DNA of 64,000 nt from Acidimicrobiaceae bacterium (GTDB lineage: Bacteria > Actinomycetota > Acidimicrobiia > Acidimicrobiales > RAAP-2), in contig PKYQ01000028.1 in the NCBI GenBank assembly GCA_003133685.1, positions 1-64,000 on the forward strand, given 5' to 3'. The notes below the pieces were generated by a model, which saw only the letters and a list, made by a program, of their open reading frames with translations, was not told the DNA's origin and searched no databases. Both the position numbers and the translations under genes were made by a program. This document shows positions 1 to 64,000 of the stretch, piece after piece; within the stretch, counting starts at the first letter, position 1, and every line of letters starts with the position of its first letter.

Positions 1-178
1 ACAGTCTCGGACGCGCAGAGGATTCTTTCCTCGGCGACGTGGGCGTCAGGAAGGCACACGCCGAAAGGCTTCGGTACGAGGCGTCCACGAAAGGGAATGA
101 CCGACCGCGAGGTCGTCAACTCCGGTTAGATGGATAGCCCCAACAATGCGTTACGGTTACGACGCAACATCCGTGTAC
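1..178. other. Window edge upstream of the tRNA, unassigned
   Basis: Two forward reading frames are open from base 1 and end at TAG 127-129 and TAG 135-137. The 3' end of a gene could therefore enter the window here, but neither short translation resembles a family I recognise. A structured RNA is also possible. I assign no function. Confidence 0.3.
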
Positions 179-252
179 GGGGGCGTAGCCCAATTGGCAG
201 AGGCAAGGCGCTTAAACCGCCTCCAGTGAGGGTTCGAATCCCTCCGCCCCTA
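179..252 (+). tRNA. tRNA with anticodon UAA (Leu by anticodon), short variable loop
   Basis: A complete 74-base cloverleaf can be folded by eye. The acceptor stem is 179-185 with 245-251 (first pair G-U), the D stem is 188-190 with 202-204, and the anticodon stem is 206-210 with 218-222. The anticodon is TAA at 213-215. The T stem is 228-232 with 240-244 around TTCGAAT, the discriminator base is A252, and no CCA is encoded. By anticodon it reads UUA leucine codons. The variable loop is only 5 bases (223-227), whereas canonical bacterial leucine tRNAs are class II with a long variable arm, so the charging identity should not be taken for granted. Confidence 0.9.
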
Positions 253-298
253 CGCGGAGCGTATTTACGGCGTCCCATTCTTTAGTAGCGTTGTCCGC

Positions 299-1108
299 GT
301 GGCTAAAAGCGCAACAGGCAGATGGGTTAGTAGGGTCGGGGCGTCGGGAGGCGGCAAGGCCTACAAGAAGACGCGTCCCGGGAACTTCTACGGGGCCCTC
401 GTCGTCATCGTCGTCCTGGGCCTGGTCGCGACCGTCTTCGCCCGCTACGAGTACGAGCACCCGGCCAAGAATCCCGCGGGCGTGGCGCCCAAGATCGGCA
501 CCACCTGGTACGCCGCGCTCTCCGTGCAGGCCTGCGGCAAGAACCTGCCGTACCTGGCCACTGACACCTCGTCGAAGGCCCAGGGAATGTACGCGCTTCA
601 GGCCGACGTTCTCAAGATCAGCCCCGTCTCGGCGGCCGACGCGGGCAACAACGCGACGTTGTCGCAGTTCGGTGACGAGTATCCCGGTCTTTTGATCAGC
701 ACGTCCCAGATGAAAATTCCTAAGAACGTTCAGGGGACCGCCAACCCCTTGACGTCCTACACGAACGGACAGGCCTGCCCGACGGGCAAGGGCGCGCACT
801 ATCCGGGACAGGCCGGAAAGGTCAGTTACGCCTACTGGACGACGTTCGGCCAGAAGAAGCCGACCATCACGACCAACCCCGCGACCATCAAGTTCGCGCC
901 GGATATTCGCATCACGATGGCCTTTGATCCGACCGGCGTCATTCCGAGGCCGCCGACGACCGTGACCGATGACGAAATGGTCGCGGACGCGACGACGGTG
1001 ACGTCGACGACGACCGTCACGACACCGCCGACTCCGACCACAACCGTGAAGTCCGGTTCGCCCACCACCACGACCAAGAGCACCACGACAACGGCGCCGA
1101 AGGGCTGA
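299..1108 (+). CDS. Membrane-anchored protein of unknown function with Thr/Pro-rich tail
   Basis: A 269-residue protein starting at GTG. A basic N-terminus (about 1-28) is followed by one hydrophobic segment (about 31-48) and then a long polar region, so the bulk is predicted to be outside the membrane, anchored at its N-terminus. Two cysteines in the outer part (in VQACGK and GQACPT) could form a disulfide. The last 45 or so residues are almost only Thr, Val, Pro and Ser, like a wall-spanning or glycosylated tail. The stop lies 2 bases before the start of the nucleotidylyltransferase gene, suggesting co-transcription. I do not recognise the family. The envelope role is inferred only from topology and neighbour. 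Confidence 0.75.
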   Translation: MAKSATGRWVSRVGASGGGKAYKKTRPGNFYGALVVIVVLGLVATVFARYEYEHPAKNPAGVAPKIGTTWYAALSVQACGKNLPYLATDTSSKAQGMYALQADVLKISPVSAADAGNNATLSQFGDEYPGLLISTSQMKIPKNVQGTANPLTSYTNGQACPTGKGAHYPGQAGKVSYAYWTTFGQKKPTITTNPATIKFAPDIRITMAFDPTGVIPRPPTTVTDDEMVADATTVTSTTTVTTPPTPTTTVKSGSPTTTTKSTTTTAPKG

Positions 1109-1110
1109 GC

Positions 1111-2136
1111 TTGAAGTCGATCATCCTGGTCGGCGGCAAGGGAACGCGGCTACGGCCCCTCACGTACGAGACGCCCAAACAGATGCTGCCCCTCGTGGGC
1201 GTGCCCATGATCGAGTGCGTCTTCGAGTGGTTGGCGCGACACGACGTCACTGACGCGGTGCTCTCCTTGGGCTATCTCCCGGAGCAGTTCACCGAGGCCT
1301 ATCCCAGCAACGAGATCGCCGGCGTGCGCGTGGACTACGCCGTCGAGCCCGAACCACTGGATACCGCGGGCGCCATTCGCTTCGCCGCCACACGCTTTGG
1401 CTTCGACGAGACGTTCCTCGTCGTGAACGGCGACGTCCTCACCGACCTCAACATCACCACGTTGAAAGCGTTCCATTACGCGCACGGGGGAGAGGCCACG
1501 ATCGCCCTGCATCCCGTTGACGACCCTTCGCGATTTGGCGTGGTGCCGACGACCGATGAGGGACGGGTCATCTCGTTCGTGGAGAAGCCGCCGCGCAACG
1601 AGGCGCCGACGAACAACATCAACGCCGGGACCTATATCTTCGAGCCCCGCGCGCTCGATCGCATCGCCGCCAAGGGTCGAGTCAGCGTCGAGCGCGACAC
1701 CTTCCCGGCCCTCGCTCGCGCCGGCGAACTCTTCGCCATGGTGGACGGCGCCTACTGGCTCGACACCGGTACGCCCCAGGCGTACCTCCAGGCGAACGTC
1801 GACATTCTGAACGGACGACAGGGAATGCACGAATTCACCGACATCGTGAACTGTTCGTGGCGTCACGCCTCGAGCACGGTCGACGCCTCGGCCACGTTGA
1901 CCAACTCGGTGGTCGACAGCGACTGTGTCGTCGGTGCCCACGTGATCCTCGAAGAGACGGTCCTGCTCCCCGGGGCCATCGTGCAGAGCAACTGCGTCAT
2001 TCGTTCCTCGATTATCGGACCCGGAGCGGTAATTGGCAGCTACTCCCATTTGGGCGCGACATGCGTGGTGGGCGCGAACGAGCACGTGGCGCCCGCGTCA
2101 AAACTCTCCGGCGAGGTTCGCCTCGGCGGGGTGTAG
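1111..2136 (+). CDS. manB: Sugar-phosphate nucleotidylyltransferase, probable mannose-1-phosphate guanylyltransferase
   Basis: A 341-residue two-domain enzyme predicted to make NDP-sugars, most likely GDP-mannose, in the cytoplasm. The N-terminal Rossmann-like transferase domain carries the signature GGKGTRLRPLT at about residues 8-18, followed by PKQMLPLVGVPMI. The second half (about 245-335) has hexapeptide-repeat, left-handed beta-helix character. The start is TTG with GAAGGG upstream. It ends exactly where convergent cofE ends. A homologous nucleotidylyltransferase (manB) lies near the F420 genes in mycobacteria, and downstream glycosyltransferases plus a GDP-deoxymannose reductase-like gene fit a GDP-mannose supply. 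The substrate could instead be glucose-1-phosphate, so the symbol is tentative. Confidence 0.85.
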   Translation: MKSIILVGGKGTRLRPLTYETPKQMLPLVGVPMIECVFEWLARHDVTDAVLSLGYLPEQFTEAYPSNEIAGVRVDYAVEPEPLDTAGAIRFAATRFGFDETFLVVNGDVLTDLNITTLKAFHYAHGGEATIALHPVDDPSRFGVVPTTDEGRVISFVEKPPRNEAPTNNINAGTYIFEPRALDRIAAKGRVSVERDTFPALARAGELFAMVDGAYWLDTGTPQAYLQANVDILNGRQGMHEFTDIVNCSWRHASSTVDASATLTNSVVDSDCVVGAHVILEETVLLPGAIVQSNCVIRSSIIGPGAVIGSYSHLGATCVVGANEHVAPASKLSGEVRLGGV

Positions 2137-2847
2137 TTAGCGAAAGAGGTCTTCGTTCGCTCGACGAAGGGCATTCTCTTTGATTGAGCCGTCGCCGAAG
2201 TACGAATCGTCCAGTCCGCGAAGGATTGCGAATGGGGTCGCTTCAGCCTTGCCGAGCACCAGATTCGCCGCGCTCGCGATTTCGTCGGCGATCGCGACCT
2301 CGGTGACCTCAAGTACCCGACCGGTGGCGTCGGTCGTGCCGCGAAGGTCGAGTGTCGGCTTCACTCCGGCCGAACCAATGGCCACGTCGGTGACGCCGAC
2401 GCGCCACACACGACCGAACGTGTCGGTGATGATCACCGCGACCTCGACGTGGCAGCGTCGTTGGATCTCCCCACGGAATCGCCGCGCCGAGCGGTCGGGG
2501 TCCTTGGGCAGCAACACGGCCGTGCCGTCGTCGGTATTCGAGAGATCGATCCCCGCATTCGCGTTGATGAATCCGTGACGGGTCTCGGTGATGCGAAGCG
2601 GCCCGCGTCGGCGAAGGATTCTCGCGGACTCGCCCTCGATCAGCGCCAGCTTGTGTTCCTCGGTGCCGTCGAAGGGAACGACCTGACCCTCGGATTTCGA
2701 CACCACCTTGCTGGTCACGATGATGAGGTCACGCGGTTCGAGGGTCAATCCCGACGCACTCAACGCCTCGAGGAACATGGCGACGAGATCATCTCCGTCC
2801 TTCACCATCGCGACCGACGGCAGGGGAATGATTCGCAGTTCGTTCAC
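2137..2847 (-). CDS. cofE: Coenzyme F420-0:L-glutamate ligase CofE
   Basis: A 236-residue cytoplasmic ligase that adds gamma-linked glutamate to F420-0 using GTP, late in coenzyme F420 synthesis. The family features DLIIVTSKVVSKSEG (about 40-54), the RITETRHGFINANAGID block, and VIITDTFGRVWRVGVTDVAIG are all present. The length matches single-domain CofE. It lacks the C-terminal nitroreductase-like domain that is fused to it in mycobacterial FbiB, so the dehydro-F420 reductase would have to be encoded elsewhere. Its start overlaps the cofD stop by 4 bases (ATGA), so the two are translationally coupled. F420 users lie at 25900-26853 and 55404-56336. Confidence 0.93.
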   Translation of the reverse strand: MNELRIIPLPSVAMVKDGDDLVAMFLEALSASGLTLEPRDLIIVTSKVVSKSEGQVVPFDGTEEHKLALIEGESARILRRRGPLRITETRHGFINANAGIDLSNTDDGTAVLLPKDPDRSARRFRGEIQRRCHVEVAVIITDTFGRVWRVGVTDVAIGSAGVKPTLDLRGTTDATGRVLEVTEVAIADEIASAANLVLGKAEATPFAILRGLDDSYFGDGSIKENALRRANEDLFR

Positions 2848-3761
2848 GCCAGCACCGCCGCACTCAGTCGCTGGTCGTTGTCGGCTTCGGACATGATTGT
2901 GGTCGTCACGATGACCTGGACGTCACGACTGCGTACCTCGTCGGCGCGATCGGCGTCGGTTTCGTCGATGATCCACGTGCCAATCAGCCCCTTGTAGAAG
3001 TCGAGGACACCCAGGCACGAGACCTCGTGTCCCAATTCGGCGAGCAGGCGATCGGCCGGACCTTTCAGCGCGCGTCCGTCGATGATCGGTGAGACGCCCA
3101 CGACGACGTCTCGGCGTTGCTCGAGCAGATCCAGTACCCCTGGAACGCGCAGTATCGGATCGATCGAAATCAGCGGATTCGACGGCGCGATGACGATTCG
3201 TGACGCCTCGCGAAGGGCCTCGAGGACCTCTGTCGACGCGGTCGCCTCATTGGCCCCGACGACATCGATCGCCGTGACCGCGACGTCGTGGTGGTGCCGC
3301 ACGAAATACTCCTGAAAGCTCAATCGACCGAGTTCGGTGTCAAATGTGGTGGCGAGCGCGTCGTTCGTGACGGGCAAGAGCCGAACTCGCACGCCCAATC
3401 GGTCGCACAGTTCGGTCGTCACTTCCGTTTTGGTGGCGCCGTCGCCGAGGCGTTGCGAGCGGTAGAGGTGCGTGGCGAGGTCTCGGTCACCGAGTCGGAA
3501 CCACGCTTCGCCACCCAGGGCATCGAGCTCTTCCATCACTCGCCAACTCTCTCCGGCGAGACCCCATCCGAGCTCATGGTTGTTGAGACCGGCGAGCGTG
3601 TACATGATCGTGTCGAGGTCCGGACAGATCGTGAGTCCGTGCATGATGAGGTCGTCGCCGACGTTCACGATCGCGGTGATCTCACTCGGTTCGATGGCGT
3701 CGCTCAACGCATCCAATAGACGAGCCGCGCCCACGCCGCCGCTGAGAACCGTTATCACCAT
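2844..3761 (-). CDS. cofD: 2-phospho-L-lactate transferase CofD/FbiA
   Basis: A 305-residue enzyme that joins a phospholactate- or phosphoenolpyruvate-guanylyl donor to Fo, giving (dehydro-)F420-0. The N-terminal VLSGGVGAARLL (about 5-16) and the INVGDD...HGLTICPDLDT block (about 32-52) are diagnostic. PSNPLISIDPIL, which contacts the substrate in this family, is also present. The annotated ATG is at 3761, but GTG at 3758 would give the more family-like start MITVLSGGVG and lies 7 bases after a possible -10 (TAGAGT on the minus strand), so a leaderless GTG start is plausible. It is the first gene of the cofD-cofE operon and diverges from the serine hydrolase operon. Confidence 0.94.
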   Translation of the reverse strand: MVITVLSGGVGAARLLDALSDAIEPSEITAIVNVGDDLIMHGLTICPDLDTIMYTLAGLNNHELGWGLAGESWRVMEELDALGGEAWFRLGDRDLATHLYRSQRLGDGATKTEVTTELCDRLGVRVRLLPVTNDALATTFDTELGRLSFQEYFVRHHHDVAVTAIDVVGANEATASTEVLEALREASRIVIAPSNPLISIDPILRVPGVLDLLEQRRDVVVGVSPIIDGRALKGPADRLLAELGHEVSCLGVLDFYKGLIGTWIIDETDADRADEVRSRDVQVIVTTTIMSEADNDQRLSAAVLA

Positions 3762-3783
3762 CGAGACTCTAGGGGGGCTTGGG

Positions 3784-3789
3784 TATCAT
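3784..3789 (+). promoter_or_regulatory. -10 hexamer TATCAT of a leaderless promoter
   Basis: TATCAT ends 8 bases before GTG 3798 and there is no Shine-Dalgarno sequence in the gap. Transcription would start at or next to the start codon. No convincing -35 is seen. Confidence 0.5.
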
Positions 3790-3797
3790 CGAGTGTT

Positions 3798-4610
3798 GTG
3801 AGCACGAACTCCCTCCTCGACGGGTGGCCCGGCACGCCCTCGATGGTGCTCTTGTCCCTGGAAGGCGGTTTGGTCACGAGAGTCGCCGAATCCGGTGACC
3901 TCGATGAGGTTCGACCGTGGGCGTCCGTCTCAAAAATGGTCGTGTCGTTGGCCTTTGGCGTGGAGAGCGATTGGGAGCTCCAGCGTTTCGACCAGCCCGT
4001 CGGGCCACCCGGTTCGACGCTCGCGAACTTGTTGTCGCACAGCAGTGGACTCGGTCTCGAAGAGGGCGACCCCGTCGTCGCGGTCGGGACCCAGCGGATC
4101 TACTCGAACTACGGCGTCGACCTCGCCGTTGAATCGATCCTCGGTGACAATACCGCCGACAACTGGTTGCGGCAACGAGTCTTTCGACCATTCGGAATGG
4201 ATAGCGCCAAGCTCGAAGATCGACCGTCATCTGGCGTCGTCGGATCGACGAATGACTTGGCCCAGCTGGCGGTGGCGTGGTTGCGGCCCGACGGTATTGC
4301 CAAGGAGACTCGCAACCACCTCATCACGACCTACGCGCCACAACTCGACGGATTCGTTCCGGGCTTCGGCAAGTTCTCACCCTGTCCCTGGGGACTCGGT
4401 CCGGAGATTCAAGGCGACAAACATCACTGGATGGGGGACTGGCCGGCGGCGAGTTTTGGACACTTCGGCCAGAGCGGCGCGTTGATTCTGCTCAACGCCG
4501 ATGAGCAGATTGGACTCGTGGCGACGAGTACCGAACCGTTTGGTGGGTGGGCCACCAAACTCTGGCCGACGTGGACGAGTGCGATGCGAACGCTGGCTCT
4601 TGGTTCGTGA
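3798..4610 (+). CDS. Beta-lactamase-fold serine hydrolase
   Basis: A 270-residue member of the class C beta-lactamase / penicillin-binding-protein-like fold. The nucleophile motif SxxK is S43-V-S-K46, the YxN motif is Y102-S-N104, and the third motif is HFG at 222-224 in place of KTG, as in many esterase-like members. No signal peptide is visible, so it is probably cytoplasmic, which argues against peptidoglycan as substrate. The GTG start sits just behind a -10 hexamer. The stop overlaps the start of the next gene (GTGA), making this the first gene of a coupled operon with three glycosyltransferases and a sugar reductase. The actual substrate is unknown. Confidence 0.8.
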   Translation: MSTNSLLDGWPGTPSMVLLSLEGGLVTRVAESGDLDEVRPWASVSKMVVSLAFGVESDWELQRFDQPVGPPGSTLANLLSHSSGLGLEEGDPVVAVGTQRIYSNYGVDLAVESILGDNTADNWLRQRVFRPFGMDSAKLEDRPSSGVVGSTNDLAQLAVAWLRPDGIAKETRNHLITTYAPQLDGFVPGFGKFSPCPWGLGPEIQGDKHHWMGDWPAASFGHFGQSGALILLNADEQIGLVATSTEPFGGWATKLWPTWTSAMRTLALGS

Positions 4611-5617
4611 GTCCTTCGAGCCTTCGCGTGGGTCTGGATCTGGACGGTTCGCTGGAGTCGCTGGGCAATTCGATGACCGATCTGGCCGACGCGCTCGATC
4701 GCACCGGTGAGTGTGTTCTCGTCCGGTTTCGCTCACGGACGTCGGCGCGCACGACCAACGAGACGCACCTGGCTCTTCGCGCCCTCTGGTCCCCGCTGTG
4801 GCGCCGAAGTCTCGGACGTACGATTAACGGTCTGCTTCCTCCGGTCGACGTTATTCACGTCGCCGGGCTCGCCACACCGCCGACGCGGAACATCCCACTG
4901 ATCGTCTCGGTCGACGACCTTCGACCACTGCGAGCTGAGACCCGAACACATCTGCGCATCGCCCAACTTCGACGCGCGGTCGAACGCGGCGCAACGCTCG
5001 TCGCCTCCAGTCGTAGCGCGAGTCACGAGGTCATCAGCGTGCTCGGCGTGGCTCGAAGTCGAGTGGTCGTGGTACCGCCGGCGGTACCACGCGTCGACGC
5101 GACGCGTGACGGCACGGATCTCGTGGTCAATATCACTGGCGTCGACGATCTCTTCATCGAGCTGGCGCCCCAACTGGTCGCGTTCGCGACGAAACATGGT
5201 TCACGAGTCGTGGCACTTGCGAGCACGGGCGCCGGTCAGAAGATTCGCTCGAGCGCACTCGCGATCACGGTCCGGGCCCGGCAGGACGCGCGCGACGCTC
5301 TCGCGAACGCGCGTGTGGTGATGCACCTGTCGGACGGTGCGCGATTCCCGTCATTCGCCATCGCCGCGCTTTCGGCCGGTGTTCCGACACTCGCGCGTGC
5401 GACTGAGATCAATCGTGAGCTGCTCGAGGGTGCCGCGGCACTCTTTCGGAACGACCACGAAGTTCCCGACGCACTGGAAGAGATGTGGACCAGTGCTTCG
5501 CGACGTTCGATCATGGTGGCGGCCGGACGTTCGCGCGCGGTCGATTTCGCGCCGGACACGGCCGCTCGCGCGTACCTCTCGCTGTACCACGAAGTCGTGC
5601 GAGGCTGGACAGCGTGA
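4607..5617 (+). CDS. GT-B glycosyltransferase-like protein with degenerate donor motif
   Basis: About 336 residues from GTG 4607, chosen because it overlaps the preceding stop by 4 bases exactly as at the later junctions of this operon. The N-terminus GLDLDGSLESLGNSMTDLA and the segments DVIHVAGLA and VVVVPPAVP resemble GT4/GT1 enzymes with two Rossmann-like halves. In the donor-binding region the usual EGFGLPxxEA motif reads DGARFPSFAIAAL, so both conserved glutamates are missing. It may be an inactive or partner subunit for the two active-looking paralogues that follow. It is predicted to be cytosolic, acting at the inner face of the membrane. Confidence 0.75.
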   Translation: MSPSSLRVGLDLDGSLESLGNSMTDLADALDRTGECVLVRFRSRTSARTTNETHLALRALWSPLWRRSLGRTINGLLPPVDVIHVAGLATPPTRNIPLIVSVDDLRPLRAETRTHLRIAQLRRAVERGATLVASSRSASHEVISVLGVARSRVVVVPPAVPRVDATRDGTDLVVNITGVDDLFIELAPQLVAFATKHGSRVVALASTGAGQKIRSSALAITVRARQDARDALANARVVMHLSDGARFPSFAIAALSAGVPTLARATEINRELLEGAAALFRNDHEVPDALEEMWTSASRRSIMVAAGRSRAVDFAPDTAARAYLSLYHEVVRGWTA

Positions 5618-6690
5618 AGCGCACGATCACCATCTCGATCGAGCAGCTCAGCCGCCCCCAACCGGGCGGCATCGCGACGTACGTTCGAGGTCTGGCGAAG
5701 GGTCTGCACGACCTGGCCGATCCGTCGCTCGACGTCGTCGGTCTTGGGCCCCGCGGCGACATGATCGATGACCAACTGCCGTTGCGCGTCGTCAACGCCC
5801 CGTGTGGCGTGCGTCTCTTGTCACGGCTCTGGCCGATGTGGCCCCTCGGTGTGCCCAAAGAATCGAACGTCGTGCACGCGACGTCGATGGCGGGCCCCTT
5901 CGCGGGAGGATTGACCAACGCGGTGCATTCGATTGCGATGCACGACCTGTTGTGGCGCGACGAACCGGGGATCTCGACGCCCGCGGGAATTCATTTCCAT
6001 GATCGACGGCTCAAGTTAATCGTCGATCGCAAAGAACTACGCGTCATCGTCACTTCACCCGGTCTGAGCGAGCGACTCGTCGACGAGGGCATCGACGCGT
6101 CGCGAATCCATAGCGTTCGACTCGGCGTTGACGCTGATATCGACAGCGCGGCTTCGGAGACGTCAGTGCACGAGCTGCTCGCCTCCCACGGCGTGCACGG
6201 ACCATTCACGCTGTACGCGGGCACGATCGAAACGCGCAAGAACATCGAACGTCTCATTGCGGCTCACCAGATCGCGTCCACCAAGATCCCCGATCTCGGC
6301 ACGCTGGTGCTCGTCGGTCCCAGTGGCTGGGGCCGGGTGATCACCGGCGACGCCACCGAGTTGGGTTTGGTGTCACGCGAGACGCTGCTGGGCCTCTATC
6401 GCGACGCCACGGTGTTTGCGTACGTTCCACTCGCTGAGGGATGGGGACTGCCGCCGGTCGAGGCACTCAACGTCGGCACGCGCGTCGTCGCCAGTGCCAC
6501 GACCCCGAGCGTCGCCGCGAATGAACTCGTCGTTCGCGTCGACCCCTTCGACGTGGAGTCAATCGCTGAAGGATTGCTCGCCGCGTTGCGCGAAGGTGTT
6601 GACGACGAAAGTCAAGCCGCGCGACGCCGATCAGTGGCCGATCTCACGTGGCGCAACGTCGCCCTCGATCACCTGGTGGCGTGGCGGTGA
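5614..6690 (+). CDS. Family 4-type glycosyltransferase
   Basis: A 358-residue GT-B fold glycosyltransferase starting at GTG 5614 (GTGA overlap with the gene before). The acceptor half has RPQPGGIATYVRGLAKGL near the N-terminus. The donor half has FTLYAGTIETRKNIERLI and the EX7E-type motif in AEGWGLPPVEALNVGTRVVAS (both glutamates present), the hallmark of retaining GT4 enzymes that use NDP-sugars. It belongs to the 3798-8704 operon. With GDP-mannose and GDP-deoxymannose chemistry encoded nearby, mannose or a deoxyhexose is a reasonable but unproven donor. Confidence 0.87.
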   Translation: MKRTITISIEQLSRPQPGGIATYVRGLAKGLHDLADPSLDVVGLGPRGDMIDDQLPLRVVNAPCGVRLLSRLWPMWPLGVPKESNVVHATSMAGPFAGGLTNAVHSIAMHDLLWRDEPGISTPAGIHFHDRRLKLIVDRKELRVIVTSPGLSERLVDEGIDASRIHSVRLGVDADIDSAASETSVHELLASHGVHGPFTLYAGTIETRKNIERLIAAHQIASTKIPDLGTLVLVGPSGWGRVITGDATELGLVSRETLLGLYRDATVFAYVPLAEGWGLPPVEALNVGTRVVASATTPSVAANELVVRVDPFDVESIAEGLLAALREGVDDESQAARRRSVADLTWRNVALDHLVAWR

Positions 6691-7805
6691 AACTCGCCCT
6701 CGACGTGTCGGCGGTCCCACCGCGCCTCGCCGGGGCCGGTCGCTACACCGGTGAACTGGCGCGCCGCGTGCCGGCGACCGGTGTGGAGACGACGCTCGTC
6801 ACTCGCCGAGATGACACGTTGCGCTGGCACGACTGGTCGCCGTCAACGCACATCGCCTCGATCGTTCCGAACGCGCGGCCCACTCGACTCCTCTACGAGG
6901 CGTGGGTGGCCGGCCGAAGTGCGACGGCGCGATCAGTTGACGTGTGGCACTCGCCGCATTACACGATGCCGCATCGATCTTCCACGCCGACGGTCGTGAC
7001 GATCCACGACCTCACGTTCTTCACGAACCCGGAGTGGCACGAACGTTCGAAGGTGCCGTTCTTTCGACGAGCGATCTCCTACGCGGCCACGCACGCCGAC
7101 GTGCTCGTCACCGTCAGTGAGTTCACTGCCCGCCAACTGGACGAACAGGTTCCCGCGCACGTACCCGTCGTCGTGGCGACGCTCGGCGTCGACCTGGAAC
7201 GCTTCAGCGCCGATTCGAGCGGTGACGCGCAATTGCTTCGCGCGCACGGGCTCAGCGCTGAACGACCCTACATATTCTTCTTGGGCACCTTTGAGCCGCG
7301 TAAGGGCATCGACGTCCTGCTCGACGCGTTCGACGAGATCGCGGATCACGACAGCGACGTCGAGCTGTGGTTGGCCGGACAGCCCGGCTGGGGAGTGAAG
7401 GAGATCGAGGTGAAGATCTCCGATCACGCCGCGCTCTCGAGGATTCGACGTCTCGGCTTCGTCGACGAAGCGGTGTTACCTGCTCTGTTGCGTCAGGCTC
7501 GAGCGGTGACCTACCCGTCGCGCGGCGAGGGATTCGGACTGCCGGTACTGGAGGCGCTCGCCTGCGGGGCAACCGTTGTCACTTCTGCGGACACCGTGAT
7601 GTCCGAGATCGCCGGCGACGCGGCGTTGCTCACTCGCGCCGGCGACGCCGAGCAGTTGGCCGAGATGCTCACGACCGCCCTCGCTATGAACGACGATGAG
7701 CGCGTGCTCCGCGCCCGGCTCGCGCGGGCTCGCGCGGAGATCTTCACCTGGGACTCTTCGATCGCCCAACACGTGAAGGCCTACGAGATGGCGGCGCGAC
7801 GATGA
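6687..7805 (+). CDS. Family 4-type glycosyltransferase
   Basis: A 372-residue GT-B glycosyltransferase starting at GTG 6687, again overlapping the preceding stop as GTGA. N-terminal ALDVSAVPPRLAGAGRYTGELA, the central FFLGTFEPRKGIDVLL and the donor motif GEGFGLPVLEALACGATVVTS (E and E intact) are typical of GT4. VVTIHDLTFFTNPEWH also matches mannosyltransferase-like members. It is the third glycosyltransferase in the operon and is followed by an epimerase/reductase with a 4-base ATGA overlap, so a short oligosaccharide built by consecutive enzymes is likely. Confidence 0.88.
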   Translation: MKLALDVSAVPPRLAGAGRYTGELARRVPATGVETTLVTRRDDTLRWHDWSPSTHIASIVPNARPTRLLYEAWVAGRSATARSVDVWHSPHYTMPHRSSTPTVVTIHDLTFFTNPEWHERSKVPFFRRAISYAATHADVLVTVSEFTARQLDEQVPAHVPVVVATLGVDLERFSADSSGDAQLLRAHGLSAERPYIFFLGTFEPRKGIDVLLDAFDEIADHDSDVELWLAGQPGWGVKEIEVKISDHAALSRIRRLGFVDEAVLPALLRQARAVTYPSRGEGFGLPVLEALACGATVVTSADTVMSEIAGDAALLTRAGDAEQLAEMLTTALAMNDDERVLRARLARARAEIFTWDSSIAQHVKAYEMAARR

Positions 7806-8704
7806 AGGCGCTCGTCACCGGGGCCGACGGATTCGTCGGGCATCACCTCCTTGAACACCTGCGCACCAGTGGCGACGACGCCGTCGGCGTCGACCGCGAA
7901 TGCGACGTGACCGACGTCGAGAGTGTCCTCGCCACTTTGCGGCGCGTGCAGCCCGACACGATCTACCACCTCGCGGCGTTGACCGCCGTCGGCGAGTCGT
8001 GGTCGAACCCGGTTGAGTACACCCGCGTGAACGTGTTGGGCACGAAGAACGTCCTCGACGCGGCCAGCGACGCAGTGCCATCGGCGAGCGTCGTGCTCGT
8101 CAGCTCGGCCGACGTCTACGGCGTCGTGGGGCCCGAGGACCTGCCCCTCGTGGAAACGTTTCGCGTCGCCCCGGCCAATCCCTACGCCTCGAGCAAGGTG
8201 GAGGCCGAACACGTGGCGCACGACGCCGTTCGTGAACGCCATCAACGCGTGGTAATCGCTCGGCCTTTCAATCACCTGGGACCTGGTCAGTCCACTGCCT
8301 TCGTGGTTCCCGCGCTCGTTGATCGACTGCTCCAGGCCGTGGACGACGGCGCTGACGAGATAATCGTCGGCGACCTCTCGACGCGGCGCGACTTCAGCGA
8401 CGTTCGCGACGTCGTACGCGCGTATCGTCTACTCGTCGAGAAGGGTATCAGTGGTGAGGTGTACAACATCGCCTCCGGTGTCGACGTCGAGCTGTTCGAC
8501 ATAGCGCAACGTCTCGTCGCGGCGATCGCGCCGGGCGTCCGTCTCGTCACCGATGAGTCGCTGATTCGACCGGTAGAAGTCCCGGTGTCGTTGGGCAGTT
8601 ACGAAAAACTTCGGCGAGCGACGAAATGGCGGCCGATGATCACGCTCGACATGTCGCTGAACGACGTCATCGACGAAATGCGCCGTCGTCGCGGTGATTC
8701 ATAA
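7802..8704 (+). CDS. NAD(P)-dependent sugar epimerase/reductase, GDP-6-deoxy-mannose reductase-like
   Basis: A 300-residue extended SDR enzyme. The nucleotide-binding motif is GADGFVGHHL (about 7-16), the catalytic Tyr and Lys are Y128 and K132 in YASSK, and SSADVYG carries the active-site Ser region. RPFNHLGPGQ and the short length (no extra insert) resemble GDP-4-dehydro-6-deoxy-D-mannose reductase (Rmd), which makes GDP-D-rhamnose. A GDP-mannose 4,6-dehydratase would be needed and is not in this window. It is the last gene of the coupled operon; the next gene starts 81 bases later with room for its own promoter. Confidence 0.82.
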   Translation: MKALVTGADGFVGHHLLEHLRTSGDDAVGVDRECDVTDVESVLATLRRVQPDTIYHLAALTAVGESWSNPVEYTRVNVLGTKNVLDAASDAVPSASVVLVSSADVYGVVGPEDLPLVETFRVAPANPYASSKVEAEHVAHDAVRERHQRVVIARPFNHLGPGQSTAFVVPALVDRLLQAVDDGADEIIVGDLSTRRDFSDVRDVVRAYRLLVEKGISGEVYNIASGVDVELFDIAQRLVAAIAPGVRLVTDESLIRPVEVPVSLGSYEKLRRATKWRPMITLDMSLNDVIDEMRRRRGDS

Positions 8705-8785
8705 GTTATTGACAAGAAATCGCGGCGAGACATATTCGAAAGCAGCCGAGGCGCTCCGCAAGAGCCAACTAACCTTTAAGGGCCC

Positions 8786-11700
8786 ATGGAATCTCGAGCT
8801 CCGGCCGTCGTTGCCGTCGTCGTTACCACCGGTTCCGGGCCGGGTCTAGAAGCCGCAGTCGCTTCTCTCGCGGTCCAGAACTACGAGGAACTAAGCCTGC
8901 TCGTCGTCGCGAACGGGGAGACCGAGCACGTCACGGCCCGCGTCGCCGCCGTCGCCCCCAACGCCTTCGTCCGGCTGCTCGAAGAGAATCGCGGCTTCGC
9001 CGCGGCCTGCAACGAGGCGTCGTTGATGGTCGAAGGTTCGGCGTTCTTTCTGTTCTGTCACGATGACGTGCGACTCGAATCGGACGCCGTGCAGATGATG
9101 GTGGAAGCGGCCTTTCGAACTAACGCGGGCGTCGTCACTCCGAAGGTCGTCTCCTACGACGATCCGATGGTGTTGCTCCACGTCGGCCAGACCTGCGACC
9201 GCTTCGGCGTCGTGCACGAGCGCGTACAACTCGGAGAGATCGATCACGGTCAACAGGACCTCGAGCGCGACGTCTTCGTCGCACCCGGCGGCGCCACACT
9301 CGTGCGCAGCGACCTCTTCGCCACGCTGCGGGGCTTCGACCCGCTGATCACCGCGTTGGGCGAAGACCTCGATCTGTGTTGGCGTGCGCAGATCGCGGGC
9401 GCGCGCATCGTGGTGGCGCCGTCGGCCAAGGTCGCCCACCGTGAGACGATCGCCTCCGGCGAGCGAGCGGTCACGGCCATCGGCACCCGCGGCGCCAGTC
9501 GCCAAGACCTCCAGCGCCGGCACCAACTGTTGGTGGTGGCGACCGGATGGGGTCGCCGTTACGCATTCACGACGTTGTTCGCACTGTTGTTGATGGACTC
9601 CATGGAGTTCGTCCTCGCGATCGTCGGGCGCGACACCGACCGCGCCGGCGCGATCCTCGGGTCGTGGCGTTGGCTCTTACATCACCGTCGCCGTATTCGC
9701 GAGCGCCGCCGTCAACGTCACGAGATCCAGGTCCTCTCCGACGAAGAGCTTCGTCGACTGCAGGTCGGCGGCGCGAGCCGACTCAAGCGCTTCGTCGTCC
9801 TTCTGATGCGCGAGGGACTGGACCGCGCCCGCGGCATCCTGCCGCCCGAGGCGCTCGAGAACCACGAGTTCGACGCCGACGCGGTCGGATTCGCGGCGGC
9901 CTTTTCCGAAGACGAAGAGTTTGACGAGATTCCCGACAGCGCGATGATGGAGCTGCGGAGTCGACCGGCGCGCGTACTGACGTCGTTCCGTTCGCAGGCC
10001 GCCACGGTGTTGGTGGTCATCGTGCTGTGGCTGATTGGCTCGCGCAATCTCGTCGTGACGCACCTGCCGTTGATCGGCCGTCTCGCGCCACTGGACTCGT
10101 GGTCGATGATGTGGCGGCACTTTTTCTCGTCGTGGTCACCCAACGGCGTGGGCACGGGTTCGCCGGGCATGCCCGGGTACGCGGTGCTCGCCGTCGCGGG
10201 CACGTTCGTCCTCGGGCGCATGGGCCTCCTCCCGCGCCTGGCGTTGATCTTCGCGATCCCGATCGGGGCGATCGGTGTGAGCCGGCTCTTGAAGGGGCGA
10301 GTCTCCAACCGCGCTCGTGTCATCGCCGCCATTTCCTACATGGCGCTGCCGCTCGGACTCGACATGATCAGCCAGGGTCGCGTCGACGTGCTGCTGGTCG
10401 TGGCGGGACTGCCCTTCGTCGTTCGACGACTCTTCGAGCTGATGGACGTGCCCGGCTTCCGTACCCAGCCCTACGGCGAACCGGTGGCCTTCGGTCATCG
10501 CGGATGGCGAACGACGCTGTCTGGGCAGCGCATGATCGCGGTGATGCTCATCGCGACTCTCACCGCGATGGCGCCCGCGACGTTGATCGTCGTCACGCTC
10601 GTCATCCTGGGGGTGTTTCTCGCGCGACTCTTCGAAACCGACGAGGGCGTCAACACGTCGGGTCCCTGGCGTTTCCTCGGTTCACTGTGGCTCAACGTGG
10701 CCATTCTCCTCTTGCCCCTCACGATCGACGTGGGCCTCGCCGGACGTCGCGCACTCGGCGTGTTCGGTCTGGCGCGCGGCCCCTGGTCGGTGCCGTCATT
10801 CCCCGGAATGCTCCGCGGCGCGGACGGCGGGTTCGGACTGTCCTGGGCCGGATGGCTGTTGCCCGGCGCGGCGCTCGTCGGCCTTCTGCTCTGTCGAGGC
10901 GAGCGTCGCCGCATCGCCACCAAGGCCGCGTCGATCGCGTCGTTGACATTGGTCGTGGCCGCCCTCGACGCTCGCCACTGGATGGGTTCATTCGCTCCCG
11001 ACCTCGACGTCCTCTTGGCGCTCTACATGGTGATGCTCGCCCTGCTCATCGGCCTCGGTGTCAGTGCCCTCGAGAACGACCTGCGTCAGGCGAGCTTCGG
11101 GTGGCGCCAAGTCGCCGCCGGCCTGACGGTGACGGCGTTGGTCGTGGCGGCCGTGCCGTTCGCGGCGATCTTCGCGAGTGGGCGATTCGATCTGCCCACG
11201 ACGAGTGTCGCCGAATCGTTGAGCACGCTGGCCCCTTCATCGACCGGGGGCTACCGCGTCCTATGGCTCGGCGACCCGTCGGTCCTGCCCCTCGCCGGGT
11301 GGTCGGTGGCGCCCGGGCTGGCTGTCGCCACGTCAACGAATGGCCTGCCCAGCGGGACGTCACTCTTCACGACGCCGGACTCGGGCACGAGCAACGCGAT
11401 CCTGGATGCCGTGCAATCGGCGCTGAAGGGCGAGACCGTTCGACTCGGCCAGTTGCTCGCCCCGGCCGGGATCTCGACGATCGTCGTGATGAACTCATCG
11501 GCCCCTGAACTGCAAGGGGTCCAGACCGTACCGCTGCACCCCGTACCGAGCGTGTTGTTGACGGCCTTGGGGCGACAGAGCGACCTCTCGCTCGAACTGC
11601 AGACCAAGTCGGTCGAGGTCTTCTCCAATTCACTCTTTCGCGGCATTGTCTCTGAGAGCGTCGCCGATGAGAAAGTACCGACACCAATTTTCTCCAGTAC

Positions 11701-12049
11701 TTCCAACAGTGGTCCGGTGATCCCGGGCGCGAGTGTGCAGGCCGGTTTCGCCCCGGCGAGCGCCTTCGGTCTTAACGTCGACGGCCAACCGACGTCTCGC
11801 GCGATTGACCACCTCTGGACACCGATCTTTCAAGTCAGTGCGACGGCCGGTCAAGGCGACGGCAATCGAGGACCATTCGCCCAGCTGGTGCTTCGTCGTC
11901 TACCACTCAACGCGCTGCTCGCGGCGTTCACGTTATTGATGTGGGCCCTCGTCTGGCTGGGATTCGGTTGGGTCCATCGACTCGAGTGGCTCTTCACTGG
12001 TCGACGGCGCGCGGCGCATTCGCGACGCACCAAGGAACTCCATGAATAG
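8786..12049 (+). CDS. Large family 2 glycosyltransferase fused to a multispanning membrane domain
   Basis: A 1087-residue protein. Residues about 8-270 form a GT-A family 2 catalytic domain: VVVTTGSGPGLEAAVASL, CHDDVRLESD (metal-binding DxD-like) and GEDLDLCWRAQIAG (ED...W). A linker with charged residues (about 290-390) is followed by roughly ten hydrophobic segments between about 405 and 820, an extracytoplasmic stretch (about 830-1040) and a last membrane helix near 1050-1070. The layout suggests sugar transfer to a lipid or polymer with a membrane-embedded export or second GT-C part. The next gene overlaps by 8 bases. Similar pairs with a DUF5719-type protein are found in actinobacteria. 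Confidence 0.85.
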   Translation: MESRAPAVVAVVVTTGSGPGLEAAVASLAVQNYEELSLLVVANGETEHVTARVAAVAPNAFVRLLEENRGFAAACNEASLMVEGSAFFLFCHDDVRLESDAVQMMVEAAFRTNAGVVTPKVVSYDDPMVLLHVGQTCDRFGVVHERVQLGEIDHGQQDLERDVFVAPGGATLVRSDLFATLRGFDPLITALGEDLDLCWRAQIAGARIVVAPSAKVAHRETIASGERAVTAIGTRGASRQDLQRRHQLLVVATGWGRRYAFTTLFALLLMDSMEFVLAIVGRDTDRAGAILGSWRWLLHHRRRIRERRRQRHEIQVLSDEELRRLQVGGASRLKRFVVLLMREGLDRARGILPPEALENHEFDADAVGFAAAFSEDEEFDEIPDSAMMELRSRPARVLTSFRSQAATVLVVIVLWLIGSRNLVVTHLPLIGRLAPLDSWSMMWRHFFSSWSPNGVGTGSPGMPGYAVLAVAGTFVLGRMGLLPRLALIFAIPIGAIGVSRLLKGRVSNRARVIAAISYMALPLGLDMISQGRVDVLLVVAGLPFVVRRLFELMDVPGFRTQPYGEPVAFGHRGWRTTLSGQRMIAVMLIATLTAMAPATLIVVTLVILGVFLARLFETDEGVNTSGPWRFLGSLWLNVAILLLPLTIDVGLAGRRALGVFGLARGPWSVPSFPGMLRGADGGFGLSWAGWLLPGAALVGLLLCRGERRRIATKAASIASLTLVVAALDARHWMGSFAPDLDVLLALYMVMLALLIGLGVSALENDLRQASFGWRQVAAGLTVTALVVAAVPFAAIFASGRFDLPTTSVAESLSTLAPSSTGGYRVLWLGDPSVLPLAGWSVAPGLAVATSTNGLPSGTSLFTTPDSGTSNAILDAVQSALKGETVRLGQLLAPAGISTIVVMNSSAPELQGVQTVPLHPVPSVLLTALGRQSDLSLELQTKSVEVFSNSLFRGIVSESVADEKVPTPIFSSTSNSGPVIPGASVQAGFAPASAFGLNVDGQPTSRAIDHLWTPIFQVSATAGQGDGNRGPFAQLVLRRLPLNALLAAFTLLMWALVWLGFGWVHRLEWLFTGRRRAAHSRRTKELHE

Positions 12050-13403
12050 CCCGCGCCGCGCACCACTGTTCGTGGTCCTGGCCCTCGCGTTGATCGTGGT
12101 GGGACTGTTGAGTTCGACGGCCAAAAGCGTCAATCCCTCGCAACTGCCGAGCACCCTCGCGCTCAACGGTCGGGCCGAATCGACGGCGCTCTACTGCACC
12201 GGGTTCTCGAACGCGAAACTCGGTGAATCGGGTCGCGTGGTCTTAATCAATACGACCGGCCATTCGCACGAGATCACCATCGATCACGTCTCGAACCTGG
12301 GGGTCGGCTTCTCCAACGAATTGAAACTTGGCGCGTACGAGCAGTTCGGCTTTGATCCGAGTGCTGGCGTCCGCGGGGACTACTTCGGGGTCGGCGCGCA
12401 GGTCAGTGGGGGCGGCGTCGTAGGCGTTGAAGTGACGAAAGAGCGCACCAGCGAGGCGCCCTGCATCTCGAGGGGCATTGCCAACTGGTTCGCCGCGGGC
12501 TTCGACACGACCGTTGGATCAACCGCGATCTTGAGCGTCTACAACCCCACCGCGACGCCCGCGGTCTTCAACGTCTCGACGTTCTCCGCCCAGGGCTACG
12601 TCGCTCCGCAGAAGTTCCAGGGTTACGCGGTCGGCGCCCACTCCCAGGCCGAGATCAACCTCGGCACCGCGATCGTCGACTTGAGTGACGTCGGCGTGCA
12701 CGTTCGCGTCCTTCGCGGCACCCTCGATATCGTCGGCCTCCAGCACTCCGGTCCGACGGTGTCGTACAACCCCGGCGTTGGTGAACCGTCGACCTCGGCG
12801 ATCTTCCCTCTGGTCACGACGGCGAACAACGCCACCGCGCAAATTCGCTTCTCCAATCCCGGGCCGACGCCGGCCAACGTCACGCTCAAGGTGACGCTCG
12901 CGTCGTATCACGTGCCGAACCAGACGGTGAGCGTCGCGCCCTACGGCAGTGCCGTCGCGTCGATCACACCCAACTCGGCCATCGCGGCGGCGGGCTACGC
13001 GAGTGTCGCGATGAGTTCGAATCAGCCGGTGATCGCCGCGCTCGCGACGGGCACGGGAAACAACATTGCCCTCAGCGCTCCGCAGTCACCGGAACCGGAA
13101 TATCTGGTGGGCGACTTCACGGGTCGGGGATTTGCCGCGGCCACGTTGACCAACACGTCGGCAAAGTCGATCTCGATCGACATCACCAGACTGTCGAGCC
13201 GGGGAGGCGCGACGTCGATCTCGAGTCAACTTCATCTGGCGGGCGACACGACCGAGAGCGTGCGAAGCGCTGTTCCGGTGCTCGCCAATCTCCGCGGTGT
13301 CGTGATGATCGTCGAAGCGTCGCGGCCGTCGTTGATCGTGACGCTCGCGTTGCCGACCAGGCCGGCGGGAATGACGGTGGTCTCGGGCTTAGACGGTCGG
13401 TAG
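12042..13403 (+). CDS. DUF5719-like secreted or membrane-anchored protein
   Basis: A 453-residue protein starting at ATG 12042 with AAGGAA upstream, inside the end of the glycosyltransferase gene. A hydrophobic segment at about 7-24 acts as signal anchor. The rest is built from beta-rich stretches, with repeats such as VYNPTATPAVFNVSTFS and RFSNPGPTPANVTLKV that look like tandem immunoglobulin-like folds. This matches the actinobacterial DUF5719 family in architecture and in its position behind a giant GT2 protein. It probably works outside the membrane with that enzyme. The molecular function is unknown. Its 3' end overlaps the convergent ftsH end by 15 bases. Confidence 0.75.
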   Translation: MNSPRRAPLFVVLALALIVVGLLSSTAKSVNPSQLPSTLALNGRAESTALYCTGFSNAKLGESGRVVLINTTGHSHEITIDHVSNLGVGFSNELKLGAYEQFGFDPSAGVRGDYFGVGAQVSGGGVVGVEVTKERTSEAPCISRGIANWFAAGFDTTVGSTAILSVYNPTATPAVFNVSTFSAQGYVAPQKFQGYAVGAHSQAEINLGTAIVDLSDVGVHVRVLRGTLDIVGLQHSGPTVSYNPGVGEPSTSAIFPLVTTANNATAQIRFSNPGPTPANVTLKVTLASYHVPNQTVSVAPYGSAVASITPNSAIAAAGYASVAMSSNQPVIAALATGTGNNIALSAPQSPEPEYLVGDFTGRGFAAATLTNTSAKSISIDITRLSSRGGATSISSQLHLAGDTTESVRSAVPVLANLRGVVMIVEASRPSLIVTLALPTRPAGMTVVSGLDGR

Positions 13404-15404
13404 CGTGGGCGGCTGCCAACCCGGGAGCGGCGCAACGACGGGAGGGACCGCGGCGGTGGGGTCCGGACTCTTCTTCGACGCGGACGCACCGACACCAGCG
13501 AGTGAACTCACCGTCTTTGTGCCTTCGGGATGAACTTGTTCACCGTGGGCTTCATCGATCAATCGAGCGGCGGTTTCGCCGTCGATCGTCTCGTGCTCGA
13601 GCACCGCGCGCGTCAGGGACTCGAGGCCGCGGCGGTGCAGGGTCAAGACCTCAATGGCGCGTGACTCCTGTTCGCGAAGGATCCGCTCCACCTCGTCGTC
13701 AATCACCTGGGAGGTGTGGTCCGAGTAGTCACGAGTGTGCATGAGGTCCTCGCCCAGGAAGACCTGGTTGTTCGATCCCCACGCCATCGGTCCGATCTCT
13801 TTGGACATACCCCACTCGCGCACCATGCGGATCGCCAGTTCGGTATTGCGCTGGAGGTCGTCGGCGGCGCCGGTGGAGAGGTCACCGTAGACGAGGAGCT
13901 CGGCGACGCGACCACCCATACGCATACAGAGCGAGTCCTCGAGGTACTGACGCGCCACGATGTGACGGTCCTCGGCGGGCAACGTCATCGTCACGCCGAG
14001 CGCCATCCCGCGCGGGATGATCGTGATCTTGTGCAGGGGATCGGTCTTGTCGAGGACGTAGGCCAGCAGCGCGTGCCCGCTCTCGTGATAGGCGACCCGC
14101 TCGCGCTCGTCGTCCATCAGGACCATGGTGTCGCGCAGTTGTCCCATCATCACCCGGTCGCGGGCCGATTCGAAGTCCTCCATGCCAATGGTCGTCGAGT
14201 GTCGACGAACGGCGTGGAGGGCCGACTCGTTCACGAGGTTCGCCAGGTCGGCGCCGCTCATGCCGGGCGTGCCGCGCGCCACCATCGCCAGGGAGACCGA
14301 GGGATCGAGCGGTTTATTCTTCGAATGAACCTCCAGGATGGGCAGGCGTTCTTCGAGGTCCGGCAGCGGCACCACGATCTGGCGGTCGAATCGGCCGGGA
14401 CGAAGAAGTGCCGGGTCCAGGACGTCAGGGCGGTTGGTGGCGGCGATAACGACGACGCCCTCGGAGGGGTCGAAGCCGTCCATCTCATTGAGCATCTGGT
14501 TCAGCGTCTGTTCGCGCTCGTCGTGGCCGCCACCGACACCGGCGCCGCGCTTTCGTCCGATGGAGTCGATCTCGTCGATGAAGACGATGGCCGGGGCCTG
14601 CTTGCGCGCCGTCGCGAAGAGGTCGCGCACTCGACTGGCGCCGACGCCGACGAACATCTCCATGAAGTCAGAACCGGAGACCGAGAAGAACGGGACGCCC
14701 GCTTCGCCGGCGACCGCGCGCGCGAGCATCGTCTTACCGGTGCCCGGAGGGCCGACGAGCAAGATGCCCTTCGGGATCAACGCGCCGATCTCTTTATAGC
14801 GACCCGGCGTCTTCAGGAATTCGACGATCTCGCTGATCTCTTGTTTGACACCGAAGTACCCCGCGACGTCCGCGAAGGTCGTCTTGGGACGATCCTGATT
14901 GAACTGTTTGGCTTTGGAGCGACCGACCGACATCATGCCGGTCATCTGGTTGCGCGCCTGTCGCGACAAGAAGACCATGAAGGCGACGAAGATCAGCGCC
15001 AGGATGAGATACGGCAGCAATGCGCCCAAAAGATTTGACGGATTCGCGAAGGAGACCGCCACGTTGTCGGTGGTGCGCAGTTTCGTGATGTCACTGTTGA
15101 TGGGGGTTGTCGGGCCGTTGGTGGTGTAGTTGATGCCATTGGTCAACTGGCCAGTGATCACCCCGGACGTCGAGTTGATGACCGCGGTGTCCACCTGCTG
15201 ATGGGACGCGTCGTGCAAGAGTTTCGAGTACGTGATCGTCTTCACGACTTTGTGTCCGAAGAGCGGTGGAATGACGAAGATGGCGAAGACGAACGCGATG
15301 CAGCCAATCATCAGAAGTCGTCGTCGGGCGTCCGGAGCCATTGGCTTGTCGCCGCCCGGAACGTACTTCTTGTAGCCGGACGGTTCTTCGGGTGCGTTAC
15401 TCAC
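13389..15404 (-). CDS. ftsH: ATP-dependent zinc metalloprotease FtsH
   Basis: A 671-residue membrane-anchored AAA+ protease that degrades membrane and regulatory proteins. Two transmembrane helices (about 30-47 and 131-152) flank an extracytoplasmic domain. Walker A is GPPGTGKT starting at G218, Walker B is IVFIDEID, the second region of homology follows, and the zinc site is HESGH (H440 to H444). The C-terminal tail is Pro-rich. The GTG start at 15404 is preceded by a -10 hexamer with a 6-base gap. No tilS, hpt or folE neighbour is present, unlike many actinobacterial ftsH loci. Confidence 0.97.
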
Positions 15405-15410
15405 CAGACC

Positions 15411-15416
15411 AGCCTA
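15411..15416 (-). promoter_or_regulatory. -10 hexamer TAGGCT of leaderless ftsH promoter
   Basis: Read on the minus strand, TAGGCT is followed by 6 bases and then GTG of ftsH. No Shine-Dalgarno sequence is present, so a leaderless transcript is predicted. Confidence 0.5.
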
Positions 15417-15481
15417 GAGGTGAACTACGACTCCTTAACTTGCACCTGTGGAAAACTGAGCGCTTGTTAGGGTAATTGTTT

Positions 15482-16231
15482 GTGGATTCTTTGATCGACG
15501 CCGAAACAGTCGAGCGCCCCAGAGTGTTGGCAATCGTGCTCGCGGCCTTCATCGGATTCCTCGCCGGTCAGATTCTCGGCGCGGTTTTCCAGCTCGTCGG
15601 AACGTCGCTGACCCACTATCCGGGCGGACTCAACGCCCTCGCGAACGCCAGTTCCCCTCCCTGGTGGGCGAACGTGCTCGGGCTCCTCGGGCTCTGGACG
15701 GGATTCGGCGCCGCGATCTACTACGCCTACGCCTACGGGAATCTGCGCAACCTCTCGAACCAGTGGCGCGTCCGGCCGAGCGACGTGTTCTACGTCGCGC
15801 TCGGCGTGGCCTGTCAGTTCATCGTCGACGCCGCGTACATTCCCTTTCACGTGCACCACCTGAACGGCCCCGTGAACCACCTCTTCGGCTCGGTGGTGGG
15901 CGCGAGTTTCGTCCTGCTGATCATCATGACCACGTTCTTGGCGCCGATAATGGAGGAGTGGCTCTTTCGCGGCGTGCTCTTTCGAGCGTTGAGTGAAGGC
16001 GGCCGGAGGGGCGGTTCTCGCGCGAGCGTCGTGGTCGGCGTCGTGGCGAGCGCGACGCTCTTCGCCCTGGCCCACGGTGAGCCGTTACAGTTCGCCGGCC
16101 TCTTCTTCCTCGGCATGGTGTTAGCGACGCTCCTGTGGCGCACCAAGCGGCTTATTCCGAGCATCGTGACCCACGTGTCCTTTAACGGTGTCGCGATCAT
16201 TGCGCTCGTCAGCCAGCGATCGAATCATTGA
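15482..16231 (+). CDS. CPBP-family intramembrane glutamic protease
   Basis: A 249-residue membrane protein of the CAAX-protease/bacteriocin-processing (Abi) family. It has about six to seven hydrophobic helices. Motif 1 is EEWLFRG with E158 and E159, motif 2 contains H198 in ALAHGEP, and motif 3 is THVSFNG, all needed for intramembrane proteolysis. I prefer GTG 15482 over TTG 15476 because a TAGGGT hexamer (15468-15473) lies 8 bases before it. The stop shares one base with the start of the following large membrane gene, so they are coupled. Targets are not predictable. Confidence 0.88.
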   Translation: MDSLIDAETVERPRVLAIVLAAFIGFLAGQILGAVFQLVGTSLTHYPGGLNALANASSPPWWANVLGLLGLWTGFGAAIYYAYAYGNLRNLSNQWRVRPSDVFYVALGVACQFIVDAAYIPFHVHHLNGPVNHLFGSVVGASFVLLIIMTTFLAPIMEEWLFRGVLFRALSEGGRRGGSRASVVVGVVASATLFALAHGEPLQFAGLFFLGMVLATLLWRTKRLIPSIVTHVSFNGVAIIALVSQRSNH

Positions 16232-19023
16232 TGCGCGATTGGATCAGACGGCACGACACCCCCGGCAATCGCATGGACGCGCTGGTCATCATCGCGGTGA
16301 TCTTCGTCACCGTGTGGGAGTTGCACCCGTCACTGATCTTCTCCAATACGCTCATCACCGGCGGGGACACCGGTTCGCACTTGGCGGTGCCGGCCTACCT
16401 GAAGTCGGTCGGCAATCCCTTCAACCTGACACCGTGGGATCCCGGCTGGTTCGCCGGAATGCCGGCCTACACCTACTACTTCGTGTTACCGGACCTGCTC
16501 GCGTGGTTCGGGAGTTACCTCGTCGGGTTCGCCATCGCCATGAAGCTCGCGACGATCCTCGGTTCGGTGCTCATGCCGATCACCGCCTACATGCTGGGTC
16601 GGCTCTTCAAGGCGCCGCGTCCGATTCCTGCGGCGCTGGCCGTCGCCACGTTGCCCTTCCTTTTCGATGCCTCGTTCACCATTGACGGCGGCAATCTCTT
16701 CTCCTCCATGGCGGGGGAGTACGCGTTCGCGCTCTCGCTGGCGCTGAGTCTCTTGACCATCGGACTCTTCGCGCGCGGCGTGAGAACCGGCCGGGGCTAC
16801 TGGCTGGCCGCCATTTCGCTCAGCGCCACGCTCGCGGCGCACATCCTGCCGTGGTTCTGGACCATCGAAGCGGTCATCGTCGTCGTGATCTTCGAACTAC
16901 TGCAGCGCCGCGGCATCGGTGACCCCAACGACGACGAGGTCACGGGTGACCACGCGCGTCCGCTGCGATTCGCGATCGTGGCCGGACTGATCTCGGTGGG
17001 ACTCTCGGCCTGGTGGCTGACGTCATTCGTCACGACCCAGAAATACACGAACTCGATGGGTTACACGAATGATTCCGTGAGCACGTTGCACGATATCTTC
17101 ACGCAGCTCGGCTGGTTCACGTCGAGCGGCGGTGCGGCCGGTGACCGGTGGGTCATCGTACTCGCGATCATCGCGCTGATCGTGGCCTTCTGGGTGCGCG
17201 ACCGTTTGGGCATGATCCTCACGACGTTGACGGTGCTCTCGATCGGCGCCTTCGTGTTCGACCCGCAGAACGTCATCTGGAACGAGCGTCTCGTGCCGTT
17301 CTGGTACATCACGATTCACCTGAGCGCCGGTTGGCTCTTCGGGTACGTTCTGATGCGCTGGGCTAAGCGCGCACCGAACAAACTTGGTCGATTCTCAGTT
17401 CAGATTGGCGAGAGTCGCTTCAGCTTCGCGCACGAGAAGGCCGGCCCCGAGGCCGTCGCGGTGCCGATGACGGCGCGCGACGTCGACGGTAACGAGCACA
17501 CTTTCGTCGCGTCGTCATATAGGGACGAGGACGAGCCAGTCGAAGACGACGCCTCGCGTTGGGGACGACGCAGCGCGCGCGCGACGGTCGTGATCCTCAT
17601 CCTCGGTCTGTTGACGACGGTGCCCGGTCTCATACCGCCGGTCGCCTCGGCGCTCTCGCTGAACACGACCGGTAACCAGGTCTCGAGTTGGGCGCAGTGG
17701 AACTACTCGGGCTATCAGGCCAAGCCGGCGTGGCCCGAGTACAACGACCTCATGACCACGATGGCCAAGGTCGGCAAAGAGTACGGCTGCGGTCGCGCGA
17801 TGTGGGAATACAACGCCGACCAGAATCGCTTCGGGACGCCCGAGGCACTCATGCTCATGCCGTACTGGACGAACAACTGCATCGACTCCATGGAGGGCCT
17901 CTACTTCGAATCATCGGCGACGACGCCGTATCACTTCCTCGACCAGGCCGAGTTGAGTGTCTCGCCGAGTAATCCCATGGTCGGCCTGCCCTACGGCGGA
18001 CTCGACGTCGCCTTCGGCGTCGAGCACCTCCAGATGCTCGGCGTGCGCTACTACGTCGCGTTCTCTGCCGCGACGGTCAAGCAGGCGAACGCCGATCCCG
18101 CGCTCACTCTGATCGCGAAGACCAAAAAGTGGCCGTCCCCGGGCGACCAGTGGCGGATTTATTTGATCGCCAAGAGTCCGATGGTGCAGCCGCTCACCAG
18201 CCTGCCCAATATCGTGGCCAACACGGCGAGTCGCGTCGGATGGCTCCACGCGAACACGACCTGGTGGCTCGATCCCAAACTGTGGGGAACCGTTGCGGCC
18301 ACGTCCGGGCCGTCGAACTGGCCGACGGCCACGAGCGTGAACACGATGGTCATGAACACGACGGTGCCCAAAGTCACGGTGAGCGACATCAACGTCGGCC
18401 TGCAGTCGATCTCGTTCCACGTGAGCAAAATTGGCGTACCGGTGCTGGTCAAGATCTCGTACTTCCCGCGATGGCACGCCAACGGCGCCACGGGACCGTT
18501 TCGCGTGAGCCCGAACCTGATGGTCGTCATCCCGACGTCCAAGGACGTCTCGATGTTCTACGGCAGCACGCCGATGCTCACCCTCGGCAACATCATCACG
18601 GATCTGACGGCGCTGGCCGGTGCCGCCGCCCTCTTCTATTACTTCCGACGTCGTGTGCGCGTCGCCGACCGGCTGCGGAGGACCTCGTCATCTGAGGCCC
18701 CGGAGAGACGAGTACGGTTTCTAGGGGCTCGACAGTGGCCGACACGGGATCAGGTGACGGCGACGCTCTCGAGACCGAGACAGCGAAGGGATGTAGACAT
18801 GGCGCTCGACAGTTTCCTACTGGCGTTGCTCGAAGACCCGGTTGACCACGGTGAGCTGCTCTACGTGGCGAGTGAGAACGTCCTCTATAACCCGCGAAAG
18901 CGTGTCGTCTACGAGGTGCGCGACTCAATCGCCGTGCTGCTGCCCGACGAGACCAAACCGGTCACTGACGCCCAGCACGACGCCTGGACCAGTGACCCGA
19001 GCGTCGTTCGAACTGGTAAGTAG
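16231..19023 (+). CDS. Large GT-C-like membrane protein (PTPS_related type), in frame with a C-terminal Trm112-like domain
   Basis: 930 residues from ATG 16231 (TGATG junction). The start GGDTGSHLAVPAYLKS ... WDPGWFAGMPAYTYYFVLPDLLAW is typical of the 6-pyruvoyl-tetrahydropterin-synthase-related membrane family, thought to be GT-C-like polyprenyl-sugar transferases. About eleven membrane helices fill residues 10-400. An external domain spans about 480-780 and a last helix sits near 787-808. From residue 857 the sequence is a complete Trm112-like module (see 18799-19023) with no stop codon in between. This is either a natural fusion or a lost stop codon. Confidence 0.8.
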   Translation: MRDWIRRHDTPGNRMDALVIIAVIFVTVWELHPSLIFSNTLITGGDTGSHLAVPAYLKSVGNPFNLTPWDPGWFAGMPAYTYYFVLPDLLAWFGSYLVGFAIAMKLATILGSVLMPITAYMLGRLFKAPRPIPAALAVATLPFLFDASFTIDGGNLFSSMAGEYAFALSLALSLLTIGLFARGVRTGRGYWLAAISLSATLAAHILPWFWTIEAVIVVVIFELLQRRGIGDPNDDEVTGDHARPLRFAIVAGLISVGLSAWWLTSFVTTQKYTNSMGYTNDSVSTLHDIFTQLGWFTSSGGAAGDRWVIVLAIIALIVAFWVRDRLGMILTTLTVLSIGAFVFDPQNVIWNERLVPFWYITIHLSAGWLFGYVLMRWAKRAPNKLGRFSVQIGESRFSFAHEKAGPEAVAVPMTARDVDGNEHTFVASSYRDEDEPVEDDASRWGRRSARATVVILILGLLTTVPGLIPPVASALSLNTTGNQVSSWAQWNYSGYQAKPAWPEYNDLMTTMAKVGKEYGCGRAMWEYNADQNRFGTPEALMLMPYWTNNCIDSMEGLYFESSATTPYHFLDQAELSVSPSNPMVGLPYGGLDVAFGVEHLQMLGVRYYVAFSAATVKQANADPALTLIAKTKKWPSPGDQWRIYLIAKSPMVQPLTSLPNIVANTASRVGWLHANTTWWLDPKLWGTVAATSGPSNWPTATSVNTMVMNTTVPKVTVSDINVGLQSISFHVSKIGVPVLVKISYFPRWHANGATGPFRVSPNLMVVIPTSKDVSMFYGSTPMLTLGNIITDLTALAGAAALFYYFRRRVRVADRLRRTSSSEAPERRVRFLGARQWPTRDQVTATLSRPRQRRDVDMALDSFLLALLEDPVDHGELLYVASENVLYNPRKRVVYEVRDSIAVLLPDETKPVTDAQHDAWTSDPSVVRTGK
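18799..19023 (+). CDS. Trm112-like small protein, possible internal start within the preceding frame
   Basis: 74 residues from ATG 18799, with AAGGG 8 bases upstream. The pattern LLALLEDPVDHGELLYVASE ... NPRKRVVYEVRDSIAVLLPDE matches the bacterial Trm112/UPF0434 family, although the usual first CP motif reads DP, so metal binding is doubtful. In actinobacteria such genes stand alone near mannose-metabolism genes. Here the module is in the same frame as the large membrane protein, so it may be made separately from this start, as a fused tail, or both. A cytoplasmic tail after the last helix is topologically possible. Confidence 0.6.
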   Translation: MALDSFLLALLEDPVDHGELLYVASENVLYNPRKRVVYEVRDSIAVLLPDETKPVTDAQHDAWTSDPSVVRTGK

Positions 19024-19029
19024 TCCGAC

Positions 19030-19923
19030 TCAGCGTCGACGCGGCAATCGAACGACTCGCAATCTTGCGAAACGCATCTCCACGAGTTCGTCAACCAATC
19101 GGTAGCCGATCGCTTGGTAGATGCTGTTGCTCGTCGGATTGGCCGCGTCGGTGAAGAGCATGACGCGCGCCCCTACTTCGATCAGACGTCGCGTCACGTG
19201 CGCGGTCACGGCGCTGGCGAAGCCGCGACGTCGATACGCCGGCGGCGTGTAGACCGGTCCGACTCGGCCGATGACGATCGAGCCGGTGCTAACAACAGGC
19301 GCGTGACCGGCAATCGCGGCAATCGCTCCGTCCACCTCCCAGCAATAGAGCGACTGACGTTGGATCTGTCTCGTGGTAGCGTCACGTGGTTCGGCGGCTG
19401 ATATCGGCGTGAGTTCGACCTCGCGCATGAACTCACTCATCATCCGCGCCAGCTGCTCGACTTCTTCATTTCGTGCCAGCCGCCCGGAACCTTCGACGTC
19501 GGGCGTGACCAGATCCTCTAACTCGTAGAGGAGGTCGCGACGTTGTTCGGCGGGGACGCGAGTTGAGCCGGGGCTCTTCGACGCGACATACCCCTCAATC
19601 AGCGCGTCCACGATGTCCTTGGACCCCGATACTCCAGGGAGCGTGTCGTCGAACTGCCCGACGCCGTGACCTAACGCCCGGGCGGCCTCGATCGGCATCG
19701 GTGCGACGTTCATGTTGAAAGGAGACGTGCGCATTGCCACCCCCGCGACGTCGCCGTCATCTCCTCGTACGATCCACCAGCGATAGTCGTCGTAGGATCT
19801 ATCGCCCTCGGCAACGGAAAGTGCAACACTGCCGATGACGTTCGTGCGCAGCGGGTCGGTGGCTCGAAACGCCGTCGTCGTGGAAATGAACTCGTCAACT
19901 GATTCGATGAGTTCAACTTTCAT
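19030..19923 (-). CDS. GNAT-family N-acetyltransferase
   Basis: 297 residues. The C-terminal half (about 165-280) is a GNAT fold with the acetyl-CoA loop YRRRGFASAVTAHV and the later LFTDAANPTSNSIYQAIGY motif. The N-terminal half is a less conserved GNAT-like or helical domain, as in FR47-type two-domain members. Upstream on the minus strand CAGAAT lies 6 bases before the ATG, a weak leaderless-type -10. It converges with the Trm112-like end, with only 6 bases between the stops. The acceptor substrate is unknown. Confidence 0.82.
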   Translation of the reverse strand: MKVELIESVDEFISTTTAFRATDPLRTNVIGSVALSVAEGDRSYDDYRWWIVRGDDGDVAGVAMRTSPFNMNVAPMPIEAARALGHGVGQFDDTLPGVSGSKDIVDALIEGYVASKSPGSTRVPAEQRRDLLYELEDLVTPDVEGSGRLARNEEVEQLARMMSEFMREVELTPISAAEPRDATTRQIQRQSLYCWEVDGAIAAIAGHAPVVSTGSIVIGRVGPVYTPPAYRRRGFASAVTAHVTRRLIEVGARVMLFTDAANPTSNSIYQAIGYRLVDELVEMRFARLRVVRLPRRR

Positions 19924-20297
19924 CCGTCGATTCTGTCACCGTCCAAGCGCGCTCGCTACGTCGCTTGGGGCCGACCGAAATCGTGTCGGAGCGTGTCTAC
20001 GTATGCGCGGTCGCGCAGTGTGATTACTTTGAATTGCGCCAACTCCCATGCGTTCAATGGCGACGGTGCCACCGAGAAATGAGTGAAGAACTTTTGGTTG
20101 TCCGAGACCAATTTGTCATCGCCCTTCGCGCCGCTCAAAGAGTTCGTGGGCCAGAGCTTTCGGGCAGGTGGTGATTTTGATCTTTTTATTGTCTTGGCGT
20201 TGATGAAATGCCCTGTGCGGAGGACGTTGCGGTGACCAGCAACAACTTCTCCGCAATTTCCAGGTTCTAGACATTTTGCATTCTTAGAATGATCCCT
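19924..20297. other. Intergenic region without a confident gene
   Basis: About 370 bases, visibly richer in A/T than the flanks. On the minus strand a frame is open from 20327 to 19956 and reads LVSDNQKFFTHFSVAPSPLN, then AWELAQFKVITLRDRAYVD, which looks protein-like but has no plausible start and matches no family I know. It may be a gene remnant. The right end carries the promoter of the HD-GYP gene. Confidence 0.4.
20285..20290 (+). promoter_or_regulatory. -10 hexamer TAGAAT before HD-GYP gene
   Basis: TAGAAT ends 7 bases before the in-frame GTG 20298 and overlaps the alternative ATG 20289, which supports a leaderless GTG start. No clear -35 is visible. Confidence 0.5.
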
Positions 20298-22451
20298 GTG
20301 TCGGAACAACGTGAAGAACGGGGCCACCGGTGGTCAGCGCGCTCGCGCACGGGATTCCTCGTCTCCGTCGCGTCATTCGCCATCCCGATCGCGCTATCGG
20401 TCGTCTGCGCCTTTACGGCCTCGACACTGCTTCCACGTCCCACCTCCGGTGCGTGGCAGGTGGCGTGGTGGATCGGCGTTCTTCTCATAGCGTGGATCGC
20501 CGCCGCCGTCGGAGAACGAATCGCCCGCCCGCTCTTGCCACTGGCCAGTCTGTTAAAGATGTCGCTCCTATTTCCGGATCGGGCGCCATCGCGCTTCGCC
20601 GTTGCGTGGCGATCGGGATCAACTCGTCAACTCGACCGTTACGTCCATGGTCTCGATTCCAAACCTCATCGAGAACCCGTGACGACGGCCGTCGAGATCC
20701 TTACTCTGGTTACCGCCCTCAGCTCTCACGACAGGCGAACGCGCGGCCACTCGGAGCGCGTTCGGGCGTACACCGACCTGATCGCTGATGAACTGCGGTT
20801 ACCGCAAGCTGACCGCGATCGGCTGCGGTGGTCGGCGCTTTTGCACGACGTAGGGAAGCTGACCGTGCACGTCGATATTTTGAACAAAACCGGCAATCCC
20901 ACGGAAGCGGAGTGGGAGATAATCCGTCGCCATCCCCAAGAGGGCCAGCGATTGATTGAGCCGCTCATGGAGTGGCTCGGCGAGTGGGGACACGCGGTTG
21001 AACAACATCACGAGAATTTCGACGGTAGTGGCTACCCCTTCGGACTTTCGGGCGATCAGATCTCCCTCGGTGCGCGAATCGTCTCGGTAGCTGATGCCTT
21101 CGAGGTGATGACCGCGGCTCGTTCCTATAAGAGCCCGATATCGCCTGCCGCCGCTCGAAAGGAATTAACTCGCTGCGCCGGAACGCAGTTCGACCCCGCC
21201 ATCGTTCGCGCGTTCCTCGACATCTCGGTAGGTCGACAGCGATGGGTCATCGGACCGTTGGCGTGGCTATTCGACGTGCCAATTATCAGCCAGGTCGGCA
21301 ACCTAGGTAACGTGTTGGCCGTTGGTTCCCAGGTGGCCCTCGTCGCAGGATCGGTAACACTGGGAGCCGTTGCCGCGAGTGCCCAACTCACCGTGCATCA
21401 CCCGACCCCACCCGATCGCCCCGCGGCCGTGACCGCCGCGCTCGTAAAGCGACAACCCGAGGTAGTGACCGTGCTCTCGGAACACTCGACGGGAAGAGTG
21501 CGCGGCGATGCCACGATTACGAACGCCACGCCGGACGCTGGGGGCACCGTGACCTACTTCGTATTCAACAACGACGCGTGCGCGAGCAACGGCCTCAGTG
21601 CGACACTCGGTTCCGTCAATGTGAAGGGTGGCGAGGTCCCCACTTCACCGCTCTGGAGCTCTACAGGTCCCGCGGGTACCTACTACTTCGTCGCCGATTA
21701 CAGCGGTGACGCGAACGATAATGCTGCGAGAAGTGGCTGCAATTCGGACCCGATTACGGTCGGTCCCGGCGTCGAGGCGATCACCGTGCAACTATCGTCG
21801 AACACGGTCGCCGTCGGCGAGGACGTAAACGCCAGCGCCCTAATCGCGGCCCCTCGTTCGGGCGCCGGTGGATCGGTGAAGTACGACGTGTACAACAACG
21901 CCTCGTGCTCTGGCGGCGGTCTGGTGGCGACACTCGGTTCCGTCAATGTGAAGGGTGGCGAGGTCCCCACTTCACCGCTCTGGAGCTCCACGGGTCCCGC
22001 GGGTACCTACTACTTCGTCGCGGTCTACAGCGGAGATGCGAACCATAAATCAGCGGTGAGCGGGTGTGATAGCGCCTCGGTCATTGTCTCCTCCTCCTCC
22101 TCCTCTCCATCCGGGGTCACCACAACTCTCCCGAATAATCCTGGAACTTCAGGTCCTCAACCCACTACGTCGATAACCACACCAACGACGCCTACGACGA
22201 CCTCGTCGCCGTCGCCGTCGCCGTCGACAACCACAACGGGACCATCCACGCCTACGAAGAAACCAACCTCACCGACGACGACGCAGCCTTCAGTGACGAC
22301 GACGACACGCCCAGCGCCTCCCACACCCGCAACCACCATCCCAGCGCCTCCCACACCCGCAACCACCATCCCAGCGCCTTACAAACCGTGTAACGGATTG
22401 AGAATATGGTGTCCGGGTCACCCCGATAGAGGCCAGATCCAATTTCGATGA
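20298..22451 (+). CDS. Membrane HD-GYP phosphodiesterase with C-terminal Ig-like repeats and Thr/Pro tail
   Basis: 717 residues from GTG 20298 (ATG 20289 would overlap the -10 hexamer). Two helices (about 23-45 and 52-70) are followed by a complete HD-GYP domain: H183-D184 in LHDVGK, and HHENFDGSGYP with H237, H238 and G245-Y246-P247, the residues expected of a cyclic-di-GMP phosphodiesterase. One or two further hydrophobic segments (about 315-360) lead to two Ig-like repeats of about 109 residues, then a Ser/Thr/Pro-rich stretch (about 605-690) and a short Cys-containing end. The enzyme would lie inside and the repeats outside the cell, suggesting that surface contact or wall binding controls cyclic-di-GMP breakdown. 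Confidence 0.88.
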   Translation: MSEQREERGHRWSARSRTGFLVSVASFAIPIALSVVCAFTASTLLPRPTSGAWQVAWWIGVLLIAWIAAAVGERIARPLLPLASLLKMSLLFPDRAPSRFAVAWRSGSTRQLDRYVHGLDSKPHREPVTTAVEILTLVTALSSHDRRTRGHSERVRAYTDLIADELRLPQADRDRLRWSALLHDVGKLTVHVDILNKTGNPTEAEWEIIRRHPQEGQRLIEPLMEWLGEWGHAVEQHHENFDGSGYPFGLSGDQISLGARIVSVADAFEVMTAARSYKSPISPAAARKELTRCAGTQFDPAIVRAFLDISVGRQRWVIGPLAWLFDVPIISQVGNLGNVLAVGSQVALVAGSVTLGAVAASAQLTVHHPTPPDRPAAVTAALVKRQPEVVTVLSEHSTGRVRGDATITNATPDAGGTVTYFVFNNDACASNGLSATLGSVNVKGGEVPTSPLWSSTGPAGTYYFVADYSGDANDNAARSGCNSDPITVGPGVEAITVQLSSNTVAVGEDVNASALIAAPRSGAGGSVKYDVYNNASCSGGGLVATLGSVNVKGGEVPTSPLWSSTGPAGTYYFVAVYSGDANHKSAVSGCDSASVIVSSSSSSPSGVTTTLPNNPGTSGPQPTTSITTPTTPTTTSSPSPSPSTTTTGPSTPTKKPTSPTTTQPSVTTTTRPAPPTPATTIPAPPTPATTIPAPYKPCNGLRIWCPGHPDRGQIQFR
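21600..21694 (+). repeat. Copy 1 of a 95-base near-identical direct repeat
   Basis: This segment recurs at 21927-22021 with only two differences (within CTACAGG versus CCACGGG). It encodes the conserved core of the Ig-like repeat, while flanking parts of the two repeats have diverged. Confidence 0.95.
21927..22021 (+). repeat. Copy 2 of the 95-base direct repeat
   Basis: Second copy, offset by 327 bases (109 codons) from the first, so the reading frame is preserved. Confidence 0.95.
22311..22379 (+). repeat. 30-base tandem repeat, 2.3 copies
   Basis: Units at 22311-22340 and 22341-22370 are identical, with a 9-base partial third copy. Each encodes ten residues of the Pro/Thr/Ala-rich tail (PAPPTPATTI), so copy-number change would stay in frame. 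Confidence 0.95.
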
Positions 22452-22707
22452 TGCCAATCCAAATCAGGATCTAACACCTCGCGATGGGGCTCCAGCAAAC
22501 TCCAGAGTCTCCGGAATACTTGAGTTCGATTCTGGTCCTTCGCACAAAGGTTTCTCAGGGAAGATGACAACAACGACGGATTGCGTTGCCATAGTGACTG
22601 ATGAATGTTGGCGAATCTGGAGACCGCGACCTTTTCTGCTGCGAGAGTGAAGATTACCGTAACACCGAGTCAATCCCGTTCGACGTCGCATCGAACGCGG
22701 TCCGTAC

Positions 22708-23916
22708 TCAGTCCAGTCGCTCAACGATCATGGCCATTCCCTGACCGCCGCCGACGCACATCGTCTCCAGGCCGAAGCGCGCACCGGCGTCTTCGAGCGA
22801 GTTCAACAGCGTGGTCATGATGCGAGCGCCGGTCATGCCGAAGGGGTGACCAAGAGCGATCGCACCGCCCCGGATATTGAGCTTGTCGAGCGTGATGCCC
22901 AGGTGCTCGGCGCTCGGGATCACCTGCGCGGCGAAGGCTTCGTTGATCTCGACGAGGTCGATGTCGTCGATGGTCATGTTGGCGCGCTTCAGCGCCTGAC
23001 GACAGGCTTCGATGGGACCGAGACCCATGATCTCGGGGTTGAGCCCGCTGACGCCGCTCGCCACGATGCGCGCGAGCGGCTTGATGCCGAGTTCCTTGGC
23101 GCGCGTGTCACTCATCACCACGACCGCCGCGGCGCCGTCGTTCAAGGGGCACGCATTGCCCGCGGTGATGGATCCGCCCTCGCGAAAGACGGGCTGGAGT
23201 GTGGCGAGGCGCTCGAGCGTCGTGCCGGCGCGCGGACCATCGTCCTTCGTCATGACCGTGCCGTCGGGCAGGGTGACGGGAATGATCTCTCGTTCGAAAA
23301 AGCCGTTCTCTTGGTGGGCTACGGCGAGCTCTTGGCTTCGTACGGCGAATTCGTCCATCTCGAGTCGACTGACCTTCTCGAACTCCGCCACGTTCTCCGC
23401 GGTCTGGCCCATGGCGATGTAGATGTCGGGCAGGCCGGGCTGTGGCGACCACGGCTCACTGGCGCGTTCAGAGCGCTTCGCTGTTCGTTCCATCGCGTCG
23501 GAGAAGAGTTCGTTCGTGGCCCGGCCGCTGTCTGAGGCGCCGCTCGCGTAGCGTGACACCGTCTCGACACCGGCGGCGACGAAGACGTCACCTTCACCGG
23601 CGCGAATCGCGTGCGCCGCCATGCGGATGGTCTGGAGGGACGACGAGCAGTAGCGATTCACCGTCACGCCCGGAACGTCGGGCAGACCCGCGAGGAGTGC
23701 CGCCACGCGCGCGACGTTGAACCCCGACTCACCGGCCGGCTGCCCGCAGCCGACCATGAGGTCTTCGACGCTCTGGGGGTCGAGCTCGGGGAGCTTGGCC
23801 AACACCGTTCGAACGACGAGGGCCGTGAGGTCATCGGGTCGCATGTCGACCAGCGATCCTTTGAAGGCGCGTCCAATGGGGGTTCGTCCGGTGGCGACAA
23901 TGACGGCTTCGGGCAT
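22708..23916 (-). CDS. Acetyl-CoA acyltransferase (thiolase)
   Basis: A 402-residue thiolase that cleaves or forms beta-ketoacyl-CoA, as in the last step of fatty acid beta-oxidation. The active-site Cys is C90 in NRYCSSSLQ. The C-terminal HPFGMTGAR carries the catalytic His and CVGGGQGMA the second Cys. The start MPEAVIVATGRTPIG is typical and is preceded by AGAAGGA. It is followed on the same strand, after a short gap, by a riboflavin synthase-like gene. An acyl-CoA dehydrogenase on the opposite strand fits a fatty-acid oxidation context. Chain-length preference cannot be told. Confidence 0.94.
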   Translation of the reverse strand: MPEAVIVATGRTPIGRAFKGSLVDMRPDDLTALVVRTVLAKLPELDPQSVEDLMVGCGQPAGESGFNVARVAALLAGLPDVPGVTVNRYCSSSLQTIRMAAHAIRAGEGDVFVAAGVETVSRYASGASDSGRATNELFSDAMERTAKRSERASEPWSPQPGLPDIYIAMGQTAENVAEFEKVSRLEMDEFAVRSQELAVAHQENGFFEREIIPVTLPDGTVMTKDDGPRAGTTLERLATLQPVFREGGSITAGNACPLNDGAAAVVVMSDTRAKELGIKPLARIVASGVSGLNPEIMGLGPIEACRQALKRANMTIDDIDLVEINEAFAAQVIPSAEHLGITLDKLNIRGGAIALGHPFGMTGARIMTTLLNSLEDAGARFGLETMCVGGGQGMAMIVERLD

Positions 23917-23983
23917 GGTGGGTCCTTCTACGAGTTACTGCGAGGTAAGTGGAGCATAACCAAAGCGGAGGCGATTCGAGGAC

Positions 23984-24499
23984 CTATGAATTCTTGAGCG
24001 GTCCCGCGTCGTTGAAACCTTGACGAACGCCCTGACCGGCTCGTCGGCTCAGCTGGTCGGGATCGAACAGCATCCAATAGGCGTTGCGGGCGTGCTTGCG
24101 CGAACGGTCGTCGAAGACCTTGGCGAGCACGTCGGGATCGTCGGACTCGTCCTCGTGGACGAAGACCTCGAGGATCGGTGTCGCGGTCATCAACTGAGCC
24201 TGCATGATGCCCTGGGACGCTTCGTGCGCGCACTGCTTGTCGATGGGCGCCGAGCCGGGCATGCCGAGCGCCACGACGATGGCGCACCCGTCTTTTTGAA
24301 TCATGTTCATCGCCGCGACGGCGAGGTCCTTGAAGCCGGGCACGGTGCGTGAGATCACGGTGAAGGACTCGCCGTAGCCCGAGCAACTCTCGAGTTCGGC
24401 ACGCGCCGAGGCGCCCATGTCAAAACGCGCGAACATCGTGTCGACGACACCGATGCGCTGGGCCTTGACGGTCTTGGGTGTCTGTTTCTTCTTGGCCAC
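23984..24499 (-). CDS. Archaeal-type riboflavin synthase (RibC-like)
   Basis: 171 residues from GTG 24499 (GGAG upstream). The pattern IGVVDTMFARFDMG, then SRTVPGFKDLAVAAMNMI, then DGCAIVVALGMPG, AHEASQGIMQAQLMTATP and FVHEDESDD follows the archaeal riboflavin synthase, a relative of lumazine synthase and not of the two-barrel bacterial RibE. It would dismutate two 6,7-dimethyl-8-ribityllumazines to riboflavin. The reading frame extends upstream to 24775, but that part overlaps the divergent acyl-CoA dehydrogenase and is not conserved. No other riboflavin gene is nearby. It could instead be a lumazine-synthase-like paralogue. Confidence 0.78.
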   Translation of the reverse strand: MAKKKQTPKTVKAQRIGVVDTMFARFDMGASARAELESCSGYGESFTVISRTVPGFKDLAVAAMNMIQKDGCAIVVALGMPGSAPIDKQCAHEASQGIMQAQLMTATPILEVFVHEDESDDPDVLAKVFDDRSRKHARNAYWMLFDPDQLSRRAGQGVRQGFNDAGPLKNS

Positions 24500-24598
24500 G
24501 GTGCTCCGTTCTTTCGCACTCACAGTGTAGGGAAGGACGCGACGCCCTCCCCTCGCCCCTTTTGGTCCAGCGTAGAGTTGGCTAAAGAGAGGTGGGCT

Positions 24599-25903
24599 AT
24601 GGCGTGGGACTTTGAGACCGAACCGGAATTCGAGGAACAACTGGTTTGGATGCGCGGCTTCGTGCGCGAGGAGATCATGCCCATCGAGACCCTGGACCTC
24701 AGCCACGACCAAGCATTGGCGTTCATCAAGCCCCTTCAGGATCAGGTTCGCGAACGCGGACTCTGGGCCGCGCACTTACCCCAGGATCTTGGTGGCACGG
24801 GGTTCGGTCAGGTGCGCTTGGGACTGATGCACGAGATCCTCGGTCAGACGCCCTACGGTCCGGTCGTGTTCGGTAACAACGCGCCCGACAGCGGCAACGC
24901 CGAACTGTTGGCGGCCGGGATGGAGATGACCGGTCAGGAATACATACGCGAACGATGGTTGCAGCCGCTCCTCGATGGCACCATGCGCTCGGGGTTCTCG
25001 ATGACCGAACCGGAGACGGCCGGGAGCGATCCGCGACTCTTGAAGACGCGCGCCGTCAAGGACGGTGACGAGTGGGTGCTCAACGGTCACAAGTGGTACA
25101 CGACCAACGGTTCGGTGGCCGACATCCTGGTCGTCATGGCCGTCACCAATCCCGACATCCACCCGTACCAGGGATCATCGATGTTCGTCGTAGCGGTCGA
25201 CACACCGGGCGTCGACATCGTGCGCGACGTCGGCTCGATGGACGACCCGGAAAACCACTACGGGCGCTTCGGGAACCACGCCGAGATTCGCTACGTCGAC
25301 GTGCGGGTACCGGCCGAGAATCTCATCGGCCCCGAGGGCTCGGGCTTCTTGCTCGCGCAGGCGCGTCTCGGACCGGGTCGGATCCATCACTGCATGCGTT
25401 GGCTCGGACAGTCCCAGCGCGCCTTCGACATGATGTGCGAACGCGCCGTCAGTCGTTTCACCCACGGTTCGCTGCTGTCGGAGAAGCAGACCGTGCAGAA
25501 CTGGATAGCTGACTCACGCGCCGAGATGCACGCGGCGCGCTTGATGACACTGCACGCCGCCTGGAAGATGGATCAAGTGGGCGCGTCGGCCTCGCGCGAC
25601 GAGATCGCAATGATCAAGTACTACGGGGCGGCGGTACTGCACAACGTCATCGACCGCGCCATCCAGACGCACGGGGCGCTGGGCTACTCAACCGATCTGC
25701 CGCTCGAGGCGATGTACCGCTGGGCGCGCGCCGCGCGGATCTACGACGGTCCCGACGAAGTCCATCGCCAGACCGTGGCGCGCCACGCGTTGAAGAACTA
25801 CACGCCGAGTGAGGTTCCCAGTGAGTTCATCCCCACGAGGACGGCTGCAGCTCGCGAGAAGTTCGCGGGCATGTTGGAGTTCCTCGAAGCCGAAAAGGTC
25901 TAA
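24599..25903 (+). CDS. Acyl-CoA dehydrogenase
   Basis: A 434-residue FAD-dependent enzyme that introduces the alpha-beta double bond into acyl-CoA thioesters. The start is ATG 24599, with AGAGAGG 8 bases upstream, rather than TTG 24578. Visible family blocks include FSMTEPETAGSDPRLLKTRA (flavin/substrate binding), GHKWYTTNGS, and the C-terminal RAIQTHGALGYSTDLPLEAMYRWARA region where long-chain enzymes place FAD contacts. It is divergent from the riboflavin synthase-like gene; its end overlaps the LLM oxidoreductase end by 4 bases. Probable role: fatty or branched acyl-CoA oxidation with the nearby thiolase. Confidence 0.93.
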   Translation: MAWDFETEPEFEEQLVWMRGFVREEIMPIETLDLSHDQALAFIKPLQDQVRERGLWAAHLPQDLGGTGFGQVRLGLMHEILGQTPYGPVVFGNNAPDSGNAELLAAGMEMTGQEYIRERWLQPLLDGTMRSGFSMTEPETAGSDPRLLKTRAVKDGDEWVLNGHKWYTTNGSVADILVVMAVTNPDIHPYQGSSMFVVAVDTPGVDIVRDVGSMDDPENHYGRFGNHAEIRYVDVRVPAENLIGPEGSGFLLAQARLGPGRIHHCMRWLGQSQRAFDMMCERAVSRFTHGSLLSEKQTVQNWIADSRAEMHAARLMTLHAAWKMDQVGASASRDEIAMIKYYGAAVLHNVIDRAIQTHGALGYSTDLPLEAMYRWARAARIYDGPDEVHRQTVARHALKNYTPSEVPSEFIPTRTAAAREKFAGMLEFLEAEKV

Positions 25904-26853
25904 CGAGGCGCCAGTCCCTCGACGGCCTCTTTGAGGTCGACGCCGAAGGGGACGATGGCGAGCGTCGGAATCTGGACGCCGGCCTCGATGTAGCGCGCAA
26001 CGTGTTCGCGACAGGCCTCGTAGGGGCCGTGGATGATCAGTTCATCAACGACCCAGTCGGGGATCAACTCGTTCGCCAGTTTGCGGTTTCCCTTGGCCCA
26101 GGCGTCCCACATCGGTTGCAACACCTCGCCTCGTCCGAGCCAACGGTGGAACTCGGCGTAGGCGTTCACCGTGAGATACGACGAGATCATGCGTCGCCCG
26201 ATCATTCGCGCGAGGTCGGCGTCGGCCGTGGGCACGACGAAGAGTCGTGCCGCGATGGTCTTACCCTCGCCGACCTCGGCGCGACACTGCGCGACGTCAT
26301 TGGCGCCGAGCCAATTGAGGATGGCGCCGTCGGCCTCTCGACCGGCGAGGCGCAGCATGCCCGGGCGCAGCGCTCCGAGCAGGATCGGCGGACGCACCAG
26401 GACCGGGCGAGAGAGCTTGAAGCCGTGGACCTCGAACGTCTCGAAGATCTCGTCGATCTTCTGGCCTTCGAGGGCTTGCTTCACGAAGTGCAGCACGTCG
26501 CGCGTGCGCGCGTAGGGCTTCTCGTACTTGATTCCGTTCCAGCGCTGCACGACCGGTTCGCTCGAGGCACCCAGTCCCATGATGAATCGACCTTCGGCGA
26601 CTTCGGCCATGGCGGCGATGCTCATGGCGAGCAGTCCCGCGCCGCGCGTGAAGACCGGCGTGACCGCCACGCCGAGGTTCAAACGCGGTTCCCAGATCGC
26701 GGCCAACGTGAGCGGCGTGAAACCGTCGGCCCCGTCGACTTCGGCCGACCAGAGGTCGGTGTAACCGAGATCAGCGATGAGGTGGAACCACTCTTTGTGG
26801 TCGCGAAGCGAGACGCCGTCGAAGGGGATCGTGATGCCGTAGCGAGAGTCCAT
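25900..26853 (-). CDS. LLM-class F420-dependent oxidoreductase
   Basis: A 317-residue luciferase-like TIM-barrel enzyme. RYGITIPFDGVSLRDHKEW at the start, LGVAVTPVFTRGAGLLAMSIAAMAEVAEGRFIMGLGASS in the first third, and RPVLVRPPILLGALRPGMLRLAGREADGAILNWL in the middle are typical of the F420-binding subgroup. The start is ATG 26853 with GAGGAG directly upstream. With cofD and cofE in the same window, F420 rather than FMN is the likely cofactor. The substrate is unknown. It converges with acyl-CoA dehydrogenase, so a link to acyl-CoA oxidation is only positional. Confidence 0.88.
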   Translation of the reverse strand: MDSRYGITIPFDGVSLRDHKEWFHLIADLGYTDLWSAEVDGADGFTPLTLAAIWEPRLNLGVAVTPVFTRGAGLLAMSIAAMAEVAEGRFIMGLGASSEPVVQRWNGIKYEKPYARTRDVLHFVKQALEGQKIDEIFETFEVHGFKLSRPVLVRPPILLGALRPGMLRLAGREADGAILNWLGANDVAQCRAEVGEGKTIAARLFVVPTADADLARMIGRRMISSYLTVNAYAEFHRWLGRGEVLQPMWDAWAKGNRKLANELIPDWVVDELIIHGPYEACREHVARYIEAGVQIPTLAIVPFGVDLKEAVEGLAPR

Positions 26854-26889
26854 CTCCTCAGTGTTCCAGATGTGCGACGTCGTCGTCGA

Positions 26890-27684
26890 TTAGCTGAGGA
26901 AGTCGCCGCCGCGCGGTTTCGGCACTTTGATTCCTCGCCGTTCGAGGTCGTGCTCCCACCGCTCGATCAGCGTTTCGAGCACGGCGACGCGCGCGTAGTG
27001 CTTGCTCTCGGCGGGAATGAGGTCCCAGTGTGCGTGGGATTTATCAGTCATCGCGACCGTGTCCTCGAGCGCGTCCAAGTATGCACCTCGCTTCTCCCGG
27101 TTGCGCCAGTCGTCGGGGGTGAGTTTCCACTGTTTCAAGGGATCGCTCTCGCGGTCCTTGAAGCGCTTCAGTTGTTCCTCGTCCGAGATGTGCAACCAGA
27201 ACTTCACGAGCGTGACGTCGTTGTCGACGAGCAACTGTTCGAAGTCCACGATCTCTTGGCCGGAGCGCTTCGCGGTCGATTTATCGATGAGTCCTTCCAC
27301 GCGTTCGACGAGGAGGCGCCCGTACCACGAGCGGTCAAAGACCGTCATACCTCCGGTGCCCGCGATGTAGGACTGGAAACGCCAGAGGAAGAAGTGTCGG
27401 AGTTCTTCGGCCGTCGGAGGGCCAATGGGCACGACACGAACGTGACGGGGGTCAATACTGGCGGTCAAACGACGAATCGCTCCGCCCTTGCCGGCGGCGT
27501 CGAATCCTTCGAAGAGAACCACCAGGCCGGGAGCCACGACGTCGGGATCGAGCAAGCCAGCGGTGAAGAGGCGGAGTTGCGTCAGTCGATGCTGGGCTGC
27601 CGCGACTCGATCTTGGGACTTCGCTTTGTCCATCGACAATGAGAGGTCGATCTCGTCGACTCGATTGGTCACCGTGACTTCCAA
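26890..27684 (-). CDS. ppk2: Polyphosphate kinase 2 family nucleotide phosphotransferase
   Basis: 264 residues, the length of a single-domain PPK2. It transfers phosphate between polyphosphate and nucleoside mono- or diphosphates in the cytosol. Walker A is EGFDAAGKGG (about 59-68), Walker B is FDRSWYGR (116-123), and the lid region has KQWKLTPDDWRNREKRGAY. The start is ambiguous between TTG 27684 and GTG 27669. It sits 36 bases upstream of the LLM oxidoreductase in the same direction, but it probably has its own promoter. AMP versus ADP preference cannot be read with confidence. Confidence 0.92.
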   Translation of the reverse strand: MEVTVTNRVDEIDLSLSMDKAKSQDRVAAAQHRLTQLRLFTAGLLDPDVVAPGLVVLFEGFDAAGKGGAIRRLTASIDPRHVRVVPIGPPTAEELRHFFLWRFQSYIAGTGGMTVFDRSWYGRLLVERVEGLIDKSTAKRSGQEIVDFEQLLVDNDVTLVKFWLHISDEEQLKRFKDRESDPLKQWKLTPDDWRNREKRGAYLDALEDTVAMTDKSHAHWDLIPAESKHYARVAVLETLIERWEHDLERRGIKVPKPRGGDFLS

Positions 27685-27783
27685 TCAAGTTCTATTGCTC
27701 GTTTCACGCTCGTCCTTTCGCTCTTTGCAAAGTAGCGCAGGGCGAAGGGACGCAGCGGCGCGGGCGACGGTCAGTATGCGCTG

Positions 27784-28674
27784 TTACGAATCAGCTGGAG
27801 CGTCACCCGCCTCTTCGATTGCTTCTGCCACAAATAATGCGAGGTCCGCCGGCGACGGCAGGGCGTCTTGAATCTCCGGTGGCAAGTCTCCAAACGTGTA
27901 CTCCGCTACGGCCAGCGGCGATCCAACGCCACGAAGGGCATAATCCACGACGACCTGCGACTTGGACGCGCACAGCAGGATGCCAATCGTCGAGCCATCA
28001 CGCCCGTCGTTGTGGCGCAGTTGGTAATCGACGATGTTGCTATACAGGTTCAGCTTGCCCACGTATTCGGCCTTGAACTCACCGATTTTCAGTTCAAAGA
28101 CCACGAACCGACGAAGGAGATGATGGTAAAAGAGAAGATCGAGATAGCACTCGTGTTCTGCCTGGTCCTTATCGGCCAATACCAATCGGTGTTGACGCCC
28201 GTCGTAGTAGAAGCCCACGCCGGGCTCTTGCAGTGTCTTCGCAAGATTGGCGACGAGTCCAGTCTCGACGTCACGTTCCGCGGCGTCGCTCGCCAGTGTC
28301 AAGAACTCGAAGTTGTAGGGGTCCTTAATCATTTGCTGCACCATCTCAGATTCGTCTGGGGGCAATGACTTAGTGAAATTAGTCGGAGCGGCTCCGGTTC
28401 GCCGGTGAAGCGCGCTCCTGATCTGGTTCAGAAGGACGGCTCGGCTCAATCCTTCTTTGGCTGCGCTGGCTGCGTAGAAATCCCTGATCATAGGGACTTC
28501 ATCCAGGTCCAGAAGGACCGTGACATGCCCCCACGGCAATTGCGCAACAGGTTGTTGCGCGATTGCCGTGGGGGACGCCGACGCGAATTGTTGCATGTAC
28601 TGAAGGTTTCGTGGCGACAGTCCTGTCATGGTAGGGAATTCGCTTTTATGGTCTGCCGAGAGGCGAATGATCAC
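27784..28674 (-). CDS. YhcG-type (DUF1016) PDDEXK nuclease, 5' part frameshifted
   Basis: 296 residues covering the end of the N-terminal DUF1016 domain (RLSADHKSEFPTMTGLSPRNL, VAQLPWGHVTVLLD) and the C-terminal PD-(D/E)XK nuclease region (DPYNFEFLTLASDAAERD, YLDLLFYHHLLRRFVVFELKIGEFK). Full family members begin about 60 residues earlier. That earlier part is visible upstream in another frame as NLYWSIGQIILER (28741-28700 region), and the joining segment GEQGWDTRV is in the present frame, so a single-base loss near 28695-28705 has split the gene. It is likely a decayed defence-associated nuclease, or expressed from the internal GTG in shortened form. Confidence 0.8.
   Translation of the reverse strand: MIIRLSADHKSEFPTMTGLSPRNLQYMQQFASASPTAIAQQPVAQLPWGHVTVLLDLDEVPMIRDFYAASAAKEGLSRAVLLNQIRSALHRRTGAAPTNFTKSLPPDESEMVQQMIKDPYNFEFLTLASDAAERDVETGLVANLAKTLQEPGVGFYYDGRQHRLVLADKDQAEHECYLDLLFYHHLLRRFVVFELKIGEFKAEYVGKLNLYSNIVDYQLRHNDGRDGSTIGILLCASKSQVVVDYALRGVGSPLAVAEYTFGDLPPEIQDALPSPADLALFVAEAIEEAGDAPADS
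28528..28574. repeat. Long hairpin (22-base arms, 3-base loop) inside the nuclease gene
   Basis: Left arm 28528-28549, loop 28550-28552, right arm 28553-28574. All 22 positions pair except one T-G (28541 with 28561). It lies in the codons for SPTAIAQQPVAQLPWGH, next to a conserved family motif. Confidence 0.95.
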
Positions 28675-28750
28675 TCTGGTGTCCCAGCCCTGTTCGCCAC
28701 ACGTTCCAGAATAATTTGGCCGATTGACCAGTAGAGATTGCCTATCGTTT

Positions 28751-29362
28751 TCAATTCAGCTTTGGTTGGGCTCTAGTTTCAAATGGCGTCACCCACACGT
28801 CGCTGCCGCATGGCTTCGCGTTTACTGACGGCTGAAAATTCTGTCGGTCTTTGCTCGGGAGCACCACGTTGGCCCATTGCGTCGATCTACACGACTGATT
28901 TCTTTTCGGATCGTCTTGCCACGTCACGCCGATAGATGCGACCATTCCATTGGCGAGCGCGACGCGACTCGGCGCTGGCTCGGCGAAAACCATTGAGGCC
29001 AGATGAACGTCGTGACCGATGAGATGCGTGGCCCGAGGTTCGAAGAATTGGACCGAGGGGTAGCCCGTGAGAACACAGCGACTGCCGAGATTGACGAAGA
29101 GAATCGTCATGTAGCCTGCCCCGTCAGCGCCCTCGACCGGCGTACTTGCGACGACGAGGTGATTGCACGAGGGAATATCTGCGGTCGACGATGTCGCTCC
29201 GGCCCGCACTGGCGGGATCACGATGAAACTAAGGGCGGCTCCGCTGGAGAGCACGCACCCGAGTGCGAAGAGCACGACGAAACGTCGGCCCCGCCGTTCC
29301 AGGGCGTACATCGCCATCATGAAGGTGAGCGCGACGACGCCGTAGATGGTGACGGCGTTCAC
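28751..29362 (-). CDS. DUF4232-type membrane-anchored protein
   Basis: 203 residues. Two hydrophobic helices (about 4-18 and 28-51) precede an external domain. CNHLVVASTPVEGADGAGYMTILFVNLGSRCVLTGYPSVQFFE has the Cys, Gly and NxGsxxCxLxGYP features of the actinobacterial DUF4232 family, and a second Cys pair follows (NQSCRSTQW ... AKPCGS). These domains are secreted or lipid-anchored and have no known enzyme activity. The gene starts 11 bases after the end of the YfhO-like gene, so the two are probably one transcript. Its 3' end runs directly into the damaged nuclease gene. Confidence 0.75.
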   Translation of the reverse strand: MNAVTIYGVVALTFMMAMYALERRGRRFVVLFALGCVLSSGAALSFIVIPPVRAGATSSTADIPSCNHLVVASTPVEGADGAGYMTILFVNLGSRCVLTGYPSVQFFEPRATHLIGHDVHLASMVFAEPAPSRVALANGMVASIGVTWQDDPKRNQSCRSTQWANVVLPSKDRQNFQPSVNAKPCGSDVWVTPFETRAQPKLN

Positions 29363-29372
29363 GGCGTTCCCG

Positions 29373-31622
29373 CTAGGGGAGTCGATCGCGCATGAGATAA
29401 CGCCGCTCGTAGATCCACATGCCTACGAGGAAGAGCGCCGCCAGCAGGGCGAGAAGAATTGCGTACTTCTCATGCGGCGGCAAGAAGCTGTAGGTGACGG
29501 TTGAAGTGCCCGCGGGTACCTGCACGCTCTGGTAGACGCCGTAGTCGACGGAGGTGATGGTGACCGCCTTCCCGTTCACGTAGGCCTTCCAGCCGGCCAT
29601 CATGAGTTCGGTTCGCACGAGCGTTGAAGCGCCATTGGGACAGTTCACGACCGCTTTGTTCACGTTCGTGGTCGTGACCGTGCATGATGAGGACCTGGTC
29701 GACAGGAACGCTCTCGGGTGGGGCATCTCGTAGATGTTGACTTTGGCGTCGGTGTAGGCGAGCGTCACGCCGAGATTCGTCAGCGCGGGCAGGATTACCA
29801 GTGCCTGGGGCATCATCAAGTACTTGACCGAGGCCGCCTCGTAATTCTTGAAGTGCGTGACGATTTCATTCTCCTGGGCGATCATGCCGGTCATACCGTT
29901 GTGGATCACGAACTGGTTCGACGGCACGAGACCGGGGTAGAGCTGGGTCTCGATCAACTTGGAGAACTTCTCGGGGAACGGGAGGTCGATCGCGTTGAGC
30001 TCGTTCAGTCCGTACTGTGATCCCCAATTGGGCGTCAGGACCGCGAAGTCGAAGAAGCGATAGTCCCCCTCGTTCTTTTGTAGGTACGAGATCGGACCCA
30101 TGTCGACGTTGACGATTTTCGCCGACCCGCCGCCCGGCACGCCGAACATCAACAGTGACTCACCGACCAACACCAACGCCACGAGCAGCGGCACGATCTT
30201 GTACTTCGTCAGTCGTCCGAGGACCAGCAAGGCGATGATCGCGATGAAGGGGATCGCGTCGAGGAACGCGTAGATGTAGCGGGCGCGGTGACCGTAGACG
30301 ATGCCGTCGTTGAGTGAACTGGCGGCCAGCACGATCCAGATGAGCCCGAGCAGCATGACCGAGGTCGTCACCGTGAAGCGACGCTTGGCCTTGACGCTCT
30401 CGGCCAGGTCCATCAGGCCGAAGGCCGCGAGGAGGATGAACGACAGTTCACAACTCGACATGATGTAGCGACCGAACGACACGTTCTCGATCAATGGGAT
30501 GAGGTTCCATACCTTGCGCAGTTCCAAGAAGTTCCACGCGCCACAGAGTCCGATGACGGTCCACGCGGCGAGATAGATGCGAAGCGGCCGAAGGCGTTTG
30601 CCGAAGAGACCGAGAAGAGCCAGCGCCCCCACGCTCGCGGTGAAGTACCCACCAATCCCACCCCAGATACTCGCCACGTTGAGATTCGTGAAGAGTGTGC
30701 CGTGGACGTAGGGGTCGAAGAACATCTGTATGGCGTGAATCGAGATGTGCGCGGTGCCGTCGATCGCCGCCGTATGGTGACCGAGGTTGGCGACCTTAGA
30801 GAAGTCCGCGAACGGCACCAGTATGGGCAGCGACAGGAGAACGCCGATGCCGCCGGCGATCCCGAGGCGACCGACGGCGCGACGACGCGAATCGCTGGGC
30901 AACGAGAACAAACGCACCGCGGCCCAGCCCAAGGCGAAGAGTCCGTTGAAGTAGGCGACCTCGGGGAAGCCGGAGTAAAAGGCGACGGCGATCGCGATCG
31001 CCGCCAGAAACCAGCCCCGGTTGTTCTTGGTCTGGGCGGAGTCGTAGATCATCTCGATGCCGAGCAGGAGCAACGGCAAGAAGGCGATGGGGTTTAAGAC
31101 CGCGTTGCCGACCCAGGCGAAGGTGCCGTTCAGTGCGAAGAGACACCCCGCGGCGGTGGCGAAGATCATTGGCACGCCGAGGCGCTTGGCCAGGAAGTAC
31201 GTCGAGAAACCGGCGATGAACTCGAGGCAGATGTGGAACCAGAGAAGTCCGGCCGGGAAGGCGAACAACAAGGTGAGCGGGAAGAGCGACGCCGCCTGCA
31301 TCTCACCCGCCAGGGGTTGACCGAGTCCTTCGTAGAAGTTCCACCACGGCAGGTGTCCGTGCAGGAGGTCCATCGCCGAGAGATGACCGAGCGGCTGGGT
31401 GATGAATCCGACGTTCGGGTCGATCATCGGTCGACCACACGTGATGTGGCACACCGTCGTCGAGATGTTCGCGGTCCACCAGATGGGATTGATGTTCGAT
31501 TCGCCGACGAGATACAGACCGTTGCCGATCAAGACCGCCAACAGGATCAGGAGTAATGCGGTGGTCGAAGGTGGGAGTCGCCGGTAGAAGGTGAGGAACC
31601 GTTTCCACGCTGACGTCACCAC
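29373..31622 (-). CDS. YfhO-like multispanning membrane protein, probable GT-C glycosyltransferase
   Basis: 749 residues with about twelve to thirteen membrane helices, an external beta-rich domain (about 520-710) and a final helix followed by basic residues. Motifs such as PWWNFYEGLGQPLAGEMQAASLFPLTLLF near the N-terminus and the C-terminal VRTELMMAGWKAYVNGKAV ... VQVPAGTSTVTYSFLPP pattern are typical of the YfhO family, thought to transfer sugars from polyprenyl carriers outside the membrane. Two tandem GTG codons (31622, 31619) can start it; TAGCCT on the minus strand (31631-31626) lies 6 bases before the second. It follows a cytosolic family 2 glycosyltransferase on the same strand. Confidence 0.82.
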   Translation of the reverse strand: MVTSAWKRFLTFYRRLPPSTTALLLILLAVLIGNGLYLVGESNINPIWWTANISTTVCHITCGRPMIDPNVGFITQPLGHLSAMDLLHGHLPWWNFYEGLGQPLAGEMQAASLFPLTLLFAFPAGLLWFHICLEFIAGFSTYFLAKRLGVPMIFATAAGCLFALNGTFAWVGNAVLNPIAFLPLLLLGIEMIYDSAQTKNNRGWFLAAIAIAVAFYSGFPEVAYFNGLFALGWAAVRLFSLPSDSRRRAVGRLGIAGGIGVLLSLPILVPFADFSKVANLGHHTAAIDGTAHISIHAIQMFFDPYVHGTLFTNLNVASIWGGIGGYFTASVGALALLGLFGKRLRPLRIYLAAWTVIGLCGAWNFLELRKVWNLIPLIENVSFGRYIMSSCELSFILLAAFGLMDLAESVKAKRRFTVTTSVMLLGLIWIVLAASSLNDGIVYGHRARYIYAFLDAIPFIAIIALLVLGRLTKYKIVPLLVALVLVGESLLMFGVPGGGSAKIVNVDMGPISYLQKNEGDYRFFDFAVLTPNWGSQYGLNELNAIDLPFPEKFSKLIETQLYPGLVPSNQFVIHNGMTGMIAQENEIVTHFKNYEAASVKYLMMPQALVILPALTNLGVTLAYTDAKVNIYEMPHPRAFLSTRSSSCTVTTTNVNKAVVNCPNGASTLVRTELMMAGWKAYVNGKAVTITSVDYGVYQSVQVPAGTSTVTYSFLPPHEKYAILLALLAALFLVGMWIYERRYLMRDRLP

Positions 31623-31660
31623 TTCAGGCTACAAGAGTCGATGATTGACGACCGGTGACT

Positions 31661-33553
31661 TCAGCGCGGCAGATAGAACATCGTCTCGCCGAGCAGCAGC
31701 AGCGCCTCGGGGAAGAACGGATCTTTGAAGGTGCCGAAGATGTCCCATCGGCGGATGAAGCGATTGCGGTCCTCCAAGGGATCAAGGCTGCCCCGCGACG
31801 AACTGACGTGGTGGATCAACTGCACGTCCGGGGTGTAGAGGACGAAACGTGTGTCGCTCTGGGCGCGCAGACATAAATCGATGTCGTTCATCGTGACGGC
31901 CAGGCGCTCGTCCATGCCGCCGAGCGAATTCCAGAACTCTCGCCTCGCCATCTGGACCGCGCCGGTGACGGCGGCGACGTCGCGTGTCGACATCGAGAAC
32001 TGGTCGGGGTGCGGGTAGTTGGAATCGGTGCGCAAATGCTGCGGGTACGGCGAGATGACGATGCTCTCGTGCTCGCGATGTCCGTACTGGTCCAAGAGGC
32101 ACGCCCCGACGATGCCGACGTCCGGCAACGCCGCGAGCGAGACCAGTCGTTCCAGCCAATCCGGCGTCATCAGAATCGTGTCGTTGTTCAGCGTCACCAC
32201 GAAATCGGCGCTGGAGTGCTCGACTCCGCGATTGACGATCTTGGCGTAGTTGAAGGGTCCGGGACAGGGCACGACGCGGTATTTCGACTCCGCGAAGTAC
32301 TCGAGCGATTCCGGCTCGATCGAGTCGTTGTCGAGCAAGATGACGTCCCAGTTCTGATAGGTCGTCTTGTTCTCGAGCGCCTCGATGCAGTTGCGCACCA
32401 GATCGATACGGTCGCGCGTCGGGATGATGACGTCGATTGACGGTTGGGGCGAGGGAACGTCGAGCTTCCAGGCCGACAGTCCGGGCACCGTGCCCGGTTC
32501 GACACTGCCGCGCCATCCGCGGCGCGCCAGCGCCCTCTCGGTTGCTCGACAGGTGTCGGCGTCGACGTGGCTGCGCTCGAAGGCCAATTCCGGTCTCGCC
32601 GCCGGCAAGACCAGATTGACGTGGCGAAAGATCGCGCCGCCCTCGCTGAGTCGAAGGTAGGCGTCGTGCTCGAAGGCCCAACCAGCGTCCGAATCGAATC
32701 CGCGGATTTTCCGAAGTGTTGCGACGCGCAGCAGGGCTGGTCGTCCCACGAGGTTGTAGCTGAGCAACGTGTGGGGAGGAACGGAGGAGAATTTGAATAA
32801 CGGGGTAAACCGATTCGGGCCGTTTTCGTCAGCGAAGACGACGTCGGCGTCGACGGTCGCGTGGTTGAACAGCGCGAGGAGCGCGGTGGCACGTGCTTCC
32901 TCAGTGCTCGTCGTGTCGCACAGAAAGATCCACGTAGCAGTCGTCTCATTGAGCGCCTCATTGGCTGCGCTTATTGCGGCCGGCGCGGGCATTCGTTCAT
33001 CGACGACGACGGTTGTCACGTCGTCCGTTGACACCTGATAGGAGGCGAGGTTGATGAATCGAATCGCGGTTTTGGGCGAGTAGTTGAGGGGAAAGACCTT
33101 CGACTTGTCCTCAGGTATGGCTTCGCTGGCGAATCGTGCTGTGGCTTTGATCGGCTCGTAGCGTCGCGACGTGCGCAGTCGGCGAACCAATTGGAGGATC
33201 GGACGTCCGAATATTCGAGCGATTCGATAGCGTCTCGTATCCTCGCCGAGGAGTTCACCGAGGATGCGCTGCCACCGCTTGCCCGACATCATGTGCATGT
33301 CGTAGTGAAAGGCGGCCCAGCGGCGCTTCATTTCTTCATCGCTGACTACCGGTTGATCAGACTCGCCGTCGAGGTCGAATCGTTGGAAGGCTGGCACTCG
33401 GTCATGCTTTCGCTCGGGGAACGTCGATCCTCGGAACCTGCGACGCGTACCAAATTTAACGTCCGCGAACCGACGGGTCCGAGCATCGGCGAAAGTCCGT
33501 TCGGGAGCGCCGAATCTTACGTCGTGAGACTCGTAATTCGGGGCGGACGGCAT
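31661..33553 (-). CDS. Family 2 glycosyltransferase
   Basis: 630 residues from ATG 33553, chosen because an upstream start would overlap the divergent permease promoter. The C-terminal half (about 370-620) is the GT-A catalytic domain: PSIDVIIPTRDRIDLVRNCIEAL, VILLDNDS, VVTLNNDTILMTPDWLERLV and MNDIDLCLRAQ. A DxD-like ND and the catalytic region are present. The N-terminal 370 residues include a second, weaker glycosyltransferase-like part (ATWIFLCDTTSTEEA, DVVFADENG), as in O-antigen or rhamnan polymerase-type enzymes with two GT2 modules. It is probably cytosolic at the membrane, working with the YfhO-like gene downstream. Confidence 0.87.
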   Translation of the reverse strand: MPSAPNYESHDVRFGAPERTFADARTRRFADVKFGTRRRFRGSTFPERKHDRVPAFQRFDLDGESDQPVVSDEEMKRRWAAFHYDMHMMSGKRWQRILGELLGEDTRRYRIARIFGRPILQLVRRLRTSRRYEPIKATARFASEAIPEDKSKVFPLNYSPKTAIRFINLASYQVSTDDVTTVVVDERMPAPAAISAANEALNETTATWIFLCDTTSTEEARATALLALFNHATVDADVVFADENGPNRFTPLFKFSSVPPHTLLSYNLVGRPALLRVATLRKIRGFDSDAGWAFEHDAYLRLSEGGAIFRHVNLVLPAARPELAFERSHVDADTCRATERALARRGWRGSVEPGTVPGLSAWKLDVPSPQPSIDVIIPTRDRIDLVRNCIEALENKTTYQNWDVILLDNDSIEPESLEYFAESKYRVVPCPGPFNYAKIVNRGVEHSSADFVVTLNNDTILMTPDWLERLVSLAALPDVGIVGACLLDQYGHREHESIVISPYPQHLRTDSNYPHPDQFSMSTRDVAAVTGAVQMARREFWNSLGGMDERLAVTMNDIDLCLRAQSDTRFVLYTPDVQLIHHVSSSRGSLDPLEDRNRFIRRWDIFGTFKDPFFPEALLLLGETMFYLPR

Positions 33554-33611
33554 GTTACATTGCCTTACCCAATTAATCAGCAAGGTGATATCCCACAAGA
33601 AAGAGGTAGGC

Positions 33612-35081
33612 ATGACCGACGTCGCAGAGCGAAGCGAAGACGCCTCATCCCCGAACCGACTGAACGCGGGGGTCCTCGGACTTTTCGACTCAGTGATTAT
33701 GGGAATCGCCGGTTCGGCCCCGGCCTATTCGATCGGTGCGACGACCGGAGCGCTTTTCATCACCGTCGCCTACGGCGGCCCGGCCGCGTTGCTGTACTGC
33801 GGGTTCTTCATGTTCGGCATCGTGTGGGCCTTCAGTTACCTCAGTCGCGATGACTCGCACGCGGGCGCGGCGTATTCGTGGGTTCGTCGAGCGATTCACC
33901 CGATTCTCGGGTATCTCTCGGGCTGGGCGCTGATTGTCTCGGCCCTTCTTTTCATGGTCATCGCCACGTTCCCGGCCGGATCGAGTGTGCTTCGACTGTT
34001 CTCCAACACGCTGTATACGAAGACTGACCTGGTGACGATTCTGGGTGCCGTGTTCTTCTTCGCGATGGTGGCGGCCGTGGCATTGGGAGTGACGGTGACG
34101 GTGAAAGTACAGATCATCATGTCAACGATTGAAGTATTGCTTCTGGTGTTATTCGCCGGTTTGGCGTTGTTTCACGCCCACCACGTGACCCCGTTCTCAT
34201 GGCACTGGTTCTCGCCGTCGATTTTCACCGGTCACCACGGTGAGAGCTTCGTCGGTGGGGCATTGATCGCCGCCTTCTATTACTGGGGCTGGGACGTCAC
34301 GGCGAATTTGAATGAAGAGACGAAGGACGCGAAGAATACGTCCGGTCTGGGTGGTTTGCTCGGAACGTTCGTCGTGTTCTTGCTCTTCGAAGTGTTCACC
34401 GTGGCGTCCAACATGACGTTGAAGCCCGGAACGCTCGCCAATTCGAGCAACGTCGCTGACTTCATGTACAACCTCGGCCAAGCGGTCTGGCACGGACTCG
34501 GCGGGAAACTACTCATCGTGGCGTTACTGCTCTCCACGATCGCCACCCTTGAAACGACGCTCATCCAGGTGACGAGGACGCTGTTCACGATGGGCCGTGA
34601 CCGGACGCTGCCGAAGGTCCTCGGGACCACGCACCCCACTCGCAAGACGCCGTTCGTGGCGACCATGGTCGTGACGGTACTGTCACTCGGACTTTTCATC
34701 GCGAGTCAGAGCATCGGCTCGGTCGGCAACATTTTGACCGATGGTTACAACGCCATCGCGATTCAGATTTGCATCTACTACTCACTCGCCGGTTATTCGG
34801 TGGTGATCCTCTATCGTCGCCAACTGCTCAACTCGGTGAAGAACTTCATCTTCATCGGGCTTTGGCCGCTAGCCGGAGCGTTATTTATGACGATCCTCTT
34901 CATCAAGTCGATCCCCGGTCTGAACAGTGTCGAACTGCTCGTCGGTCTCGGTTCCATGGGGCTGGGACTGATTCCCATGGCGTGGTACTGGTACAAGGGT
35001 GCACCCTATTTCAAGATGCCCGAAAAAATAGACCGTGTCGCGCAGTTGCTCACACTCAAGCAGATGGAAGAGCTCCTGTAG
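33612..35081 (+). CDS. APC-family amino acid permease
   Basis: 489 residues from ATG 33612 (AGAGG upstream), with about twelve membrane helices. The start GVLGLFDSVIMGIAGSAPAYSIGATTG carries the conserved helix-1 GIxGSAPA pattern of amino acid-polyamine-organocation transporters, and YYWGWDVTANLNEETKDAKNTSGLGG matches the helix 6 to loop region. It imports an amino acid or amine by cation coupling or exchange. It diverges from the family 2 glycosyltransferase gene with about 58 bases between starts. The specific substrate is unknown. Confidence 0.88.
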   Translation: MTDVAERSEDASSPNRLNAGVLGLFDSVIMGIAGSAPAYSIGATTGALFITVAYGGPAALLYCGFFMFGIVWAFSYLSRDDSHAGAAYSWVRRAIHPILGYLSGWALIVSALLFMVIATFPAGSSVLRLFSNTLYTKTDLVTILGAVFFFAMVAAVALGVTVTVKVQIIMSTIEVLLLVLFAGLALFHAHHVTPFSWHWFSPSIFTGHHGESFVGGALIAAFYYWGWDVTANLNEETKDAKNTSGLGGLLGTFVVFLLFEVFTVASNMTLKPGTLANSSNVADFMYNLGQAVWHGLGGKLLIVALLLSTIATLETTLIQVTRTLFTMGRDRTLPKVLGTTHPTRKTPFVATMVVTVLSLGLFIASQSIGSVGNILTDGYNAIAIQICIYYSLAGYSVVILYRRQLLNSVKNFIFIGLWPLAGALFMTILFIKSIPGLNSVELLVGLGSMGLGLIPMAWYWYKGAPYFKMPEKIDRVAQLLTLKQMEELL

Positions 35082-35114
35082 TCCTCGATCAGTTGCTCGA
35101 GCGGAAGAATGTGA

Positions 35115-36146
35115 CTATTCGGTGGCCGGTCGACGCCAGAGGTCGATGCCGCTTTCGACCGCGAACTCGTCGATCCGCGTCAACTCCTCATCAGTGAAGT
35201 CCAAGTTGTTGAGTGAATCGAGGTTCTCATCGAGTTGCTCGACGCTGCTCGCGCCCAGCAGCACCGAAGTGACGACGGGATTGCGAAGGGCCCACGCGAT
35301 GGCGAGCTGCGCCATACGCTGTCCGCGCTCGTGCGCGATTGTTGCCAACCCGCTGACGCGAGTCAGGTTCTCCTCGTTCAACATTCGTTCGGCCAGCGAC
35401 GAATCCCCTTTGGCGGCGCGTGAGCCACTGGCGACTCCGTCGATGTACTTGTCGGTGAGGAGGCCCTGGCCGAGTGGGGAGAAGCCGATGCAGCCCACCC
35501 CTTGCTCGTCCAGGACGTCGAGGAGTCGATCCTCGATCCAACGATTCAACATTGAATACGACGGCTGGTGAATCAGGAGCGGCGTGCCGAGGTCGCGCAG
35601 GATCGCGATGGCCTGCAGCGTGCGCTCGTCGGAGTACGACGAGATGCCGACGTAGAGCGCCTTGCCCTGGCGAACGGCGCTGTCGAGCGCGCCCAGTGAT
35701 TCTTCCATCGGCGTCGTCGGGTCGTAGTGGTGGTGGTAGAAGATGTCGACGTAGTCGAGGCCCAGGCGCTTCAGGCTCTGGTCGAGGCTGGCGAGCAGGT
35801 ACTTGCGAGATCCCAGGTCGCCGTAGGGGCCGGGCCACATGTCCCACCCGGCCTTGGTCGAGATGATCAGCTCGTCGCGCAGGCCCGAGAAGTCCTCGCG
35901 GAGCAGTCGTCCGAAATTGACCTCGGCCCCGCCGTAGGGCGGTCCGTAGTTGTTGGCCAGGTCGAAGTGTGTAACGCCGCGATCGAAGGCTCGACGAAGA
36001 ATCGCTCGCTGCGAATCGATTGGACGGTCATCGCCGAAGTTCTGCCAGAGACCGAGCGAGATGGCCGGTAATTGGATGCCACTTCGTCCACAGCGTCGGT
36101 ACTGCATGGTGTCGTAGCGATCGGGTGAGGGTAAGTACGTGGGCAT
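35115..36146 (-). CDS. Aldo/keto reductase, L-glyceraldehyde 3-phosphate reductase type
   Basis: A 343-residue NADPH-dependent TIM-barrel reductase. MQYRRCGRSGIQLPAISLGLWQNFG, HFDLANNYGPPYGGAEVNFG (catalytic Asp-Tyr region), STKAGWDMWPGPYGDLGSRKYL (catalytic Lys) and YHHHYDPTTPMEE closely follow the YghZ/KCNAB-like group that reduces L-glyceraldehyde 3-phosphate and other aldehydes. The ATG is 6 bases behind TACGAT (minus strand), so it is probably leaderless. It converges with the permease gene, with about 33 bases between stops. A detoxification role is usual for the family. Confidence 0.92.
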   Translation of the reverse strand: MPTYLPSPDRYDTMQYRRCGRSGIQLPAISLGLWQNFGDDRPIDSQRAILRRAFDRGVTHFDLANNYGPPYGGAEVNFGRLLREDFSGLRDELIISTKAGWDMWPGPYGDLGSRKYLLASLDQSLKRLGLDYVDIFYHHHYDPTTPMEESLGALDSAVRQGKALYVGISSYSDERTLQAIAILRDLGTPLLIHQPSYSMLNRWIEDRLLDVLDEQGVGCIGFSPLGQGLLTDKYIDGVASGSRAAKGDSSLAERMLNEENLTRVSGLATIAHERGQRMAQLAIAWALRNPVVTSVLLGASSVEQLDENLDSLNNLDFTDEELTRIDEFAVESGIDLWRRPATE

Positions 36147-36152
36147 TACGCA

Positions 36153-36158
36153 ATCGTA
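36153..36158 (-). promoter_or_regulatory. -10 hexamer TACGAT of leaderless aldo/keto reductase promoter
   Basis: On the minus strand TACGAT is followed by 6 bases and ATG 36146, with no ribosome binding site. Confidence 0.45.
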
Positions 36159-36387
36159 ATGGTGGTGTCGACGATGTCGCAGCGGTTGACATTCGTTATC
36201 GGACGAAATTTCTACATTCGCCTTCGAGTGGAAGTGCTGTCGGAAGGGACTCGAGGCAGACGTCGCTCACACGGGCATTGAGATTGTCAGCGATCGCGTA
36301 TTGACTGTCGCGCAAGTATTCGATATCACGAATGGAGACTTCATCCTTAGCCGACCGAGATTCGCTGTCTGATCCCATTGGGGGATG

Positions 36388-36834
36388 CTACTGATTGAGT
36401 GACGAATTCTTGTAATAGATCAACTCCGGATCTCCTTCGTCAATCCCCTCGAGTTGCCCGCTGAACTGCCAGCCCGCCTTCTCTAACAATCCAATCATTT
36501 GAATATTTGATTGGTTGGTGGAAGTGAAGATCCGTTCGGTGGTTGACGAATCGACCGCAGATTGGATCAAGAAACTGCCAATGCCGTTACGTCGATCACC
36601 AAAAGCCACCGCCAGCAACTCCACAAAATCCCGTCCAAAGAATGCGTGCGCGCGTACCACCGCATAACCCAACGTGCGTCCTCCACGCTCGAAGATGATC
36701 ATCTCGCCCGATTGCACACGAGCCGTGAGCAATGCGCTTCGCTCACGACCAACGGGTGCGGCACGGTCAAGTTCCAACACGGCGTTAAGGTCCTCTGAAG
36801 TTGCTGGGCGCACGGTGCCCTTGACGTCGATCAC
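36388..36834 (-). CDS. GNAT-family N-acetyltransferase
   Basis: 148 residues from GTG 36834. The frame is open further to 37062, but that part overlaps the divergent transporter gene and lies outside the domain. VRPATSEDLNAVLELDRAA opens the fold, GEMIIFERGGRTLGYAVVRAHAFFGRDFVELLAVAFGDRRNGIGSFLIQ contains the acetyl-CoA loop (RRNGIGS), and FTSTNQSNIQMIGLLEKAGW closes it. Substrate unknown. The 240 bases downstream (36147-36387) hold no gene I can support. Confidence 0.78.
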   Translation of the reverse strand: MIDVKGTVRPATSEDLNAVLELDRAAPVGRERSALLTARVQSGEMIIFERGGRTLGYAVVRAHAFFGRDFVELLAVAFGDRRNGIGSFLIQSAVDSSTTERIFTSTNQSNIQMIGLLEKAGWQFSGQLEGIDEGDPELIYYKNSSLNQ

Positions 36835-37002
36835 CGCTCCAGTCTGTCCCTTCAACGAATGGAGATCGTGACGCTCGCCGAGGGCTTCATTCGGGGTCCA
36901 AGAAACTACGTGTCGGAGATTCGAAGTCAACAGTCTGCGATTGAGGAGATCGACGTGACTCACTCGTACGTCAGGGCCAAGAGTCGTTGCAATCGTGGTG
37001 AC

Positions 37003-37008
37003 TAGGTT
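37003..37008 (+). promoter_or_regulatory. -10 hexamer TAGGTT before transporter gene
   Basis: TAGGTT ends 8 bases before ATG 37017. GAGAAG is also in the gap, so a leaderless or very short leader is possible. Confidence 0.35.
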
Positions 37009-37016
37009 GAGAAGAT

Positions 37017-37655
37017 ATGGCGCACCCTCGCACGTCTGGTGACACACTGCTGAGCCGAACACTCAGGTTGGAGTACGTCACGATTGCCTTCGGGTCCGCC
37101 GAGGCCATTGGCGCGCTCGTAAGTGGCTTCGTCGCCGGTTCGGTGGCGTTAGGGGCCTTTGGTGTCGATTCCTTGATCGAGATCGTCAGTGCCTTCATCG
37201 TTCTGGGCGAGTTGCGAGTGTTGGCCTCGGCGGGGACGCCCGATCCGAAACGTCGACACCGCGACCACCGGGGGCTCGCGCTGCTGTTCTTTGCGCTCAT
37301 CGCCTACGTGTTGACTTCGGTCGCCGTGGCGCTCGTGCGTCGCGAGCACGCCAGTGAGAATGCGCTCGGTGTCGCGGTCTGCATCGTGTCACTGTTGGCA
37401 ATGGCGGCGTTGGCGACGATGAAGCGATCTTCGGCCGTGAGGCTCGCCACCGCGCAGTACGGCACCCTGGCTCGATTGGTGAAGGCCGACGCCGCCGAGA
37501 CGATGATTTGCGGCGTCTTGAGTCTCAGTACTCTGCTGGGCGTCGCCTTGGCGGGTTCACTCGGATGGTGGTGGGCGGACCCGGTGGCGAGTCTCGCGGT
37601 TGTCTACATCGCGACCCGCGAAGGCCGCGAGGCGTGGAATTGCGAGGTCGCTTAG
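37017..37655 (+). CDS. Cation diffusion facilitator-like transporter
   Basis: 212 residues with about six membrane helices. AGSVALGAFGVDSLIEIVSAFIVLGE corresponds to helix 2, and KADAAETMICGVLSLSTLLG followed by WWWADPVASLAVVYIATREG to helices 5 and 6 of the CDF fold. The Asp residues that bind metal in helices 2 and 5 are retained in part (D in GVDS, D in KADA), while the usual HxxxD is altered. There is no C-terminal cytoplasmic domain, so it is a short member. Probable metal (Zn, Fe, Co) efflux, not certain. Confidence 0.75.
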   Translation: MAHPRTSGDTLLSRTLRLEYVTIAFGSAEAIGALVSGFVAGSVALGAFGVDSLIEIVSAFIVLGELRVLASAGTPDPKRRHRDHRGLALLFFALIAYVLTSVAVALVRREHASENALGVAVCIVSLLAMAALATMKRSSAVRLATAQYGTLARLVKADAAETMICGVLSLSTLLGVALAGSLGWWWADPVASLAVVYIATREGREAWNCEVA

Positions 37656-37752
37656 TACAGCCAATGTTGCGTCGGTCGCGGCGAGCGAGTCTCGTGACGT
37701 TGACACCCAACCGCGACGAGAGATAAATCAGCTCATTGGACCCACGGAGATC

Positions 37753-39363
37753 ATGGTCGTCGGCCGCCCGAGTCGTCGTGAATTCACCTCGCGGCAACAG
37801 AAAGTGCGTCGTGCGATGGCTAGCGTGACGCAGATGAGCATGGTGTTCGACGACGACTCCTCGGCGGCATGGAACGAGATGTTCAGTGCCCCCGGTAGTC
37901 CGCGGCCGATCTATGAACGGCTCTTCGCCGAGCTCAATCGGTATCAACTCGCCGAACTTCGCCAGCGATCCGAACAGTTGTCACACACCTTCTCTGAACG
38001 AGGTGTGACCTTCGCGCACAGTGGCGAAGAGCGACCATTTCCGCTCGACGTGGTGCCCCGCTTGATCGGGGCGATGGAATGGGACCTCCTCTCGCGCGCT
38101 ATTGGTCAGCGCGTGCACGCCCTCGAGGCGTTCCTCGCCGATATCTACGGCGACGGTCGCATCTTCGCCGAGCACGTGATCCCGCGATCAGTCGTCACGT
38201 CGAGTCCTCACTTCTGTCGCCCGGCCTTCGCGGTCGATCCGCCCAACGGCGTGCGCATCACGGTCGCGGGGATCGATCTCGTGCGCGACGAGGTCGGCAA
38301 CTTTCGGGTGCTGGAGGACAACGTTCGGATTCCGTCGGGCGTCAGTTACGTGATCGAGAATCGTCGAGCGATGACCCAGACGTTCGCGTCGCTCTTCTCC
38401 GATCACCGAGTGCACCCGGTCGACTCGTATCCGGCCCATCTCTTCGCGGCCCTACGCGCCGCGGCGCCGCTCAACGTGAGCGACCCGGTCGTCGTCGTGC
38501 TCAGTCCCGGCGTGCACAACGCCGCCTACTTCGAACACGTCTTGCTCGCGCGCATGATGGGCGTGGAACTCGTGGAAGGTCGCGACCTCCTATGCCGATC
38601 GAATCTCGTGTACAGCCGAACGACGAACGGGGAACGACCGGTCCACGTGATCTACCGCCGCGTTGACGACGACTGGCTCGATCCACTGCAGTTCCGATCG
38701 GACTCGATCATCGGCGTCGTCGGACTGGTGAACTGTGCGCGCGCTGGCAACGTGGTGATCTCGAATGGCATCGGCAACGGCGTCGCCGACGACAAACTCG
38801 TCTACACGTACGTGCCGGAGTTCATTCGTTTCTACTTGAGTGAAGAGCCACTGATCGAGAACGTCGAAACCTACCGCCTTGAGGACGACGACGTCCGTGA
38901 AGAGGTGCTGAAATCTCTGGCGTCCTACGTCGTGAAGCCCGTTGACGGATCCGGTGGCAAAGGTATCATCATCGGTCCCCGGGCCGACGAGAAAACGCTG
39001 GCCAAGGCGGCCGAAGCCGTAGCGGCGGCCCCACGTAATTGGATCGCCCAACGGCCGGTCATGCTCTCGACCCACCCGACGCTGGTCGATGAAGGCGTGA
39101 GTCCCCGGCACATCGACCTTCGACCGTTCGCCATCAACGACGGCGAAGAGGTCTGGGTCCTGCCGGGCGGACTCACGCGAGTGGCGTTGGGTGAGGGCGA
39201 GTTGGTCGTGAACTCCTCGAGGGGCGGTGGCTCGAAAGACACGTGGGTCCTGAACGACGAGTCGATGCCCCTTCGCGAATCTCGTGTCGCCACAGCCCAG
39301 CGCCAGCGCAACGTCTCATACGGCCCGCGACAGGACGGCAACGTCGGACGAGGTGACCAGTGA
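37753..39363 (+). CDS. Circularly permuted ATP-grasp (type 2) protein
   Basis: 536 residues from ATG 37753; ATG 37816 is also possible. FYLSEEPLIENVETYRL, SYVVKPVDGSGGKGIIIGP (nucleotide-binding loop) and PRHIDLRPFAINDG are signatures of the CP_ATPgrasp_2 family (Rv2411c-like), predicted to form an acyl-phosphate and ligate an amine. FRVLEDNVRIPSGVSYVIENRR is another conserved block. It is the first gene of a tight operon with an alpha-E protein and a transglutaminase-like protein, overlapping the next start as GTGA. The trio is conserved across bacteria and suspected of making or attaching a peptide. Substrate unknown. Confidence 0.9.
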   Translation: MVVGRPSRREFTSRQQKVRRAMASVTQMSMVFDDDSSAAWNEMFSAPGSPRPIYERLFAELNRYQLAELRQRSEQLSHTFSERGVTFAHSGEERPFPLDVVPRLIGAMEWDLLSRAIGQRVHALEAFLADIYGDGRIFAEHVIPRSVVTSSPHFCRPAFAVDPPNGVRITVAGIDLVRDEVGNFRVLEDNVRIPSGVSYVIENRRAMTQTFASLFSDHRVHPVDSYPAHLFAALRAAAPLNVSDPVVVVLSPGVHNAAYFEHVLLARMMGVELVEGRDLLCRSNLVYSRTTNGERPVHVIYRRVDDDWLDPLQFRSDSIIGVVGLVNCARAGNVVISNGIGNGVADDKLVYTYVPEFIRFYLSEEPLIENVETYRLEDDDVREEVLKSLASYVVKPVDGSGGKGIIIGPRADEKTLAKAAEAVAAAPRNWIAQRPVMLSTHPTLVDEGVSPRHIDLRPFAINDGEEVWVLPGGLTRVALGEGELVVNSSRGGGSKDTWVLNDESMPLRESRVATAQRQRNVSYGPRQDGNVGRGDQ

Positions 39364-40316
39364 GTGAGCGCGGCATGCTGTCTCGTTTGGCCGAGTCGCT
39401 CTACTGGATCGGTCGATACATCGAACGTGCCGACGACACCGCGCGCATCGTCGACTCCTACGTGCACCGCATGGTGGAAGACCCCTTCAACGACGAGGAC
39501 GCCACCTGTCGATCGCTGTATTCAATTCTGGGCATTGACGTGGAATCCGATGAGCCGGTGACGACCGTCGAGATGCTCCAACACATTGTCTACGACGCGG
39601 ACAACCCCAACTCCATCGCCGGTTCACTGAGTGGCGCGTTCGAAAACGCCCGGCGCAGTCGCGAATTCATCTCCTCCGAGATGTGGGTGGCCCTGAATTC
39701 CACACGCAACCGATTGCCGCAGATGGAGAACACTGCGCGTCGTCTGGGTCCGTCGCAGTATCTGTTGTTCGTGCGCGAGCGCGCGGCCTTGCTCGCCGGG
39801 CTCACCGACGCCACGTTGAGCCACGACGACGGCTGGCACTTCTTGGTGCTCGGTCGAAGCATCGAGCGAATCGACATGACGGCGCGACTACTGCGCGGTC
39901 GAGTCCTCAGCGAAGAGCATGCGCCCGACTGGTTGGCGTTCCTTCGGGCCTGCGGCGCGATGGAGGCGTTCATGCGCTCCACGAGTGAGATTCATGACGC
40001 CAACGGGGTCGCCGCGTTCCTACTTCTTGATCGACTGTTTCCGCGCTCGGTGCTGTACTCCTTGAACCGGGCCGACACCTGTCTGTACGAGATCCAGCCG
40101 AGTAGCCAGCGCATCGCGTCGGCTGACGTCGCTCGCCAGAGCCTCGCGCGCGCTCGCGGCCGCCTCGAGTTCATGGACCTGGCCGAACTGCTCGGCCAGC
40201 TGCCGGAACTGTTGGAGATGCTCGAAGAGACCTGCGTGCGGATCAACAACGCGGTCACCGACCGCTTCTTCCGACACGAGGACTACGTGGTGTGGTCGAG
40301 GGAGGGCGGACTGTGA
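39360..40316 (+). CDS. Alpha-E domain protein (DUF403)
   Basis: A 318-residue, all-helical protein. MLSRLAESLYWIGRYIERADDTARIVD at the N-terminus, SREFISSEMWVALN, and DDGWHFLVLGRSIERIDMTARLLRGRV in the middle are the conserved blocks of the alpha-E family (Rv2410c-like). No catalytic residues are known. The family is always found with circularly permuted ATP-grasp or transglutaminase genes and is thought to be a partner subunit. The GTG start overlaps the previous stop, and its own stop overlaps the next start, so stoichiometric expression is likely. Confidence 0.9.
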   Translation: MSERGMLSRLAESLYWIGRYIERADDTARIVDSYVHRMVEDPFNDEDATCRSLYSILGIDVESDEPVTTVEMLQHIVYDADNPNSIAGSLSGAFENARRSREFISSEMWVALNSTRNRLPQMENTARRLGPSQYLLFVRERAALLAGLTDATLSHDDGWHFLVLGRSIERIDMTARLLRGRVLSEEHAPDWLAFLRACGAMEAFMRSTSEIHDANGVAAFLLLDRLFPRSVLYSLNRADTCLYEIQPSSQRIASADVARQSLARARGRLEFMDLAELLGQLPELLEMLEETCVRINNAVTDRFFRHEDYVVWSREGGL

Positions 40317-41158
40317 ACGAGTCACTCAGCCTCGCCATTCGCCACCACACCGGCTTCACGTACGACGGCCTCGCCAAGTCCTCTTACAACGAAGCCCGGA
40401 TGACGCCGATCACCGGCGCGAGCCAGGAAGTGCGCAACGCGCACATCGCGGTGCAGCCGGTGGTGCCGCTTTCGACGCACACCGACTACTTCGGCACGAT
40501 CGTCACCGCCTTCGACATCCAAGAGCCGCATCAGAAGCTCGAAGTCGAGGCGAGGTCGAACGTCGAGAGCCGCGCCGGACTCATCGCTCCGGCGATTTCG
40601 TGGAATGACCTGCGCGCCCCAGCACTCGTCGACTTCTTCTCGGAGTACCTGTTCGCCACTGACCGAACGAAATTGGCCGGCGACGTCTTGGCGCCACTCG
40701 ACGAGTGGTCGCAGATCGCGGACCTCCACAGTTGCGTGGATGCCGTGAGTGCCTACGTGCGCGGCCACGTGACGTACCTGCCGGGCGCCACGTCGGTCGA
40801 CGCGACCGCACAAGAAGCCTGGGAGTTGGGCGAAGGTGTTTGTCAGGATCTCACGCACATCACCATTGGCCTGCTGCGCGAACTGGGGATTCCCACGAGG
40901 TACGTATCGGGCTATCTCTTCCCGCTGAGTGACGCGGAAATCGGTGAGGTCGTTGCCGGGCAAAGCCACGCGTGGATCGAGTACTTCTCGGGCGCCTGGA
41001 CCGGCATGGATCCGACCAACGGTATCCCGGAAACGGAGCGCCACATCATCGTGGGCAACGGTCGCGACTACGACGACGTCGCACCCTTGAAGGGCGTGTA
41101 CCAGGGTGCGGCGTCCTCGAGTCTGGGCGTCGTCGTCGCGATGAGTCGGACGCACTAG
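40313..41158 (+). CDS. Transglutaminase-like cysteine peptidase/ligase
   Basis: 281 residues from GTG 40313 (GGAGGG upstream). An N-terminal beta domain (about 1-110; SLAIRHHTGFTYDGLAKSSYNEARM) of the Bact_transglu_N type precedes a transglutaminase core with the catalytic triad C177 (GEGVCQDLTH), H219 (GQSHAWIE) and D233 (MDPTNG). These enzymes cleave or transfer amide bonds. It has no signal peptide, so it should act in the cytosol, together with the ATP-grasp and alpha-E proteins, possibly as the hydrolase that opposes or edits the ligase. Confidence 0.9.
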   Translation: MNESLSLAIRHHTGFTYDGLAKSSYNEARMTPITGASQEVRNAHIAVQPVVPLSTHTDYFGTIVTAFDIQEPHQKLEVEARSNVESRAGLIAPAISWNDLRAPALVDFFSEYLFATDRTKLAGDVLAPLDEWSQIADLHSCVDAVSAYVRGHVTYLPGATSVDATAQEAWELGEGVCQDLTHITIGLLRELGIPTRYVSGYLFPLSDAEIGEVVAGQSHAWIEYFSGAWTGMDPTNGIPETERHIIVGNGRDYDDVAPLKGVYQGAASSSLGVVVAMSRTH

Positions 41159-41181
41159 GGCGAGACTACGGCCGCCCGAAG

Positions 41182-41940
41182 CTAGCGCACCGTCAGGTCG
41201 ATAAGAGGGTTCATATGCGGTCGCAGAGCCCGAAGGAGCCGCACCAGATCAGCCACCGGAATGCTCACGCAGCCGGTCGTCGGTTGGCCGGTCGAGACGT
41301 GCAGAAAGATCGCCGATCCCTTGCCGGGAACGATGGGATGGCGGTTATAGGCGATTACCGCGAAGTAGTCGTAGGAGGGCACCGTCGCCCAGAGTGCTTC
41401 GGAACCGCCGCCAAAGTCGGGCTTCGTGCCACAAGGTACGTGGACGAAGTGGTTGTAGAGCGCAGAGGTCGACTGTTCATCCCACCAGTCGCCGCAGACG
41501 AGTTGGTGGTACTGGTAGGCGACGCCAGGATTGGGCGATACACCGTACATCGTGGACTGGAAATCGAAGAGTCCGATCGGCGTGGTGTCGTCGCCCTCGT
41601 GGTGATGGGCCGAGAGACCGTTACGACCAACGCGTGCCGAATACGGACCGTCGGCGAGACGAAAGCAGCCGCCCTGGCGAACGAAGAACTCCAGCGTGGC
41701 GTTTTGGGACCTCAGCGTTGGCGCAACGACCGTGATCAGTTGTCCCGATTTCGACGCGCCAACAATCGAGTCAGCAACGGCACTGCACGCTGTCGCGGTC
41801 CGTTGGTGTTCGAGGGCGCTGGCACTTCGAGAAAACGACGGCGTGATCGCCAGCGTCATTGCCAGAACGAGGCAACTGACGAAGGCTCGTGTCAGCCGCC
41901 GGTGGAGGAGAAGTGCTGGTAGTCCGGTGCTGCGCTCCAT
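41182..41940 (-). CDS. Secreted L,D-transpeptidase (YkuD-type) or related
   Basis: 252 residues from ATG 41940. The N-terminus has a basic stretch and a hydrophobic core (VSCLVLAMTLAITPSF) ending in SASA, a likely signal peptide. The C-terminal domain has FLHVSTGQPTTGCVSIP with H214 and C224, the catalytic pair of the YkuD family, though the spacing is shorter and TGC replaces HGC, as in the YkuD-like subfamily of actinobacteria. It would cross-link or trim peptidoglycan outside the membrane. It overlaps the M15 peptidase gene by 49 bases on the same strand and converges with the transglutaminase operon. Confidence 0.78.
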   Translation of the reverse strand: MERSTGLPALLLHRRLTRAFVSCLVLAMTLAITPSFSRSASALEHQRTATACSAVADSIVGASKSGQLITVVAPTLRSQNATLEFFVRQGGCFRLADGPYSARVGRNGLSAHHHEGDDTTPIGLFDFQSTMYGVSPNPGVAYQYHQLVCGDWWDEQSTSALYNHFVHVPCGTKPDFGGGSEALWATVPSYDYFAVIAYNRHPIVPGKGSAIFLHVSTGQPTTGCVSIPVADLVRLLRALRPHMNPLIDLTVR

Positions 41941-42593
41941 CGTCCTCCCCACAACCAGCCTACGGAAGCGAAAGCGTCGTTGAGGACGCCACCGACTTCG
42001 GCCATACCCGCACGCGCGTCTCGGCGGTTGACGTACGCCTTGCCGGCGACCGGTTGGGCAACGCCGTTGAAGACGTAGGGATTCTGTACGGGGTTGACGT
42101 CGATCGCTTCGCCGTAGGCGTGGACGGACCACTGCTTGGGTCCCGTCGTCACGGCGTAGCGACAGTTGAATCCCGACGTATTGTCGGCCGCCATCGAGGC
42201 GGGGTCCTTGCCCTGGAAGTTCGATTCGGGGACCATCGAGTGGATCGGAAAGCGCTTCGCGTAAAGCGTCGCGAAGACACGCACGACCGAGGTGACGACG
42301 GAGGCGTTGACGACCACGGTGCCGATCCGTGAACGCCCGTCGAAGCCGACGTAGCGAAGGTGCAGGAGACGAAGTTGGCTTGGTCCGACGGGACAACCCG
42401 GCCGCCAGGTCTTGGCGAGTTGAGTAGCACTGACATTCGCGACGCTCGACGTGAATGACGGTAGAGGAGCATTCGACGCGCCACTACTTGCGCCCATGAG
42501 CATTGATCCAGCGAGGATCGTCACGGACAATGACACTGGCGCCCATCGAAAACATCGAGGATATTTACTCACCGAAATCTCCGACATCGTCAC
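41892..42593 (-). CDS. Secreted M15-family peptidase (D-Ala-D-Ala carboxypeptidase-like)
   Basis: 233 residues with an N-terminal hydrophobic segment (about 18-36) that fits a signal peptide. The zinc site is visible: H158 and D165 in VHAYGEAIDVNP, and H227 in DYQHFSSTGG, together with WGGRW, typical of the Peptidase_M15_4 group. It would cut peptidoglycan stem peptides outside the cell. The length equals other family members. It is upstream of, and overlaps, the L,D-transpeptidase gene, so the two cell-wall enzymes are probably made from one mRNA. Confidence 0.85.
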   Translation of the reverse strand: MTMSEISVSKYPRCFRWAPVSLSVTILAGSMLMGASSGASNAPLPSFTSSVANVSATQLAKTWRPGCPVGPSQLRLLHLRYVGFDGRSRIGTVVVNASVVTSVVRVFATLYAKRFPIHSMVPESNFQGKDPASMAADNTSGFNCRYAVTTGPKQWSVHAYGEAIDVNPVQNPYVFNGVAQPVAGKAYVNRRDARAGMAEVGGVLNDAFASVGWLWGGRWSAAPDYQHFSSTGG

Positions 42594-42657
42594 AGAATAG
42601 TTCGCCGCATTTCACGCTGATCGTGCACTCGATGCAACGCTTCAACGTGTTCATTCC

Positions 42658-42663
42658 TAGGAT
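42658..42663 (+). promoter_or_regulatory. -10 hexamer TAGGAT of leaderless promoter
   Basis: TAGGAT ends 6 bases before ATG 42670, with no ribosome binding site between. Confidence 0.5.
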
Positions 42664-42669
42664 GCACTC

Positions 42670-43437
42670 ATGGACCTCGAAATACAGGACAGAGCATTTC
42701 TCGTCACCGGTGGTACGGACGGCCTCGGTCTCGCGCTCGCCCAACGTCTGGTCGCCGAAGGTGCGCTCGTCGCGGTCTGCGGACGTGATGAGGCGCGGCT
42801 CGCGCGAGCCCAAGCGTTGCTGGGCTTAGACGCGCTGTGCTTGAAGACGGACGTCACCAACGCCGAGCAACTCGATGAATTCATCAGCACCACGTTGACC
42901 CGATTCGGACGACTCGATGGCGCGGTCAACAACGCTGGTCGAAGTGCCGGCTCGCCGATTGCGACGTCGGACGACGAAGAATGGCGAAGTGACTACGAAT
43001 TGAAAGTCATCTCGGCGTTGCACGTGGCCCGACAGGTCTTACCCGCGCTCGAGACCACGCACGGCGCGATCCTGAACGTCCTGGCGACACTGGCGCGCAC
43101 ACCGAATGCCAACACCACGCCGACGTCGGCATCGCGATTGGCGGGCCTCGCGCTCACGAAAGCGCTCGCCAACGAAGTCGGTTCGCGCGGGATACGAGCC
43201 AACGCGATTCTCATCGGCCTCATCGAGTCGGGTCAGTGGGTGCGGCGCGCGGCTGACGCGAACGTGCCGATCGAGGAGTTCTACGCGACCATGGCGGCCA
43301 ACGCGAGAATCCCGTTGGGTCGAGTCGGTCGAGCCGAAGAGTTCGCTGACCTCGCCGCGTTCTTGCTCTCGCCGCGCTCGAGCTACGTCACGGGCGTCGG
43401 TATCAGCATTGACGGTGGCATGTCGCCCGTAATCTGA
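42670..43437 (+). CDS. SDR-family protein lacking the catalytic Tyr and Lys
   Basis: A 255-residue classical SDR. The nucleotide motif TGGTDGLG (13-20) and NNAG (87-90) are intact, and the end YVTGVGISIDGGM is typical. In place of YxxxK the sequence is TSASR (T152, R156), and the catalytic Ser region reads VLATLART. The enzyme probably binds NAD(P) but cannot do normal SDR chemistry, or it uses other residues. It precedes a class III aminotransferase by 24 bases and an HpnA-like dehydrogenase after that, so the three may form one pathway. Confidence 0.85.
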   Translation: MDLEIQDRAFLVTGGTDGLGLALAQRLVAEGALVAVCGRDEARLARAQALLGLDALCLKTDVTNAEQLDEFISTTLTRFGRLDGAVNNAGRSAGSPIATSDDEEWRSDYELKVISALHVARQVLPALETTHGAILNVLATLARTPNANTTPTSASRLAGLALTKALANEVGSRGIRANAILIGLIESGQWVRRAADANVPIEEFYATMAANARIPLGRVGRAEEFADLAAFLLSPRSSYVTGVGISIDGGMSPVI

Positions 43438-43461
43438 CGCCACGGTGGGCAGGAATGTCCG

Positions 43462-44916
43462 ATGGCGACCAGTAATAGATTTGGCATGGAACGCAGGGGA
43501 GCGATGACCTTCAATCTGACCCAACTGATGGAAGAACGACACGGCGACAACTTCACTCTGCACGTCCAGTACCTGAACCCCCAGCTCACCAAAGTGGTCA
43601 CGACGCTCGGATTCGATCGTTTCTACGAGCGTGGCGAGGGCTGCTATCTCTTCGACGATGAGGACAATCGTTACCTCGACATGCTGAGTGGTTTCGGCGT
43701 CTTCGCCCTGGGTCGATCTCATCCGGTAATCAAGGACGCGCTGCGCCAGGCCCTCGACGCCGACCTGCCCGGGATGGTGCAGATGGACTGCGCACTCTTG
43801 CCGGGACTCTTGGCCGAAGCGCTCATCACCCGGAGTCCGAAACAGATCGAGCGGTTGTTTTTCTGCAACTCCGGCGCCGAGGCGGTTGAGGCGGCGATCA
43901 AATTCGCTCGCGCCAGCACGGGACGCCGACGCATTCTCTATCACTCGCACGCGTATCACGGCCTCACGATGGGCGCGCTCGCCGTCAACGGATCGGCCGA
44001 CTTTCGTGAAGGCTTCGGCCCGCTGTTAGCCGACACGACAGAGATTCCTTTCGGTGATCTCGACACGCTCATTCGAGAGCTGAAGCGTGGTGACGTCGCG
44101 GCCTTCATCGTCGAACCAATCCAGGGCAAAGGCGTCTACGAGCTCGAGGCGGAGCGATGGCGCGAGCTCGAGAACGCCGTGCACGGCGCCGGCGCACTCT
44201 TCATTTGCGACGAGGTGCAAACGGGACTCGGTCGAACTGGCGCGTTCTACGCCTTCGAGCACTACGGGTTGACACCGGACATCATCACGATCTCCAAGGC
44301 CCTCTCGGGCGGCTACGTGCCAGTCGGGGCGATGTTGACGAGCGACAAGATCCTTCGCGGCACCTACAGCTCGATGGACCGCGCCATGGTCCACTCGACG
44401 ACGTTCAAGAACAATCCGATGGCCATGGTGGCGGGACTGGCCACCCTCTCGGTCTTCGACGACGAGCACATCGTCGAGCACGCGGCGGCGATGGGCAACG
44501 TGTGGCGTGTTCGCCTCGAAGAGCTCGCGTCGCGCCACGAGTTCCTCCACGTCGTGCGCGGCCGAGGACAGATGATCGGCATCGAGTTCGGACGCCCGAC
44601 GTCTCGCGGCGCGCGACGTCGCTGGCGCTTGATCGAAGCGACACGCACCGCCATGTTCACCCAGACCCTCGTCGTCCCCCTCTTTCATCGATACCGGATC
44701 CTGACCCAGGTCGCCGCCGACAACATCAACGTGATCAAGTTGCTGCCACCACTCATCGCCGGGGAAGCGGAGATCGACCTCTTCATCAACGCTCTCGATG
44801 AACTGCTCACTGAAGCCGAGCGAAGCGGGGCGTCATTGGTCGAGTTCGGTGTCACGATGACCAAGGGAATATTGCGACGAACTCCTACGTCCAAGCGTGT
44901 CACGGCCAAGTCGTGA
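43462..44916 (+). CDS. Class III PLP-dependent aminotransferase
   Basis: 484 residues from ATG 43462 (AGGA about 8 bases upstream); ATG 43504 is an alternative. GCYLFDDEDNRYLDMLSGFGVFALG and RLFFCNSGAEAVEAAIKFARASTGR bind the cofactor phosphate; FICDEVQTGLGRTG holds the PLP-ring Asp; ITISKALSGGYVPVGA carries the Schiff-base lysine K279. The N-terminal LHVQYLNPQL and HRYRILTQVAADNINVIKLLPPL blocks match a distinct subfamily often called aspartate aminotransferase family and related to HpnO. It overlaps the next start by 4 bases. Probable role: amination of a lipid- or sugar-linked carbonyl. Substrate unknown. Confidence 0.88.
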   Translation: MATSNRFGMERRGAMTFNLTQLMEERHGDNFTLHVQYLNPQLTKVVTTLGFDRFYERGEGCYLFDDEDNRYLDMLSGFGVFALGRSHPVIKDALRQALDADLPGMVQMDCALLPGLLAEALITRSPKQIERLFFCNSGAEAVEAAIKFARASTGRRRILYHSHAYHGLTMGALAVNGSADFREGFGPLLADTTEIPFGDLDTLIRELKRGDVAAFIVEPIQGKGVYELEAERWRELENAVHGAGALFICDEVQTGLGRTGAFYAFEHYGLTPDIITISKALSGGYVPVGAMLTSDKILRGTYSSMDRAMVHSTTFKNNPMAMVAGLATLSVFDDEHIVEHAAAMGNVWRVRLEELASRHEFLHVVRGRGQMIGIEFGRPTSRGARRRWRLIEATRTAMFTQTLVVPLFHRYRILTQVAADNINVIKLLPPLIAGEAEIDLFINALDELLTEAERSGASLVEFGVTMTKGILRRTPTSKRVTAKS

Positions 44917-45980
44917 GTTTCGAACTCCACAAAGGCGACCGCGTCGTCGTCACCGGTGCGGCGGGCTTCATCGGATCGGCCGTCGTACGCGCGCTGCTCG
45001 CGCGCGGCGTTGACGTCGTCGCGTTCCTCGAGCCCGGAGCGACACCGTCGAATCTCGATGGTCTGGAGGTGGAACGGCGAGAGGTCGACATCACCAAAGA
45101 ATTCCAATTGGCGGGCGCGTTCAACGGTGCCAAGTACTGCTTTCACCTCGCGGCCAAATTCGGCTTCTGGCCCAAGGACGCGTCCTCGTTCTACAACGTG
45201 AACGTCCGAGGGAGTCAAAACGTCGTTCGCGCAGCGACTGACGCCGGCGTCGAGCGGATCGTCTTCACTTCGACCGTCGCGACGCTCGGGCTATGGGAGA
45301 CCAAGGGCGGACGTCCGTCGACCGAGGATGACGTTGCCGACATCTCACACCTCTACGGGAACTACAAGCAGACCAAGTACGTCGCCGAACACGAAGTGCT
45401 CCGTCTGGCGGCCCAGGGCGCCCCGGTCGTATTGGTATTGCCGACCATGCCGCACGGCCCCTTCGATCATCGACCGACACCGTCGGGCAAAGTTGTATTG
45501 GATTACTTGAACGGCCGGATGCCGGGCTACGTGGATACCGCGATGAACGTCGCGCACGTGGATGACCTCGCGGCTGGTCATTTGCTGGCGCTCGAACGGG
45601 GGCAACAAGGTCGCAGTTACATCTGTGGCGGCGAGAACGTCACGATGGCGCAGTTGTTACGCACCCTGTCCGACGTGACGGGACTTCCTCGGTCCGAACG
45701 TCGATTCCCATCGATATTTCCAATGATCGCGGGTTATGTTTCCAGCTTCGTCGAAGGCGACGTCCTCGGCCGAGAGCCACGCGTCTCATTGGAGGCGGCG
45801 CAGATGGCGTCGACGACGATGACGTTCGATGACGCGACGGCGCGCAGCGAGATTGGCTACACGTCACGTCCGGCGTCGCACGCACTTTTCGATTCCGCGC
45901 TGTGGTTCGTTGACCATGGCTACGTCAGCGCCGATCGGGTACGCAATATTTCGTGGCACCCTCCGATTGATCGCGACTAG
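44913..45980 (+). CDS. HpnA-like NAD(P)-dependent epimerase/dehydratase
   Basis: A 355-residue extended SDR starting at GTG 44913. VVVTGAAGFIGSAVVRALLARG binds the nucleotide. FTSTVATLGLWE and the YKQTK motif supply catalytic Ser, Tyr and Lys, and YLNGRMPGYVDTAMNVAHVDDLAAGHLLALERG is the most characteristic HpnA-family block. HpnA is a hopanoid-associated sugar epimerase, and the same family includes a ceramide-pathway reductase. No squalene-hopene cyclase or serine palmitoyltransferase is in this window, so a hopanoid or sphingolipid role is only a hypothesis. It is coupled to the aminotransferase gene. Confidence 0.85.
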   Translation: MSFELHKGDRVVVTGAAGFIGSAVVRALLARGVDVVAFLEPGATPSNLDGLEVERREVDITKEFQLAGAFNGAKYCFHLAAKFGFWPKDASSFYNVNVRGSQNVVRAATDAGVERIVFTSTVATLGLWETKGGRPSTEDDVADISHLYGNYKQTKYVAEHEVLRLAAQGAPVVLVLPTMPHGPFDHRPTPSGKVVLDYLNGRMPGYVDTAMNVAHVDDLAAGHLLALERGQQGRSYICGGENVTMAQLLRTLSDVTGLPRSERRFPSIFPMIAGYVSSFVEGDVLGREPRVSLEAAQMASTTMTFDDATARSEIGYTSRPASHALFDSALWFVDHGYVSADRVRNISWHPPIDRD

Positions 45981-46022
45981 ACGGCGTCCTCATGGACATC
46001 GACGCAATCGAAGTCGAATCAA

Positions 46023-46724
46023 CTAGTTGAGTTGCAGTTTGACCTTCGGCGCGACCAATGCAATCTTCTCGTTCCAATGGCTGAAGACGATCTTGCCCAA
46101 AGAGCCTTGGACGCTCTGAGTGACTTCAACGGGAAGGGGCTTGTTCGCGGTAGTGAAATAGAGCGTCTCTTTGAATGATGCTTCTAGTGCCGACTTGACT
46201 GACGTGCCCTTGAGGACGGACACCTTCACACCAGCGAGCGTCACGGACGGACTGCTGGTGACCGATGGAGTCATCGTCACTTCGGCCATGCCGGTCGAGA
46301 TCGTCAGTCCCTGAGCGACCTGCGCGTAGTAGCCACTGCTCTTAGGAATCCCAAACCACTGACCCGCCAGTTCGTTCGCGGTCTCCTGGGACAGTGCCAG
46401 GTACGTGGTGAGAATCGTCGCGTCACCCTTGACGTACAGGGCACCCGCGATCAGTTCGGCGATGATCGTGTCGCTCTTTCCCGCGTTGGTGAGGGCGACC
46501 GTCTGTCGCCCGGCGCTACGACCGGCGTCGGTGACCTGCAGAATCCGCATGCCCGACATCGTCGCCGTGGTCGTGACCCGCACCGAGAGTTCGGCGTCGG
46601 CGTTCGAGATGACGATCCTCATCTGCGCGTACGGCGCCGTCTTTAACGCCGCTCCCGATGGGACGCCCAAAATCCCAAACAGGGAAGAGGTTGCGAGCAC
46701 CACGGTCAGCAGTCGGAATTTCAT
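46023..46724 (-). CDS. Secreted protein of unknown function, possibly LolA/LprG-like
   Basis: 233 residues with a clear signal peptide (MKFRLLTVVLATSSLFGILGVPSGA). The remainder is beta-rich and includes LYVKGDATILTTYLALSQETANELAGQWFGIP and a late YFTTANKPLPVEVTQSVQG pattern. These recall the half-barrel fold of LprG/LppX/LolA lipid-binding proteins, but no lipobox cysteine is present. The start has GAGGA upstream. It stands alone, converging with the HpnA-like gene. Lipid or glycolipid binding in the cell envelope is a guess based on fold resemblance only. Confidence 0.7.
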   Translation of the reverse strand: MKFRLLTVVLATSSLFGILGVPSGAALKTAPYAQMRIVISNADAELSVRVTTTATMSGMRILQVTDAGRSAGRQTVALTNAGKSDTIIAELIAGALYVKGDATILTTYLALSQETANELAGQWFGIPKSSGYYAQVAQGLTISTGMAEVTMTPSVTSSPSVTLAGVKVSVLKGTSVKSALEASFKETLYFTTANKPLPVEVTQSVQGSLGKIVFSHWNEKIALVAPKVKLQLN

Positions 46725-46848
46725 GAAGTCCTCAGATCATTGGAGTTCTCGTGCGGCGGGTGGACGAGAATTTCTTGAATCGTACGCGATGGCGTTTCCC
46801 CAACGGTCGCGTCTTTCAGAAAGTCGACCGCCGGTTCGGGAATATCCG

Positions 46849-48024
46849 TTAGCTCAGTTGGGCAATGCGTAAACGAAGAAAGTCGCGTTCGACGTGATTC
46901 TCGGTCAGCAATGCTGCTTCCTCGAAGGCTTCACGCGCTTCGGGCAATCGTTCGAGTCGCTCTAGACAGTCGCCACGGGCCGCCGCCAAGTACGGGTACG
47001 TGCTGAGTTGGGGATCGGTGCTCAATTCGTCAATTGCCATCAGCCCAACCAGCGGCCCTTCCGCGAAGCTGAGCGCCACCGCACGATTCAGTGCCACGAC
47101 GGGCGACGGCCACGCCTCGAGCAGTAAATCGTAGAGCCCGACAATTTCTGACCAGTCGGTCTCATCCCAGTGCGCGGCACTTGAGTGAACCGCCGCGATG
47201 GCCGCCATCAGGGTGAAACGCCCGGGCCGTCCTCGTCGGATTGACGCACCGACCAAAGCCAGTCCCTCGTCAATGGAGTCTCGGTGCCACTTTGAACGGT
47301 CTTGATCGGCGAGCGCGAGGAACTCACCGTCAGCGCCGATGCGCGCGCCTCGGCGCGAATCGGTGAGCAGGATCAACGCCAGCAGGCTCGCCACTTCGGC
47401 GTCATCGGGCAGCAGGCCGCGCAGCATGAGCGCGAGGTCGAGGGATCGTTCGACGAGATCAATTTGGGAGAGTTTCTCACCGACTGGTGAGGTGTGACCG
47501 GTCGTGAAGAGGAGGTGCACCACCAACAGCACGGCGTCGATGCGGCCGCGAAGTTCGGAACGTTCCGGGACGCGGTAGGGGATTCGGGCCAGGGCGATCT
47601 TCTTCTTCGCTCGAGTGAGGCGCGCCGCCATCGCCGACTCCTTCACCAAAAACGCCTTCGCGACTTCGGTCGTGCTGAGTCCACAGAGCATTCGCAACGC
47701 GAGGGCGACCTGCGTGTCGGTCGTCAGGCTCGGGTGACAGCAGGTGAAGATCAGCCGCAGTCGGTCATCTTCAAAATCGCCATCGGAGACTTCGCGACCG
47801 ACGTCGGCGTCATCGGTGACGAGAAATCGCTGAGATCGCGTCGCGACGTCGCGACGGCGACCGACGTCAATGGCCCGTCGTCGCGCGACCGTCGTGAGCC
47901 AGGCGCCCGGATTCTTGGGGATGCCCTGTTGAGCCCAAGTGGCGAGGGCGCGGGCGAACGCATCCTGGACGCATTCTTCGGCGACGTCGAAGTCACGCGT
48001 GATTCGAATCGTGGCGGCCAGCAC
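46849..48024 (-). CDS. ECF42-like sigma factor with C-terminal TPR-like extension
   Basis: 391 residues as written. Region 2 is FDVAEECVQDAFARALATWAQQG, followed by PGAWLTTVARRRAIDVGRR; region 4 is ALRMLCGLSTTEVAKAFLVKESAMAARLTRAKKKI. The 200-residue C-terminal extension with helical repeats (VALNRAVALSFAEGP, YLAAARGDCLERLERLPEAREAFEEAALL) is typical of the ECF42 group, which pairs with DGPF/YCII proteins, as here. The frame continues upstream with conserved-looking codons (HRHEWAFV) but has no ATG, GTG or TTG, so the true start may be the non-standard CTG at 48102, or GTG 48024 with a shortened region 2. Confidence 0.85.
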   Translation of the reverse strand: MLAATIRITRDFDVAEECVQDAFARALATWAQQGIPKNPGAWLTTVARRRAIDVGRRRDVATRSQRFLVTDDADVGREVSDGDFEDDRLRLIFTCCHPSLTTDTQVALALRMLCGLSTTEVAKAFLVKESAMAARLTRAKKKIALARIPYRVPERSELRGRIDAVLLVVHLLFTTGHTSPVGEKLSQIDLVERSLDLALMLRGLLPDDAEVASLLALILLTDSRRGARIGADGEFLALADQDRSKWHRDSIDEGLALVGASIRRGRPGRFTLMAAIAAVHSSAAHWDETDWSEIVGLYDLLLEAWPSPVVALNRAVALSFAEGPLVGLMAIDELSTDPQLSTYPYLAAARGDCLERLERLPEAREAFEEAALLTENHVERDFLRLRIAQLS

Positions 48025-48098
48025 GAACGCCCACTCGTGACGGTGGGCGTTCGCGACGGCCGCTGAGACGGCGGCACTTTGGTCGTCGTGGCCGATGT

Positions 48099-48446
48099 TC
48101 AGCTCATGGCTCGAATCGGTCGAACTTCGATGCCGCCAAACGGTGCCGGAATGTCCTTGGCAATGGCAATCGCGGCGTCGAGGTCGGCGGCCTCAACGAC
48201 GTAGTACCCGCCGATGGCCTCTTTGGTTTCCGCGAATGGGCCGTCAGTGGTCACCGACTTTCCCGCGGCATCGGTTCGAATCGAGGTCGACGTCATCGAA
48301 GGCTCCAGAGCGTTGCCGCCGCGAAGCGCCGCGCCGTGCTTCTCCCCGAATTTACTATGGCCTTCCATGATTTTTGCCGAGAACGCTTCGTCCGTGGCCG
48401 CCCACGATTCCTCGTTCGAGTAAATAAGAACTAGATATTCCGCCAT
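48099..48446 (-). CDS. YCII/DGPF-domain protein
   Basis: 115 residues from ATG 48446 (GGAGGGAG upstream). The sequence MAEYLVLIYSNEESWAA ... SVTTDGPFAETKEAIGGYYVVEAADLDAAIAIAKDIP shows the family signature DGPF followed by the ferredoxin-like fold end. Such proteins are the constant partners of ECF42-type sigma factors and are thought to modulate them or be their regulated output. The stop lies immediately upstream of the sigma-factor coding sequence, so the pair is an operon. No catalytic function is established. Confidence 0.88.
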   Translation of the reverse strand: MAEYLVLIYSNEESWAATDEAFSAKIMEGHSKFGEKHGAALRGGNALEPSMTSTSIRTDAAGKSVTTDGPFAETKEAIGGYYVVEAADLDAAIAIAKDIPAPFGGIEVRPIRAMS

Positions 48447-48647
48447 GACTGCTCCCTCCGGTGAGGCTCCCATTGAACCTCTCACCCTCATCGACGTGGT
48501 GACTCCTGTTGAATCGACATCCAATTTCTAGACGACGGGAGATTCCCCCGCTCGAAGTCGCCCGAGCGCCCTCTTGGCGCTCAACGGCAACGGTTCGTCA
48601 CCATAAGGTTGACCGAATGCGTCGAGGACGCAGGATCGGACTGAGGA

Positions 48648-49520
48648 ATGGCATCGAAGAAGTGGACGCAGAAGGATCTTCCGGACCTCTCCGGGCGCAC
48701 CGTCGTCGTCACCGGCGCCTCGAGCGGCATTGGTCTCGTGAGCGCGCGCGAGCTGTGTGCTCACGGCGCCCGAGTGATCCTGGCCGTTCGAGACGTCGAA
48801 AAGGGTCGCGACGTCGCCCAAGACTTCGTGGGCGACTCCGAGGTTCGCGAACTGAATCTGGCCGACCTGGAGTCGATACGGGCTTTCGCCGCGGGGTGGA
48901 GCGGCGACCTGGACGTCTTGATCAACAACGCGGGCATCATGATGGCGCCGGCCTTTCGCACGATCGACGACGTCGAACTCCATATGGGCACGAACCACCT
49001 CGGCCCGTTCGCGCTGACGAACTTGTTGTTGCCCTTCATCACCGACCGCGTCGTCACGGTGTCGTCGATCCTCCATCGACGCGGACGGATCCATCTCGAC
49101 GATCTCCACTTTGATTCTCGGCCGTACAAGGCGATGACCGCCTATCAGGACTCGAAGTTGGCCAATCTCTTGTTCACTCTCGAACTGCAAAGACGACTGA
49201 GCGAGCAGGGGAGTGCGGTTCGCGCGGTCGCCGCCCACCCGGGGATCGCGCGGACGAATCTCGTCGCGCACGTCGGCGGCGTGAACGGACTCGTGAACTC
49301 CCTGTCGCAACGACTCTGCAATGACGCCGTCAAGGGCGCGCTGCCCACGCTCTATGCCGCGACCCAGGACATCCCCGGGGGTAGTTACGTCGGTCCCGAC
49401 GGGATCGGACACCTGCGGGGCTACCCGGTCATCCATAAAACCTCGAAGCGGGCAATGGATACTGACATGGCGCGACGGTTGTGGGCCGTCTCGGCCGAGC
49501 TCACGAACACCGGTGAATAA
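48648..49520 (+). CDS. Short-chain dehydrogenase, retinol dehydrogenase-like
   Basis: A 290-residue SDR. TVVVTGASSGIGLVSARELCAHGA binds NADP, VLINNAGIMMAP is the NNAG block, VTVSSILHRRG holds catalytic Ser, and YQDSKLANLLFTLELQRRL has Tyr and Lys. The long C-terminal part (HPGIARTNLVAHVGG ... NDAVKGALPTLYAATQDIPGGSYVGPDG) matches the oxidoreductase group related to retinol dehydrogenases and protochlorophyllide reductases. The start is ATG 48648 with GAGGA immediately before it. Likely reduces a lipophilic carbonyl. Substrate unknown. The 245 bases downstream hold no supported gene. Confidence 0.9.
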   Translation: MASKKWTQKDLPDLSGRTVVVTGASSGIGLVSARELCAHGARVILAVRDVEKGRDVAQDFVGDSEVRELNLADLESIRAFAAGWSGDLDVLINNAGIMMAPAFRTIDDVELHMGTNHLGPFALTNLLLPFITDRVVTVSSILHRRGRIHLDDLHFDSRPYKAMTAYQDSKLANLLFTLELQRRLSEQGSAVRAVAAHPGIARTNLVAHVGGVNGLVNSLSQRLCNDAVKGALPTLYAATQDIPGGSYVGPDGIGHLRGYPVIHKTSKRAMDTDMARRLWAVSAELTNTGE

Positions 49521-49765
49521 CCGACTTCAGCCGATATGGCCCTCCTTACTGCAGACCATGAACTGAATGGATCGTCACTTGTTGTGTTCCATTTGTCTTT
49601 TCTTCCATGGAGATTTGCGACACGTTTCGTACCATTTTCACTACTTGCATTCGCCCTGGTCGGGGGGCGATCGAAACGCGGGTGGGCCCGAGGAGTCCTG
49701 CAGTTCCGACCAGTTTCGAAGTCGGCAACATTTGCCTACTAATGGACCTAGCAAGGGAGGGCCAT

Positions 49766-50146
49766 ATGACGATCAGGAAAGTCGTGATTGGCCTCGGCCT
49801 CGCGGTGATGGCCTTCGGGATCTGGACGCTCGCTCGGGCGCACTCCCAAGTGGGCACCTGCACCACGAGCAGTCCTACTGGTGCGGCTTCGCATTCTGGA
49901 ATCGACTCGTCCTGCGTGCAAACGCTGATGTCCTATTCCTTAGGCTTCGTGTTCGTCGCCTCGGGGGTGATCATCGCCGTCATCGCCCTCACCATGATCG
50001 CGAAGCAGGAGCGAATCGATCTGCACAGCGAACTGAAGGCCGTGCCTCGAACGTGGGGGAAGCGCCAGTACGTGGCGACGAGCGATGGTCTCGACGTTTC
50101 CACCGATGCCGCGACACCGGCGATCTATATAGTCAAACCCAACTGA
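49766..50146 (+). CDS. Small two-helix membrane protein of unknown function
   Basis: 126 residues from ATG 49766, preceded by GGGAGGG. Two hydrophobic helices (about 5-23 and 52-78) enclose a short external loop with two cysteines (GTCTTS and SSCVQT). The C-terminal tail is polar and cytoplasmic. I do not recognise a family. It converges with the YihY gene, with 7 bases between the stops. The longer open frame to 49607 lacks a ribosome binding site. Confidence 0.65.
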   Translation: MTIRKVVIGLGLAVMAFGIWTLARAHSQVGTCTTSSPTGAASHSGIDSSCVQTLMSYSLGFVFVASGVIIAVIALTMIAKQERIDLHSELKAVPRTWGKRQYVATSDGLDVSTDAATPAIYIVKPN

Positions 50147-50153
50147 ACCACGA

Positions 50154-51179
50154 TTACTGCGTGGGCTCGCTCCACGGTGTCGTGTCGAGTTCCTTCGGGG
50201 ATTCTCGCGTGACGTCGTCCGTCTCGTCTTCAAAATGAACGTTCACGGTTTCCGCGACGAATCGCTGGCTCTGGCGGGCCAGGGCGGTGAGCACCGCTTC
50301 GTCAGCCGAGGTGAACGGTGGCGTGAGACTGCGCGGATAGAGATGACGCGCTTTGACGACGTTGATCTCGGCGGCGATCAACGTGACCTCGGCCGCGATG
50401 AAGAGGAACGACACCAGTCCCAGGATGCTCCCGAAATACCCGTAGAGCTGGCTCGCGTGGCGCAGTTCATGCCCGACGAGCCACGTGCCGAGGTACTGGA
50501 GGATGTTCCAGGAGAGCGCGGCGATGGCCGCGCCACTGACGAGGGTCTTGGTCGCAATGGAATTTGGCGTGAGGATTCGAAAGCCCAGCAGGAACAACGC
50601 GACGTTGATGATTATTCCCACGACGACCGCTATCGCCTGAAGCCAGAGCGCGTGCCCGCCAAAGGTGACCAGTCCCGCCAACGCCGTCGACACTACGACG
50701 TCGAGCACCAGAACTCCCAGGAACTCAAAACCGCGTCCGATGCGACGAGCGAAGCGCGGGCGGTTGAGTTGCGGAACGTTCCATACGTCGGCCATGGCCC
50801 GCTGTCCGGCCTTGGTCACCCCGAGCGATCCCCAGAACAGTCCCACCAGACCGACGGCCAGACCGAGACCCTTGGCACGGAGTTGAGAGATGGCGTCGTG
50901 ACCGTCGAGTTGTTTGCCCACGACCGGGAACTGGGAGAGCGCGGAGTGGATCACGCGGTTGCGAAATGACGGATCGTGGCTGAAGAGCAGTCCGAGCGCG
51001 GTGAAGAGCACTAACAACAGCGGAAACAACGAGAGCACGCCGTAGTAGGCGAGGAGGGCGGCGAGCGACGGCCCGCGATCCTCGACGTATTTCTTGGCGA
51101 CGCCAATGACGAAGGCGGCCGCCGAATGACTCTGTTGGTAGGCGTCGAAGCGACGAACGAGTTTCTTGATCAGGACCAT
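50154..51179 (-). CDS. YihY/BrkB-family inner membrane protein
   Basis: 341 residues with about six helices. YVEDRGPSLAALLAYYGVLSLFPLLLVLFTALGLLF near the N-terminus, FWGSLGVTKAGQRAMADVWNVP in the middle and SQLYGYFGSILGLVSFLFIAAEVTLIAAEINVV near the C-terminus are the conserved blocks of this family, formerly misnamed ribonuclease BN. The function is unknown; roles in membrane transport or envelope integrity are proposed. The C-terminal 60 residues are acidic and polar. The ATG is preceded by GAAGGG at almost no spacing, so the start may be slightly different. Confidence 0.88.
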   Translation of the reverse strand: MVLIKKLVRRFDAYQQSHSAAAFVIGVAKKYVEDRGPSLAALLAYYGVLSLFPLLLVLFTALGLLFSHDPSFRNRVIHSALSQFPVVGKQLDGHDAISQLRAKGLGLAVGLVGLFWGSLGVTKAGQRAMADVWNVPQLNRPRFARRIGRGFEFLGVLVLDVVVSTALAGLVTFGGHALWLQAIAVVVGIIINVALFLLGFRILTPNSIATKTLVSGAAIAALSWNILQYLGTWLVGHELRHASQLYGYFGSILGLVSFLFIAAEVTLIAAEINVVKARHLYPRSLTPPFTSADEAVLTALARQSQRFVAETVNVHFEDETDDVTRESPKELDTTPWSEPTQ

Positions 51180-51297
51180 CCCTTCGTCGAGACCTAAAAC
51201 CTAATGGATGCCTCGAAGAGCGACCGGACGTGTGACCTCATTCAACGCGGTCGTTCAACCTTCGAAGGCCGTAAGGGAATGCACGGCGTCGCGAACT

Positions 51298-51303
51298 TAT
51301 GAT
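51298..51303 (+). promoter_or_regulatory. -10 hexamer TATGAT before desaturase gene
   Basis: TATGAT ends 7 bases before ATG 51311 and overlaps the two upstream ATG codons (51299, 51302), which argues for a leaderless start at 51311. Confidence 0.55.
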
Positions 51304-51310
51304 GTGTCCA

Positions 51311-52273
51311 ATGTCGATCGATCTGGTCCCCAGCCCCGAAGAATTGCCGGACGTACTGCCGACCGAGCGACTGCTCGTGAACGGCATGGCCATTCCCGAA
51401 CTGCGGAAGAACTATCGCCACATCGAGAACTGGCGCAACGTCCGCGCGGTCACGTTTGTGTGGCTCTGGACCGCGCTCCTGGCGTACGTGGGCGTGCGCT
51501 TCGGCCCGTTCGCCGCGATTGCTATCTTCATTCTCATGGGACCGATGCACGCGCGATTCGCGATTCTGATGCACGAGTCGGCCCACAAGCTCCTCTTCAC
51601 CAACAAGCGCGCCAATGACTTCGTGGGCAAGTGGTTCATCGCCTATCCGGCGATGGTGCCGATCTCGATCTACCGGCGCGCGCATTTCGCCCATCACCGT
51701 GAGGAGTTTGGTCCCGAAGAGCCCGACATGGCCTTTTACAGCGGTTATCCGTGTGAGCCAGCAGACCTTCGGCGACGACTGCTGCGCGACGCCGTCGGTA
51801 TCTCGGGCTACAAGAACTTCAAGTCCATCGTCATGGCGACGACCAAATCCCAAAGTAGGACTATCGCCTCTTCGATCCTCGCGGTCCAAGTCGTGCTGTT
51901 CGGACTGTTCTGGTTGGGCACCGGCGCGTGGTGGTCCTATCTACTCTTCTGGTGGCTGCCCTGGATGACCCAGTGGCGAGTGCTCAATCGGCTTCGCGCG
52001 ATCGCGGAACACGGCGGGATGCTCAAAAGCGACGACCGGCGTCTCACGACCCACAACGTGCGCCAGCACCTGCTCGCCCGGTTCTGGTTCGCCCCCTACA
52101 ACACCGGCTGGCACTTGGCCCACCACGTCGATATGGGCGTGCCGTGGCACAACTTGCCCGCGTATCACTGCGAACTCCAGTCGGCGGGCTACGTGACCGC
52201 GGACATCACGTTCGAGAACTACTTTCAACTCTGGCGCAGCGCCACGGCGTTGGCCCGGTCCTCGAAGGCCTGA
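51311..52273 (+). CDS. Membrane fatty acid desaturase-family di-iron enzyme
   Basis: 320 residues. The three histidine boxes that bind the di-iron centre are H88ESAH92, H125FAHH129 and H268LAHH272. Hydrophobic pairs lie between them (about 42-80 and 185-220). The family includes acyl-lipid and acyl-CoA desaturases and hydroxylases, such as those acting on carotenoids, sphingolipids or fatty acids. The start was chosen from the -10 position (see 51298-51303). No ferredoxin or reductase gene is adjacent, so the electron donor must come from elsewhere. Substrate unknown. Confidence 0.88.
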   Translation: MSIDLVPSPEELPDVLPTERLLVNGMAIPELRKNYRHIENWRNVRAVTFVWLWTALLAYVGVRFGPFAAIAIFILMGPMHARFAILMHESAHKLLFTNKRANDFVGKWFIAYPAMVPISIYRRAHFAHHREEFGPEEPDMAFYSGYPCEPADLRRRLLRDAVGISGYKNFKSIVMATTKSQSRTIASSILAVQVVLFGLFWLGTGAWWSYLLFWWLPWMTQWRVLNRLRAIAEHGGMLKSDDRRLTTHNVRQHLLARFWFAPYNTGWHLAHHVDMGVPWHNLPAYHCELQSAGYVTADITFENYFQLWRSATALARSSKA

Positions 52274-52374
52274 TTGCGCGAATCGCGTTGTCAGATGTAC
52301 ATTCGGAAATTGGCACGGGCAATGTCACGGCCGCGAGGTAAGAATGCGATCATCATCGACATAAGGGAGTTGAC

Positions 52375-52746
52375 GTGGGAGAAATTTCCAAGCTGGGTGC
52401 CGTATCGCTGAACTGTCCGGACCCCCACGAACTGGCGGTGTTCTATTCGGCGCTGCTCGAGAAGGAGATCGCCTTTGAGTCCGATGATTTCTCCGCGATC
52501 CAATTGGACAACCTCTGGCTCTCGTTCCAACGTGTCGCGGACTTCAAACCGTCAACCTGGCCGACGAATGAGACGCCGTCACTCGCTCACCTGGACTTCT
52601 CGGTATCTAATCTCGATTCCGGAGAAGCCGCGGCTCTCGCCGCCGGCGCCAGGCTGGCTCCGGAACAGCCGGACCGCGATCGGTGGCGAGTTCTTCTTGA
52701 CCCTGCCGGCAACCCGTTTTGCGTCACAATGCTCATTCCTGATTGA
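52375..52746 (+). CDS. VOC (glyoxalase/dioxygenase-like) family protein
   Basis: 123 residues from GTG 52375. LGAVSLNCPDPHELAVFYSALLEKE opens the first beta-alpha-beta unit, and LAHLDFSVSNLDSGEAAALAAGARL with VLLDPAGNPFCVTML closes the second. This is the glyoxalase-like subgroup (Glyoxalase_6), where metal-binding residues are partly lost. It may bind a small hydrophobic molecule or act in resistance or isomerisation. AGGGAG lies upstream. It is followed by a non-coding stretch with an ECF-type promoter for the sigma factor downstream. Confidence 0.88.
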   Translation: MGEISKLGAVSLNCPDPHELAVFYSALLEKEIAFESDDFSAIQLDNLWLSFQRVADFKPSTWPTNETPSLAHLDFSVSNLDSGEAAALAAGARLAPEQPDRDRWRVLLDPAGNPFCVTMLIPD

Positions 52747-52826
52747 CGCAGCGAGTCCCGAATCGGCTGGAATGACGGCGTTTCAGATGAAGACGTCGTG
52801 TCGCTAAGAAAAGTTGAGAATTCCGC

Positions 52827-52852
52827 GAACCTTTTCGAAGTTTCGGGAGTCT
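52827..52852 (+). promoter_or_regulatory. Candidate ECF sigma promoter (GAACC, 17 bases, GTCT)
   Basis: GAACC at 52827-52831 and GTCT at 52849-52852 are spaced as in ECF-group promoters, about 50 bases before the sigma factor start. This suggests autoregulation of the sigma/anti-sigma operon. Confidence 0.45.
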
Positions 52853-52904
52853 CTATACCTGTGTACAGATATGCGCAATTCAACGACTCGGGTAGGTCAC
52901 GTCG

Positions 52905-53453
52905 GTGAGTGACGCGGTCAACGTCGACGAACTTCGAACGTGGCTTGCGGACGGCTACGCGAGTTCAGTGCGGACTGCGTACCTGATCCTGGGCAATCGA
53001 TCGGACGCCGAGGACGCCGTGCAGGAGTCGTTCTTGCGGGCATGGAAATTCCGTGATTCCCTGGCGACGGGCTCGAGCTTCAAGCCGTGGCTATATCGGG
53101 TTGTTGTGAATACTTGCAACTCGAAGCTCCGTAAGGAGATACCGCACCGTAATCGGCGTCGTCCCAACGATGATTTGGACGACGTCGCCATGATCGAGGA
53201 TCCCATCGGGCGAGTCACGCTCTCCCACGACGTGATGAGCGCGCTGAAGGACCTTCCTGCGCATTTGCGAATTGTCGTGGTGCTTCGTTACTACGCCGAC
53301 CTCAGCGAGCACGACATCGCAATCATCATTGGTCGGCAACCGGGAACGGTCAAGTCGCGACTCAATGAAGCGCGTCGCCGTCTGGCACTTCACCCGGCAC
53401 TTCAATCCGAAGCGCCGAGTCCGATCAATGTTCGCAAGGAGAGACAGTCATGA
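52905..53453 (+). CDS. ECF-family RNA polymerase sigma factor
   Basis: 182 residues from GTG 52905. Region 2 is YLILGNRSDAEDAVQESFLRAWKFRD, followed by FKPWLYRVVVNTCNSKLRKE; region 4 is LKDLPAHLRIVVVLRYYADLSEHDIAIIIGRQPGTVKSRLNEARRRL. It directs polymerase to a stress or envelope regulon. Its stop overlaps the start of a single-span membrane protein (ATGA), the usual sigma/anti-sigma layout. An ECF-like promoter is seen upstream. Confidence 0.92.
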   Translation: MSDAVNVDELRTWLADGYASSVRTAYLILGNRSDAEDAVQESFLRAWKFRDSLATGSSFKPWLYRVVVNTCNSKLRKEIPHRNRRRPNDDLDDVAMIEDPIGRVTLSHDVMSALKDLPAHLRIVVVLRYYADLSEHDIAIIIGRQPGTVKSRLNEARRRLALHPALQSEAPSPINVRKERQS

Positions 53454-54583
53454 GCACGTTTGACGAAGAGATGATGAAGCGGGCGCTTCGAGAAACGGCC
53501 GACGACTTCGCGATATCCGAGGGGGCCGTCGAGAGGATCGTCGACGAGGCGCGCGATACAGCGACTTCTGACGAGTCGCCGCGGATTCGCGCATTCATTC
53601 AACGCAACGGTCGAGTTCGATCGACGATGTTGGCGGCCGCGGCGTGTGTCGTACTTCTGGCAGTCGCCGTGCCGCTCTTCAACTCCGAAGGGAAAAGTCC
53701 TCGTATTGCGTTACAATTCGCGGCGATTCCCAACGTTGCGAAGGTTGGCACCCACGGTGAATCCGGTGTGGTCATAGCGGGAACCGGAAACCTTGGTCTG
53801 TCCGGACAGGTCACTGCCACGGGAGCGTCGTTGTCCAGTCCAGATGGGAAAACGGTTCAAAACGCCAAGACCTCGTCGCTGGACGGTTCATTACGCGTTG
53901 AAGAAGTCGGGAGGATTCAACTGACCGTCGGTGGCACGCACTTTCAGTCAACACTGGCGCAACTGACAGACTTCGCCACCACCGACGGAGGCTTCGTCGC
54001 CAGTACGCAGTCGCGCATCGGTACGAAAGCGACGCATTCCTATTCGACCGGCTCCATCGTGCTGCAAGTTCCGGAACGAGATTTCACCATGCTCGTCGAT
54101 CAGGTGCGACACGCCGGGGTGGCGACGTCGGTCGTCACTTCGGCCACCGACGTGACGGGGCAGTACGTGGATCTGCAAGCCCGGATCAACGCACTGCAGG
54201 TCAGTCGAACGCAGTACTTGAAGATCATGACCCGGACGAACTCCATTGGTGGGATCCTCTCAGTGCAGAATCAACTCAACTCGATTCAGAGCCAGATCGA
54301 ACAACTCCAGGCGCAGTTGAACCTGCTCAACTCTGAGACGACCTACGCCACCTTGACCGTCTCGTTGAGCGAAGTCGGACATCAGATCGTCACGCCGGCG
54401 CACCTGGCCACCGGAGTGGACAAGGCGTGGCACGACTCCCTTCACGGCTTCGCCGCCGGCGTTGAGTGGTTGATCCGAATCGCGGGGCCACTGCTGTTCG
54501 CATTGCTGCTTCTCGCCGCGCTGCTCGTTCTCGGTCGCTGGACGTGGCGAGCGACCGAGCGTCGGCGAGGCGGCGTCAGTTGA
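53450..54583 (+). CDS. DUF4349-family membrane protein, possible anti-sigma partner
   Basis: 377 residues. A polar N-terminal part (about 1-57) is followed by a helix (about 59-76), a large external region with a coiled-coil stretch (ILSVQNQLNSIQSQIEQLQAQLNLLNSETTYATLTVSL, about 265-303) and a final helix (about 343-363). GQYVDLQARINALQVSRTQYLKIM and the YATLTVSL block are typical of DUF4349. The cytosolic N-terminus could hold the sigma factor, but I see no zinc-binding anti-sigma motif. The coupling with the sigma gene is the main argument. The external coiled coil may be the sensor. Confidence 0.85.
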   Translation: MSTFDEEMMKRALRETADDFAISEGAVERIVDEARDTATSDESPRIRAFIQRNGRVRSTMLAAAACVVLLAVAVPLFNSEGKSPRIALQFAAIPNVAKVGTHGESGVVIAGTGNLGLSGQVTATGASLSSPDGKTVQNAKTSSLDGSLRVEEVGRIQLTVGGTHFQSTLAQLTDFATTDGGFVASTQSRIGTKATHSYSTGSIVLQVPERDFTMLVDQVRHAGVATSVVTSATDVTGQYVDLQARINALQVSRTQYLKIMTRTNSIGGILSVQNQLNSIQSQIEQLQAQLNLLNSETTYATLTVSLSEVGHQIVTPAHLATGVDKAWHDSLHGFAAGVEWLIRIAGPLLFALLLLAALLVLGRWTWRATERRRGGVS

Positions 54584-54733
54584 GACTTGCAACGAATTCG
54601 ATTGCGACGTACTCGCTCGAATCGACAAAGCGTAACAATCCTTGAAATTTGAGAATCTGAAGGAATTCCGAAAAGACGGGTATGCGTGGCCCCTGACTGG
54701 ACATGATTTAAGTGAGACTCAACGAGGTTTGTA

Positions 54734-55273
54734 ATGACGATGGAAACTCCAATGAAATGGCTCGCGCGTAGCGCGGTGGCGCCAATATCTCTGATTGCTG
54801 CTTTAGGTCTTGCCGCGTGCGCGAATGCGTCATCGACGACTACCTCAACCAACGCATCGACGAAGAGTGGCGCGTACCTCTGCCAGGTACTCCCTCGCGT
54901 CGATCGGTTGATAGTTACCCGCCACGCACCAGGTAGCCAATTCCGCTTCACGTTCCCAACTGTGGTCACGGTGAGGAACGCCTCATTGGCACGAGGCATT
55001 GCGGCCTCAGCGTGCAATCTGCCAAAACTTCCCGGGGGCGAACACTGCCCGGCCGGCTTTGCGGTCTCGTACCACCTTGACTTTGCCATCAGGGGCGAAA
55101 AGGGAATGGGTGGCGAGACAATTGTCGCGAACCCAACTGGCTGTGAGACGGTCGTAGGTCTCGGCGTTGTTCGAACGACCGCTTTGACCCCAAGCTTCTA
55201 CCGACAGCTTGGAAATGCCATGGGACTGAAAAATGCGGGACGTTCGAGATTCGCAGGGACCTTCCAGTCTTAG
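54734..55273 (+). CDS. Putative lipoprotein of unknown function
   Basis: 179 residues from ATG 54734 (GAGG upstream). A positively charged start and a hydrophobic core end in the lipobox LAAC, followed by a Ser/Thr linker, so it should be lipid-anchored outside the membrane. The remaining 130 residues contain four cysteines (YLCQV, ASACNL, GEHCPA, TGCETV) that could pair in disulfides. I do not recognise a domain. It follows the sigma/DUF4349 operon by 150 bases, with no obvious terminator, and could be a target of that sigma factor. Confidence 0.75.
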   Translation: MTMETPMKWLARSAVAPISLIAALGLAACANASSTTTSTNASTKSGAYLCQVLPRVDRLIVTRHAPGSQFRFTFPTVVTVRNASLARGIAASACNLPKLPGGEHCPAGFAVSYHLDFAIRGEKGMGGETIVANPTGCETVVGLGVVRTTALTPSFYRQLGNAMGLKNAGRSRFAGTFQS

Positions 55274-55403
55274 GTTCGAACCAGGCATCGGAGGAGACAA
55301 GGCATCGGAGGTGACGATAAGTCGCACTTAGTCGCGGGCACAAGATTCTGGAGAATCGCTCGGTGCCTAACATTGAAACGAATCGACTCCGAGAGGACGT
55401 TGT

Positions 55404-56336
55404 ATGGAATTGCGAGTATTCACGGAACCCCAACAGGGCGCCACCTACGACGACCTTTTGCGGGTCGCACAAGAGTCGGAGCGGCTGGGCTTCGGCGCCT
55501 TCTTTCGCTCTGACCACTACGTGCACATGGGGTCGGGCTCGGGACTACCGGGACCGACCGACGCGTGGATCACGCTCGCCGGACTGGCTCGCGAGACGAC
55601 AAGCATTCGACTCGGCACGCTGATGAGCGCCGCGACATTTCGACTCCCCGGACCGCTGGCCATTTCGGTCGCCCAAGTGGATGAGATGAGCAGTGGGCGC
55701 GTCGAGTTGGGCATCGGGACCGGGTGGTTCGCCGAAGAGCACGCCGCCTACGGCATTGAGTTTCCCGCACTGGGGGAGCGCTTCGAGCGTCTCAGCGAAC
55801 AGTTGGAGATCATCACCGGTCTCTGGGAGACGCCGCTCGGCGAGACGTATTCATTTACAGGAGAGCACTATCAACTGACGAATAGTCCGGCCCTCCCCAA
55901 ACCGGTGCAGAGCCCCCGCCCTCCGGTATTGATCGGCGGGGGCGGCAAGGTGCGAACACCCCAATTGGCCGCCAGGTTCGCACAAGAGTTCAATATGCCC
56001 TTCGCACCTCTGGAAGATACGTCGGCCCAGTTCGATCGTGTGCGAGAGGCCTGTGAACATTCCGGACGTGGTCGCGAATCGATCATCCTCTCGGCCGCAC
56101 AAGTTCTCTGCGTTGGCGCGAATGAAGCGGAGATTGAGCGTCGAGCCTCGCGCATCGGTCGCGAGGTCGTCGAACTTCGAGCAAGTGGCCTCGCGGGCAC
56201 GGTCGATGAAGTCATCGAAAAGATTCAATCGTTCGCCGCCGTTGGTGCGCGTCGGATGTATCTCCAGGTCCTCGACCTATCGGACCTAGACCATCTGCGC
56301 CTGGTGGCCGAACAGATCCAGCCTCAGGTCGCATAG
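55404..56336 (+). CDS. LLM-class F420-dependent oxidoreductase
   Basis: 310 residues from ATG 55404 with GAGAGGA upstream. FGAFFRSDHYVHMG, TSIRLGTLMSAATFRLPGPLAISVAQVDEMSSGRVELGIGTGWF and PRPPVLIGGGG mark the F420-binding luciferase-like group, with the short lengths and Gly-rich GIGTGW loop of the TIGR03560-type members. It would transfer hydride from reduced F420 to an unknown substrate. It stands alone on the plus strand. It is the second F420 user candidate in this window besides the 25900-26853 gene. Confidence 0.92.
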   Translation: MELRVFTEPQQGATYDDLLRVAQESERLGFGAFFRSDHYVHMGSGSGLPGPTDAWITLAGLARETTSIRLGTLMSAATFRLPGPLAISVAQVDEMSSGRVELGIGTGWFAEEHAAYGIEFPALGERFERLSEQLEIITGLWETPLGETYSFTGEHYQLTNSPALPKPVQSPRPPVLIGGGGKVRTPQLAARFAQEFNMPFAPLEDTSAQFDRVREACEHSGRGRESIILSAAQVLCVGANEAEIERRASRIGREVVELRASGLAGTVDEVIEKIQSFAAVGARRMYLQVLDLSDLDHLRLVAEQIQPQVA

Positions 56337-56410
56337 TCGCGTTTGGCGACACTATTGCCTTCGTGATGGCGGAAGAACGTGGGCCAAGGCAGAGGTGTCA
56401 CGTAGACCGA

Positions 56411-56826
56411 TCAGTGAGCGACGGGCACAGGTGAAGGCGTTTGAACTTTCGCGCTCGTGATCGCCAGCAGCACAAAGAGCGCAATCGGTGCGATGAACGG
56501 ACCGATGGTCAACGCCCCAAGTACGACGAGCAGGGCCAACAGGCCAACACGATCCACACGAGAACGCCGACGCCTCGTCGCGGGGCACGTCGCCGGTGCC
56601 AAAGCGCGAGTGCCACAACGACCACGCCAACGAACGGCAACAACAAAGGAGCGAGAACCTTGAGGCCGTTTTCCTGGACGAGCGTGAGTCCCGGACCATT
56701 CGTCGAGGAATAACTCTTGACGTAGAACCCGGCCGCCACGAGACCGAGGCTCCACAACGCGGCGCAACCCAGCCAGATCTTCGTCCAAATATCGAGTTGC
56801 CGTGAGTCACTTCGCGCCATAAACAC
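56411..56826 (-). pseudogene. Membrane protein gene broken by an 8-base tandem duplication
   Basis: The 5' half (from 56826) encodes MARSDSRQLDIWTKIWLGCAALWSLGLVAAGFYV and a second helix LLLPFVGVVVVALALW, then runs into CWPCSSYLGR and stops at 56509. The missing end, LLALLVVLGALTIGPFIAPIALFVLLAIT, is in another frame and stops at 56411. The two halves join perfectly if one copy of a repeated TGTTGGCC (minus strand, 56549-56534) is removed, giving VWIVLALLVVLGALT. The intact protein would have four helices. Family unknown. The gene may be inactive or switch by slippage. Confidence 0.75.
56534..56549 (-). repeat. 8-base tandem duplication (TGTTGGCC twice)
   Basis: Exact tandem copies at 56534-56541 and 56542-56549, located at the point where the reading frame of the membrane protein breaks. 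Confidence 0.95.
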
Positions 56827-56861
56827 AACATACGGCGCCTTCGCACTACATTCGGCGTGTG

Positions 56862-57287
56862 TTACTCGGTGGTGTCGACGATGAGTACCGAGCAGGCCGC
56901 TCCGTGGGCGACCGAATTGGGAACACTGCCGAGGACTCGACGCACGCCCTTCATGCCTCGGTTCCCGACGACAACTAAGTCGGCCCCGATTTCATCGGCC
57001 TTGGCGATCAGAATATCGGCGGCGTCGCCCTTCGCCCCGTGCAGCACCGGCTCGACGCCGTGCTTCTTGGCGATGAAGGAGAGGGATTGGAGGAGCGCTT
57101 GTCCGTCGTCTTCATTGATGACGTTCTTGAATTCGTGTGTGTCGCCACCACCCACGAGTGATAGCTGATCGAAGGCCGTGACGATATGGAGCGTGCCCTT
57201 GGACATGGCGCAGATCTCGCACGCGGCTTCGACCGCACGGCGCGCCGTCGGTGAATCATCGGCTCCTACAAGGATGACGTCGAACAT
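56862..57287 (-). CDS. Universal stress protein family protein
   Basis: 141 residues from ATG 57287 (GGAGG 7 bases upstream). MFDVILVGADDSPTARRAVEAACEIC is the first beta-alpha unit, and GADLVVVGNRGMKGVRRVLGSVPNSVAHGAACSVLIVD contains the ATP-binding GxxGx9GS/N pattern. It should bind ATP, as in stress- or hypoxia-related UspA proteins. It is single-domain. It is flanked by a broken membrane gene and a DinB-like remnant with no clear operon. Its role in redox, hypoxia or starvation responses is inferred from family only. Confidence 0.92.
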   Translation of the reverse strand: MFDVILVGADDSPTARRAVEAACEICAMSKGTLHIVTAFDQLSLVGGGDTHEFKNVINEDDGQALLQSLSFIAKKHGVEPVLHGAKGDAADILIAKADEIGADLVVVGNRGMKGVRRVLGSVPNSVAHGAACSVLIVDTTE

Positions 57288-57460
57288 TCTCATTCCTCCG
57301 GTTGCTGCGTGGCTGGCGAGGCGGATTCCCACCTCCGCACGAAGAATAGTTGGCGATCGCCGTCATGCGCTCCGGTGCGTTGGAACAGTTTCGGCGAGGC
57401 TCAAACCCACAGTTGAACGAAGGAGGCGAGCGGAGCGATCTAGACACCGGCTCCCTCCAG

Positions 57461-57850
57461 TCACTTCCAGTGCATTCGACCGTGATCGGAATTCGCGCCC
57501 AAGACGCCCGCCACCGTGCCGTCATCCCACGGTGCACCGGGAAGCTTCTCTTCGAATTGAGAGTCGCTCAGTTCGGCGATGAGTTGCAGCGTGGCGCCTC
57601 GCGCCGCGGCCGTCAGGGCGACGACCTCGCTGATGGTGTCGTCGCGGTGAGCCACTTGCCATTCTTCGGTCACGGCATGCACGATGACCATGATCACGTC
57701 GCGCGTCCGGGGCTGACCGAGATCGTCGTTCAAGAGCCCGACGGGATTCGGCTTTCCGGCCAAGTGTCGTTTCACCATGGCGGCGAAGTCGCGTTCGACC
57801 AGCGCCAAGTGGGCGAGGTGATTTGCCCACCGTAGAGCAAGGGAGTGACA
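57461..57850 (-). pseudogene. DinB-like protein fragment, start missing
   Basis: In-frame residues RWANHLAHLALVERDFAAMVKRHLAGKPN, then DDTISEVVALTAAARGATLQLIAELSDSQFEEKLPGAPWDDGT and a terminal SDHGRMHWK are typical of the DinB/YfiT four-helix metal-binding fold (metal-ligand His at the start and end). The first helix expected before RWANHLAH is missing. The frame has no ATG, GTG or TTG between the MarR operator and this point; the only upstream ATG (57961) lies inside the divergent marR gene. Probably a 5'-truncated relic. Confidence 0.55.
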
Positions 57851-57865
57851 GCAAATGAATGCCGG

Positions 57866-57893
57866 AGTAGTTGCTTGCTGGCAAGCAACTACT
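57866..57893. promoter_or_regulatory. Perfect 13-base inverted repeat, probable MarR operator
   Basis: AGTAGTTGCTTGC (57866-57878), TG spacer, and its exact complement at 57881-57893. It covers the -35 area and ends 2 bases before the -10 hexamer of the marR gene, so binding of the encoded regulator should block its own promoter. Confidence 0.8.
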
Positions 57894-57895
57894 GG

Positions 57896-57901
57896 TATAC
57901 T
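57896..57901 (+). promoter_or_regulatory. -10 hexamer TATACT of leaderless marR promoter
   Basis: TATACT ends 6 bases before ATG 57908. There is no ribosome binding site. Confidence 0.65.
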
Positions 57902-57907
57902 GGCCTC

Positions 57908-58372
57908 ATGTCTGATACCACGCGAGAGTCGACCGAGAAGGAGCGTCATCTCGCCGAGCACCTGCGGGTCGTTCTAGGACGGCTCAATCGAAGCCTTCGG
58001 CTCACGCACGCGGAGAAGGACTTGTCCTCCAGCCAGCGCGAGGTCTTGATGGCGATTGCGCGCGCTGGGACGCTTCGACTCTCGGATCTCGCTCGAGAAG
58101 AGGGTCTCAACCCGACCATGTTGTCGCGCATCATCGCGAAACTCGAGGCGGCCGGGATGGTCACTCGCACGTGCGATCCCCAGGACGCCCGCGTCATCCA
58201 CTTGACCGCCACGTCCGAGGGCGTGGCACTGCGCGAAACGATTCGCAGTGAACGCACCGACGCCCTGTTATTCGCTCTCAGCCGTCTCTCGAAAGAGGAG
58301 AAGCAGGCGCTGAGTGCCGCGACGCCGGCGCTCGAAGCCATCGTCGCCACACTCCGGGACCGCGACGAATGA
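57908..58372 (+). CDS. MarR-family transcriptional regulator
   Basis: 154 residues. A winged-helix core is visible: SSSQREVLMAIARAGTLRLSDLAREEGLNPTMLSRIIAKLEAAGMVTRTCDPQDARVIHLTATSEG, with the recognition helix around NPTMLSRIIAKLE and the wing DPQDARV. N- and C-terminal helices would form the dimer interface. It presumably represses its own operon with the following MFS exporter (4-base ATGA overlap) through the 28-base palindrome. The ligand is likely to be a phenolic or other small toxic compound, in line with the family. Confidence 0.93.
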   Translation: MSDTTRESTEKERHLAEHLRVVLGRLNRSLRLTHAEKDLSSSQREVLMAIARAGTLRLSDLAREEGLNPTMLSRIIAKLEAAGMVTRTCDPQDARVIHLTATSEGVALRETIRSERTDALLFALSRLSKEEKQALSAATPALEAIVATLRDRDE

Positions 58373-59646
58373 ACGTCAAAGTATCGGCACGACGAACGTT
58401 CTCGTCACTCTCGAACCACAACTACCGAAAGTATTTCTTCGGCCAGACGACCTCGTTAGTCGGCACGTGGATGCAGATGACCGCCCAGTCGTGGCTGGTT
58501 TTCACCTTGACCCACTCGGCGACGGCTATCGGACTGGTCGTGGCCCTTCAGACGTTGCCGGTCCTCCTCCTCGGCCCCTACGGGGGAGTGGTCGCCGACC
58601 GCGTCGACAAGCGCAAACTCATGATCATCTTGCAGGCCGCCATGGGCGTCCAGGCGGCGATCCTGGCTGTCCTCTCGCTGACTCACGTCGTCACGTATGT
58701 AGACGTCTGCATCCTGGCGATGGTGTTGGGACTGAACAATGCCTTCGAGAACCCGTCTCGCCAGTCCTTCATCCTGGAGATGGTGGGACCGAAGGACCTG
58801 CGAAACGCCGTCAGTCTTAACTCGACCATGAACAACGTGGCGCGCGCCGTCGGCCCGGCCATCGCCGGCATCATCATCGCCGCCTTCGGCGAAGGGTGGT
58901 GCTTCGCTCTTAACGCCGTGAGCTTCGTCGCGGTCGTGATTTCGCTCATGATCATGGATCGCTCTACGTTGAGTCCGAGCGTGCCCACCGAACGGGCGAA
59001 GGGGCAGTTGCGCGAAGGCTTTCGCTATATCGCCGCGACGCCGAAGCTGTTGTATCCACTCATCATGATGGCGCTCGTCGGCATGCTGGCCTACGAATTC
59101 CAGGTGACGCTGCCAATCGTCGCGGGCAAAATCTTTCACGGCAGCGCCGAGGTCTACGGCCTGATGATGGCGTCAATGGGCGTGGGCGCGGTCATCGGCG
59201 GCCTCTGGTCAGCGTCGAAGGGCAGAATCGGCACCCGGGCGATGATTCGCGCCGCACTACTTTTCGGAGTCTTCATCGCCTTTGCGGCGCTTTCACCCAA
59301 GATCGGTATCGAGCTCTTCGCTTTGGCGCTCGTCGGATTTGCGAGCGTCTCTTTCTTGTCGATGGCCAACTCGACATTGCAACTGGAGACCGACCCGCAG
59401 ATGCGCGGACGAGTCATGGCGCTGTGGGCCGTCGCCTTCATGGGAACGACACCAATTGGTGGACCGCTCATTGGCTGGATCACTAGCGAAACCAACGCTC
59501 GAGTGGGACTGGGTGTTGGTGCGGCGTCGTGCTTCATCGCAGCAGCGATCGGTTGGTTCACGGTACGCCACTTCCGAACACGCGAGTCGAGGGAGGCGTC
59601 GTTTATCGGTGAGACCACGGTCAACGACACCATCGTCGTGGAGTGA
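58369..59646 (+). CDS. MFS transporter (EntS/macrolide-type exporter)
   Basis: 425 residues with about twelve helices. FSSLSNHNYRKYFFGQTTSLVGTWMQMTAQSWLVFTLTHSATAIGLVVALQTLPVLLLGPYGGVVADRVDKRKLMI is the first-half signature (GxxADRxxxR/K) of the MFS_3 group, and ENPSRQSFILEMVGPKDLRNAVSLNSTMNNVARAVGPAIAG matches the central part. It is co-transcribed with the MarR gene, so efflux of the regulator's ligand is the likely role. It converges with the acyl-CoA dehydrogenase-like gene. Confidence 0.92.
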   Translation: MNVKVSARRTFSSLSNHNYRKYFFGQTTSLVGTWMQMTAQSWLVFTLTHSATAIGLVVALQTLPVLLLGPYGGVVADRVDKRKLMIILQAAMGVQAAILAVLSLTHVVTYVDVCILAMVLGLNNAFENPSRQSFILEMVGPKDLRNAVSLNSTMNNVARAVGPAIAGIIIAAFGEGWCFALNAVSFVAVVISLMIMDRSTLSPSVPTERAKGQLREGFRYIAATPKLLYPLIMMALVGMLAYEFQVTLPIVAGKIFHGSAEVYGLMMASMGVGAVIGGLWSASKGRIGTRAMIRAALLFGVFIAFAALSPKIGIELFALALVGFASVSFLSMANSTLQLETDPQMRGRVMALWAVAFMGTTPIGGPLIGWITSETNARVGLGVGAASCFIAAAIGWFTVRHFRTRESREASFIGETTVNDTIVVE

Positions 59647-59647
59647 T

Positions 59648-60664
59648 CTAGCCGCCCTCGATCATGAGATCGAGAAGAGCGTCCTTGATCGCGGGGCGAC
59701 TGGCGAAGACGAGTAAGAGTGCCGCTTCGCGAGTCGTACGCTCGGCGATGTCGCCGAAGATCGCTGAACGGCTACCGCGCGATACGGCCAGCACATGAGA
59801 AGCGCGCACTGCGAGTTCGGCTGCACGAGCGCGGGACACGGCGACGTCCTTCGTTTCGAACGCGTCGAGGTCGTCTCGGCATTGACGCAACTCATCGTCC
59901 AATGACGTTGGACCAAGCAGCTCACAACATCGACGAGCAACTCCAAGTGCAAGTGAACCGTTGACACGAAGTCCTTCTGGTCGCTTGAGTCCCGGCGCGT
60001 ACGGCTGGCTCCCGACATACCGACTGTTGGGAATATGGCATTCATTAAACGCCAATTGGACGGTTGAACTCGCGTTCATTGCCGATAGTCGATGACGCGT
60101 TACTTCAATCCCGGGTTGATCAACGGCGTCAATCACAAAACTGACAACCGTGTCATCTGAATGGCGCGCCGTGACGAAAAGCACGTCCACGATTCCCCAT
60201 CCGCTTACCCACGGCGCATCACCGTTTAGTCGCCAACCATCTTTCGTTTCGATCGCTTTTAGTCGAGGGGGGCCAGGGAGGAGCCCACCAAGTGCGACGC
60301 CGCCCTTGACTTGTCCGCTTACGGCGAGGGGGAGCAATTCACGAAACCCTTCAGGCGTTGCGGGATCAAGAAGAGCAGCCAGCAGCCTGAAATGCTGGAT
60401 CCAAACAAAAGTCGTCGTCAGGCATGCCGATGCGAGTTGTTCGACGATTTTGCAGACCACGCCGAGATCGAGTTCGAGTCCACCAATGGAAGTCGGCGCG
60501 AAGGCTCCGTAGAGTCCAGCTTCGGCGAGGACGTTCAAATGTTGCCTCGACATTGACTCAGCAATGTCGATATCTCTTGCATTGGCCGCGAGAATTCCAG
60601 AGATGCCAATGATTCTTGTTTGAAGTTCGCGCGTCACTTCCACAATCATTGAATCATTGTCCAA
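59648..60664 (-). CDS. Acyl-CoA dehydrogenase-family protein (flavin-dependent monooxygenase-like)
   Basis: 338 residues from TTG 60664; ATG 60649 is an alternative. MSRQHLNVLAEAGLYGAFAPTSIGGLELDL, GWRLNGDAPWVSGWGIVDVLFVTAR and FNECHIPNSRYV follow the acyl-CoA dehydrogenase fold, but the catalytic Glu region is not evident. The pattern resembles the DszC/HsaA group of flavin-dependent oxygenases or the short homologues. It is shorter than the typical 380 residues at the C-terminus. Substrate unknown. It converges with the MFS gene; a small inverted repeat at 59657-59674 lies inside its last codons. Confidence 0.8.
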   Translation of the reverse strand: MDNDSMIVEVTRELQTRIIGISGILAANARDIDIAESMSRQHLNVLAEAGLYGAFAPTSIGGLELDLGVVCKIVEQLASACLTTTFVWIQHFRLLAALLDPATPEGFRELLPLAVSGQVKGGVALGGLLPGPPRLKAIETKDGWRLNGDAPWVSGWGIVDVLFVTARHSDDTVVSFVIDAVDQPGIEVTRHRLSAMNASSTVQLAFNECHIPNSRYVGSQPYAPGLKRPEGLRVNGSLALGVARRCCELLGPTSLDDELRQCRDDLDAFETKDVAVSRARAAELAVRASHVLAVSRGSRSAIFGDIAERTTREAALLLVFASRPAIKDALLDLMIEGG

Positions 60665-61071
60665 ATCGCTTGAAAGGGTGGGCGAGAGGATCCTGACTAT
60701 ATGCCTACCTCGATTACGAAGTTTTATAACATTGCGTACTTAATTGTGGTCCAAGGCTCGGACTCGCGAAGATCAAGTTCGTGGTCTGAGTCACGAGATA
60801 TCAACTGCTACTCCGCGAATCGATGGCGCCGCACGCGGGGGCGTTGTGCTGGATTTCGGACACCGGAGACTTTCGAAGATTGACGACTCGAGACATGAAA
60901 CGCAAAGGGTCAAATCCCTATTCAAGGCCGATACACGACGGTGCGAACACGTTTCGACGGCAACTCGCAATCCGCTAGAGATCTCGGTTGGCATCCTCCA
61001 GAAGCGACTTTTGCGCCGAAACTACAGCAGGGTTCTCTTTGAAGTCATTGATCGTGCACGTCACTTAAGCA
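60665..61071. other. Intergenic region without a supported gene
   Basis: About 400 bases between the starts of one minus-strand gene and the end of the next. I see short open frames but none with a ribosome binding site, a known domain or a family-like pattern. No clear terminator hairpin with a T-run is visible. Confidence 0.4.
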
Positions 61072-62754
61072 TCAGCAGACGCGAACATTGGGATCAAAGA
61101 ACGGCGTTCCAACAAGACTGCCCGACGTCGAACCATTGTTATAGAAGGCATCGGCCGAGGCCCAGTACGAGTTGTTCCACGGACTCGAGGCGATCTCGTA
61201 CCACCACGTGTCGCCGTCAGCGACTTTGAATCCGGTCGTTCGACACGTGACCTCCACCGTCTCATTGGACGAGATCGACGGACCCTCAGTACCACCAGCA
61301 TTTTGGTTGTTCGTCCATGTGTGCGTCACGCCGCCCGTCGTCTCGGCGTAAGGAAGAGGGATGGTGGTCGTAATGGGCGTTGTGGTCGATGTGGTCGTTG
61401 TGGTCGATGTGGTCGTTGACGTGCTCGAGGTCGTGGGTGGTGAACCCGGCAGTGTCGACGTCGTCGTCGTCGAGGCTGGCACGGTCGTGGTCGTTGTGGT
61501 GGTCGTCGTAGGCGGTGGCGGCGGTGGTGACGATGAGCACGCCGGGACGTTCGGATTGACGAACGGTGTGCCGCTGAGACTGCCCGATGTGCGACCGTTG
61601 TTGTAGAAGGCGTCGGCCGAGGCCCAATACGTGTCGTTCCACGGACTCGCCGCAACCTGATACCACCATGTGTTGCCGTCGGAGACCGCGAAACCCGACG
61701 CGCGACACGTCACCTGCACGGTGTTGAAGGCGGCGATGACCGGACCCTCTGAGCCCGAGGCTGACGCGTAGTTGGTCCACGTGTTGGTGACGCCGCCAGT
61801 CGTCTCGGCGACGCCACCCGAGGTCGGAGGAGTGGTGGGAGGCGTGGGAGTGGCCGTGCCCGGTCCGTTGCCCGCCGGTCCACCGTAGATGTAGCCGGTG
61901 AATTCACTGGCCGGCGTGAGGATGTTGAGCCAGACGCCACCATGTCCGAGGACGTTCGCTTCGTCCAACAACAGTTCGGTGCCGTTGTCCTGGACGCCGA
62001 CGACGTAGGCCACGTGTCCATACGGTGGATCGACTGTGGTATCGACCGCGATCGCTCCCACGACCGGCACGGTGCCTTCGGGCTCCTTACCATTGGCTTC
62101 TTTCAACCACTGCGACGCGTTACCCGTATCGATGTAGTCGAGGTCCGGGCGCATACCCGCGGCGTACCACGTGCACTGCCCGACGTCCGTGCCGTTTTGA
62201 TACACCGCGAACGGGTCACCAATGAAGCAGACCTCCCCGTAGTTTTTCGGCTGAACTACGGTCTGACACGATTGAGTGCCACCACCTTTACCACCCGGTT
62301 GACTGGACTGGGCTCTCGCGACCAGCACGAGATTGCCTTTGCCGTCGCCACTGAACGTGAAGTGCACGGACTTAGCGCCCGAGAGCGACTTGGATTTTCG
62401 CGTGCACGTGGCCCGAAAGTTCCAGACGCCGCTCGGCGCGTTCGCCGGCGCCGCCCACGTGATCGTTAGGGCCCGAGAGGTAGGAATCTTGTCGGGCGAG
62501 AAGTGCGCCTGCTTTGACTTAGCCGACACCGACAGCGCACACACCGCGGCACTGGGTGCCTTGACGTGGGCCGTTATCTGGGTGCCCGCAGTGCTAACGG
62601 CAATCGTCACACCCGAACTCGCCGAGGCGCTCGAACTCAGCAACGTGGGAATCAACGCCAAGAGCAGCGCCGGCACCATCAACAGCGAGAACAGACGTCG
62701 CGGTCGAGGCAGCGTGACGTGCACGACTCGTTCGCTCGATGGTGTACCTCGCAT
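61072..62754 (-). CDS. Secreted CHAP-domain peptidoglycan hydrolase with duplicated C-terminal domain
   Basis: 560 residues from ATG 62754 (GAGGGGG upstream). A signal peptide (LFSLLMVPALLLALIPTLLSSSASA) is followed by a beta-rich region (about 48-150) and a CHAP domain with catalytic C194 in GQCTWYAAG and H247 in YGHVAYVV. Then come two copies of a 90-residue domain (about 316-406 and 470-560) joined by a Thr/Pro-rich linker (about 408-468). Each copy has AETTGGVTxTWTN, GPxI, a WWYxxAxSPWNxxYWASADAFYNNG core and two Cys, resembling wall-binding SH3-like modules. It likely cuts peptidoglycan peptides outside the cell. Confidence 0.87.
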   Translation of the reverse strand: MRGTPSSERVVHVTLPRPRRLFSLLMVPALLLALIPTLLSSSASASSGVTIAVSTAGTQITAHVKAPSAAVCALSVSAKSKQAHFSPDKIPTSRALTITWAAPANAPSGVWNFRATCTRKSKSLSGAKSVHFTFSGDGKGNLVLVARAQSSQPGGKGGGTQSCQTVVQPKNYGEVCFIGDPFAVYQNGTDVGQCTWYAAGMRPDLDYIDTGNASQWLKEANGKEPEGTVPVVGAIAVDTTVDPPYGHVAYVVGVQDNGTELLLDEANVLGHGGVWLNILTPASEFTGYIYGGPAGNGPGTATPTPPTTPPTSGGVAETTGGVTNTWTNYASASGSEGPVIAAFNTVQVTCRASGFAVSDGNTWWYQVAASPWNDTYWASADAFYNNGRTSGSLSGTPFVNPNVPACSSSPPPPPPTTTTTTTTTVPASTTTTSTLPGSPPTTSSTSTTTSTTTTTSTTTPITTTIPLPYAETTGGVTHTWTNNQNAGGTEGPSISSNETVEVTCRTTGFKVADGDTWWYEIASSPWNNSYWASADAFYNNGSTSGSLVGTPFFDPNVRVC

Positions 62755-63059
62755 GAAAGCCCCCTCATGGTGTTCGATCTAGCCGAAAGGGTACCGGTTA
62801 CCAAGGGCATGCGCGAGTAGCAGGTCTGACACTCCACTTACTTATCGCTTTCAACAAACATTTGGCCCCCTCGAACCAGGAGCAGCCGTGTCAAAATCCT
62901 TACAGTTCAGCGATATTCGTCCATTCAAATCACTGAGAAAACCCTGGTGCAGCAAAGTCGTTCCGATTTTGTCCGAGTCCCAAGTTCAGTCAATACTTCA
63001 AGCGACCGTTGGAAGTCATTCGAAACCAAATCGAATCTGTACAGATAGTGAATGAGATA
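62755..63059. other. Intergenic region with CHAP and VapB promoters
   Basis: About 300 bases between divergent genes. CTGTACAG at 63037-63044 is a perfect 8-base palindrome, and TGTACA recurs at 63061-63066, so they may form an operator for the antitoxin. Nothing else could be assigned. Confidence 0.4.
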
Positions 63060-63338
63060 ATGTACACTGTCGCTGTGAACGTTCCTATTACTGAACTACG
63101 AGCTCACTTGAGTGATTGGCTGGAGCAAGCACGCTCAGGTGAAGAGATCATCGTCACCGATCGAGGTGTTCCCGTCGCACGTCTTATGGGCCTCGACGCC
63201 TCTTCGGTTCTCGAGCGTCTTACGCTTGAAGGCGTTATTTCTCGGCCCGTTCTTTCCGAGAAGATCAAAGCACGCGGTCGGAAGCGACCTAGCGCTACTT
63301 CTTCGGTGGCCGATCTGGTGAGCGCGCAGCGTCGCTAG
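63060..63338 (+). CDS. VapB-type (Phd/YefM-fold) antitoxin
   Basis: 92 residues from ATG 63060; GTG 63075 is an alternative, 6 bases behind TACACT. VNVPITELRAHLSDWLEQARSGEEIIVTDRGVPVARLMGLDAS is the DNA-binding Phd/YefM domain, and the remaining Arg/Lys-rich part (about 55-92) should wrap the toxin. The gene is followed at 2 bases by a PIN toxin, so the pair is a VapBC-type module in which the antitoxin neutralises the nuclease and represses transcription through nearby TGTACA sites. Confidence 0.88.
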   Translation: MYTVAVNVPITELRAHLSDWLEQARSGEEIIVTDRGVPVARLMGLDASSVLERLTLEGVISRPVLSEKIKARGRKRPSATSSVADLVSAQRR

Positions 63339-63340
63339 TC

Positions 63341-63775
63341 GTGTCCGTTATTTATTTCGATTCCAGCGCTCTCGTCAAACTGTTGATTACGGAAGACGGG
63401 AGCGATTTGGCGGAGGAGCTTTGGGACGGCTGTGACGCCGCTGTCTCGAGCAGGTTCGCCTACCCAGAAGTGTGCGCCGCCCTCGCCGCAGCCGAACGAA
63501 ACAACTTCATCGCCCGAAGAGAAATCAGTGATGTTGCGACCACCTGGGAAATGTACTGGGGCGCGTTGCGACTTATCGAATTGAATGCGGAAGTGGCAAA
63601 GAACGCTGGTGCACTGGCACGAGACTCGAAGCTTCGCGGCGCAGATTCCGTTCACCTCGCGAGTGCCCTTGCGGTGGGAATGGACGATCTCGTTGTCGCG
63701 GTATGGGATTACCAACTACATGCGGCATCAATCACTGCCGGCCTCCGAGTTGCTCCCGCCTCAATCGGTGGATGA
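63341..63775 (+). CDS. VapC-type PIN-domain ribonuclease toxin
   Basis: 144 residues from GTG 63341. Acidic residues of the PIN active site are visible: D in IYFDSSALVKLL, E in YPEVCAAL, D in RGADSVHLASAL and D in VWDYQL. The family cuts tRNA or rRNA when its antitoxin is degraded. It is full-length and has no frameshift. The module stands near the window edge, followed by an AT-rich stretch and the start of another antitoxin gene, so this may be a small toxin-antitoxin cluster. Confidence 0.92.
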   Translation: MSVIYFDSSALVKLLITEDGSDLAEELWDGCDAAVSSRFAYPEVCAALAAAERNNFIARREISDVATTWEMYWGALRLIELNAEVAKNAGALARDSKLRGADSVHLASALAVGMDDLVVAVWDYQLHAASITAGLRVAPASIGG

Positions 63776-63917
63776 AATATTCGAAGATATAGTCAATTCG
63801 AGAGATTCGGGAGATCAATTGTCTCGGTCAATTATCGGCGTCACTTGTGTTTTTTGTGATTCAATTCTGTAGTTGACAACTCTTCCAATTGGCGATGAGC
63901 AGTTTTGATATTTACGC

Positions 63918-63923
63918 TATAAT
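63918..63923 (+). promoter_or_regulatory. -10 hexamer TATAAT of leaderless antitoxin promoter
   Basis: A consensus TATAAT ends 7 bases before ATG 63931. The start codon overlaps a TGTACA palindrome (63926-63931), also seen at the VapB promoter, so it may be an operator. Confidence 0.7.
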
Positions 63924-63930
63924 TCTGTAC

Positions 63931-64000
63931 ATGACGACTTTGCCCCTTGCCGACGTTCGCGCGCAGCTTTCGAAATTGGTCGAAGAGGCGAGTTCCACTC
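63931..64000 (+). CDS. Partial RelB/Phd-type antitoxin (runs off the window)
   Basis: The first 23 codons read MTTLPLADVRAQLSKLVEEA and then SST, the characteristic N-terminus of RelB/YefM-like antitoxins of actinobacteria (LxxVRxxLSxxVxEvxxT). The start is fixed by the -10 hexamer 7 bases upstream. A RelE- or ParE-type toxin would be expected to follow outside the window. Confidence 0.75.
   Translation, partial: MTTLPLADVRAQLSKLVEEASST

Follow-up and report, generated by a model that had tools for sequence, protein, structure and literature searches.

The window analyzed here, a 64,000-nucleotide stretch of an Acidimicrobiaceae contig (PKYQ01000028.1), carries at 20289..22451 an open reading frame for a 720-residue membrane protein of the HD-GYP type, the single match to Pfam HD_5 in its genome. 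The preliminary description had set this gene at 20298-22451; the end stands, but the start moves upstream, since the frame opens with an ATG at 20289 and the in-frame GTG at 20298 lies nine bases inside it. An obvious ribosome-binding site is absent at both codons, and a promoter and terminator scan was uninformative. The flanking genes (GNAT acetyltransferase, thiolase, acyl-CoA dehydrogenase, and luciferase-like monooxygenase) do not adjoin the closest homologs (L002-L004), so gene context gives no functional clue. From its N-terminus, the protein is built of a two-helix hairpin, an HD-GYP domain, a third hydrophobic segment, two Ig-like repeats, and a Thr/Pro-rich tail, all encoded on the forward strand.

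The hairpin consists of two predicted membrane helices, at 20343..20429 (residues 19-47; KD peak 2.35 at residues 23-41; position kept across the family) and 20448..20525 (residues 54-79; KD peak 1.88 at residues 57-75), both modeled by AlphaFold2 (AF2) as helices with pLDDT of about 95. A family-specific linker with a PLLPLASLLKMSLLFPDRAPSRF-type motif follows at 20532..20597 (residues 82-103); its conservation was read from 23 homologs, in which P84, A86, L88, F95, P96, P100, and R102 are invariant, and its consensus across the family is LLPLAxLLKxSLxFPDxAPSRF. A Pfam scan of the protein returned no family over the hairpin or the linker. The HD-GYP domain itself (20709..21203, residues 141-305) matches Pfam HD_5 with an E value of 1e-34 (120 bits, against a cut-off of 27), and an AF2 model of residues 1-379 gives both the hairpin and the HD-GYP fold confidently, most residues of the domain having pLDDT above 90. 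Immediately beyond it lies a post-HD motif, SVGRQRWVIGPLAWLFDVP, at 21216..21281 (residues 310-331), recognized by its conservation in the family (consensus GRLRWxxGPLAWL; P331 invariant).

Several lines of comparison point to an intact enzyme. The metal ligands H154, H186, D187, H215, H240, H241, and D269, together with K190, are invariant in 23 homologs down to 43% identity, as is the DGxGYP signature (here DGSGYP; D245, G246, G248, Y249, and P250) in the 23 sequences, which argues that catalysis is under selection. Foldseek with the domain model retrieved 4r8z (E value 3e-8) as well as 9rbz and 4mcw, and a profile search against solved structures ranked V-cGAP3 (5z7c, 1e-55) ahead of PmGH (4mcw, 7e-42) and PA4781 (4r8z, 1e-36). 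The best of these sequence matches, 5z7c, is a 3'3'-cGAMP phosphodiesterase, and the substrate of the 720-residue protein may therefore differ from c-di-GMP. In the trinuclear HD-GYP subclass exemplified by PmGH, the third-metal ligand is a residue that we take to be a Glu four positions before the first His ligand; here that position is Arg150, which varies among the homologs and is never Glu, placing the protein outside that subclass, so that a two-metal site is expected. The HD-GYP enzyme looks intact and probably breaks down c-di-GMP.

The link to c-di-GMP is drawn from relatives and from the genome. In L023, L059, and L061, a GGDEF domain whose GGDEF motif is intact is fused at the N-terminus, within the same open reading frame; these fusions tie the family to c-di-GMP but fall short of proof of its substrate. 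Bifunctional surface receptors are possible in these three cases. The organism's own genome has 14 GGDEF and 15 EAL matches alongside its one HD-GYP protein, and c-di-GMP is therefore probably made by this organism.

Behind the enzyme, the third hydrophobic segment (21312..21368, residues 342-360; KD 1.72) is the probable pass to the outside. It is Ala-rich and poorly conserved in sequence, and its helix is of low confidence in the model of residues 1-379 (pLDDT 37-59); 57 of the 60 family members compared nevertheless have a segment with KD of at least 1.4 at this position (family mean 1.64), and the spacing of the three hydrophobic segments is constant across the 60. The generic HD-GYP control L024 is without such segments. 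Positive charges are dense on the predicted inner sides and sparse after the third segment: K/R counts average 3.7 in the 20 residues preceding helix 1, 1.4 within the short loop, 5.5 in the 30 residues that follow helix 2, and, around segment 3, 3.5 in the preceding 40 residues and 1.7 in the following 40. With this positive-inside pattern, the Cys pairs in the Ig-like repeats, and the exported character of almost every attached domain, the C-terminus is placed outside the cell; both the architecture and this topology are well supported by comparison.

What would be displayed there begins with two Ig-like repeats, at 21465..21761 (Cys431 and Cys484) and 21780..22091 (Cys540 and Cys593). Both give Big_3_5 stretches (E value 6e-6; 26.8 and 25.1 bits) that fall under the Pfam cut-off of 35.5, which homologs L003 and L023 exceed. 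In an AF2 model of residues 391-612 (mean pLDDT 84.6), they form two beta-sandwiches. Compared with known structures by VIA-align, that model retrieved Ig folds, with Ig domains from many extracellular proteins. The Cys pair of each repeat is invariant, which fits an exported domain. A Thr/Pro-rich stalk follows at 22125..22382 (residues 613-698), delimited by composition and containing short tandem repeats at 22310-22369; the last 108 residues of the protein include 31 Thr and 27 Pro. The sequence ends in a short tail with two Cys (YKPCNGLRIWCPGHPD...) at 22383..22448. In its main lines, then, the preliminary description of the protein is borne out: an intact HD-GYP domain between membrane helices, two Ig-like repeats with a Thr/Pro-rich tail at the C-terminus, and a probable location of those repeats outside the cell, with no prediction placing them in the cytosol.

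The outer part also shows signs of change. The two Ig-like repeats are 81% identical in DNA over 208 nt (21532-21739 and 21859-22066, spaced 327 nt), and their central stretches are near-identical. Repeat number changes within the family, as there are five of these repeats in L003 and in L004. The L002 protein has a two-Cys tail after a Thr/Pro stalk as well, its terminus being CRFFGDWHPGCPF. Elsewhere in the organism's own genome, at C1:43295-43918, a second protein (a 599-residue open frame) has two strong Big_3_5 domains and is a possible surface partner.

The family is defined by a core of about 300 residues comprising the hairpin, linker, HD-GYP domain, and post-HD motif. The same domain order recurs in about 60 homologous open reading frames and is therefore not a matter of chance. 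A first scan found 22 full-core homologs, all in actinobacterial contigs, while matches outside the phylum cover the HD-GYP domain only. At E <= 1e-60, the core profile matches 45 of 198 genomes sampled from the organism's order, with up to nine paralogs per genome; in the sample of the phylum, about 18 of 396 genomes have full-core matches, scoring about 370 bits or more. The remaining phylum matches are generic HD-GYP proteins at no more than 233 bits, mostly confined to positions ~120-305, and the scores are bimodal. Core-profile matches are absent from eight other genomes of the organism's own family (five of its own genus), which makes the distribution patchy, and a plasmid collection gave generic HD-GYP matches only, at less than 60% identity. 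In Ferrithrix thermotolerans, a family gene (L025, 1618-2713) is apparently split over two frames, which may reflect either decay of the copy or an error in sequencing. Taken at the level of these searches, this is a broad actinobacterial family rather than an isolated oddity, and the ectodomain differs between its members.

The extent of that difference is considerable. Among 59 family open reading frames (a few counted twice, the same genome being present in two collections), the residues beyond the end of the domain number 156 to 1918, with a median of 297, against a median of 20 in a control set of 11 generic HD-GYP proteins of the phylum (10 of 11 with fewer than 50). The part after the third segment alone reaches ~1,850 residues. 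Tail domains across the family include Big_3_5, Big_9/cadherin-like, Cadherin, LTD (lamin-tail), PKD, NHL, Big_13, and pentapeptide repeats; other tails are Pro/Ser/Thr/Ala-rich sequence only. The C-terminus of L057 has pentapeptide repeats, which are atypical for an exported domain and count against reading the part as a receptor on the outside.

The usual picture of an HD-GYP protein has the sensor preceding the enzyme. Typical HD-GYP phosphodiesterases have N-terminal regulatory domains, whereas the sensor-like part here is C-terminal. With PmGH (4mcw), PA4781 (4r8z), DvhD (9rbz), and V-cGAP3 (5z7c), the protein shares the catalytic fold, metal ligands, and GYP signature; it differs in having membrane segments on both sides of the domain, a large exported C-terminal part, and no third-metal Glu. 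The PASTA kinases PknB and PrkC join a cytosolic enzyme through a membrane pass to C-terminal extracellular repeats; the layout is the same here with HD-GYP replacing the kinase, except that there are two extra N-terminal helices and that the ectodomain is neither PASTA nor conserved.

We regard as fairly probable that the protein is a receptor-type cyclic-dinucleotide phosphodiesterase, with the HD-GYP domain in the cytosol and the C-terminal ectodomain outside as putative input. The N-terminal hairpin would anchor a catalytically intact cytosolic domain, and the third membrane crossing would put the Ig-like repeats and Thr/Pro stalk within the wall or past it. The input could be binding, contact, or tension at the ectodomain, with a surface, a wall polymer, or a neighbor as the thing sensed; the signal would reach the HD-GYP domain by way of the third helix and the conserved post-HD motif, and its arrival would change c-di-GMP hydrolysis. 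Computation supports the domain order, the intact active site, the conservation of the family, the variability of the ectodomain, and the topology; the substrate, the role of the ectodomain as input, and its binding target are putative elements of this scheme. The proposal of the preliminary description, a surface sensor by which adhesion or contact with the wall would be coupled to breakdown of c-di-GMP, is plausible as a hypothesis.

Signal flow might instead run outward. In LapD, a GGDEF-EAL protein, the degenerate enzyme domains act as an inside-out c-di-GMP receptor, and the periplasmic domain precedes them and is not itself an adhesin; such receptors likewise tie a c-di-GMP domain across the membrane to surface adhesion. 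By this model, the HD-GYP core would read or degrade c-di-GMP and control the conformation or exposure of a surface adhesin, making the ectodomain an output. Adhesin-like ectodomains (Ig, cadherin, and CshA-like repeats) would suit such a role, as would a freely replaced tail on a kept core, which is what an effector tail should look like; yet the active site is fully conserved, unlike that of LapD-type receptors, and we consider this arrangement unlikely. A more doubtful proposal still is that signal peptidase cleaves the third segment as an internal signal sequence, so that the Ig/stalk part is shed and works apart from the enzyme. An AxA motif does follow the hydrophobic segment here (AASA/QL) and is present in 38 of 61 rows scanned, but AxA would be expected often by chance in such very Ala-rich stretches, a sizeable minority lacks it, and retention of the fusion in all members argues for joint function. 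Least credible is a cytosolic C-terminal part with segment 3 as a buried or peripheral helix: the segment's moderate mean hydrophobicity and low model confidence would allow it, against which stand the Cys pairs, the positive-inside charges, and the cadherin, LTD, NHL, and PKD partners, and we hold it very improbable.

A Streptomyces inventory lists HdgA and HdgB as 6TM-HD-GYP proteins, with no C-terminal ectodomain (PMC6205966). These too are actinobacterial membrane HD-GYP proteins, but they have six transmembrane segments, whereas the protein here has a pair of helices ahead of the domain and a single one behind it. The term Ig-like is absent from a 2022 review of c-di-GMP sensing (PMC8846402). 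A search of the open-access literature (subscription journals and preprints being outside its scope) turned up no description of an HD-GYP protein with a C-terminal Ig/cadherin ectodomain, and none characterized with this order of parts. The preliminary description likewise knew of no account of this architecture; what it needs is the correction that the protein belongs to a broad family. As far as we have seen, the enzyme is of a known kind, while the receptor layout and the family are undescribed. The family, widespread in actinobacteria and apparently unnamed, has its sensor-like part behind the enzyme, outside the cell, and swaps it freely. For Gram-positive-type bacteria, it suggests a connection, open to test, of c-di-GMP levels with surface structures (Ig, cadherin-like, stalks), and natural chimeras are at hand for study of how signals pass across the membrane into HD-GYP.

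Paralogs within one genome bring out the same division. Their cores are mostly 50-76% identical and their C-termini mostly without a BLAST match; in sequence, the core is conserved and the outer part replaced. It is conceivable, although we put it forward tentatively, that a fixed core is combined with diversifying ectodomains in up to nine copies per genome, with gene conversion keeping the cores uniform, so that many surface inputs would lower one messenger. In the tandem pair L092 (G027:C24), ~960 bp of DNA are identical, spanning codons ~48 to ~368; the block opens ahead of helix 2, closes shortly beyond segment 3, and is sharply bounded on both sides, with ~45% identity outside. The pattern resembles a recent conversion event or cassette exchange of the core, in a pair close enough to a contig end for an assembly fault to be possible. 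The N-terminal tails and ectodomains of these adjacent genes are unrelated. In the tandem pairs L007 (6001-6972 and 9338-10396), L081, and L091, the cores are 62-76% identical and the outer parts different or partly related.
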